From the NCBI GenBank assembly GCA_020060385.1, contig JAGVAH010000066.1, forward strand, positions 1 through 38,146: a stretch of 38,146 nucleotides of DNA, read 5' to 3'. Below, piece by piece: positions 1-38,146 of the stretch. Under the pieces are notes generated by a model. It did not search any database and was not told where the DNA came from. It saw nothing but the letters and a program-made list of their open reading frames with translations. The position numbers and the translations under genes were made by a program. Position 1 is the stretch's first letter, and each line of letters opens with the position of its first letter. Source of the stretch: Syntrophobacterales bacterium (GTDB lineage Bacteria; Desulfobacterota; Desulfobaccia; Desulfobaccales; 0-14-0-80-60-11).

Positions 1-60
1 ACTTAACCGGACACTGCTGCCTAAATCCCCTTTTTTCAAAGGGGGACTTTAAATACACCC
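1..60. repeat. C-run/G-run palindromic intergenic repeat, single copy
   Basis: The stretch around 19-55 reads as a run of C then T, a short loop, then AAAGGGGGA, preceded by TAAATCC and followed by CTTTAAA. The same layout occurs as inverted pairs at 4290-4373 and 30317-30405. It lies downstream of the minus-strand gene that ends at 107, so it could also act at the 3' end of that transcript, but there is no U-tract that would make it a convincing intrinsic terminator. Confidence 0.5.
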
Positions 61-106
61 TTGCTTTGATCGGGGAAAACCCCAAGCCAAACAAGCCCCT
101 GGTTTT

Positions 107-1429
107 TCAAGATATCTTCAAAGGAAAGGGGTTGGCCTGCTCCCAGTAGGTGACCCGGCCGTCTTGGGATTTGATGAAGCGGACGTAGCCGTCGTGGGAG
201 ATCACCAGGCCCAGGGCTTCGGGCACCTGGTGGCAGAGGTAGTAGACGGAGCGGTGGCGGGTGCCCACGGTCTCGGTGGGCTCCTCCAGGCGTTGCTCCC
301 CTTCCGCGTCCAGGGACCGGGACACAGCCTGCACCTCATCGAAATCCCCCTTGATGATGCCCCCGAAACCCAGCATGCGGCTGCGGTTGGTGAGGACCAC
401 CGCGCCGTCCACCGCGGCGAAATCGGCCAGCTGGTGGGCCGCCTCAAAGATGGCTTCCTCCAGGAGGGACAGGGTGTCGCTGTGGCTGTGGATGTACTCC
501 TGCCAGCCCAGCTTTTTCCCTCCCCTGATTTCCTGGCTGTAAGTCTGGACCAGGGCTTGCAGTATCTGGAGAATCAGCCGGGGAAAACGCTGCCGCGTCT
601 GGTCTTCCTGGAATTGATATTTGAGGGCGATGAGGGGGTTGGGGGCGGTGAATTCCCGGGTCCGCTCATGGGGGAGGAAGAGGAGGATGCCTCCCTGGCG
701 GGACTCCCGGATGGCGCTGATGATGCGCATCATCAAATGCCGGCCGATGATCCGCAACAACAGGGGATCAAAAATCGCCTCCCAATTATGGCCGTTGCCG
801 CCGCTGGCAGCCAGTTGCGCCAAGATCTCCCCCCGGATGCCCGCGAAAAACTCCCCCAGCCAGCGGGACTCGAAGACATTGAGGTCCGGAGTAATGATGC
901 ACCCTTCATTCAGGGTCGCCAGGGTTTCCGTGCCCTGGAGCGCGGCCAGGCGCCCCGGACCCATGACCCAGATGACCGGCAGGGGGGGAAAGACGGGGGG
1001 CACCTGCCGTCCGCCGCAATAGGCCTGCTGCCAGCGGCTGCCGGAATGCACCAGGCCCCAGATCTGCCATTCGTCCTCCCCATTCAGGTTCACGCCGATG
1101 AGGGAACGGGAAAAGTCCGCGGCCTGGGAGAGCTTCCGTAGTTCGCTCTCATGGCAAGGCCGCGGTGAGGCCAGCATCTGGCGGTGGAGGCCCATGGGCG
1201 GCACCGCCACCGGGGGCAGGCACTCCGGCGCGGCCAGGAGGAGGCGGATCCGCACCGGCCTCTCTTCCTCCCGGAGCAGGCTGGCCTGATAACAGGTGGA
1301 GAGGAGGTCCTCCAAATAGGGGGGCGACGGCAGGGGAGGGGCGCCTTTACCGTTATCTCCTGTCAAAATCGAGGCCCCGGGCCAACGATTGCGGATAAAC
1401 CAGGCCAAATCGTGGTGATATAAATGCAT
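107..1429 (-). CDS. DisA_N-fold (diadenylate cyclase-like) protein with N-terminal sensor-type region
   Basis: This 440-residue cytosolic protein ends in a domain resembling the c-di-AMP synthase (DAC/DisA_N) fold. The two DAC signature motifs are visible: DGA at about residues 341-343 (context AAVDGAVVL) and RHR at about 391-393 (context VGTRHRS), followed by a strand LGLVISHDG where classical enzymes have a VSEE-type metal-binding motif. DAC proteins condense two ATP into c-di-AMP, but the acidic pair after the last strand is altered (SHDG), so activity is uncertain. The first ~300 residues have no transmembrane segment and resemble the N-terminal sensor regions of DAC proteins described as DACNV-like; that name is from memory. 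I chose ATG at 1427-1429 because a GGGGAGAGG ribosome site sits just before it; an upstream TTG (1465) has none. No ybbR or glmM partner gene is visible. Confidence 0.7.
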   Translation of the reverse strand: MHLYHHDLAWFIRNRWPGASILTGDNGKGAPPLPSPPYLEDLLSTCYQASLLREEERPVRIRLLLAAPECLPPVAVPPMGLHRQMLASPRPCHESELRKLSQAADFSRSLIGVNLNGEDEWQIWGLVHSGSRWQQAYCGGRQVPPVFPPLPVIWVMGPGRLAALQGTETLATLNEGCIITPDLNVFESRWLGEFFAGIRGEILAQLAASGGNGHNWEAIFDPLLLRIIGRHLMMRIISAIRESRQGGILLFLPHERTREFTAPNPLIALKYQFQEDQTRQRFPRLILQILQALVQTYSQEIRGGKKLGWQEYIHSHSDTLSLLEEAIFEAAHQLADFAAVDGAVVLTNRSRMLGFGGIIKGDFDEVQAVSRSLDAEGEQRLEEPTETVGTRHRSVYYLCHQVPEALGLVISHDGYVRFIKSQDGRVTYWEQANPFPLKIS

Positions 1430-1994
1430 CGCCTCTCCCCCCCAGCGGCGCGATTGCTCTGGCAATCGATCTGCTTGTTAGGGGTTAGAATGGTTTTCCG
1501 GAAAAAAGTTAGAATCTGCCCCGGCCCCCGCCGGGAGGTTGGGCCCAGACCATCCAGGCCATGCCTGGCATGAGGATAAGAATAAAGAGGGTGGACCTGG
1601 GCCATCTGCTTCTGCGGTTGTTTTTCGCCATTCTCCAGTTCTCTTCAAGGGCAAAGGGCCCCCAGCCTCGGCCCCGGGGTTTCTTAAAGACATCTGCGGC
1701 CGGAGCCGCGACTGGGGGGTAAGAGTTAAAGGTTGAAGGGAGTGAAGGGCGCCCCGAAGCGCCCCGGGGGGCGCCTTATGCGGTTTCGGGGCCGAACCGG
1801 CACCGGGAAGGTTGCCCGGCTCCAAAAGGCGTGGCCGGCTGGGGGGACAGGTTCGCATGTGCAGGGAGCAATCCAACTGCCGGGCCAGTTGTTGGTGTCC
1901 ACGGCTAGGTCCCGGATTCCAGGTCAGCAAGTACAGAGAAATCACCACGGGAGAATGCCACCAGCCAGTTCCGCCTAATATGGAAAGTTCAAGA
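1430..1994. other. Intergenic region without a convincing gene
   Basis: Open frames exist on both strands (for example 1478-1948 minus) but their translations are low-complexity Pro/Leu/Arg/Gly text with GTG or TTG starts and no ribosome site. A strong G/C hairpin lies at about 1745-1777, where GGCGCCCC pairs with GGGGGGCGCC, with no T-run behind it on either strand. It is positioned downstream of the minus-strand gene ending at 1995 and may help end that transcript. Confidence 0.5.
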
Positions 1995-2420
1995 TTACTT
2001 GCCGGTTTTGGGAAATTCCGGCTTGGGAAGTTCCGCCTGGTTCTTCAGGGTCAGGTCGGGAGTGCTGTAATGGTAAAGCATCGGCCCGGCCAGGACGAAG
2101 AGAGAGCCGTTGCCGGCCCAAAGCCCCTGAGGTCCGTGCATGGGCGGCGGCGGACAGGGCCTGGCCTCCTTGTCTTTGGGGGGCGTGGGCTTGGGCAGGT
2201 CCACGGTTTTCATCAGTTTCAGGTCGGCCAGCCGATACTCCATGATCTTGGGGCCCGCCAGGATGTATAGGTTCTCTTTATCACCGGTCATGCCGGCCGG
2301 GCCCATCAGGCCATGAAAACCATGGGGGGGCATCATCCCCCCGGGAGGGCCGGCCAGGGCGGCGCCGGCTGCCAATATGAACACCAGAGCCAGGTTGAGC
2401 AAAATTTTGGGGATATTCAT
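1995..2420 (-). CDS. Small exported Pro/Met-rich protein with two beta-type repeats
   Basis: This 141-residue protein starts at an ATG preceded by an excellent ribosome site (AAGGAGGT, 6 nt spacing). Residues 1-23 are a signal peptide (MNIPKIL..., hydrophobic core, ALAGPP cleavage region), so the mature protein should be periplasmic. After a Gly/Met/His/Pro segment (GGMMPPHGFHGLMGP) it contains two copies of a ~28-residue unit, LYILAGPKIMEYRLADLKLM...DLPKP and LFVLAGPMLYHYSTPDLTLK...ELPKP, which look like single blades of a beta-propeller. I do not recognise a named family. It is divergent from the histidine kinase at 2675, whose periplasmic part is also Pro-rich; a Spy- or ZraP-like accessory role in envelope sensing is possible but only inferred. 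Confidence 0.7.
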   Translation of the reverse strand: MNIPKILLNLALVFILAAGAALAGPPGGMMPPHGFHGLMGPAGMTGDKENLYILAGPKIMEYRLADLKLMKTVDLPKPTPPKDKEARPCPPPPMHGPQGLWAGNGSLFVLAGPMLYHYSTPDLTLKNQAELPKPEFPKTGK

Positions 2421-2674
2421 CTTCGCACCTCCTTGTTGTTCGGTCCGTGGTCAGTTCCCTTTGAGTCCCCGTCATTGACCTGAGGCGGATTTTAACCAGG
2501 GAATTTGGAGAAAGTGTGGAGAGGGAATGGAATGAATGTGGAGAAGGGCTTTAAATGGCGGGGAAAAGTTGACCCGTTATCGGGAATATGCGAATTAATT
2601 AATAACGCTGGCCTATTAGCCGGCGGCCTGAGCCGCAGGCAGGTAGATGGTGGTATTCAACCGGGTCCCGGACC

Positions 2675-4219
2675 ATGAGCCTTAAATTCAGACACAAAGT
2701 ATTCCTGACTCTGCTGTTGTACAGCCTGGTAATCGTGATTTGCATGCTGGTGATTACCAGATACTTTGCGGTGCGCAATTTCGAAAATTACGTGCAGCGG
2801 GTGGAGATGGAGAGGCTTAAGGAAATGGCGAAGGTCCTGGGCCAGGAATACCAAAAGAATGGCAGCTTCGTTGCCGAAGACCTGGACCGGTGGCTGAGGT
2901 TCCGGGGCCCGGGGCCAGGGCCGCCGCCCCCGGGGAGGATCGCCGGTCCACCCCCGCCTCCCCCCTTGCTCCCTGACCCGGGGATGGTGGGAGCGGGGCG
3001 AAAGCCGCCCCGGTTTGGGGAGGGTCCGCCGCCGGGTCCGCCGCCGGGGCCCCATGATTTCCCGCCCCCCGGTCCGCCGCCTCCCCACGAGCATCCGCCG
3101 CGGCTCGTCCTCTTCGATGCCGCCAAGCAGCCCCTGAGCGGGGATGAGTCTGCCAATGCGGACGATTTCCATCTCCAATCCATCCAGGCGGAGGGCCGGG
3201 TGGTGGGCTGGCTGGGGATGCGGAAACACCAACGGCCCCTTCACCCTCTGGATGTGGAATTTTTACGGAACCAGTCCCAGACTTTTTATTCGTTGGGGGC
3301 GGTGACGCTGCTCCTGGCGGTTATCGTGACCTTTGTCCTCTCCCGGCATCTTTTGGAACCCCTCCGGGAACTGGCGAGGGCCACCCGGGCGTTGACTTCC
3401 CGGCGCTTTGAGACGCGGCTGAAAATCCGCACCCAGGACGAGTTCGGCCAGCTGGCCGCAGATTTCAATGACATGGCCCAGGCCCTGGAGAGATACGAAC
3501 TGCTGCGGCGGCAATGGCTGGCGGATATTTCCCATGAACTGCGGACCCCCCTGGCGATCCTGCGGGGGGAGATCGAAGCCATGCAGGACGGGGTCCGGGA
3601 GATCACCCCCAAGGCCCTGGAATCGCTGCACTTCGAAGTGATGCACGTGGGCCGCATCGTCCAGGACCTGTACGATCTGTCGCTGATCGAGTCCCGGACC
3701 TTCGACGGGGAGCTGACCCCGGTCAATCCCCTGGCGGTCCTGGAGGAGACGATTTTATCCTACCAAACCCGCTTTGAACAATGGGGGATCCGCATCGAGG
3801 AAAACGGGGGAGGCACGGGGCAGGTGGCCATCAAGGCGGACAGCGGCCGTCTGCGGCAACTCTTCTCCAATTTGTTGGAAAATACCCTGCGGTACGCCCA
3901 GGCCCCGGGGGTGTTGAAGATTTCCCATGAACTCACCCCCGGCCAATTCTTCCTGCATTTCGAAGACTCCGGCCCCGGGGTGCCGGAGGAAGCCCTGGAG
4001 CGTTTATTCGACCGGCTTTACCGGGTGGATAAGGCCAGGAGCCGGGCCCAGGGGGGCAGCGGCTTGGGGCTGGCCATCTGCAAGGGCCTGATGGAGTGTT
4101 TCGGCGGGCGCATCGCCGCGTCCCAGGCGGCCTCCGGGGGCTTAAGGATCAGCATGGCCTTTCCGGTGCTCACGGGCCAAATGGTTCACCAGGGAGAGGA
4201 AACCCAGGCAGAATCTTAG
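2675..4219 (+). CDS. BaeS-like membrane sensor histidine kinase with poly-Pro/Gly periplasmic insert
   Basis: This 514-residue inner-membrane kinase should autophosphorylate and pass phosphate to the response regulator at 4522. Order of parts: TM1 about 8-30; periplasmic region about 31-203, including a Pro/Gly-rich block at about 78-143; TM2 about 204-224; HAMP about 225-277; HisKA with the H-box ADISHELRTPL, phospho-acceptor His287; then HATPase_c with the N-box NLLENTLRYA, DSGPGVP, an F-box-like LFDRLYRVD and the G2 box GSGLGLAI. The layout matches BaeS-type envelope-stress kinases. The ATG at 2675 has only a weak upstream ribosome site, but the predicted TM1 begins right after it, which supports this start. 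The Pro-rich block is the odd feature. The gene symbol is withheld because BaeS orthology cannot be shown from sequence alone. Confidence 0.92.
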   Translation: MSLKFRHKVFLTLLLYSLVIVICMLVITRYFAVRNFENYVQRVEMERLKEMAKVLGQEYQKNGSFVAEDLDRWLRFRGPGPGPPPPGRIAGPPPPPPLLPDPGMVGAGRKPPRFGEGPPPGPPPGPHDFPPPGPPPPHEHPPRLVLFDAAKQPLSGDESANADDFHLQSIQAEGRVVGWLGMRKHQRPLHPLDVEFLRNQSQTFYSLGAVTLLLAVIVTFVLSRHLLEPLRELARATRALTSRRFETRLKIRTQDEFGQLAADFNDMAQALERYELLRRQWLADISHELRTPLAILRGEIEAMQDGVREITPKALESLHFEVMHVGRIVQDLYDLSLIESRTFDGELTPVNPLAVLEETILSYQTRFEQWGIRIEENGGGTGQVAIKADSGRLRQLFSNLLENTLRYAQAPGVLKISHELTPGQFFLHFEDSGPGVPEEALERLFDRLYRVDKARSRAQGGSGLGLAICKGLMECFGGRIAASQAASGGLRISMAFPVLTGQMVHQGEETQAES

Positions 4220-4521
4220 AAGTCATTTCAAAACCAATTTCTGAAGTCAACAGGGATCGGCCAAGAGGTATTAAGTTGGAAAAAGGTCTACCCCCCCTTT
4301 TCTAAAGGGGGGTAGGGGGGATTAAATAAGAGCTTGATAATCCCCCTAAATCCCCCTTTAGGAAAGGGGGGCTTTAAAACTTCCGTTCCCAACAGGTTAC
4401 TGGTTTTGGATATATTTGCATTCTAAGATTGGTTTGAAATAGGCTCTAAGAAATCTCTTTGGGGAGCAGAAAGCGATAATTAGAGGACGCCGGCAAAGAC
4501 TCCGGCGGGTGGAGAAGGGCC
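4220..4521. other. Gap between kinase and response regulator, holding a large palindrome
   Basis: These 302 bases separate two genes that normally overlap or abut. No coding frame is convincing. About a third is the palindromic repeat pair at 4290-4373, listed separately; the last 60 bases lead into the ribosome site GGAGAAGG for the regulator gene. I see no clear sigma-70 promoter, though the spacing suggests the regulator may have its own. Confidence 0.5.
4290..4373. repeat. Inverted pair of C-run/G-run palindromic repeats
   Basis: The left unit (about 4291-4325) reads CCCCCCTTTTCTAAAGGGGG then TAGGGGGGATTA. The right unit (about 4338-4372) is its reverse complement with small changes: TAATCCCCCTAAATCCCCCT then TTAGGAAAGGGGGG. 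Each unit is itself a hairpin and the pair forms a longer imperfect stem around a short AT-rich loop. Related copies lie at 1-60 and 30317-30405. Confidence 0.75.
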
Positions 4522-5211
4522 ATGGCCGGTCGGGAGATCCTGATCGCTGAAGACGAGATCAAGATTGCGGAAATCTTACAAGACTATCTGGTGAAGGCCG
4601 GTTACCAGGTCTCCTGTCTGGAGCGGGGCGACCAGGTGGTCCCTTATGTGAAAAAGGAGCAGCCCTGCCTGCTCTTGCTGGACCTCATGCTCCCGGGCCT
4701 GGACGGGATGGAGGTCTGCCGGGAGGTCCGGAAGTTTTCGGGAGTCCCCATCATCATGATCACCGCCCGGGTGGAGGAGATTGACCGGCTGCTGGGCCTG
4801 GAACTGGGAGCGGATGATTATATCTGCAAACCCTTCAGCCCCAGGGAGGTGGTGGCCCGGGTCAAGGCGGTGCTGCGCCGGGTCTACGCCCCTCCCGGGG
4901 ACAAGACCCTGGTGGTGGGGGAGGTCAGCCTCTTCCCGGAAACGCACCAGGCCCTGGCGGGCGGCCGGGAATTGAAACTGACCCCCTGTGAATATAATCT
5001 CCTGAAGACCCTGATGAGCCATCCCAACCGGATTTTTTCCCGGAACGAGCTGATCAATATCGTCCAAGGCTATGATTTCGAGGGTTACGAAAGGACCATC
5101 GATTCCCACATCAAGAACCTGCGCAAGAAACTGGCCGAACATCTGCCCGGCCCGGGGGTGATCAGCACCATCTACGGCGTGGGTTACAAGTTCAACAGCC
5201 AACCCCGGTAA
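4522..5211 (+). CDS. OmpR/PhoB-family response regulator
   Basis: This 229-residue DNA-binding regulator is the likely partner of the upstream kinase. The receiver domain (about 5-117) has the acidic pocket E10/D11, phospho-acceptor Asp54 (LLLLDLMLPGLDG), Thr81 and Lys103 (DDYICKPF). The C-terminal winged-helix domain (about 130-226) has the usual signature ELKLTPCEYNLLKTL...YERTIDSHIKNLRKKL...IYGVGYKF. The ATG at 4522 has a good GGAGAAGG ribosome site. Sequence style is close to BaeR-type regulators, which control efflux and envelope-stress genes, but its targets here are unknown. Confidence 0.93.
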   Translation: MAGREILIAEDEIKIAEILQDYLVKAGYQVSCLERGDQVVPYVKKEQPCLLLLDLMLPGLDGMEVCREVRKFSGVPIIMITARVEEIDRLLGLELGADDYICKPFSPREVVARVKAVLRRVYAPPGDKTLVVGEVSLFPETHQALAGGRELKLTPCEYNLLKTLMSHPNRIFSRNELINIVQGYDFEGYERTIDSHIKNLRKKLAEHLPGPGVISTIYGVGYKFNSQPR

Positions 5212-5657
5212 TTAAGCCTGCGCCGGACTGCCGCCGCAGGTACCAGGACCTGCCGGAAGACCTCCCCTGGATGCCTACCGGCAGGACCGCCTGCGCCCAA
5301 CGGGGCCGGGAGATGCTGCGCCAAGAGCAGTTAATGTAGACAAAGAAATTGGGGGAGGGGGCTCAAGGCCGGTGGCGCAGGCGTCTCGCCTGGGGACCTT
5401 AAACCCCCACCCCCAAACCTCCGCCCCCAAATCCCATGATCCAAGAATCTAAGGCGGAGAGGACCTTCCGATCCCCCAATTCTTTCCATATCCCAAAATT
5501 TTTGGGGGTAGGACCGCGTTCAAAAAAATTATACTGGTTGCCAAAAGTTTTTTCCACCCCCCCTCACCCTAGCCCTCTCCCCCCGCTGGGGGGAGAGGGG
5601 ATAAGAGGAAAGAACTTTTGGCAAATGCTATAATTGGCATGGACCAGAAATAATTCC
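5212..5657. other. Intergenic region with MITE-like repeat and a possible gene remnant
   Basis: The first part (about 5216-5340) has gene-like codon use in one frame, ending in ...ACAQRGREMLRQEQLM and a stop at 5338-5340, but no start or ribosome site; it may be the tail of a decayed gene. The middle contains GGCGCAGGCGTCTCGCCTGG, a short imperfect palindrome of the type often found between genes. The right part is the MITE-like element at 5527-5635. Confidence 0.4.
5527..5635. repeat. MITE-like element, complete copy
   Basis: The ends are inverted repeats: AATTATA, four unmatched bases, TTGCCAAAAGTT on the left (5527-5549), and the reverse complement AACTTTTGGCAA, four bases, TATAATT on the right (5613-5635). 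The interior is a C-rich run followed by a G-rich run around CCCCCCGCTGGGGGG. It has no coding capacity. A second copy with two base differences in the shared part begins at 38050. The right end lies about 22 bp from the -35 box of the tetR promoter. Confidence 0.8.
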
Positions 5658-5686
5658 TTGACAATTATAGACGACCGGTCTATTGT
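5658..5686 (+). promoter_or_regulatory. tetR promoter with overlapping TetR operator
   Basis: TTGACA (5658-5663), a 17-bp spacer and TATTGT (5681-5686) form a good sigma-70 promoter about 30 bp before the TetR gene. The spacer and -10 box carry an imperfect palindrome, ATAGACGACCGGTCTAT (5667-5683). Its GACCGGTCTA part is identical to the operator before the next gene (6358-6369), so autorepression is likely. Confidence 0.75.
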
Positions 5687-5715
5687 TAGCTGCGAGATTG
5701 GGATAGGACCAAAAG

Positions 5716-6306
5716 ATGGTGAAGCCAGACACCAAACAAATGATTATCGAGATCGGCGCCCAGATCATCCACCAGAAGGGCTACCACCATACCGGCATCC
5801 AGGAGGTGATTAAGGCCGCCGGCATTCCCAAGGGGTCATTTTATTTTTATTTCGCCAGCAAGGAAGACTTCGGATTACAGGTCATTGATTATTTTAATAA
5901 CAAGTACATGGAGATGGTCCGGCCCATCGTCAATGACACCTCCCTGCCCCCGGTTAAGCGTCTGGAAAAGATCTTCGACTGGTTCATCAATTTCTTCATC
6001 GAGAGGGACTACACCTGCGGCTGCCCCATCGGCAACCTCTCCCAGGAGATGGGGGACCTCAGCCCGGCTTTCCGCAGCAAGTTGAACGAATCCTTTGTGT
6101 TGATGGTGGAGCTGATTGTGGGTCTGCTCAAAAAGGCCCGGGAAGCAGGGGAGATTCCTCCGGGCCTGGACCTGGAGGAGACCGCCAATTTTATCGTCTC
6201 CGGCTGGCACGGGGCCTTGATCCGCATGAAGATCGTCAAGGGTGCGGAGCCTCTGGAGAACCACAAGCGTTTTATCTTTCATACCTTATTAAAGCAGGGT
6301 GATTAA
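5716..6306 (+). CDS. TetR/AcrR-family transcriptional repressor
   Basis: This 196-residue regulator has the TetR N-terminal helix-turn-helix at about 6-52 (IIEIGAQIIHQKGYHHTGIQ...AGIPKGSFYFYFASKEDFG), the most conserved part of the family. The C-terminal ligand domain carries CGCPIGNLSQEMGDLSPAFR, a signature I associate with AcuR/YxaF-type TetR proteins that sense small organic or electrophilic compounds. The ATG at 5716 follows TAGGA with good spacing. Its promoter contains a GACCGGTC palindrome, and the same palindrome lies before the AhpD-like gene downstream, so it probably represses both itself and that gene. The ligand is unknown. Cys in the CGCP motif could be redox- or electrophile-sensitive; that is inference. 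Confidence 0.93.
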   Translation: MVKPDTKQMIIEIGAQIIHQKGYHHTGIQEVIKAAGIPKGSFYFYFASKEDFGLQVIDYFNNKYMEMVRPIVNDTSLPPVKRLEKIFDWFINFFIERDYTCGCPIGNLSQEMGDLSPAFRSKLNESFVLMVELIVGLLKKAREAGEIPPGLDLEETANFIVSGWHGALIRMKIVKGAEPLENHKRFIFHTLLKQGD

Positions 6307-6352
6307 GGGGCAAGGGGTAAGGAACACGGTGCTTCAAAATTATCATGGGGCA

Positions 6353-6372
6353 TATAATAGACCGGTCTAATA
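6353..6372 (+). promoter_or_regulatory. Promoter -10 and TetR operator before the AhpD-like gene
   Basis: A perfect -10 hexamer TATAAT (6353-6358) is directly followed by the perfect palindrome TAGACCGGTCTA (6358-6369), which would cover the transcription start. No good -35 box is visible at the right distance. The core is the same as the operator in the tetR promoter, which suggests control by the TetR protein encoded at 5716. Confidence 0.75.
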
Positions 6373-6475
6373 TAAAGGGTCAGGGCCATGCTTCCCAAGC
6401 AGGACGATAGGATGGTCTAAACCTGCAGGCGCTGCAGGCGATTTCATAACCCTGGAACCGCAAGGAGGAGAAGCG

Positions 6476-6994
6476 ATGTTTATCCTGAACCACGTGAAAC
6501 CTGAGGAGGCCACCGGCAAAGTGGCGGAGGCCTATGGCGTGATTCCCCCGGAAATACCGGTGCCTGAGCCCTTGCAGATGATGAGCGCCAGCCCGGACCT
6601 GGCCTTTCTCCAAAGCAATATTATCCGCTATTTCCGGAGCCAGGAGAAGCTGGACCTGGGGTTGTTGGCCACCATCCGCTATCTGGTGGCCAGTGAATTT
6701 GATTATCCCTACTGCCGCAACTTCAACGCCGGCCTCTTGCAGCAGGCCGGGGGCATGTCCCCGGCGGACCTGGAAAGCATGACCGCCCATCCGGAAAAAG
6801 CCCCCCTGGAAGAATACCAAAAGGAGTTGGTGCTTTTTGTTTTAAAGGCCGTCAAGACTCCGGAGAAGGTGACCAAAGAGGACGTGGAGAAGCTGCGGCA
6901 ACTGGGTTGGAGCGACCAGAATATCTTTGACGCCACTTATCACGGCGCGTTCATGCGGACCATTAGCATTGTCCACAAGGCCTTTGTCAAATAG
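6476..6994 (+). CDS. AhpD-like / carboxymuconolactone decarboxylase-family protein
   Basis: This 172-residue cytosolic protein has the all-helical AhpD-like fold, seen in LLATIRYLVASEFDYPYCRNFNAGLL and the later LGWSDQNIFDATYHGAFMRTIS helix pair. AhpD peroxidase-reductases use a CxxC pair and a nearby His; here the region is YPYCRNFN, so only the second Cys remains and the His position is Asn. It is therefore probably not a standard AhpD thiol reductase. The ATG at 6476 has a strong AAGGAGGAG ribosome site. It stands alone after the TetR gene with its own promoter/operator, so it is likely induced when TetR releases. Substrate unknown. Confidence 0.85.
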   Translation: MFILNHVKPEEATGKVAEAYGVIPPEIPVPEPLQMMSASPDLAFLQSNIIRYFRSQEKLDLGLLATIRYLVASEFDYPYCRNFNAGLLQQAGGMSPADLESMTAHPEKAPLEEYQKELVLFVLKAVKTPEKVTKEDVEKLRQLGWSDQNIFDATYHGAFMRTISIVHKAFVK

Positions 6995-7060
6995 GGCTGG
7001 GGGACAACAGTTTCTATGGGTATATCCCAGGAATAACAGACAAAATGCCGACTAATTGAA

Positions 7061-7182
7061 CTTCCCCTCCCCATGGGGGAGGGGGGTGGGGGGAGGGGGG
7101 CGACTTGGGCAATGAGCTATAATCAGACCCAAAGACGCCACCCCCACCCCGACCCTCCCCCCTCAAGGGGGAGGGGGAAAAG
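7061..7182. repeat. Inverted pair of G/C-run palindromes
   Basis: The left unit (about 7061-7103) is CTTCCCCTCCCCATGGGGGA followed by G-runs; the right unit (about 7138-7182) is CCACCCCCACCCCGACCCTC, then CCCCCTCAAGGGGGAGGGGG. They are near reverse complements of each other around a 35-bp AT-richer centre. The units resemble the interior of the MITE-like element at 5527-5635 but lack its TTGCCAAAAGTT ends. The pair separates the AhpD-like gene from the broken gene and could stop transcription from either side. Confidence 0.65.
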
Positions 7183-7224
7183 GCAGGGCAACTTATGCAT
7201 GATATTTTGGGGACGGCAGACTGG

Positions 7225-8130
7225 TTAGAGAGTTTGAAGAGAAATGAAGGAGGGAGTTGCAGCAAGTTCTTCTATGTCTATCGTATAATTAGATAATTTT
7301 GATACTTCCGCAACTTCATAGGCTTTAAATTCAGGGTCGCCGCTATAATGAAGAGGAATATTATTGGCAAACTCCCGGCAGAAAAAATTATGGTATTTCG
7401 CAGCCCACTCAAATTTAGCTCTTATACCTGGATCAGCTTTATAATCCGTTAATCCTCTAGTAATAGAACGCTTATGTCCTTCTAATATATCAAAGAAGAT
7501 ACCACCATCAGGGAAAGCATGGAATACCTCACTTAGATAGTTGAGGAATATTGCCCCATCCGCGTCGCGAAAAAGCGCCTTATAATAAGAAGAGAACTCT
7601 ATAAAATCTGGATTGAATTCTAGATGTCTCTTAATGAACTCAATAGCTGAAGAGTCTAGAGCAATGCGGGGTGGCCCACCACGTTTTTCAAGATTCACGG
7701 CCTTTAAGAGTGCATCTCCAAAGACTATATCTTTATCCATATAGTGACCACCATAGGCAATTCCTCCTCTGACAAGAAAACCTTCTACAGCAAGCCCGAC
7801 CTGAAATTACGAAAAGATGCCCATGACATCGTGCAACTCAGGCTCTCCATCTCTAATCATTGGTTTTTCCAAGGGTTATCCTATTACAATATTATCTGTG
7901 AAAACCTTGATATTAAATAAGAACGCTCTAACAGATATTTTTGAATGTTCCCGAATATTCTTATACGTTCTCGATAGGGCATGCCAAAGCTGCGTTAGAA
8001 AAGAATTCCCTTGCCCTATGTCAATCGCCCGCTGACTCAAACGCTCGTAGCCTAAGATGTCTGCGTAACAGACAAATGACGGAAGCATTTTGGGAGGACC
8101 TTTGGATCTCAAATATGGGTTCTTAACCAT
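7225..8130 (-). pseudogene. AT-rich gene of nucleotide-cyclase-like type, interrupted by two in-frame TAA codons
   Basis: One reading frame runs from ATG (8128-8130) to TAA (7225-7227), 301 codons, broken only by TAA at codon 85 (7876-7878) and codon 108 (7807-7809). Reading through gives continuous protein-like sequence: FVCYADILGYERLSQRA..., FTDNIVIG-stop-PLEKP, GIFS-stop-FQVGLAVEGFLV, then RGGIAYGGHY and DIVFGDALLKAVNLE...PRIAL. The pattern (YADILG near the start, (S/T)D.IVI, RGGI..G..Y, FG.AL..A..LE, PRI) is that of a widespread cytosolic family of unknown function that I believe has a cyclase-like fold. Both stops fall where Tyr would fit and are one base from TAT/TAC. Base composition is far more AT-rich than its neighbours. 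It lies 18 bp downstream of larC on the same strand. Most likely a decaying acquired gene. Confidence 0.75.
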
Positions 8131-8148
8131 AACCTTATGATTTTTAAA

Positions 8149-9327
8149 TTATTTCCCATCCACAAGCCTATAAACCTCTATAAGCGGCAATCCTTTTTCT
8201 TCCGCCATCTTCCGGCAGGCTTCGTATTCCGGCATGAGGCGGCGGTGGCCGCCGTATTCCGTGACTTTCACCGGCAGGGGGCCGTAGGGGGTGTCGATGC
8301 TCTCCTGCCAGCGCCGGGCCGCCACCCGGTCCACTTCCATGACCCGCACCCCTAATGTGGTTGAATCCAAGAAGAGGCGCTCCAACAGACCCTCCCGGGC
8401 CGCCAGGGGGGCAATGACCGTGAGGCGAACCCCCGGGCGGTTTTTCTTCATTTGCAGGGTGGCCAGGGCCACGTCCAGGGCCCCCGCGGCAAAAAGGCCG
8501 GCCATCAAAGGGTCGTAGAGCTCCGGGTTCATGTCGTCGATGTGGGTTTCCAGGACCAGCACCTTCTCCCTAAACCCCGGAGCCGCGCTCAGGGGTTGCC
8601 CCAAATAGACCCGCAGCAGATTGGGGTGGCCGGGAAGGTCCCGGCTGCCCGCACCATAGCCCGCCTTCTCCAGCTTCAAGGGCGGACAGGGTTCCGAACG
8701 GGCTTCCAGGGCCTTGAGGATCACCGCGCCGGTGGGGGTCACCAGCTCTCCCGGGAGGTCGGTGCCGTAAATGGACAGGCCCTTGAGCAACTCCAGGGTG
8801 GCGGGTGCGGGGTTGGGGAGGCGGCCGTGGGCCGCGGTGATCATGCCCCAGCCCTGGGGCAGGGGGCTGCAAAAGACCTGGGTGATCCCCAATTTTTCCA
8901 CCCCATAGGCTACGCCCACGATGTCCGCCAGGGTGTCCAGGGCTCCCAGCTCATGAAAATGCACCTCTTCCAGGGGCTGGCCGTGGATGCGGGCCTCCAC
9001 CTCCCCCAGGAGGCGGAACATCTTCAGGCTCAGGTCCTGGACCCGGGGAGTCAGGGAGGCCCGGGTGATGAGGGCCTGAATATCCCGGTAGGTGCGGTGG
9101 GGTTGATGTCCGGGGCCGGAGATTCCCACCTGCACCCCGGTGAGGTGCTCTTTGGTGACCCGCTGCACCCGCACCTGGACTGCATCCAAGCCCAGGCTTT
9201 GGATTACCTGCTCCAGATCTGCTACCTCCAGGCCCAGGTCGATGAGGGCCCCCAGGGTCATATCGCCGCTGATGCCGGAGAAACAGTCAAAGAAGGCCCA
9301 GCGCTCAGAGGGGTTGATGATCGACAA
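8149..9327 (-). CDS. larC: Nickel-pincer cofactor biosynthesis protein LarC
   Basis: LarC inserts nickel into the pincer nucleotide cofactor of lactate racemase and related enzymes, in a CTP-dependent single-turnover reaction. The 392-residue protein is full length and shows family hallmarks: N-terminal FDCFSGISGDMTLGALIDLG (about 13-32), EEVHFHELGALDTLADIVG in the middle, and VLETHIDDMNPELYDPLM in the C-terminal part. The start is TTG at 9327 with a GGAGGT ribosome site 8 nt upstream, inside the end of the preceding CNNM gene (23-bp overlap), so translation is probably coupled. larB, larE and larA are not in the window, so the cofactor's user is unknown. Confidence 0.93.
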   Translation of the reverse strand: MSIINPSERWAFFDCFSGISGDMTLGALIDLGLEVADLEQVIQSLGLDAVQVRVQRVTKEHLTGVQVGISGPGHQPHRTYRDIQALITRASLTPRVQDLSLKMFRLLGEVEARIHGQPLEEVHFHELGALDTLADIVGVAYGVEKLGITQVFCSPLPQGWGMITAAHGRLPNPAPATLELLKGLSIYGTDLPGELVTPTGAVILKALEARSEPCPPLKLEKAGYGAGSRDLPGHPNLLRVYLGQPLSAAPGFREKVLVLETHIDDMNPELYDPLMAGLFAAGALDVALATLQMKKNRPGVRLTVIAPLAAREGLLERLFLDSTTLGVRVMEVDRVAARRWQESIDTPYGPLPVKVTEYGGHRRLMPEYEACRKMAEEKGLPLIEVYRLVDGK

Positions 9328-10549
9328 AGACTTCCACCTCCTTCAGGGTCCGGGACTCGGCCTGGCGCACGATGAACCGGAGGTTGCGGTAATTGATCTG
9401 CTCCCCGGCCCGGGGCAGGTCCCCCAACTGGGAGATGAGAAAACCGGCCAGGGTTTCGTAATCCCCGGGGGGCAGGTCCAGTTGCAGGGTTTCATTCAGG
9501 GCTTCGATCTCCATGCGGGCGCTGATCAGGTAATGCCCCTCTCCCAGTTTCTTATAGGGGGTGACCTCCTGGTCGAATTCATCGGTGATTTCCCCCACGA
9601 TCTCTTCCAGGAGGTCTTCGATGGTGACGATGCCCACCACGCCCCCGTATTCATCCACCACCGCGGCCAGATGGACCGCCTGGCGCTGCATCTCCGCCAG
9701 CAGGCGATCGATCTTTTTCAACTCCGGCACATACTTGAGGGGGCGCATGTAAGCCCTGACCGAGCGCTCCATGGCCTCCTCACCCAGGAGATCAAAGGCG
9801 TGAAGCACGCCGATGAGATTGTCGATGCGGCGGTGATAAACCGGCAGCCGGGAAAAACGGGAGGTGCGGAATTCTTCCCGGGCCTGGGCCACGGTGAGGG
9901 TGTCGGGCACGGCCACCACCCGGACCAGGGGCACCATCACCTCTTTCACGGCATGGAGACTGAAGTGCAAAATGCGGTGGATAATCCGCCGTTCCGGAGT
10001 CTCCAGGTCCACTTCCGGCCCGCTTTTTCTCACCACCAGGTGCAGATCTTCCCGGCTGATAAAGGGCATCTGGCTGGGATGGCGGGAGCCGGTGAGAAAA
10101 AGAACGGCCCGGCTCAGGCCGGCAAAGATGAAAGTAATGGGGTAGATTATCCAGGAGAGCGCCCAGAGGATGGGGGCCAGGCGTTGGGCCAGAGGATCGG
10201 CAAATTGACGGCCGATGGACTTGGGAGTGATTTCCGCCAGGATCAGGATCAAGGGCGGCAGCAGCAACACCGCCAACATCTCCCCAGCCTGGCCCATGGC
10301 TTCAATCAAAAACGCGGTGACCAGGATGGTATTGCTGATTTCGGCCAGGTTGGAGCCCAAAAGGGTGGAGGCCACCAGACGTTCGGGGGTATTCAGCAAT
10401 TTCAAGGCCAGGGCCGCGCCCCGGTGCCCTTGCTCCGCCCTTTCTTGTAAGCGATGGCGGTTGGCGGAAATCAAGGCGATCTCGGAACCGGAGAAAAAGG
10501 CCTCCAGCAGGAGAAAGGGGATGAAGATGAAAAAAAGGCCGATAATCAT
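9305..10549 (-). CDS. CNNM/CBS/CorC_HlyC-domain membrane protein (second of tandem pair)
   Basis: This 414-residue protein belongs to the HlyC/CorC (CNNM, TerC-independent) family linked to Mg2+/Co2+ export or regulation. Parts: a CNNM membrane domain in about the first 180 residues, with FFSGSEIALISANRHRL after TM1 and LAEITPKSIG before the third helix; a CBS pair at about 200-325 (VMVPLVRVVAVPD..., AAVVDEYGGVVGIVTIEDLLEEIVGEI); and a C-terminal CorC_HlyC FAD-binding-like domain at about 335-410 (YLISARMEIEALNETL...DYETLAGFLISQLG). Its ATG overlaps the stop of the upstream paralogue by ATGA (10546-10549). Old hemolysin annotation of this family is misleading. The transported ion is not determined by sequence. 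Confidence 0.92.
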   Translation of the reverse strand: MIIGLFFIFIPFLLLEAFFSGSEIALISANRHRLQERAEQGHRGAALALKLLNTPERLVASTLLGSNLAEISNTILVTAFLIEAMGQAGEMLAVLLLPPLILILAEITPKSIGRQFADPLAQRLAPILWALSWIIYPITFIFAGLSRAVLFLTGSRHPSQMPFISREDLHLVVRKSGPEVDLETPERRIIHRILHFSLHAVKEVMVPLVRVVAVPDTLTVAQAREEFRTSRFSRLPVYHRRIDNLIGVLHAFDLLGEEAMERSVRAYMRPLKYVPELKKIDRLLAEMQRQAVHLAAVVDEYGGVVGIVTIEDLLEEIVGEITDEFDQEVTPYKKLGEGHYLISARMEIEALNETLQLDLPPGDYETLAGFLISQLGDLPRAGEQINYRNLRFIVRQAESRTLKEVEVFVDHQPL

Positions 10550-11802
10550 GGTGTGCGCCGCCGCACCTCCAAATCCAGGATTCTGGTACCCTTCCTCCTG
10601 ATCACCACAAATCGCAGGTCCTGATAGGACACCCGGTCTCCTTCCCGGGGCAACTCCCCGAAGAGGTTGAGGACAAAGCCGCCGAGGGTATCGAATTCCG
10701 CCGCGGGCAGTTCCACCCCCAGGGCTGCGTTAAAATCGGCTAAGGCCATGGAGGCCTTGACCCGCCAGACCCCGGGAGCAGTTGTTGCTAGTAGCTCTTC
10801 TTCCACCTTGAACTCCTGGGCGATCTCTCCAAAAAGTTCCTCCAGGATGTCTTCTACGCTCACCAGACCCACCAGGGTGCCGTATTCATCCACCACCAGG
10901 GCCAGCCGCAAATGGCGGGCCTGCAGTTCCGTCAGCAGGTCAAAGGCCTTTTTGTTTTCCGGCACATAATGGGCCGGATGCAGGAGGTTATCGATTACGG
11001 AGGCGCAGGTCATACCGGGGCATTGATCCAAAAGGACCTTGGCATGGAGAATCCCCAGGATATTGCCGGGCTGGTCCCGGTAAATGGGAATCCGGGAGAA
11101 GCGGGACCGCTTCACTTCATGGATCAATTGCTCCGTGGGCATATCGTGGGGCAAGCAAAATATTTCGGGGCGGGGGACCATGATCTGGCCCACCCGCACC
11201 TCCCCGAAACTCAGGAGGTTTTGGATAAAGTCCCGTTCCAGGGCCTCGATCATGCCTCCTTTATGGCTCTCTTCCACCATGCGGGCGAAATCGTCCTGGT
11301 GCACTGCGGGCACTTCCAGATCGGCCCGGAAACCCAGGGTGGCCAAAATGCCGCGACTGATCTGGAGGAGCACGATGCGCACGGGGGTAAAGATGACCAT
11401 GATCACCCGCACGAAGGGGGCCACCAGGGGCGCGAAACGGGCCGGGTAGGCAAGGGCCACGGACTTGGGAATAATCTCTCCCAGAAGCAGGAGGATGGGG
11501 GACATGGCCAGGAGAGCCACCCATTTGCCTTTATCGCCCCAGATGTGGAGAGCCAGGGAGGTGGCCAGGACCGAGGCCAGGATGGTGACCACTTCCACCC
11601 CTAAAAGGAGGGTGATCAACAGGCGCTGGGATTGCCCCAGGAGGGACTCCACCAGCGCGCTCCGGGCTCTTCCCTTCTCCTTGAGGCGCAGGCGGTCCAG
11701 GGGGGTCAGGGCGAACAGGGAGGTCTCAGCGGCGGCGAAGAGGATGTATAGGACCAGCAACCCGCCCAGGGCCAGCCATCGGTATAGGTTTTCGATTAGC
11801 AT
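10546..11802 (-). CDS. CNNM/CBS/CorC_HlyC-domain membrane protein (first of tandem pair)
   Basis: This 418-residue paralogue of the next gene has the same layout: CNNM membrane domain (FAAAETSLFALTPLDRLRLK, LLGEIIPKSVALAYP), CBS pair (IMVPRPEIFCLP..., LALVVDEYGTLVGLVSVEDI), and CorC_HlyC domain (WRVKASMALADFNAALGVEL...FDTLGGFVLNLFGELPREGD). The two proteins differ clearly outside the motifs, so the duplication is old; they may act as a heterodimer, since CNNM proteins are dimeric. The ATGA overlap with the next gene and the following larC overlap indicate a single mRNA. Only a weak ribosome site precedes the ATG at 11802. Confidence 0.92.
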   Translation of the reverse strand: MLIENLYRWLALGGLLVLYILFAAAETSLFALTPLDRLRLKEKGRARSALVESLLGQSQRLLITLLLGVEVVTILASVLATSLALHIWGDKGKWVALLAMSPILLLLGEIIPKSVALAYPARFAPLVAPFVRVIMVIFTPVRIVLLQISRGILATLGFRADLEVPAVHQDDFARMVEESHKGGMIEALERDFIQNLLSFGEVRVGQIMVPRPEIFCLPHDMPTEQLIHEVKRSRFSRIPIYRDQPGNILGILHAKVLLDQCPGMTCASVIDNLLHPAHYVPENKKAFDLLTELQARHLRLALVVDEYGTLVGLVSVEDILEELFGEIAQEFKVEEELLATTAPGVWRVKASMALADFNAALGVELPAAEFDTLGGFVLNLFGELPREGDRVSYQDLRFVVIRRKGTRILDLEVRRRTP

Positions 11803-11880
11803 CAGCGTCAGGCAGGCTTTCCCACCAATCTTGCTATGGACAATGGGGTTTCCGGGGCCGCGGGTCCCCGGACAATTCGT

Positions 11881-12426
11881 TCAGACAAAGGGGTCCCCGG
11901 CCCCTGCCGGCAGCGGCACGTCAAAGGCGAAGATGACCCCGGCGATCATCTGGTAAAAACCGCAGAGAACCACCAGTTCAATGAGCCCCTCCAGGCCGAG
12001 GGCCGCAATCAGGGCGTCCTGGAGCCCTTGGGGGAGAGAACGTCTGGCCAGCACGCACCCGGCCCCGTCAATCACGGCTTTTTGCGTCGGGGTTAACACC
12101 CTCTCTTCCCGGCCGGTGCGCAGGGCCTCAATAAGTTCCTCCGGGAGCCCCGCATCTCGCGCCGGGGGCACGTGTTTCACCCACTCATAACCAGCCTGCA
12201 ATTGCCTGGCCAGCCAGAGAATGGTCAATTCCCGGAGATCACCGGGCAAGGACCCGGAGCCGAAGCGCAGATACGTCCCCAGGTCGCTGACGTGCCGGGT
12301 CAGCTCCGGGTGGTTGAGCAGACTCCGGTACATGCCGTCGATGCGGCCTCTATGGGCCGCCAGCTGCTGGTAAAGCTCGGCGACGGCCGGGGTGGGCGCG
12401 TCCATGGGATCGGGCAGCCGGGCCAT
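11881..12426 (-). CDS. Carboxymuconolactone decarboxylase-family protein
   Basis: This 181-residue soluble protein has the AhpD-like helical fold: LRELTILWLARQLQAGYEWVKHVPPARDAGL is the core two-helix motif of the decarboxylase branch, which uses YEW..H instead of CxxC. Later helices include LIELVVLCGFYQMIAGVIFAFDVPLP, typical for the family. It has no CxxC pair, so a redox role is unlikely. Family members include 4-carboxymuconolactone decarboxylase, but many have no assigned reaction. The ATG at 12426 follows AAGGA. It lies 59 bp after the TPP-dependent enzyme gene on the same strand, so the two may act on related acidic metabolites. Confidence 0.88.
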   Translation of the reverse strand: MARLPDPMDAPTPAVAELYQQLAAHRGRIDGMYRSLLNHPELTRHVSDLGTYLRFGSGSLPGDLRELTILWLARQLQAGYEWVKHVPPARDAGLPEELIEALRTGREERVLTPTQKAVIDGAGCVLARRSLPQGLQDALIAALGLEGLIELVVLCGFYQMIAGVIFAFDVPLPAGAGDPFV

Positions 12427-12485
12427 ATTAATCCTTCACAAGATCTGAGTTTTATTACAGAAAACAGAAAACAGAAAACTATCTT
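12427..12485. repeat. Short GAAAACA direct repeat in the operon gap
   Basis: ACAGAAAACAGAAAACAGAAAACT is a threefold 8-bp tandem repeat in the 59-bp gap between the TPP enzyme and the decarboxylase-like gene. Function is unknown; similar short tandem runs occur at intergenic junctions in the window (28867-28893, 32386-32401). Confidence 0.5.
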
Positions 12486-14225
12486 TTAATCGTCGTCCAT
12501 CCACTCTTTTTTGGCCTGGCTGTAGGGCGTCACCGGGGTGGCAAAGGCCTTGTCGCAGCGGACGTCCACCAGGAAGGGAACATTCCCGGCCAGGGCCTGC
12601 TGAAAAACCGGGGCCAGTTCCCCGGGCCGGGTGACGGTGGCGGCCTGCAGTCCCAGGGAGCGGGCAAACCCCGCCCAATCATGGAGGGGCAGCTCCGTCA
12701 GGCGCATGGGCCCCGGGCCTTCCTGCCGGGCCCGGAGCCAGACGTTGCCCAGGGCCCCGTTGTTGATGACCACGAAGACCACCGCCAGGCCATAGCGGGC
12801 CGCGGTCTGGATCTCCATGCCGTGCATGAGCATGCAGCCGTCCCCGGTGACCACCGCCAGGGGGCGGTCCGGCCGGGCCGCCTTGGCGCCGATGGCCGCA
12901 GGGATGGCCCAGCCCATGGGCCCCAGGTTGGTGGCGGAAATATAGGTGCGGGGCTCGTAAGCCTCCCAGTAATGGCCGCAAAAGGCCCGGTGCGCGCCGG
13001 AGTCCGCCACCAGGACGCCCTCCCGGGGCATAACCCGGCGCAGTTCCGCCACCACCCGGGCCGGATGCAGGGGCACGGCCTCGCTGCCGGTATTTTCCCC
13101 CTCATAATGGCGGGGCCCCTTGGCCTGAATCCCTCCCAGCCAGGCCCGGCGCTGGCCGCTGGAGGCCTCCAGAACCCCGGCGGCCGGAGTGTCGGCCTGG
13201 AGGAGCAGGCGCAAGACCTCGCCGCAGTCGCCGGCCAGCGGCACCTGCGCGGGCCAGGTACGGCCGATCACCTGGGGATCGAGATCCACCTGCACCAGGG
13301 CCAGGCTGGGCAGCATGCGGCGGTCCCAGAACAGGGTGTCCCGCTGGCTTAGACCCGAACCCAGGACTAACAGGACTTCCACTTCTTCCGATAAAATCGT
13401 CTCGATGGCGGGCCGGTGCCCCGCGTAACCGAAGACCCCCAGGGACAGGGGATGATCCTCCGGGAAGACCCCCTTGGCCCGTAAGGTGGTGGCCACGGGG
13501 ATCTGGAAGCGCTCCGCCCAGGCCCTCAGTTCCCCGGACGCGTCCGCCTTCTCCACCCCGGCTCCGGCCAGGGCCAAGATTCTTACGGGCGGCGTGGCCG
13601 GGGGTCCAGGGGCCAGGATCTGCCAGAGCCTCTCCAGGGCCTCCAGGTCCACGAGGCGGGGGGAGTAGAGGGACTGGTCCAGCTTTTCCCAGGGAGCATG
13701 GACCGCGGCCCGCTGCATGTCGGTGGGGAGACTGAGTTGCACCGGGCCTTGGCAAGGGGCCAGCATTTTGGTCAAGGAGGCCCGCAGATGGTGGTGTAAG
13801 AGATGGATGTTTTCCACCATCAAGGAGGACTTGGTGAGGGGCTGGAGCACCGCCACATCATTTAAGGCCGCGGGACTGGAATCCTGGAAACCACCCCGGC
13901 CTTCCCAATCCGTGGGCACCTGGCCGGAGACCACCAGGACGGGAGAGGAATCACTGCGGGCCGCGGCCATGGCCGTGACCATGTTGGTGATCCCGGGGCC
14001 GCCGATGGCGAAGCAGGCGCCGAAACGGCCGCTGGCCCGGGCGTAACCGTCAGCCATATAGGCCGCGCCCCCTTCATGGGCCGCCACCACCGGGGTTAGG
14101 CCCCGGGTGCCGGCCAAGGCCGGGAGAAAGGGATCAATGAGCCCCCCGGGGACCAGGAAGACATGGGTGAGCCCTTCTGTCCGCAGCGCTTCCAGCAGGT
14201 AGGTGGTGGCCGGAACGGCGTCCAT
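12486..14225 (-). CDS. Thiamine-pyrophosphate-dependent enzyme, acetolactate synthase-like
   Basis: This 579-residue enzyme has the three-domain layout of the acetolactate synthase / benzoylformate decarboxylase superfamily: the TPP pyrimidine domain with catalytic Glu51 (AAHEGGAAYMADGYARASG), a central Rossmann-like domain (about 200-335), and the C-terminal TPP pyrophosphate domain with the GDG...NN motif (GDGCMLMHGMEIQTA then VVFVVINNGALGN). These enzymes cleave or join C-C bonds next to a carbonyl. No ilvN-type regulatory subunit or other branched-chain gene is adjacent, so this is probably not housekeeping IlvB; substrate unknown. The ATG at 14225 is only 9 bp after the lon stop codon, which suggests cotranscription with lon. 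The ribosome site is weak. Confidence 0.9.
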   Translation of the reverse strand: MDAVPATTYLLEALRTEGLTHVFLVPGGLIDPFLPALAGTRGLTPVVAAHEGGAAYMADGYARASGRFGACFAIGGPGITNMVTAMAAARSDSSPVLVVSGQVPTDWEGRGGFQDSSPAALNDVAVLQPLTKSSLMVENIHLLHHHLRASLTKMLAPCQGPVQLSLPTDMQRAAVHAPWEKLDQSLYSPRLVDLEALERLWQILAPGPPATPPVRILALAGAGVEKADASGELRAWAERFQIPVATTLRAKGVFPEDHPLSLGVFGYAGHRPAIETILSEEVEVLLVLGSGLSQRDTLFWDRRMLPSLALVQVDLDPQVIGRTWPAQVPLAGDCGEVLRLLLQADTPAAGVLEASSGQRRAWLGGIQAKGPRHYEGENTGSEAVPLHPARVVAELRRVMPREGVLVADSGAHRAFCGHYWEAYEPRTYISATNLGPMGWAIPAAIGAKAARPDRPLAVVTGDGCMLMHGMEIQTAARYGLAVVFVVINNGALGNVWLRARQEGPGPMRLTELPLHDWAGFARSLGLQAATVTRPGELAPVFQQALAGNVPFLVDVRCDKAFATPVTPYSQAKKEWMDDD

Positions 14226-14234
14226 GGCTGTTCT

Positions 14235-16664
14235 TTAGGCCAGGGAGCTGGGTGGAGAGGCTGCCAGCCGTTTTTTGGGGACCTTGGCCCTTTTGGGCGG
14301 GCCGAAGGGTGACTGCACCAGGGCCTCCGCCAGCACCTCATCCATACTGGTCACCGCTACGAATTTCAGGCGTCGCTTGATGTTTTTGGGGATCTCCACC
14401 AGGTCCTTCTGGTTGGCCTCAGGAATGATCACCTTTTTGATGCGGGCCCGGAGCGCGGCGATGGCCTTTTCCTTGAGGCCGCCGATGGGCAGCACCTTGC
14501 CCCGGAGGGTGATCTCCCCGGTCATGGCCACGTCCCGGCGCACCGGGATCTGGGTGAGCGCGGAGATCAAGGCCGTGCCCATGGTCACCCCCGCGGAGGG
14601 GCCGTCCTTGGGGGTTGCGCCCGCGGGCACATGGATGTGGATATCCAGTTTCTCATAAAATTCCGGGGCCAGATGCAGCAGGTCGGCCCGGGAGCGGGCG
14701 TAGCTCAACGCGGCCTGGGCGGACTCCTTCATCACATCCCCCAACTGGCCGGTCAAGGTAAGCTGACCTTTGCCCCGCATCAGCGAGGCCTCCACGGCCA
14801 GGACCTCGCCCCCCACCTGGGTCCAGGCCAGACCGGTGGCCACCCCCACTTCGTCCTTTTCCACCTCCCCGTCCGGGAGAAAGCGGGGCGGGCCCAGATA
14901 GCGGTGCAGGTTGCCCCGGGAGATGGCAAAGGGGCCTTGTTCCCCTTCAGCGATGCGCCGGGCCACCTTGCGGCAGAGCGCGCCGATCTCCCGTTCCAGG
15001 TTCCGGAGGCCCGACTCCTGGGTGTAATAGAGGATGACCTGGCGGAGGACCTCGTTGGAGAGGTGAATATCCTCGGGGTGCAAGCCGTTTTCCGTCAGTT
15101 GCCGGGGCAGGAGGTAGCGTTTGACGATTTCCAACTTCTCCTCTTCCGTATAACCGGAGAGGCGCAGAATCTCCATGCGGTCCCGGAGCGCGGAAGGGAT
15201 GGGGTCCACCAGGTTGGCGGTGGTGATAAACATGACCTTGGAGAGGTCAAAGGGGACGTTCAGGTAGTGGTCGGAAAAGGAGTGATTCTGCTCCGGGTCC
15301 AGAACTTCCAGGAGCGCGGCCGCGGGGTCGCCCCGGAAATCCATGCCGATCTTGTCCACTTCATCCATCATGAAGACCGGGTTGTTGGACCCCGCGGTCT
15401 TCAACCCCTGGATGATGCGACCCGGCAAGGCGCCGATATAGGTGCGGCGGTGGCCCCGGATTTCGGCCTCATCCCGGATGCCCCCCAGGGAGATGCGGGT
15501 GAATTTGCGGCCCATGGCCCGGGCGATGGACTGGCCCAGGGAGGTCTTGCCTACCCCCGGCGGGCCCACGAAACAGAGGATGGGTCCCTTCATCTTTTTG
15601 TTCAGCTTGCGGACGCTCAAGTATTCCAGGATACGATCCTTGACCTTCTCCAGGTTGTAGTGGTCCGCGTCCAGGATGAGTTTGGCTTCGGGGACGTCCA
15701 GTTTGTCCCGGGAGCTTTTGCTCCAGGGCACCTCCACCAGCCAGTCCAGGTAGGTGCGGACAATGGAGGCCTCGGCCGCGTCCGGATGCATCTGCTCCAG
15801 GCGGGAGAGCTGTTTCAGGGCCTCTTCTTCCGCGCCTTTGGGCATACGGGCCCGGGAAATTTTCAGGCGGTACTCCTCCAGCTCCTGGCTCTGTTCGTCG
15901 ATGTCCCCCAGCTCCTTTTTGATGGCCCGGAGCTGTTCCCGGAGGTAGTATTCCCGCTGGGTGCGATCCATCTCCTCCCGGGCCTGGTTCTGGATCTTGG
16001 CCTGGATGGCGGAGACTTCCAGCTCCTTGCGGAGAAAATCGTTGACCTTGATGAGGCTGCGGATGGGGTCCATCTCCTCCAGGACCGCCTGGGCCTCGTC
16101 GATCTTCAGGCGCAAATTTGCGGCCACCAGGTCGGCCAGGTGGCCGGGGTCCTCGATGGAATCCAGGATGGCCAAGAGATCCGGGGACATGATGCCCTTT
16201 AAGGTGAGGATCTTTTCCGACATTTCCCGGGCGTTGCGCATCAGGGCCTCGGCCTCGGGGGAGATGCCCCCCACCGGGGTCTCCTCCACCACTTCCAGGG
16301 CCACCTGGAAGTAGGGCCGCTCCCGCAAAAACTCCCGGATCCGGGCCTTGGCCTTGCCCTGCACCAGGATTTTCAGACGGCCGTCCGGCAGCTTCAACAT
16401 CCGCAGGATGAGGCTGACGGTGCCCATGCCATAGATGTCATCCGGGTCCGGCTCCTCAATGGTCTGGTCCTTCTGGGTAGCCAGAAAGAGCAGACGGTCC
16501 CGGGCCAGCGCGGCCTCGATGGCCAATACCGAAGTCTCCCGCCCCACAAACAGGGGGAGGACCATATTGGGGAAGACCACCACGTCCCGCACCGCCAACA
16601 GGGGCAGCAAGGGGGGGATGTCAATTTCTTGCAGTTCTTCTTCTTCGTCTTTAGTCCGGGCCAT
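14235..16664 (-). CDS. lon: ATP-dependent endopeptidase Lon
   Basis: Lon degrades damaged and regulatory proteins in the cytosol as a hexameric AAA+ protease. The 809 residues are full length: N-terminal substrate-binding domain (about 18-215, [20 protein letters not shown]), coiled-coil linker, AAA+ module with Walker A GPPGVGKT at about 366-373 and Walker [12 protein letters not shown], and the C-terminal protease domain with catalytic Ser690 ([11 protein letters not shown]) and Lys733 ([11 protein letters not shown]). The extra C-terminal tail is Lys/Pro-rich. The ATG at 16664 has an AGGAG ribosome site. No CIRCE element is visible; a small hairpin lies in the leader at 16702-16718. Divergent from the hopanoid genes. 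Confidence 0.98.
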
Positions 16665-17225
16665 TGTTTCTCCTGAAAGGTTGCGGCGAAAGGGGTTGAC
16701 AGGGGTTGATTAAACCCCGGAGACAGGCGAGTCTAAGATATTGATCAAAGGAGATAGTCAATATGGTTTCCCATAACAGAGTTTCTGCGGTTGGTCAATT
16801 GCCCCCGGCGCCAAAAACCGTGGCGGCGATATTTTAATAATAATTGTAATGCCCTTTCCCCCGGAAGGCAACTGCTGGGAAGTATTAATCCATCGGACCA
16901 ATAGGTTAAGGACTTAAAGGTTGTCCTGGGAGGTGGTTGCCCAGCCGATTCCCGGCGATTATCATCTTTAACCTGGACCTTCTGAATGATTACCCTGATT
17001 TTTAATAGTCAGGTAACCCCCCTCCCCAGTGATTTGCTGCTGCAACTCTTTAAAAGGAAACAGGGGGTAGCAGAGGAATGGTGCAGGGGTGGGAAAGGAA
17101 GAATGCCAATAATTTCACAGTTTTCCTTTTTAGCCAAGGTATGATTGGGGCTGCAAAAATACTTGGCCTTTCCGTTATTCATGATATATTATGCGGATAC
17201 AGCAGAGGAGCACGGAGGGAGAGAC
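16665..17225. other. Divergent control region between lon and the hopanoid genes
   Basis: No convincing gene is present. Near lon a GGGGTT-GATTA-AACCCC hairpin (16702-16718) would lie in the lon leader. Toward the hopanoid side a bulged hairpin pairs TTACCCTGA (16990-16998) with TCAGGTAA (17009-17016). A candidate shc promoter is listed separately. The AT-rich centre (about 16835-16860) is the most promoter-like part by composition, but I cannot assign clear boxes for lon. Confidence 0.5.
17163..17190 (+). promoter_or_regulatory. Candidate promoter of the squalene-hopene cyclase gene
   Basis: TTGGCC (17163-17168), a 16-bp spacer and TATATT (17185-17190) would start transcription near 17197, about 30 bp before the TTG start with the GGAGGG ribosome site. 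It lies inside the longest open frame, which argues against the upstream starts. The -35 box is imperfect. Confidence 0.35.
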
Positions 17226-19181
17226 TTGGGGGGGAAGTCCATTCCGGCGCGCCAGAGGATTGAGCCTCTGGCTGCCGTCAGTGCGGCGAGCCGGCTCCAG
17301 AAGGCAGTGGAGCGGGCCGCCGCCGCCATGATGAAACTCCAGCACCCGGAAGGCTACTGGTGGGCCGAGCTGGAATCCAACGTCACCATCACCGCCGAAT
17401 ATATCATGCTCCACCGTTTCCTGGGGCTGGACGATTCCAAGGTTCCCAGGCTGGCCGCAGATATCCTCTCCCGGCAGTTGCCCAACGGCGGCTGGTCCGT
17501 CTGGTACGGCGACGGCGGGGAACTCAGCGCCACGGTGGAAGCATACATGGCCTTGAAGATGGCGGGCCTGTCTCCTCATGACGAGCGCCTGGTGCGGGCC
17601 CGCCAGTTTATTCTGGCTAATGGAGGGCCCCTTAAGACCCGGGTCTTCACCCGAATCTTTCTGGCCCTTTTCGGCCAGGTAAGTTGGGACGGCATCCCCC
17701 TGCTGCCCGTGGAATTCGTCCTCCTGCCCCCCTGGTCGGGTCTCAGCATTTACGAGTTCTCCAGTTGGACCCGGGCCACCGTGGTGCCCCTGATGATCAT
17801 CATGGCCCACCGCCCGGTCTGCCCTTTGCCTCCGGAGCAGGGGGTGGCCGAACTTTTTGCCTCTCCTGACGAACCTTTCCAGAAGCACCGGGTGTCCTGG
17901 AAACCCCACGGCCCCCACCTGGAGAACGTCTTCGTCCTGGTGGACCGGCTGCTGAAGCTCTATTACCGCCTCCCCGTGCCCTGGCTGCGCAACCTGGCCC
18001 TGAAACGGGCGGAGAAATGGATTGTGGAGCGCCAGGAGGAGAGCGGCGATTGGGCCGGCATTCAACCGGCCATGCTCAACTCCATTCTGGCCTTGCACTG
18101 TCTGGGCTACCCCTTGGAGCACCAGGTCATGCGCCGGGGTCTCCAGGCCCTGGAGTTTTTTGAGCTTCACCACGGCGATCGCACCTGGCTCCAATCCTGC
18201 ATCTCCCCTGTCTGGGATACGGCCCTGGCGGTGCGGGCCCTGGCCGCGGCCGGCGTCTCCCCCGCACACCCCACCATGTCTCAGGCCACTTCCTGGCTCC
18301 TGTCCATGCAGATTTTCAAGCCCGGGGACTGGAGCATCAAATGCCCGGACCTGGCCCCCGGGGGCTGGGCCTTTGAGTTCGTCAACAACTGGTATCCGGA
18401 CGTGGACGACAGCTCCATGGTGCTGGTGGCCTTGAAGGAAGGATTGGCGGACCCGGAGGTCCACCAGGCCCAAATCCAGCGGGGCATCGACTGGTGTCTG
18501 GGGATGCAGTCGAAAAACGGCGGCTTCGGTTCCTTTGACAAGGACAATACCAAGGAATGGCTCAACGCCATCCCCTTCGGCGATCTGAAGGCCCTGGTGG
18601 ACCCGCCCACCGAGGATATCACCGGCCGCATCCTGGAGATGATGGGAGCCTTCGGCCACGGCCCGGAACATCCGGTCGCGGCCCGGGCATTGGAATTTAT
18701 CCGCCGCACCCAGCAGGCCGACGGCTCCTGGTGGGGCCGCTGGGGAGTCAGTTGCATCTATGGCACCTGGTCGGTGCTGGCGGGCCTGCAGGCCATCGGC
18801 GAAGACCTGCGCCAGCCTTACGTGCGCCGGGCCGTCTCCTGGCTCAAGGAGCACCAGAACCCCGACGGCGGCTGGGGCGAGTGCTGCTCCTGCTACCTGG
18901 ACAAGGAGATGGAGGGTTGCGGCCCCAGCACCGCGTCCCAGACCGGCTGGGGTTTGCTGGGTCTGATGGCCGCGGGCGAAGCCGCGTCCCCGGAAGTGAA
19001 GGCCGGGGTGGATTATCTCCTCAAGACCCAAACCCTCCAGGGCCGCTGGGAGGAGCCTTATTACACAGGCACCGGCTTCCCCGGCCACTTCATGATCCGC
19101 TACCACCTCTACCGGGACTGCTTCCCCCTGCAGGCCCTGGGACAATATCTGCAGACCCTGGCCAACCAGGAGAATGGCTAA
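17226..19181 (+). CDS. shc: Squalene-hopene cyclase
   Basis: This enzyme cyclises squalene to hopene/hopanol at the inner membrane, the first committed step of hopanoid synthesis. From the TTG at 17226 it is 651 residues, the usual family length. The catalytic acid motif is DVDDSS at about residues 392-397 (DVDDTA in the best-known enzyme). Multiple QW repeats are visible (QLPNGGWSVWYGDGG, QSKNGGFGSF, QQADGSWWGRWG, QNPDGGWGECC, LQGRWEEPYYTGTGFPG). TTG 17226 is chosen for its GGAGGG ribosome site at good spacing; in-frame alternatives are TTG 17145 and ATG 17181, both without one. The 3' end overlaps hpnA by 8 bp, so the two are coupled. Ser replacing Thr in DVDDT is conservative. Confidence 0.95.
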   Translation: MGGKSIPARQRIEPLAAVSAASRLQKAVERAAAAMMKLQHPEGYWWAELESNVTITAEYIMLHRFLGLDDSKVPRLAADILSRQLPNGGWSVWYGDGGELSATVEAYMALKMAGLSPHDERLVRARQFILANGGPLKTRVFTRIFLALFGQVSWDGIPLLPVEFVLLPPWSGLSIYEFSSWTRATVVPLMIIMAHRPVCPLPPEQGVAELFASPDEPFQKHRVSWKPHGPHLENVFVLVDRLLKLYYRLPVPWLRNLALKRAEKWIVERQEESGDWAGIQPAMLNSILALHCLGYPLEHQVMRRGLQALEFFELHHGDRTWLQSCISPVWDTALAVRALAAAGVSPAHPTMSQATSWLLSMQIFKPGDWSIKCPDLAPGGWAFEFVNNWYPDVDDSSMVLVALKEGLADPEVHQAQIQRGIDWCLGMQSKNGGFGSFDKDNTKEWLNAIPFGDLKALVDPPTEDITGRILEMMGAFGHGPEHPVAARALEFIRRTQQADGSWWGRWGVSCIYGTWSVLAGLQAIGEDLRQPYVRRAVSWLKEHQNPDGGWGECCSCYLDKEMEGCGPSTASQTGWGLLGLMAAGEAASPEVKAGVDYLLKTQTLQGRWEEPYYTGTGFPGHFMIRYHLYRDCFPLQALGQYLQTLANQENG

Positions 19182-20160
19182 GACTTTAGTAACCGGCGGC
19201 ACCGGCTTTGTGGGCCGGGCGGTGGTGACTGAACTGCTGGCCGCGGGCCGGGAGGTGCGGGTCCTGGCCCGCAACCCCGAACATCCGGCCCTGGCGGGGC
19301 TGGCCGTGGAAGTCGCAGAGGGGGATCTGCGGGATCCCGCCTCCCTGGAACAAGCTCTTAAGGGCTGTTCCCACCTCTTCCACGTGGCCGCGGACTACCG
19401 CCTCTGGGTGCCGGACCCGGAAGTGATGTACGCCATCAACGTGGAGGGAACCCGCCAGCTCCTCACCGCCGCGGCCATGGGTGGGCTGAAGCGGGTCGTT
19501 TATACCAGCACCGTGGGCGCTTTGGGCAATCCCGGGGATGGCACACCCGGCACCGAAGAGACCCCGGTGAGCCTCAAAGAGATGGTGGGGCATTACAAAC
19601 GCTCCAAGTTCCTGGCGGAGCAGACGGCCCTGGATTTCGCCCGAAAAGGCCTGCCCCTGGTGGTGGTCAATCCCAGCACCCCGGTGGGGCCCTGGGACTG
19701 GCGGCCCACGCCCACCGGGCAGATGCTGGTGGATTTTTTAAAGGGCCGCATGCCCGCGTATCTGGAGACCGGCCTCAACCTGGTGCATGTCCAGGACGTG
19801 GCCCGGGGGCATTTGCTGGCGGAGGCAAAGGGGAGGGTAGGGGAGAAGTACATCCTGGGCCATGAAAACCTGAGTCTCTCCCGCATCTTCCAGATGCTGG
19901 GGGAGATCGCCGGTCTGCCGGCCCCCAAGGTGAAACTCCCCTACTGGCCGGTGCTGGGCCTGGCCTATGTCAACGAATTTTGGGCCAGATATCTCAGCCG
20001 GGGCGCCCCCCGGATGTCGGTGACCGCGGTGCGGATGGCGAAAAAATTCATGTACTTTGACCATACAAAAGCAGTAAAATATCTGGGATGGACCCCGACT
20101 CCGGTGCGCCGGGCCCTGGAAGAGGCGGTGGAGTGGTTTAGGGAGCATAACTATATTTGA
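19174..20160 (+). CDS. hpnA: Hopanoid-associated sugar epimerase HpnA
   Basis: HpnA is an extended short-chain dehydrogenase/reductase associated with hopanoid gene clusters and thought to act on the sugar part of extended hopanoids; its exact reaction is not settled. The 328-residue protein has an NAD(P)-binding GGTGFVG motif at about 8-14 and the catalytic YKRSK (YxxxK) after the STVGALG strand. NPSTPVGPWDWRPTPTG, MYFDHTKAVKYLGWTPT and EEAVEWF are features I recognise from HpnA sequences. The ATG lies inside the end of the cyclase gene with AGGAG just upstream. The neighbours shc and hpnH support the assignment. Confidence 0.93.
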   Translation: MAKTLVTGGTGFVGRAVVTELLAAGREVRVLARNPEHPALAGLAVEVAEGDLRDPASLEQALKGCSHLFHVAADYRLWVPDPEVMYAINVEGTRQLLTAAAMGGLKRVVYTSTVGALGNPGDGTPGTEETPVSLKEMVGHYKRSKFLAEQTALDFARKGLPLVVVNPSTPVGPWDWRPTPTGQMLVDFLKGRMPAYLETGLNLVHVQDVARGHLLAEAKGRVGEKYILGHENLSLSRIFQMLGEIAGLPAPKVKLPYWPVLGLAYVNEFWARYLSRGAPRMSVTAVRMAKKFMYFDHTKAVKYLGWTPTPVRRALEEAVEWFREHNYI

Positions 20161-20249
20161 TAGAGGCATGGCGTTTTCTTACAAAAGAAGAATAAGGTTA
20201 TTGATTACGGTTTGACTGCAAACAGAAAATTGCCATCCAGGAGAAAAAC

Positions 20250-21248
20250 TTGCGCTTCCCTCTCAGTCTCAGCCTGGATCTGTCCCGCTACCTGCTGAAA
20301 AAACGCTGGCAGGGCGAAGAGCGGTTCCCCATGGTCCTGATGCTGGAGCCCACCCATCAGTGCAATCTCGCCTGCTCGGGGTGCGGCCGCATCCAGGAGT
20401 ACCGGGATACCCTGGGGGAGTCCATGACCATAGAAGAATGCCTGGACTCGGTCACCGAGTGCGGCGCGCCGGTGGTCACCCTCACCGGGGGGGAGCCCCT
20501 GATCTATCCGCCCATCTTTGAGTTGGTCCAGGAGCTGGCGCACCGGCAGAAGCATCTTTATCTGTGCACCAACGCCATCTTATTGGAAAAGTCCCTGGAC
20601 CGGCTGCCGGTTACCCCCCGGCTCACCCTGAGCATCCATCTGGACGGCCTGGCGCCCCTCCATGACCGGATCCTGGGACGGGCGGGTTTGTTCGATACGG
20701 CCATCAAGGCCATCAAAGAAGCCAAGACCAGAGGGTTCCGGGTCTGCACCAATACCACCATTTACAAAGAGACCGACATCAAGGAGATCGAGATTCTCTT
20801 TGCTTATTTAACCCAAATCGGTATTGACGGCCTGCTGGTCTCCCCGGCGTACAGTTTTGATACGGTTGATGCCGAGATGTTTTTGAGCCGGGAGGAAATC
20901 CAGGAGAAATTTACCCGGCTCACCGGCAATGGTCTGCAATTCCGTTATTTCAGCACCCCCCTGTATCTGGGTTTTCTCCGGGGGGAACGGGAGTATGAAT
21001 GCACCCCTTGGGCCAATCCCACCCGCAATCCCCGGGGCTGGAGATCTCCCTGCTACCAGATTTTGGACGGCCACTATCCCACCTTCCGGGAATTGATGGA
21101 ATTGACGCCCTGGGAGAATTATGGAGTAGGGCGGGATCCCCGCTGCGCCCAGTGCATGATGCATTCGGGATATGAACCTTCCGTGGTGCGGCAGGCAAGT
21201 CAGCGGGCGAAAGATATCTGGCAATTGCTGCGCTGGAATCTGACCTGA
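20250..21248 (+). CDS. hpnH: Adenosyl-hopene transferase HpnH (radical SAM)
   Basis: HpnH is a radical SAM enzyme that adds the adenosyl group to hopene (diploptene), giving adenosylhopane, the gateway to C35 hopanoids. The 332 residues start at a TTG with an AGGAG ribosome site. The [4Fe-4S] motif Cx3Cx2C is C38, C42, C45 (QCNLACSGCG), followed by the SAM-binding GGEP (TLTGGEPLIYP). The C-terminal part has further conserved Cys and the HpnH-typical ECTPWANPTRNPRGWRSPCY and a CAQCMMHSGYEP motif. It follows hpnA after 89 bp. With shc and hpnA this gives the path squalene, hopene, adenosylhopane, extended hopanoid. Confidence 0.96.
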   Translation: MRFPLSLSLDLSRYLLKKRWQGEERFPMVLMLEPTHQCNLACSGCGRIQEYRDTLGESMTIEECLDSVTECGAPVVTLTGGEPLIYPPIFELVQELAHRQKHLYLCTNAILLEKSLDRLPVTPRLTLSIHLDGLAPLHDRILGRAGLFDTAIKAIKEAKTRGFRVCTNTTIYKETDIKEIEILFAYLTQIGIDGLLVSPAYSFDTVDAEMFLSREEIQEKFTRLTGNGLQFRYFSTPLYLGFLRGEREYECTPWANPTRNPRGWRSPCYQILDGHYPTFRELMELTPWENYGVGRDPRCAQCMMHSGYEPSVVRQASQRAKDIWQLLRWNLT

Positions 21249-21299
21249 GCCGGTTAAGAGGCGCGCCGGGGTGACCCTGCCTTCTCCTCTAAAATCCCG

Positions 21300-22973
21300 A
21301 TGAAACGCTCATCATTATTTGCCCTCTGGTCCGGGTTTTTTCTCCTCCTCCTGGCCCTGGCCGTTTACCTGCCGCCCCTGTTCCGGGTGCCCCTGATCCG
21401 GGCGGAGGCCATGTATGCCCTGATTCCCAAGGAGATGCTGGCCTCGGGCCATTGGCTCCTGGCCACCTTGAACGGCGTTCCCTATCTGGATAAACCTCCC
21501 CTCCTATATTGGCTCACCATCCTGTCCTATAAGATTTTTGGGGTGTCCGCGGCCGCGGCCCGGGTGCCCACCCTGCTTTCCACCCTGGGGGAAATCTGGC
21601 TCACCTACCTGCTGGGGCGGCGGCTCATTAATCCCCGGGCCGCCTGGCTGGGCGGGTTCGTCCTCCTCAGCAGCATCGGCTTCTTCGCCCTGCATCTGCA
21701 AATACTAACGGATCACCTGATCACCCTCTTTCTGCTGGCGTCCCTCTATTTTGTGGTGCGCTGGCAGGAAGAACCGCACTGGCGCTGGTCTCTGGCTTTC
21801 TATCTGGCCCTGGCCGGGGGCTTCATGAGCAAAGGCTTCATCGGCCTCGTCTTCCCCCTCTTGATCAGCGCCATTTATCTCTGGCCCCGGCACCGGGCCT
21901 CTCTGGCCCGGTTGTTTGTCAATCCCTGGGGCCCGGCCTTGTTGGCCGTGGTGGTGGTGCCCTGGTTTGTGGCCGTGGAACAGGCCCATCCGGGTTTCTT
22001 GAGCCATCAGATCATTAATGAACAGATCATGCGCTTCCTGGGGAAGCGCCAGCCTCCGGATATCACACCTTTTCCGGTCGTCCAGTTCTGGATTTTTTTC
22101 GCCATCTGGCTGATGCCCTGGACCCTGATGCTGCCGGAGGCCCTGTACCGCTTCTGGCGGGAGACCGGCCCCCGGGTCCCGGGTCTGGAAAAGGCCCGTC
22201 TTCTCCTGATCTGGGCCGGGGTGGTCATGGTCTTTTTCACCCTGTCTTCGAGCCGCATCGAGTACTATTCGCTGCCCGCCTTGCCGCCCCTGGCCCTGGT
22301 CCTGGGTTGGCGGCTGGACCGCTCCCTGGCCCAGCCCCGGGATCGCAGCCTGCGCTGGCCTTTGTTGGCGACCGGGCTGCTGGGCCTGGGCGTCCTGTTT
22401 CTCCTGCCGCACCTGGAGCGGATTTGTGGGGACAACCGCCGGGAATTTATCGGCATGTTCCAATTGATCCAACCCCTGGCCCGGCAGTTCACTTATTGGC
22501 TGCCGGGGCTGGCCTTTTTGGGGTTCCTGGCCTGCTGGTGGCGGCCCCGGGCCGGAGTCGCCTGCATGGGGGCCCTGGCCTTGATGATCAGCTACTTTAC
22601 CTTGCAGACCCTGTTGCTCCTTTCCCCCCATTTAAGCGATAAGATCCCCGGGGAATTCTTGAGACAAAGGGCCGGGCCCCAGGATCTGCTAGCCATGGAG
22701 AGCATCGAGGAATTCGAGTATGGGGCCTCCCTGGCTTACTATGCCGGCCGCCCCATCTTCATCGTGCAGCGCCAGGGGATGCCCCAATTTCCTTACCCGG
22801 TTTCACCCCGGGAGAGCAACTTGATCACACCGGCGCGTCTTCACGAACTCTGGGATGGACCCAGGCGGGTCTTTCTGCTGGTGGATGAGGTCACGGCCCC
22901 CGACCAGCAACTGGGAAAGGCCTCTGTAGCCCTGGAGACCCCCGGTAAACGCCTGCTGGTGAACCATCCTTAA
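21300..22973 (+). CDS. ArnT-like membrane glycosyltransferase (GT39/GT83 type)
   Basis: This 557-residue polytopic inner-membrane protein is built like ArnT/PMT enzymes, which move a sugar from a polyprenyl-phosphate donor to a lipid or protein on the periplasmic side. The first loop has the family signature IRAEAMYALIPKEMLASGHWL and NGVPYLDKPPLLYWL (the acid and DKPPL motifs), followed by about 10-12 hydrophobic helices and a soluble C-terminal part from about residue 450. It starts 51 bp after hpnH, so it could glycosylate a hopanoid or lipid A; this is inferred from position only. No strong ribosome site precedes the ATG at 21300. Confidence 0.9.
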   Translation: MKRSSLFALWSGFFLLLLALAVYLPPLFRVPLIRAEAMYALIPKEMLASGHWLLATLNGVPYLDKPPLLYWLTILSYKIFGVSAAAARVPTLLSTLGEIWLTYLLGRRLINPRAAWLGGFVLLSSIGFFALHLQILTDHLITLFLLASLYFVVRWQEEPHWRWSLAFYLALAGGFMSKGFIGLVFPLLISAIYLWPRHRASLARLFVNPWGPALLAVVVVPWFVAVEQAHPGFLSHQIINEQIMRFLGKRQPPDITPFPVVQFWIFFAIWLMPWTLMLPEALYRFWRETGPRVPGLEKARLLLIWAGVVMVFFTLSSSRIEYYSLPALPPLALVLGWRLDRSLAQPRDRSLRWPLLATGLLGLGVLFLLPHLERICGDNRREFIGMFQLIQPLARQFTYWLPGLAFLGFLACWWRPRAGVACMGALALMISYFTLQTLLLLSPHLSDKIPGEFLRQRAGPQDLLAMESIEEFEYGASLAYYAGRPIFIVQRQGMPQFPYPVSPRESNLITPARLHELWDGPRRVFLLVDEVTAPDQQLGKASVALETPGKRLLVNHP

Positions 22974-23066
22974 CAAAGTTTTGGAGATGTCTTGCCCTTG
23001 CCGGGGAAATTCTCTACCATAACACCATATGGTTGCGCGTAGGCGTCTGGTTCCCGGGGCCGCGAC

Positions 23067-23756
23067 ATGATTCCCCTGCGGGACAACATCCCCTCTCGCA
23101 GGCGGCCCGCGGTGACCTACGCCATTATCGGCGTCAACTGTCTGATCTTTTGGCTGGAGCTGTCTTCAGGTCCCCGCCTGCCGGAAGTCGTAAAGACCTT
23201 CGGGTTTGTACCGGGGCGATTTCTGGCCCTCCTGGGGCATGGCTCCCTGGCCTTGGCGATAATCCCGGTGTTCACCTCCATGTTCATGCATGCGGGCTGG
23301 CTGCACCTCATCGGCAATATGTGGACCCTCTTCATCTTCGGGAACAACGTGGAGGACATCCTGGGCCGGGGGCCATACCTGCTTTTTTATCTGCTCTGCG
23401 GTTTGGTCTCCATATTGGTCTTTCTCCTGTTCTCCCCGGGGTCGGCCACTCCCCTGGTGGGGGCCAGCGGGGCCATAGCCGGGGTGATGGGGGCTTACTT
23501 CAGCCTGTTCCCCGGGGCCCGGGTCCTCACCCTGGTGCCCATTTTTATTGTTTTTACAATAATCGAGTTGCCGGCCTATATCTTTTTGGGTTTCTGGTTC
23601 GTTTTGCAGTTTTTCCATGGTTTCAGCATCGTGGGGCATACCGCCGAGGGGGGCGTGGCCTGGTGGGCCCATGTGGGCGGATTCCTGGCCGGGGTGGGCC
23701 TGGTGCGTCTCTTTGCCCCGGGGCGGGCCCGGAATCCCTTAAGATGGCGCAGTTAG
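23067..23756 (+). CDS. Rhomboid-family intramembrane serine protease
   Basis: Rhomboids cut transmembrane substrates within the membrane. The 229 residues carry the catalytic dyad Ser134 (VGASGAIAGVMGAYF) and His202 (WWAHVGGFLAG), plus the helper Asn84 in HLIGNMWTLFIFG and the upstream F-T-S-M-F-M-H-A-G-W motif of the L1 loop. Six or seven helices are predicted, starting at about 17. The ATG at 23067 is preceded by no strong ribosome site. It is followed after 38 bp by an exported TPR protein, a possible partner or substrate. Confidence 0.95.
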   Translation: MIPLRDNIPSRRRPAVTYAIIGVNCLIFWLELSSGPRLPEVVKTFGFVPGRFLALLGHGSLALAIIPVFTSMFMHAGWLHLIGNMWTLFIFGNNVEDILGRGPYLLFYLLCGLVSILVFLLFSPGSATPLVGASGAIAGVMGAYFSLFPGARVLTLVPIFIVFTIIELPAYIFLGFWFVLQFFHGFSIVGHTAEGGVAWWAHVGGFLAGVGLVRLFAPGRARNPLRWRS

Positions 23757-23794
23757 ACAGGGGAAAGAGCTTGATTAACCTTCTGGGAAGCACT

Positions 23795-24556
23795 ATGAAA
23801 AGGTTTTTTACCATTGCCGCCATCTTGGTCTGGGTGTGCCCGACTCCTGTTGCCTGGAGCGTCCAGAGCGAAGAGGAGCCAATGACCCTCAAACAAAACG
23901 TCAATGTCCAGGCGAGCGCCAGTTTTAACCGGGGTTTGCGCCTGGAAAAGGAGGGGAAGTGGCAGGAAGCCATCCTGGCCTTTCAGGAGGCCCTGCGCTT
24001 TGAGCCCCACTATGGAGAAGCCTGTCACCACCTGGGCCTGGCTTTTGGGCACCTGCACCAATACCCCCAGGCGGTGGAGGCCCTTAAGGAGACGGTGCGC
24101 TTGCAGCCCCGCTGGCTGGCGGCCCGGGAAAATCTAGGGGTGGCCCTGACCAAGGTGGGAAAGTGGGAAGAGGCCAGGGCCGAGTTCCAGGAAGCCGTAC
24201 GCCTGGCTCCGGGCCGGAGCGAAGGCCACTATCTCCTGGGGTTGGCTCTGGGCAAGCTGGGGCGTCACCAGGAGGCCATGGAGGCCTTCGCCCAGGCGGT
24301 GAAGCTCCAGCCCAACTTCGTCAAGGCCCATAACAACCTGGGCATGGCTTATATCAAGTTGGACCGCTGGCAGGACGCGGCCCGGGAATTCAAGAAGACC
24401 ATCAGTCTGAAACCAGATGACGCGGAGGCCCACTATGGGCTCTGCGCCTATTATATCAAGATGGGAAACCAGGCGGCTGCGGCCAAGGAGTACAAAACAC
24501 TCCAGCGCCTGGACCCGAAGATGGCGAAAAAAATAGCGGACCTTCTCCAAAAATAA
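23795..24556 (+). CDS. Exported tetratricopeptide-repeat protein
   Basis: From ATG 23795 the 253-residue protein begins with a signal peptide (MKRFFTIAAILVWVCPTPVAWS); the longer open frame upstream is a shadow of the rhomboid gene. The mature part is almost entirely six 34-residue TPR units, from ASFNRGLRLEKEGKWQEAIL to AEAHYGLCAYYIKMGNQAAA, with the usual small residues and P at unit ends. TPR arrays bind other proteins, so this is likely a periplasmic scaffold. Function is otherwise unknown. The Cys at 15 is not in a normal lipobox. The next gene, 22 bp away, also carries TPRs. Confidence 0.9.
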   Translation: MKRFFTIAAILVWVCPTPVAWSVQSEEEPMTLKQNVNVQASASFNRGLRLEKEGKWQEAILAFQEALRFEPHYGEACHHLGLAFGHLHQYPQAVEALKETVRLQPRWLAARENLGVALTKVGKWEEARAEFQEAVRLAPGRSEGHYLLGLALGKLGRHQEAMEAFAQAVKLQPNFVKAHNNLGMAYIKLDRWQDAAREFKKTISLKPDDAEAHYGLCAYYIKMGNQAAAAKEYKTLQRLDPKMAKKIADLLQK

Positions 24557-24578
24557 TCTCAGGGGAGCGGTCGGGCCG

Positions 24579-25376
24579 ATGCAGGATTTCCAGCGGTATT
24601 GCCAAATTTTGGGAGTAGAGGTGGGCGCTTCCCGGCCGGAAGTAAAACAGGCCTACCGGGATCTGGTGCATGTCTGGCACCCGGACCGCTTTGCCCAAAA
24701 TCCCCGGTTGCAGGCGAAGGCGGAAGCGATGCTCAAGGAGATCAACGCGGCTTACGAACAGGTGATGGCCGACTCAAAACCGGCGGCAGCCGCGGCCAAG
24801 GGCAAGAAGCAGCCGCCTCCTTCCCCTCCCGAGCCGCCCCCGGGCCGGTACCGCGGCGCCCGGTCCCGCCCCCGGCAAAATCTGCGGCAGACTATCCTGG
24901 CCCTGAAAAAGGCAGTCCGCCAGAACCCGGAGGATGCCATGGCCCATTATCATCTGGGTATGGCCTATCTCCATATGAACAGAAACGGGGAGGCCCTGGA
25001 GACCTTCCAGAAGGCGGTCAGCCTGGCCCCGGACCTGGCTCCGGCCCATGCGGGCCGGGGCGTGGCCTGCAGCCGTCTGGGGAAAAACCTGCAGGCCTTG
25101 TCGGCCTTCCGGCGGACCTTGTTGCTGAACCCGGAGGACGCCCTGGCGCATTTGAACCTGGGCATCACCTACCGGCGGCTGGGCCGCCATCACCAGGGCC
25201 GGCAGGCGATTATCGAGGCCATCCGCCTGGAGCCGGACTCCCCGGAAGCCCATTATGAACTGGGTCTGGCCAACCTTTCCCTCTTTGACCGGGCCTCAGC
25301 CCTGGAGGAGTATAAGATTCTTCTGAAACTGAACCAGAAACTGGCCTATAAGCTGTTTGGCTGCATTTATAAATAA
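24579..25376 (+). CDS. J-domain protein with C-terminal TPR repeats
   Basis: This 265-residue cytosolic protein starts with a J domain (about 5-65: YCQILGVEVGASRPEVKQAY...HVWHPDRF), with the HPD motif at 34-36 that stimulates DnaK ATPase. A Pro/Arg-rich linker (about 66-100) leads to about four TPR units (AMAHYHLGMAYLHMNRNGEAL, APAHAGRGVACSRLGKNLQAL, ALAHLNLGITYRRLGRHHQGR, PEAHYELGLANLSLFDRASAL). It may recruit DnaK to a client recognised by the TPRs. The Gly/Phe and zinc-finger regions of housekeeping DnaJ are missing. It ends 2 bp before the next gene. Confidence 0.92.
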   Translation: MQDFQRYCQILGVEVGASRPEVKQAYRDLVHVWHPDRFAQNPRLQAKAEAMLKEINAAYEQVMADSKPAAAAAKGKKQPPPSPPEPPPGRYRGARSRPRQNLRQTILALKKAVRQNPEDAMAHYHLGMAYLHMNRNGEALETFQKAVSLAPDLAPAHAGRGVACSRLGKNLQALSAFRRTLLLNPEDALAHLNLGITYRRLGRHHQGRQAIIEAIRLEPDSPEAHYELGLANLSLFDRASALEEYKILLKLNQKLAYKLFGCIYK

Positions 25377-25378
25377 GC

Positions 25379-26452
25379 ATGCTCCGGGGGTTCATCAGAC
25401 AGGTCAGATGGAATTGCCGCCTCGCCAGCGCCGGGGGGGCCGGCACCTACTCCTTGTGCGGCCTGTTGCTGCGGCTGCGCCAGCTCTACAAGTGGGAGCA
25501 CGGCCTCAAACCCTGGCAGGAGCCGGCCCCTGAGGCGGTCCTCGCCTGGGTGGCGGAGCAGGAGCGGCTTTGGGACTCCCTGGAAGACGCCCCCTGGCAA
25601 CCCCTCTATTGGGGGGCGGGGAGCTTCGAGCCCCAGGAGGTGGACGCGGTCAACCGCCTCCTCCTGCCCATGGGGCTGGCCTATGGCGCGGGTTTGAGCC
25701 GGGGGCTGAAGCCCACTTTTTTCCTGGGGGAGCTGGCCGAGGTCCGCCAGCAGGGGGAACTGACCATCCTCATCCTGGGTCAGGAGTTGGCCCGGGACCT
25801 GGACGGCACCCCGGCGCTGTGCCAGGGCTCCTTGATCTATGCCCGGCAAGAGGCCCTGGGCTTCTACGTCTGGGACCGTCTGTCCGACCCGGTGCAGCAG
25901 AACAATGAGTTTTTAAAAACCGCTTTGGCCGGCTACCGCCTGCGGCTTAAGGATTTGCTCCGGGACCCGGAGGCCCATCAAGACCGGTTTCAGGCCTTAC
26001 TGGCCGGGGAACTGGAAGCCGCCATCCGCCATGAGATGGGGGAGGCCCTGGAGCCTTCCCTGCGCACCGCCCTCCCCACCATTCTGGCCACTTATCCCCA
26101 GACCCGGGTGGAACATTGGGCCCGGGGCCTGAAAGACGCCCTGGCGGAAGTGAACGAGTGGGGGCGGCTGACTTACCTGATCGAGACCCGCAACCTCTCC
26201 TCCCTGGCCCTGATGCTGGCCTGGCGGCCGGGGCTTTACCCCCTGCTCCTGACGGAACTGGAGCCCGCTTGCCGCCAGGTGGCGGCCCAGGTGGACTGGC
26301 AAGCCCTGGAGGAGGCCCGGATACAGGCCCTGGAGCGGCTGCGGGGCATTGCCGCGGGGCTGACCGGGCTGCTTCAGAACGTAGATACCCTCACTGCCCC
26401 CCAAATCCTCCAAAGAATCGAGGAGCAATACCTGGCCCCCCTGGGTATTTAG
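25379..26452 (+). CDS. Conserved protein of unknown function (Sfum_1244-like)
   Basis: This 357-residue soluble protein has no catalytic motif I recognise. It begins MLRGFIRQVRWNCRLASAGGAGTYSLCGLLLRLRQLYKWE, a start I associate with a conserved deltaproteobacterial family named Sfum_1244 in some databases (recalled, not checked). The middle has the ordered strand TFFLGELAEVRQQGELTILILGQEL and WDRLSDPVQQNNEFLKTALAGY; the C-terminal third is helical. It follows the J/TPR gene by 2 bp, which implies translational coupling and perhaps a shared role. Function cannot be inferred safely. Confidence 0.85.
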   Translation: MLRGFIRQVRWNCRLASAGGAGTYSLCGLLLRLRQLYKWEHGLKPWQEPAPEAVLAWVAEQERLWDSLEDAPWQPLYWGAGSFEPQEVDAVNRLLLPMGLAYGAGLSRGLKPTFFLGELAEVRQQGELTILILGQELARDLDGTPALCQGSLIYARQEALGFYVWDRLSDPVQQNNEFLKTALAGYRLRLKDLLRDPEAHQDRFQALLAGELEAAIRHEMGEALEPSLRTALPTILATYPQTRVEHWARGLKDALAEVNEWGRLTYLIETRNLSSLALMLAWRPGLYPLLLTELEPACRQVAAQVDWQALEEARIQALERLRGIAAGLTGLLQNVDTLTAPQILQRIEEQYLAPLGI

Positions 26453-26524
26453 CCTGAGGGTGAGGCGGCCCCTTTTTGATTGCGGCCAGGGGCTGCCCCG
26501 GGCCGCCGCATTCCGGAGGCAGTC

Positions 26525-26556
26525 GTAGGGCGGGAAAGCAGAGCGCATCCCGCCTT
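26525..26556 (+). repeat. GTAGGGCGGGAAAGC-type repeat, copy 1
   Basis: The unit reads GTAGGGCGGGAAAGCAGAGC then GCATCCCGCCTT; GGCGGGA-type arms pair across the centre. Other copies: reverse complement at 26713-26744, and forward at 28892-28965 and 30228-30304. Confidence 0.7.
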
Positions 26557-26608
26557 CTTTGATTGGGCGGGCCTGATAGCAGGTTTTGGGGTTAAAGAGG
26601 TACCTGGG

Positions 26609-26667
26609 TAGGGGCGAAACCGCGTATCCGCCTAGGGGGCCGGCGAACACACGGTTACGTCCCTGCA
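26609..26667. repeat. Palindromic repeat with GTAGGGGCG ends
   Basis: Left end GTAGGGGCGAAACCGCGTAT and right end ACACACGGTTACGTCCCTGC are imperfect inverted copies, around TCCGCCTAGGGGGCCGGCGA. The format resembles the GTAGGG...CCCTAC family but the arms differ, so I treat it as a separate family. Confidence 0.5.
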
Positions 26668-26712
26668 AACCGCGAATATGGTCCTTTGCCGCTAACTTGG
26701 CATTACTGGGGA

Positions 26713-26744
26713 AAGGCGGGATGCGCTGCGCTTTCCCGCCCTAC
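26713..26744 (-). repeat. GTAGGGCGGGAAAGC-type repeat, copy 2 (inverted)
   Basis: This is the reverse complement of copy 1 with two or three changes, ending CTTTCCCGCCCTAC. It lies 15 bp beyond the stop codon of the zinc-ribbon gene and so would be at the end of that mRNA. Confidence 0.7.
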
Positions 26745-26758
26745 CATTGTAAGGCTCT

Positions 26759-27013
26759 TTACAGCCTGGGATCAATGCCCCCGGGGCCGCCGCATTCCGG
26801 CGTATAGCAGGTGATGTTGACGAACTCGCATTTCTGGCGGCAACTGGGGCAGACCTCCGGGGGACTGCCAACAACGAGGGTATAGCCGCATTTGTTGCAG
26901 CGCCAACTGGTCATATTGCATTGGGGACAGGTGTCCTCCGGAAACGCGGCGGGTGCGGTATAGCCGCAATGGGCGCATTCCTTGGCTTCCCCGGACTTTT
27001 TGGCGTCCATCAT
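26759..27013 (-). CDS. Small Cys-rich double zinc-ribbon / rubredoxin-like protein
   Basis: This 84-residue protein has 11 cysteines. Two CxxC...CxxC ribbons are clear: C13/C16 with C29/C32 (ECAHCGYTA...DTCPQC) and C39/C42 with C55/C58 (RCNKCGYTL...EVCPSC), the second resembling the rubredoxin-like module of rubrerythrins. The end, CRQKCEFVNITCYTPECGGP then GGIDPRL, adds C62, C69 and C74 and is a conserved tail I have seen in small proteins of anaerobic bacteria. It may bind zinc or a mononuclear iron; a redox role in oxidative-stress defence is plausible but unproven. ATG 27013 has a GAGGAGAGGAA ribosome site. Confidence 0.85.
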   Translation of the reverse strand: MMDAKKSGEAKECAHCGYTAPAAFPEDTCPQCNMTSWRCNKCGYTLVVGSPPEVCPSCRQKCEFVNITCYTPECGGPGGIDPRL

Positions 27014-27103
27014 GCTTTCCTCTCCTCTGGTGGGCGGGGCGGCAAGAAATATCCGCCTGATTGCCTACCTGTTGAAATATCCAAGTTTCCCTGGATAAAA
27101 TTA

Positions 27104-27131
27104 AGTGTAAGACGTCTGGCCCGTCTGTCAA
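27104..27131 (-). promoter_or_regulatory. Candidate promoter of the zinc-ribbon gene
   Basis: On the minus strand, TTGACA (27131-27126), a 16-bp spacer and TACACT (27109-27104) form a plausible sigma-70 promoter, giving a leader of about 80 nt before the ATG at 27013. Confidence 0.45.
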
Positions 27132-27181
27132 GGACCAGGAGCGCCCAGGCCTCCTCCTCCATCTATCCCCCCACACTTAGT

Positions 27182-27210
27182 TTGCTTTTTGCCACTCCTC
27201 TGGCTATAAT
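27182..27210 (+). promoter_or_regulatory. Promoter of guaA
   Basis: TTGCTT (27182-27187), exactly 17 bp, then a perfect TATAAT (27205-27210), followed by an AT-rich start region. The expected leader is about 58 nt. I see no purine riboswitch fold in it. Confidence 0.6.
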
Positions 27211-27275
27211 TTTTTAAAATATATTAAAAATCAGGCGGCGCCCCGGCTCCGTCCAGCCCCCATTCAGGAACCGGC

Positions 27276-28823
27276 ATGCTCGATCCCCATCAGGAAAAGG
27301 TCCTCATCCTGGATTTCGGCTCCCAGTACACCCAGCTCATAGCCCGGCGGGTGCGGGAACTCAAAGTCTACTGCGAAATTCACCCCTACATCATGCCCCT
27401 GAAGGCCATTAAGGAGTTTGCCCCCCAGGGCATCATCCTCTCCGGCGGCCCCCGGAGCGTCTACGACCGGGACGCGCCCAGCGTGGACGTGGAGCTCTTC
27501 AACCTGGGGGTGCCCATCCTGGGCATCTGCTACGGCATCCAGCTCTTGAACCACCTGTTGGGCGGGGAAGTGGCCCCCGCGGTCTCCCGGGAATACGGGG
27601 CCAAGACCTTCCAGATCCGGGATAACCGCGACCTCTTTCAAGGCCTGGAGCCGGAGCAGACGGTATGGATGAGCCACGGCGACCGGGTGGAGAAGCTGGC
27701 ACCGGGCTTCGAGATCATCGGCGCCAGCGATTCCAGCCCGGTGGGCGCGGTCCGGGACCGGGCCCGGAAGATCTTCGGGGTGCAATTTCATCCGGAAGTG
27801 AAGCACACCCCCAAGGGCAAGGAGATCCTGGCTAATTTTCTCTTCCGCATCTGCGGCCTCAAACCCTTGTGGACCATGCGTTCCTTCATTGAGGCTGCGA
27901 CCCAAAGCATCCGGGAGCAGGTGGGGGAGGACCGGGTCATCTGCGCCCTCTCCGGGGGGGTGGACTCTTCGGTGACTGCGGTGCTCATGCACAAAGCCAT
28001 CGGCGACCGGTTGACCTGCATCTTCGTGAACAACGGCCTGCTGCGCAAGGGCGAGGCGGAAGAGGTGGCCCACCTCTTCAGGAAGCACCACCACCTGAAC
28101 CTGGTGTACGTGGACGCCACCCAGGAGTTTTTGGAGCAGCTCCAGGGGGTGACTGACCCGGAGGAAAAACGCCGGCGCATCGGCCACGAATTCATCCACA
28201 TCTTTGCCGGGGAAGCCAAAAAGATCGGCGGGGTCAAGTACCTGGCCCAGGGGACTCTGTATCCCGACGTCATCGAGAGCGTCTCCTTCAAAGGCCCCTC
28301 GGCCACCATCAAGACCCACCATAACGTGGGGGGCCTGCCCACGGTCATGCCCCTGAAATTGCTGGAGCCCCTTAGGGAGCTGTTCAAGGACGAGGTCCGG
28401 GAAGTGGGCACGGAGCTGGGCCTGCCGGACAGCCTCATCTGGCGGCACCCCTTCCCCGGGCCGGGCCTGGCCATCCGCATCCTGGGTGAGGTCAGCGCTG
28501 AAAAACTCCATATTCTCAGGGAAGCGGACGCCATCGTCCAGGAGGAGATGCTGGCCGCGGGCGTTTACCGCCGGGTGTGGCAGGGTTTTGCGGTGCTCCT
28601 GCCGGTGCGCACCGTGGGGGTCATGGGGGACGAGCGCACCTATGATTACGTCATCGCCCTGCGCATCGTCGATTCCGTGGACGCCATGACCGCGGACTGG
28701 AGCCGCCTGCCCCACGATTTCCTGGCGAACCTGGCCAACCGCATCATCAACGAAGTGAAACGGGTGAACCGGGTGGTGCTGGATATTTCCTCGAAGCCCC
28801 CCAGCACCATTGAGTGGGAGTAG
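27276..28823 (+). CDS. guaA: GMP synthase (glutamine-hydrolysing)
   Basis: GuaA converts XMP, ATP and glutamine to GMP in the cytosol. The 515 residues are full length. The class-I glutamine amidotransferase domain (about 8-195) has the nucleophile Cys85 ([12 protein letters not shown]) and the catalytic His in [13 protein letters not shown]. The ATP pyrophosphatase domain has the P-loop [12 protein letters not shown], and the C-terminal dimerisation domain ends in the invariant-type [17 protein letters not shown]. The ATG at 27276 comes soon after a good promoter. It appears to be a single-gene transcript. Confidence 0.99.
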
Positions 28824-29115
28824 AAGCAGGGGTCAGGGGCCAGGGGGCAGGGGCCTGTTATCGTGATGTAGATGTAGTAAATGTAGTAAATGTAGGGCGG
28901 GAAAGCGCAGCGCATCCCGCCTTAGAATAGATTCTCTTGATAAATATGGTGCGCAAGAGGCACTCAACTACAGATAAAGAACGGGGGAACATCTTCCCTG
29001 CTTCTCGAGACAGATTGGGGAACCAGGGGGGGATAGCTTTATCTTGCCAAAAGATATATGAAATATCCGCTTACCAGGCGATAAACGGGGGAAAAGCTAG
29101 CGGGATGAATATTTA
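28824..29115. other. Intergenic region with tandem and palindromic repeats
   Basis: The start is a G-rich run (AGGGGTCAGGGGCCAGGGGG), then a small tandem repeat of ATGTAGTAA (about 28867-28893), then the GTAGGGCGGGAAAGC-type repeat (28892-28965). The last 150 bases have no gene and no clear promoter. Confidence 0.5.
28892..28965 (+). repeat. GTAGGGCGGGAAAGC-type repeat, long copy 3
   Basis: Beyond the short core, this copy extends through TTAGAATAGATTCTCTTGAT to GGTGCGCAAGAGGCAC. The same extension occurs in the copy at 30228-30304, with about ten differences. The right end has lost the CCCTAC terminus, suggesting decay. Confidence 0.65.
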
Positions 29116-30114
29116 ATGGCCGGCCCTGAAAAAGACCTGCCTCAGGTGATTAACCTCAAGCCTTATACCGCGGCCCTGTTGGTATTCTGGACCGCGACCA
29201 TGGCTCTATTCCTGGTATGGAGCCTGGATAACCATCATCAGGCGATTAACGCCCTGGCCCTCAATACCGCCCGGATCACCTGGCAAAAAGACCTGCTGTA
29301 CCGCCGCTGGAGCGCCAACCACGGGGGCCTCTACGCCCCGGTGACTGAGAAGTCGCCGCCCAATCCTTATCTGGAGGGTTACCCGGAGCGGGATCTCGTC
29401 ACCCCCTCCGGCCGGGAGTTGACCCTGATAAACCCGGCCTATATGACCAGGCAGGTTTATGAACTGTCAGCCGCGGCCATTGGGGTGCACGGCCACATTA
29501 CCAGTTTAAAGCCGGTACGCAAGGAGAACGCGCCCGACGCCTGGGAGACCAGGGCCTTGAAAGCTTTTGAGAACGGGAGGAATGAAGTTTCCACGGTGGA
29601 ATATCTGCAGGGGCAGCCCTATCTGCGCCTGATGCGCCCTTTCCGCACCGAGAAAGGTTGCCTTAAGTGTCATGCGCAACAAGGCTATAAAGAGGGGGAT
29701 ATCCGGGGCGGCTTGAGCGTCTCCATACCCCTGGCCCCTCTGAGGGAAATTGGCAAGGGTCATGAGTTCATCATGTGGGTTAGCCACATCTTGGTTTGGT
29801 TTCTGGGGGTGTGCGGGATCCTCTGGGGATCGCACAAATTGGGTCGCAGCCTCGAAGAACAAAGGCGGGGGGCCGAAGAGCGGGAAGAATTGATCGGGGA
29901 ACTTCAGGAGGCCCTGGCGCAGGTTAAGGTCTTGCGGGGGATTTTGCCCATCTGCGCCAATTGCAAGAAAATCCGGGACGATCAAGGTTATTGGAAACAG
30001 GTGGAATCTTATATTCGGGATCATTCCGAAGCGGACTTCAGCCACAGCATTTGCCCGGAGTGCGCCAAGAAACTATACCCGGAATTTTTCAGTAATAAAT
30101 CGGAGGACAAATAA
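29116..30114 (+). CDS. DUF3365 heme-c sensor with C-terminal zinc-ribbon-like tail
   Basis: This 332-residue inner-membrane receptor has TM1 at about 17-36, a periplasmic DUF3365 (Tll0287-like) domain at about 40-212 with the heme c-binding motif CLKCH at 182-186, TM2 at about 217-240, a coiled coil at about 243-275, and a cytoplasmic tail ILPICANCKKIRDDQGYWK...HSICPECAKKLYPE with two CxxC pairs (C280/C283, C313/C316). DUF3365 domains sense redox state or gases. The tail is a module often found at the end of bacterial signalling proteins, but no kinase, GGDEF or methyl-accepting domain is present, so the output is unknown. The ATG at 29116 has a weak ribosome site. No signalling gene is adjacent. 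Confidence 0.88.
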   Translation: MAGPEKDLPQVINLKPYTAALLVFWTATMALFLVWSLDNHHQAINALALNTARITWQKDLLYRRWSANHGGLYAPVTEKSPPNPYLEGYPERDLVTPSGRELTLINPAYMTRQVYELSAAAIGVHGHITSLKPVRKENAPDAWETRALKAFENGRNEVSTVEYLQGQPYLRLMRPFRTEKGCLKCHAQQGYKEGDIRGGLSVSIPLAPLREIGKGHEFIMWVSHILVWFLGVCGILWGSHKLGRSLEEQRRGAEEREELIGELQEALAQVKVLRGILPICANCKKIRDDQGYWKQVESYIRDHSEADFSHSICPECAKKLYPEFFSNKSEDK

Positions 30115-30227
30115 AATTTAGCCGTAATCTATTGGGTCAATAATATCCACTGACAAATTTAAATAAAGTGCAATTATCATTGATATTATGTATAAATATC
30201 TATAGGTTGCAGCCTATAAAAGTAAGT

Positions 30228-30304
30228 GTAGGGCGGGAAAGGAGAGCGCATTCCGCTTTAGAAGAGATTCTCTTTATCATTATGGCGCGTAAGACGCACC
30301 CTAC
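30228..30304 (+). repeat. GTAGGG...CCCTAC element, complete copy 4
   Basis: This 77-bp copy has intact inverted ends, GTAGGGCGGG at the left and GACGCACCCTAC at the right, and the internal palindrome AGAAGAGATTCTCT. It shows the full extent of the family; 28892-28965 is a decayed long copy, and 26525 and 26713 are short forms. Confidence 0.7.
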
Positions 30305-30316
30305 AAGGACCGAAAA

Positions 30317-30405
30317 AATCCCCCCTGGCTCCCCCTTTAGAAAGGGGGGAAAACCAGGTTTTTAAGTCCCCCTTTTCTAAAGGGGGATTTAGGGGGATTT
30401 TAAAA
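30317..30405. repeat. Inverted pair of C-run/G-run palindromic repeats
   Basis: The left unit is AAATCCCCCCTGGCTCCCCC then TTTAGAAAGGGGGG; the right unit is TCCCCCTTTTCTAAAGGGGG then ATTTAGGGGGATTTT. It is the same pair as at 4290-4373 but with the two units in the opposite order. It ends about 25 bp before holB. Confidence 0.75.
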
Positions 30406-30430
30406 TGGGTTAGGAAATAATTATACGTAT

Positions 30431-31507
30431 ATGGCAACTCCTAAGAAAAACCAGGCAAGTCCCGCGCCGGAGCCGCCCCCAAGTGGCCCCATGTTCTTCC
30501 GGGGCATCCTGGGGCAGGAGCGGGTCCTGGGGCACTTGCGGGCCGCCTGGAAGGCGGGGCGGCTGGCCCATGCCTATCTCTTCCTGGGACCCCAGGGGGT
30601 GGGCAGGGAATCCGTGGCCCGGGCCCTGGCCGCGGCCCTGAATTGCACCCAACCCCTGCCGGAATGGGACGCGTGCGGGGAGTGCCCTGCCTGCCGGCGG
30701 ATGCTGGCGGGTACCCACGCTGATTTTCTAGTGATCCGGCCCACTTCCGAACACCGCCAGCCCCAGATCAAGATCGGGCAGATCCGGGACTTCCGCAAAC
30801 TTACCGCTTACCCTCCCATGGAAGGCGGCTGGCGGGTGGCTTTGATTAAGCCCGCAGAGGACATGCAGCCGGAAGCGGCCAACGCCCTGCTGAAGACCCT
30901 GGAAGAGCCCCCGGCCCGGCACCTGTTGATCCTCGCGGCTGCCAGCGAAACGGAACTCTTCCCCACTATTGTCTCCCGTTGCCAGAAGTTTTTATTTGCG
31001 CCGCTGCCCTCCGTTCTGGTAATTCGGGAGTTGCAGGCCCGGCGGGGTCTATCCCGGGAGGAGGCGGTCTTCCTCACCGCCTTGAGCGGCGGGTCCCTGG
31101 GCAGGGCCCTGGCCCTGGATCCCGGGGAACTGGCGCAGCAGCGCCGCCAGGTCCTGGAGGACCTGGAAAAACTGGCCTCCGGTTCCCCGGCCGCGGCCGT
31201 GGCCTGGGCCCATCGTCTGGCGAAAAACAACCAGGAATTGGACCATTTTATCCTCCTGGCCCAGATGTGGTACCGGGACCTCCTGGTCCGGCACAGCGGC
31301 GGGGCCCACCGTCTCCTGGCCCACCAGGATAGCCTGGCGGCCCTGGAAGAGGAAGGGAAACGGGGGGGGCCCGAGACCTGGTTTGCCTCCTTCGGGGCCC
31401 TGGCTGCGGCCCACCGGCAGTTGCAGGCCAATCTCAATCAAGAATTGACCCTGGATATCCTGGGGTTTCGTTGGCAGCGACAAGGATTACACCATGAATC
31501 TCGCTAA
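30431..31507 (+). CDS. holB: DNA polymerase III subunit delta'
   Basis: Delta' is part of the clamp loader that places the sliding clamp on DNA. The 358 residues include the AAA+ RecA-like part (GILGQERVLGHLRAAWKAGRLAHAYLF), a Walker A-like GPQGVGRES in which the usual Lys is Arg, a zinc-binding Cys group (CGECPACRRM), and the sensor/SRC motif TIVSRCQKF. LLKTLEEPPA is also diagnostic. Loss of the Walker Lys fits delta' subunits that no longer bind ATP. The C-terminal domain is typical for the family. ATG 30431 gives a 19-residue Pro-rich extension before a second in-frame ATG at 30488, which may be the true start. It overlaps ricT by 14 bp. Confidence 0.93.
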   Translation: MATPKKNQASPAPEPPPSGPMFFRGILGQERVLGHLRAAWKAGRLAHAYLFLGPQGVGRESVARALAAALNCTQPLPEWDACGECPACRRMLAGTHADFLVIRPTSEHRQPQIKIGQIRDFRKLTAYPPMEGGWRVALIKPAEDMQPEAANALLKTLEEPPARHLLILAAASETELFPTIVSRCQKFLFAPLPSVLVIRELQARRGLSREEAVFLTALSGGSLGRALALDPGELAQQRRQVLEDLEKLASGSPAAAVAWAHRLAKNNQELDHFILLAQMWYRDLLVRHSGGAHRLLAHQDSLAALEEEGKRGGPETWFASFGALAAAHRQLQANLNQELTLDILGFRWQRQGLHHESR

Positions 31508-32321
31508 AGTGTGCCTGGGGCCGGGGCGGAAATGCTGCCTGGTGGACCTGGGGGACCATGAGCTGAAATTGCAGGACAAAGTGGTGGTGCAGCGGGACGA
31601 CGGCCTGGGCCTGGGGCAGGTGATGACCATCTTCCGGAACGTGAAGCCCGGCTTGATCCCCCCCAAAGTCAAACCCCTGGTGCGCCCCGCCACGCCTGAG
31701 GACCTGGAGCAGGCCGAGAGAAACAGCCAGTTGGAGGAGCGGGCCTACCGCTTTTGCCTGGAACGCGTCCAGGTGCGCAACCTGCCCATCTACCTGGTGC
31801 GGGTGGAATGCCTCTTTGACGCCAGTAAGGTCGTCTTTTTCTTCACCGCGCCCGGCCGGGTGGATTTCCGGGATCTGGTCAAGGACCTGGTGCAGGAGTT
31901 CCGCACCCGCATCGAACTGCGCCAGATCGGGGTGCGCCACCGGGCCAAGATGGTGGGCGGTCTGGGGATTTGCGGCCGCGGGCTGTGCTGCTCCTCCTTT
32001 CTCCAGGAATTCGAGCCGGTGTCGGTGCGCATGGCCAAAGAGCAACAGCTCAGCCTCAACCCCAGCAAGATTTCCGGCATCTGCGGCCGCCTCATGTGCT
32101 GTCTCACTTATGAGTACTCCACCTATCAGGAAATCAGAAAACATCTGCCCCGGCTGGGGAAGCGCCTCAAACTGCCGGAAGGGGAGGGGAAGATCATCCG
32201 TTACAACCTGATCCGCCAGATGGCCACCCTGGAGATGGAAGGCGGCGGGGAAGTGGAGATCCCACTGGCCCAGATTCCCGCCAATAATGCCGCCAAGGAA
32301 CCGGGAGGAAGTGGCCAGTAG
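31494..32321 (+). CDS. ricT: PSP1-domain protein RicT (YaaT)
   Basis: RicT is a regulatory iron-sulfur protein; in Bacillus it works with RicA and RicF in RNA maturation and phosphorelay control. The 275-residue protein has the PSP1 C-terminal core and the Cys-rich motifs ICGRGLCCSSFL and ICGRLMCCLTYEYSTY that define the family, plus VVFFFTAPGRVDFRDLVKDL and LRQIGVRHRAKMVGGLG. It starts inside holB (14-bp overlap) after an AAGGA ribosome site, the holB-ricT order seen in many bacteria. No RicA/RicF partners are in the window, so its role here is unclear. Confidence 0.94.
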   Translation: MNLAKVCLGPGRKCCLVDLGDHELKLQDKVVVQRDDGLGLGQVMTIFRNVKPGLIPPKVKPLVRPATPEDLEQAERNSQLEERAYRFCLERVQVRNLPIYLVRVECLFDASKVVFFFTAPGRVDFRDLVKDLVQEFRTRIELRQIGVRHRAKMVGGLGICGRGLCCSSFLQEFEPVSVRMAKEQQLSLNPSKISGICGRLMCCLTYEYSTYQEIRKHLPRLGKRLKLPEGEGKIIRYNLIRQMATLEMEGGGEVEIPLAQIPANNAAKEPGGSGQ

Positions 32322-32419
32322 CCGGTGGCCAGGGGTCAGTATGCCAATTTCGAATTTAATTTCTGTTTTTAGTTTTTAGCTAAAGGCTGACAGCTGACAG
32401 CTTCTTTGCCGAGGCCCGC
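32322..32419. repeat. Short GCTGACA direct repeat between ricT and the next gene
   Basis: GGCTGACAGCTGACAGCTT contains two and a half copies of an 8-bp unit, following an AT-rich run and a GGCCAGGGGTCAG stretch also seen near 28835. No gene is present in these 98 bases. Confidence 0.45.
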
Positions 32420-33109
32420 ATGGACGATGCAGTCGATAGGACCCTGGAGGCCCTAAAATTCCACATTAAAAAAGAAATAGTGGACAACTATTTCGGGGAC
32501 CGGGTCTATCTGGAGGAAGAAGTAACCCTCCTCCAGGAAGAGGCGGAGACTTACCGCCGGGACCGGGACCTGGCGAGCCGCCGCTTCTTCGCCTTCTACC
32601 AGGCCCTGGGTACGGAATCGGCCTGCGCCGCGGTCCAGGAGCTTCTTAATCTCGCAGACCGTCCTTTTTACCAGCAATTCCAACGACTGGAGCCCGCAGT
32701 TTGTGAGGAGATGCTGCGGCCTTACCGCTGCTGGAGTCTGACCGCGGCCCGGCGCTATTATAACCTGGTGTTCGCGGTCTATGAGGCACTGCAGGGGGAG
32801 GTGCAAAGACTCCGGGAGCAGTACGACAAGATTCTCATCCATCTGCGGCTCCTCAATGAAGACATCGATAAGTTCAACCTTTCCTATGACTTCGGACTTA
32901 TTGCCGCCCAGATCGAGGCCCTGGAAGGGCGCCAGGAAGTCCTCTCCGGAGGTCTTTTAGGCTCCGAACGGGAGGAGCTCTCCACCCGCATGCGCTTCAA
33001 GCGGCAAAAACTGAGCCCCGAAGATCTCCCGGAAGTGCCGGCCCTGCCGCCTTTGAAAGAGATCAAGGGCAGGTTAAAAGAGGTCTTGAGCCGGGTCTGC
33101 CCCTTTTAA
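32420..33109 (+). CDS. Coiled-coil protein of unknown function
   Basis: This 229-residue soluble protein is almost all alpha-helical and charged, with heptad-like stretches at about 30-60 (YLEEEVTLLQEEAETYRRDRDL) and 120-150 (LQGEVQRLREQYDKILIHLR). The end, PPLKEIKGRLKEVLSRVCPF, is a short amphipathic helix. I do not recognise a family. Codon use is the same as its neighbours, supporting a real gene. It follows ricT by 98 bp, and the ribosome site before the ATG at 32420 is weak. Confidence 0.75.
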   Translation: MDDAVDRTLEALKFHIKKEIVDNYFGDRVYLEEEVTLLQEEAETYRRDRDLASRRFFAFYQALGTESACAAVQELLNLADRPFYQQFQRLEPAVCEEMLRPYRCWSLTAARRYYNLVFAVYEALQGEVQRLREQYDKILIHLRLLNEDIDKFNLSYDFGLIAAQIEALEGRQEVLSGGLLGSEREELSTRMRFKRQKLSPEDLPEVPALPPLKEIKGRLKEVLSRVCPF

Positions 33110-33136
33110 ACCAGCAGGCAGGGTGGCGGGTGACAG

Positions 33137-33793
33137 ATGACCAGGAAACCTAGAAAAACCATGGCGGCCCTGATCATCCCCATCTTGGGGCTTTTGCTGG
33201 CCAGCTGTGCACCCCTGACCTACCAGGTCCAGGTGAACGGCTATTGCCAGCCCGGGGCCGCGGCCTTGGCGCCGCCGCCCGCCAGCTTCTGCGTCCTGGA
33301 TCACCCGGAGGCGAAAGACCCCCTCCTGGAAAAGGCCCTGAAAGAAAAGTTGGAAAAGCTTCTGGGCATCAAGGGTTACGTACTGACCACCTTTGTCCAG
33401 GCCGATTACTACCTGGTGTTTTCTTATGGTCAGGGCCCGGGCCGCGAGGTTTCCGTACCCGTGCCGGTCTACGGTCCCTGGCAGTACGGCGGCCCCTGGC
33501 GGCCTTACTGGTTCGGGCCCTTCCCTGAATATTATTACCTCCCCGGGGTGCAAACGGTTTATGACCGCTGGCTGCTGATCAATGTCCTTGACGGGCCCCG
33601 TTACCGGGGAACCGGGGAATTTCAACGTCTCTGGCAGGGGCAAGCCCGGAGCACCGGCACTTCCGGGGACCTGAGGATGACCCTCAACTATATGCTGGTG
33701 ATCCTCTTCCAGGACTTCGGCAGAAGCACCGGTCCCCCCCGGCTGGTGGACATCACCCAGGATGATTTCCGGGCCATGGAATTGGGCTACTAA
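33137..33793 (+). CDS. Outer-membrane or periplasmic lipoprotein, DUF4136-like
   Basis: This 218-residue protein has a lipoprotein signal peptide: basic MTRKPRKTMAAL, hydrophobic core, lipobox LLLASC with the lipidated Cys at about 24. The mature part alternates strands and helices, with YVLTTFVQADYYLVFSYGQG and a Trp/Tyr/Pro-rich centre (PVYGPWQYGGPWRPYWFGPF), then RYRGTGEFQRLWQGQARSTG. The pattern, with an xADYYLxxxY strand and late WxGxA, resembles DUF4136 lipoproteins, though this is a weak match by eye. A second ATG at 33161 is less likely because it would remove the basic N-terminus. Function unknown. Confidence 0.8.
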   Translation: MTRKPRKTMAALIIPILGLLLASCAPLTYQVQVNGYCQPGAAALAPPPASFCVLDHPEAKDPLLEKALKEKLEKLLGIKGYVLTTFVQADYYLVFSYGQGPGREVSVPVPVYGPWQYGGPWRPYWFGPFPEYYYLPGVQTVYDRWLLINVLDGPRYRGTGEFQRLWQGQARSTGTSGDLRMTLNYMLVILFQDFGRSTGPPRLVDITQDDFRAMELGY

Positions 33794-33832
33794 CAGCTCT
33801 TTAAGGGGCGGAGAGGCGAGCAAACGAAGATT

Positions 33833-35182
33833 ATGGAATGGTGGCTGCGGATAAAAGAATTTTTTCAGCGGGGCCTCTGGCAGGATGCGGGGTGGAGCCC
33901 GGCAAGCCTCCATCTGCTGAAGGCCCTGCGCGTCCTGATCCTGGCCTGGGGCAGCCTCTTCCAAAGCCGCTCCCTGGTCCGGGCCTCGGCCCTGGCCTAT
34001 GCCACAGTCCTGGCCATCATTCCCCTCTTGGCCTTGCTCTTTGCCATCCTCAAGGGTTTGGGGATCCAGAGGGTGATCTCCGGGCATCTTCTGGAGCGCC
34101 TGGCTCCCGGCTCCCAGGAATTCGCCACCCAGATCTTCCAATATATTGAAAATACCCAGGTGACTTCCCTGGGAGTCTTCGGGGTGGTGGTCCTGCTCCT
34201 GGCCCTGGTGGTGGTGATGACCAATGTGGAGCGGGCCTTTAACGAGACCTGGAAGGTCTCCCAGACCCGGCCCTGGCGCCGCAAGCTCAGCGATTATCTG
34301 AGCATTTTTATGATCTTCCCCATCCTGATGGCCGGGGCCATTTCCTTTTCCACCGCCTTTATCGGGCACCCGGAGATCCGTCGCCTCCTCTCCGGCATTC
34401 TCCCCGCAACTTTTTATTCGGCCACCAGCGTCCTGGTGTCCCTGGGAGTCCTGTGGCTGGCCTTTACCTTTATTTACGTGGTCATGCCCAATACCCACGT
34501 GCGTTTAGGGTCCGCGCTCCTGGGGGGGATTGTCGGGGGCAGCATCTGGCAGGTGGCCCAATGGATTTTTGCCTGGTTCCAGGGCGCGGCCACTTATTAC
34601 AACGCCATTTATGGAGCCCTCTACCACCTGCTTTTTCTGGTGATCTGGATGTTCTGGTCTTGGCTTATCGTGCTCTTCGGCACCGAGGTGGCCTACGCCC
34701 ACCAGAACCTGGACCGTCTCAGCCGGGACTGGCAACGGCAGCCGCTGCCCCCCGAGCCGGTGGACGAATACCTGACCCTGGCCGGGCTGGCGGCCATCGG
34801 CGCGCGTTACTCCCAGCGGAAGACGCCGCCATTATCTCTGGAGGAATTGGCCAGGATTCTCCCCAGCAGCAACAATCTGGCGGCCCGGGTGGCCGGGCTG
34901 CTCCAGGACTGCCGCCTGATTATGCCCGTGGCTGCCCACGGCCCGGAAGATTCCCCCAGGTATGTCCCCAGTCTGCCCATGGACCAGATAAGCGTCAAGG
35001 AAGTATTGGACTGTCTGCGCCGGCTCCGGGGGGAGGTCACAGCCCAGGCCCTGGAAGAGGAGCCGGCACTGGCTGCGGGCCTGAAGGCCCTGGTGGCCAG
35101 CGCCCCGTTCCCGCCGTGGCAATCGCTCAACCTCCAAGAATTGGTGAACCAGTGGTTTAAAGGGGAAGGGCCAGGTTTATGA
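33833..35182 (+). CDS. YihY/BrkB-family inner-membrane protein
   Basis: This 449-residue protein has the YihY/BrkB core at about 35-300 with six transmembrane helices. The signature motifs are RASALAYATVLAIIPLLALLFA, VERAFNETWKV near the end of the second section, and SAIYGALYHLLFLV-like YYNAIYGALYHLLFLVIWMF, then LFGTEVAYAHQNL. The family was once annotated as ribonuclease BN, which is wrong. An extra ~150-residue cytosolic tail looks like a winged-helix-type domain (SLEELARILPSSNNLAARVAGLLQD). The true function of the family is unknown. It overlaps the next gene by ATGA (35179-35182). Confidence 0.92.
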   Translation: MEWWLRIKEFFQRGLWQDAGWSPASLHLLKALRVLILAWGSLFQSRSLVRASALAYATVLAIIPLLALLFAILKGLGIQRVISGHLLERLAPGSQEFATQIFQYIENTQVTSLGVFGVVVLLLALVVVMTNVERAFNETWKVSQTRPWRRKLSDYLSIFMIFPILMAGAISFSTAFIGHPEIRRLLSGILPATFYSATSVLVSLGVLWLAFTFIYVVMPNTHVRLGSALLGGIVGGSIWQVAQWIFAWFQGAATYYNAIYGALYHLLFLVIWMFWSWLIVLFGTEVAYAHQNLDRLSRDWQRQPLPPEPVDEYLTLAGLAAIGARYSQRKTPPLSLEELARILPSSNNLAARVAGLLQDCRLIMPVAAHGPEDSPRYVPSLPMDQISVKEVLDCLRRLRGEVTAQALEEEPALAAGLKALVASAPFPPWQSLNLQELVNQWFKGEGPGL

Positions 35183-37377
35183 AGAAGCGAGCTTTTTTCG
35201 GTGCCTCCTTGATTTTCTTATGGCTGGTGACCGGCGGACAGGCTCAATCAGGCGTTCCGGGTGAGAAGAAGTGGAACTTTACCACCGGGGGATATGTGGG
35301 CTTTTCTTCCCCGGCCATCGGCGCGGACGGGACTCTTTATCTGGGGTCCTATGATAAGAAGCTCTATGCGGTCAACCCCAATGGCACTCAGAAGTGGATC
35401 TTCACCACCGGCGGGGCCATCGAATCTTCTCCGGCCATTGGCGCCGACGGCACCATCTATGTGGGCTCCAGTGATAAAAAGCTCTATGCGGTCAAACCGG
35501 ACGGGACCCAGAAGTGGGCTTACACCACGGGAGGCCCGGTGGAATCCTCCCCGGCCCTGGCCACTGACGGCACCATTTATGTGGGAGCGGGTGACGGCAA
35601 GCTCTATGCCATCAATGCCGATGGCTCGTCCAAGTGGGCCTTTAACCCCGGGAGCAGTTTTTTTTCCTCCCCCGCGGTGGGCGCCAATGGCATTATCTAT
35701 GCCGGCGCCGATGATGGCAAACTCTACGCCCTGAACCCGGACGGCACCAAAAAATGGGCCTTTGCCACCGGCGGGGCGGTGGAATCATCCCCGGCCATTG
35801 GCCCTGGCGGCACCATCTATGTGGGTTCTTTTGACGGCAAGCTCTACGCGGTGAACCCTGACGGCAGCCAAAAGTGGGCCTTTAGTACGGGTGGGATAGT
35901 GATCTCTTCTCCGGCCGTTGATATAAACGGCACCATCTATGTGGGTTCGAGTGACGGCAAGCTCTATGCGGTGAACCCGGGCGGCAGCCAAAAGTGGGCC
36001 TTTACCACCACCTCGGGGATGGCCTCTTCCCCGGCCCTGGGCCTGGAGGGCACCATCTATGTGGGTTCAGGTGACGGTAATCTCTATGCGGTCAAGGGGG
36101 ACGGCACCCAGAAATGGGCCTTTGCCACTGGCGGGCCGGTGATCTCTTCCCCGGTGGTGGGCTACGGCGGTGTCATCTATGTAGGGTCAGGGGATCAAAA
36201 CCTCTATGCCGTTTATGGCGATTCCACGGAAGCGGCGAAATACCAGTGGCCCATGTTCCGCCATGATCAGAACCATAGTGGCAGATTTGCCAGCGTGGTC
36301 ACCATCTGGACTTTTGCCACCTCGGGCAAGGTGGTGTCTTCCCCGGCCCTGGCCCCCGACGGCACTATATATGTGGGATCCCATGATGCCAAACTCTACG
36401 CCCTCAATCCCAGCGGCAGCCAAAAGTGGGCCTTTTCCACCAAAGGGGCGGTGCAATCTTCCCCCGCAATCGGTGCTGACGGCACCATCTATGTGGGCGC
36501 AGATGACGGCAAGCTCTATGCGGTGAACCCAGACGGCAGCCAAAAGTGGGCCTTTGCTACGAATGGATCGGTTATCTCTTCCCCGGCCATTGGCGCCGAT
36601 GGCACTATCTATGTGGGTTCCGGGGATGGTCATTTATATGCGATCAATGGGGACGGCACTGAGAAGTGGGCCTTTAGCGTGGGGGGCTGGGTGAGTTTTT
36701 CTTCCCCGGCCATCGGCCGGGACGGCACCATCTATCTGGGGTCCTATAATCGGAATCTCTATGCCGTTAACCCGAACGGGACCTTCAAATGGGCCTTTAC
36801 CACGGGGGGTTGGGTGGCATCCTCCCCCAGCATCGGCCCCGACGGCACCATTTACGTGGGGTCCTATGATAAAAAGCTCTATGCCCTGAACCCCAGGAAC
36901 GGCAGCCAAAAGTGGGCCTTTTCCACGTACGCGCCGGTGGAATCTTCCCCGGCCATTGGTCCAGACGGCGCCATCTATGTGGGTTCGGACGACGGCACCC
37001 TCTATGCCATCAACCCGGACGGCACCCAAAAATGGGCCTTTAGCACCTGGTATGGTTATTACTCCTCTCCGGCCCTGGACGCGGGCGGCATCATCTATGC
37101 AGGTTCCAATGACGGCAAATTCTATGCAGTCAATGGGGATGGCACCCAGAGATGGGCCTTAACCACCGGCGGCCCGGTGCTGTCATCCCCGGCTGTGGGC
37201 CCGAACGGCACCATCTATGTGGGCTCGAATGATGGAAAACTCTATGCCATTGCCGGTTCCCAGGGATTGGCAGCATCCTTTTGGCCCATGTTTCATTATG
37301 ACCTGCAACATACTGGCAAGCTCAAGGGCTCTCCGGCAACGCCGTCGACAATTCTTCTCCTCCTCTTGCAGGATTAA
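35179..37377 (+). CDS. Exported PQQ-type beta-propeller repeat protein, two eight-blade propellers
   Basis: After a signal peptide (MKKRAFFGASLIFLWLVTGGQA), this 732-residue protein consists of 16 near-identical ~40-residue blades with the consensus WAF.TGG.V.SSPAIG.DG, TIYVGS.DGKLYAVNPDG.QK. After blade 8 and after blade 16 the sequence has a WPMFRHDQNHSGR-type motif (about residues 357 and 702), which looks like a closing element. It therefore most likely folds as two eight-blade propellers in the periplasm or on the surface. The match to the PQQ_2 family is in fold only; no quinone-binding residues or catalytic site are visible. Similarity is high at DNA level, so the array has expanded or been homogenised recently. 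It is coupled to the YihY gene. Confidence 0.9.
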   Translation: MKKRAFFGASLIFLWLVTGGQAQSGVPGEKKWNFTTGGYVGFSSPAIGADGTLYLGSYDKKLYAVNPNGTQKWIFTTGGAIESSPAIGADGTIYVGSSDKKLYAVKPDGTQKWAYTTGGPVESSPALATDGTIYVGAGDGKLYAINADGSSKWAFNPGSSFFSSPAVGANGIIYAGADDGKLYALNPDGTKKWAFATGGAVESSPAIGPGGTIYVGSFDGKLYAVNPDGSQKWAFSTGGIVISSPAVDINGTIYVGSSDGKLYAVNPGGSQKWAFTTTSGMASSPALGLEGTIYVGSGDGNLYAVKGDGTQKWAFATGGPVISSPVVGYGGVIYVGSGDQNLYAVYGDSTEAAKYQWPMFRHDQNHSGRFASVVTIWTFATSGKVVSSPALAPDGTIYVGSHDAKLYALNPSGSQKWAFSTKGAVQSSPAIGADGTIYVGADDGKLYAVNPDGSQKWAFATNGSVISSPAIGADGTIYVGSGDGHLYAINGDGTEKWAFSVGGWVSFSSPAIGRDGTIYLGSYNRNLYAVNPNGTFKWAFTTGGWVASSPSIGPDGTIYVGSYDKKLYALNPRNGSQKWAFSTYAPVESSPAIGPDGAIYVGSDDGTLYAINPDGTQKWAFSTWYGYYSSPALDAGGIIYAGSNDGKFYAVNGDGTQRWALTTGGPVLSSPAVGPNGTIYVGSNDGKLYAIAGSQGLAASFWPMFHYDLQHTGKLKGSPATPSTILLLLLQD

Positions 37378-38049
37378 CGCAGGTCAGCCTGGATATTCCG
37401 GAACTTGGCTCCCCGGATGCGCCGGGAGCGGATGAGCGTCCAGGGAGGATGAAACTGCCGCTGGCGGGGCCGGGGAGAAGTCCTGGCCCCGGCCCGGGAA
37501 TGCGAAACACCGCGGGAGACCCAAGCCCTGGCGGCTTTCGCCCCCTTCCCACCAAGGCCATCACCGCGCCCGCAATATCCGGTGAGCAGATGCTTTAAGG
37601 GGGAGGATTGACCATACGGCCATATTTATTCATGATGTGTCCAATACCAGAGCCTTTATCAAATTGTTTATGATGGCAAGCCAGGGGCCAAGGTGCTACA
37701 GCCAACCCGCCCCTTTAAAAATTCCTTGACTATTCAATTTATTTTATCCACTGTGCGCTTATCCAATTATGCCTGCATGGAGGTGAGGCCGCCTACGTAG
37801 GGGGCAGTTGGGCTGGCACTCCAGTCGCTTCCCCTCCCGGCGGGTAGCTATTTGCCTTTATATGGAGTTCTCCTGTTCTCCACTTTTTCCCCGCCGGCGC
37901 CAGCCTGATCCTTTATCCCGGCGCCATTTCCAAAACCCTTTGATCATCGCCTTGCGGAAGCGCCGGGCGGCCGGCGCGGTCTTAAAGCCCGGCCCCCGCG
38001 CGCCTTAGTTGCAAGGTGAACTGGTGTTACGTCCCTTAATTACTGTGAC
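37378..38049. other. Intergenic region without a convincing gene
   Basis: The open frames here (37322-37564 minus, 37808-38008 plus) have no ribosome site and biased Arg/Pro/Ser composition. A strong hairpin at 37467-37495 follows the propeller gene. The stretch 37710-37770 is AT-rich with TTGACT (37726-37731) but no -10 box at a suitable distance. Confidence 0.5.
37467..37495 (+). terminator. Possible transcription terminator hairpin without U-tract
   Basis: GGGCCGGGG (37467-37475) pairs perfectly with CCCCGGCCC (37487-37495) around an 11-nt loop, about 90 bp after the stop codon of the propeller gene. No T-run follows, so intrinsic termination is uncertain. Confidence 0.4.
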
Positions 38050-38146
38050 AATTATACTGGTTGCCAAAAGTTTTTTCCGCCCCCCCTCACCCTAACCCTC
38101 TCCCCCCGCTGGGGGGAGAGGGGATAAGAGGAAAGAACTTTTGGCA
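38050..38146. repeat. MITE-like element, second copy, cut by the window end
   Basis: It begins AATTATACTGGTTGCCAAAA, exactly like 5527, and continues to ACTTTTGGCA at the last base. In the shared 97 bases only two substitutions are seen (in the C-rich arm). The outer right end lies beyond the window. Confidence 0.85.

Follow-up and report, generated by a model that had tools for sequence, protein, structure and literature searches.

The window analysed here is the entire contig 47 (38,146 nucleotides) of a 4.15-Mb Syntrophobacterales assembly comprising 175 contigs and 99.95% complete. At 7225-8130 on the minus strand it carries a broken foreign gene of the phrog_23933 family, with a predicted class III nucleotidyl cyclase-like fold. 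Read from 8130 to 7225, the gene translates into 301 residues followed by a terminal TAA, with no indel in the frame and exactly two internal stops, both TAA, at codon 85 (7876-7878, minus strand) and codon 108 (7807-7809, minus strand). Retranslation agrees in this with a preliminary description of the locus, which had reported a 301-codon frame, free of frameshifts and interrupted only by these two TAA codons. The former lies immediately 3' of a conserved FTDNIVIG stretch and the latter immediately 5' of the conserved F109-Q110 pair. They leave an N-terminal remnant ORF of 84 aa (7876-8130, minus strand), which is the product expected without read-through and holds the invariant D24 and D79, and a C-terminal remnant ORF of 171 aa that starts from an internal ATG at residue 131 (7225-7740, minus strand). 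The remaining five frames across the interval contain 15-29 stops each, and two or fewer stops in a random 301-codon frame at the same GC would occur with P ~8e-7; such a stop-poor frame therefore reflects a real coding history, and the coding periodicity is intact along with the frame. A hidden pair of frameshifts, considered for a one-residue gap near residue 150, was dropped, as the intact relative L004 has the same length there.

The gene lies between two neighbours. Upstream is a nickel insertion protein of the LarC family (PF01969; 8149-9327, minus strand), the stop codon of which precedes the start of the broken gene by 18 bp. Given this short gap and the shared strand behind larC, the two genes are likely to be co-transcribed, the broken one probably being expressed from the larC transcript. 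The downstream neighbour is convergent (6476-6994, plus strand) and encodes a 172-aa protein with no Pfam match, which is kept at the same place in two congeneric genomes, G003 and G006. Bordering the insert is an intergenic repeat of about 150 bp (7062-7222), rich in palindromes and C/G runs, for which the genome yields 46 matches, with identities reaching 90%, and Rfam none. The same repeat is present in the opposite orientation at the empty site of G006.

The read-through protein matches the phrog_23933 profile with an E-value of 1.9e-24, residues 19-250 aligning to profile positions 7-221 of 240, and shares 20-37% identity with 57 fetched relatives. Both the profile match and the relatives span the two stops, which bears out the earlier proposal that the protein text on either side belongs to one family. 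The window protein had no match in Pfam, NCBIfam or PADLOC, and a direct sequence search of the PDB returned only marginal, chance-like matches. Relatives were found in 21 of 297 genomes of the phylum (the present genome counted), on plasmids, and at 49 loci in a species collection, in Chlorobiota, Pseudomonadota, Bacillota and others, with no conserved gene neighbour evident for the family. The alignments of the family (A1 and A2) also reveal a conserved C-terminal motif, KYxWxAxYHNxFC. Other broken members were observed, namely a fragmented copy on a Planococcus plasmid (L030, 2900-3593) and a copy in genome G229 (L020) with three different internal stops, TGA, TAG and TAA.

phrog_23933 is catalogued as a family of unknown function. 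A model built from 28 sequences (mean pLDDT 86.7, pTM 0.87) was compared with known structures using Foldseek, and nearly all PDB matches were class III nucleotidyl cyclases, with a probability of 1.00, a best E-value of 8.6e-5 and TM scores of 0.5-0.6 on target length for this predicted structure. In a profile search, the adenylate cyclase 1yk9 also came up, weakly (E 0.71). On the strength of the model, the intact family appears to have a divergent class III nucleotidyl cyclase fold. In common with class III cyclases (PF00211; 4ni2, 1ybu, 1yk9), it has the predicted fold, the [FY]xDILG and F[TS]D stretches with their invariant Asp, and conserved RGG and FGxAL regions. It differs from them in having extra C-terminal helices and no significant Pfam match, and in lacking the conserved Asn and Arg of the classical helix motif, the family reading GxALxxAYxxE where 1yk9 has GDAVNVASRME. 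D24 and D79 are invariant in both alignments and, if the motifs are taken to indicate equivalence to the metal-binding Asp, plausibly bind metal; working members of the family probably bind nucleotide and metal. The Pycsar cyclase PycC belongs to the same fold class, and one relative has a weak PADLOC match to it (E 0.018). Unlike in Pycsar systems, no effector adjoins the window gene, its neighbours being larC and the convergent 172-aa gene, and the window protein itself has no PADLOC match. Overall, phrog_23933 appears to be a widespread, uncharacterised family of predicted cyclase fold without the classical catalytic Asn and Arg, occurring in scattered phyla and on plasmids.

The composition of the gene sets it apart from its surroundings. 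Its GC content is 40%, and its GC3 is 0.35 against a mean of 0.78 for the 28 other genes of the window. It is single-copy, as a search of the genome for a second copy found none. It was not detected in six congeners, some of whose assemblies are incomplete, and went undetected in nearly all of the 99 relatives searched. These results uphold the view of the preliminary description that the gene is foreign and AT-rich. In G006 and G003 the two flanking genes lie side by side, separated by 432 bp and about 630 bp respectively, with no trace of the gene. Foreign composition is thus accompanied by absence at the same site in close relatives, and the gene is a recent foreign insertion. As to its source, tblastn gave no match to phage records, viral contigs likewise contained none, and the window copy has no well-supported sister in the tree that could point to a donor.

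The preliminary description had placed both stops at positions where Tyr or another aromatic residue is expected. We examined the corresponding columns in an alignment of the read-through protein with the 57 fetched relatives, some of the figures being drawn from the 25 nearest. Column 85 holds Trp in 11 of the 25 nearest relatives, followed by Phe, His, Cys and Lys, and Tyr in none of the 57. Column 108 holds Glu in 11 of the 25, followed by Arg and others, with Tyr in one of the 25 and four of the 57. The aromatic residue that was expected here is residue 109, present as Phe one position after the stop. Scored against the 25 nearest relatives, Tyr receives -2.6 bits in column 85 and 0 bits in column 108; Trp and Glu respectively rank highest, and no residue does well in both columns; the genuine Tyr codons of the gene score +3 to +4.2 bits at conserved sites. 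Moreover, the two columns are among the more variable ones (rank 166 and 191 of 238). The comparison with homologues at codons 85 and 108 therefore upholds homology across both stops and does not bear out a Tyr at either, and by shifting the supposed Tyr site by one residue it removes the case for recoding. When a frame is open apart from two in-frame stops of one type, those stops argue only weakly for recoding.

Both stops cut the conserved core of the family. The window copy carries TAA at two sites where intact relatives have sense codons; no intact relative in the 57-sequence alignment stops at 85 or 108, and the fetched near relatives, in contrast to the window copy, are open across both. 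The 22 nearest relatives share 51 conserved columns; the window copy deviates at seven of these, the relatives themselves at 0-11 (median about 2). The end branch of the window copy measures 2.02, the next longest in the clade being 1.29. These departures and the long branch point to relaxed constraint, although sparse sampling could give both, and the intact L097 and L085 depart at conserved columns as often as the window copy or more. The invariant D24, D79, Q110, R121 and P154 are all retained. The lack of a frameshift together with these residues would be compatible with continued selection on the gene as well.

It had further been suggested that two changes to stop without any indel are less usual than ordinary decay. 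In this gene about 2.7% of substitutions create a stop. If indels are assumed to occur at 0.03-0.15 per substitution, nonsense mutations would account for both of the first two disabling changes in 25-3% of cases, and in about 15% of those both would be TAA. A pattern expected in some 3-25% of decaying copies does not stand out strongly. Finding two TAA codons and no frameshift is only slightly out of the ordinary, and the coincidence, itself mild, was picked out post hoc.

The remaining suggestions concern how the stops might be read or whether they are real. A host that suppresses or reassigns TAA is contradicted, because TAA closes 15 of the 28 intact genes in the window, more than any other stop, also ends the gene itself, and has no cognate tRNA among the 38 that passed the Rfam cut-off in the 175 contigs and were read by ARAGORN, none of which bears a TTA anticodon. 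The failure of any one residue to fit both columns tells against it as well. The same genome encodes a tRNA-SeC with anticodon TCA (L066, 1658-1755), which suggests selenoprotein use and is unrelated to the TAA codons. It might still be argued that the donor, rather than the present host, decodes TAA as a sense codon, for instance for Tyr, given that both internal stops are TAA and that the frame continues across them. With the Tyr scores given above, a terminal TAA shared with several of the nearest relatives, and only two TAA among 301 codons, we regard this as highly improbable. Furthermore, all bacterial stop reassignments known in 2021 concern UGA, and the same source warns that in-frame stops in pseudogenes give false reassignments (PMC8629427). 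Somewhat less remote, yet still very unlikely, is a functional gene in which read-through of two UAA codons yields a rare full-length protein, or in which two halves are translated separately, the second by re-initiation at the residue-131 ATG. A dN/dS below 1 is maintained in many bacterial genes that contain internal stops (PMC7918605), and the retained invariant residues and the 171-aa C-terminal ORF with its own ATG are compatible with such a scheme. The leaky stop, however, is TGA, and the listed recoding mechanisms concern TGA and TAG (PMC7918605), whereas here two successive TAA would have to be passed with no tRNA found for them. The two stops divide what is predicted to be a single domain, and the absence of stops at 85 and 108 from intact relatives weighs against either form.

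A further explanation, unlikely but the most credible of these rivals, is that the cell carries an intact gene and that one or both stops are consensus errors in a metagenome-assembled contig. Spurious internal stops in public genomes are known to arise from assembly error, a problem that grows as coverage falls (PMC11017572), and the family frame is otherwise intact. Against this, the 28 other genes of the contig are full-length with no internal stop in 10,463 codons, though they had been picked as open frames, and two random base errors per 301 codons would predict many more elsewhere. Nor would assembly error explain the excess of changes at conserved columns.

In our judgement, with a probability of roughly 0.87, the locus represents a single foreign accessory gene that this lineage acquired between larC and the convergent gene and that is at present in decay, a young pseudogene left by a failed horizontal transfer. 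Its foreign origin is supported by the GC3 contrast, its non-detection in the congeners and in nearly all of the 99 relatives, the empty sites in G003 and G006 and the occurrence of relatives on plasmids and in scattered phyla. That it is decaying is indicated by the stops in the conserved core, the changed conserved columns and the long end branch, broken relatives also being known, and that it is young by the intact frame and coding periodicity. The preliminary description had listed a young pseudogene among its options, and this option is supported. On this account, an accessory gene would have entered the site between larC and the convergent gene, and two point mutations would then have produced TAA at the poorly conserved positions 85 and 108. 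With the gene probably at the end of the larC transcript, translation would halt after 84 residues, presumably leaving the cell without a complete protein. Prokaryote pseudogenes include a disproportionately large share of failed horizontal transfers (PMC522871), and the window gene resembles these in its foreign composition, patchy distribution and disabling mutations; it differs from them in having so far only nonsense changes and no frameshift.

Two other observations were made in the window. A squalene-hopene cyclase gene occupies 17145-19181, and the 699-aa ORF that overlaps it in antisense (17175-19274) seems to be a side effect of high GC. Further along, 35179-37377 encodes a 732-aa protein with many repeated PQQ-type β-propeller units (DGTIYVGS.DGKLYAVN.DG.QKWAF).
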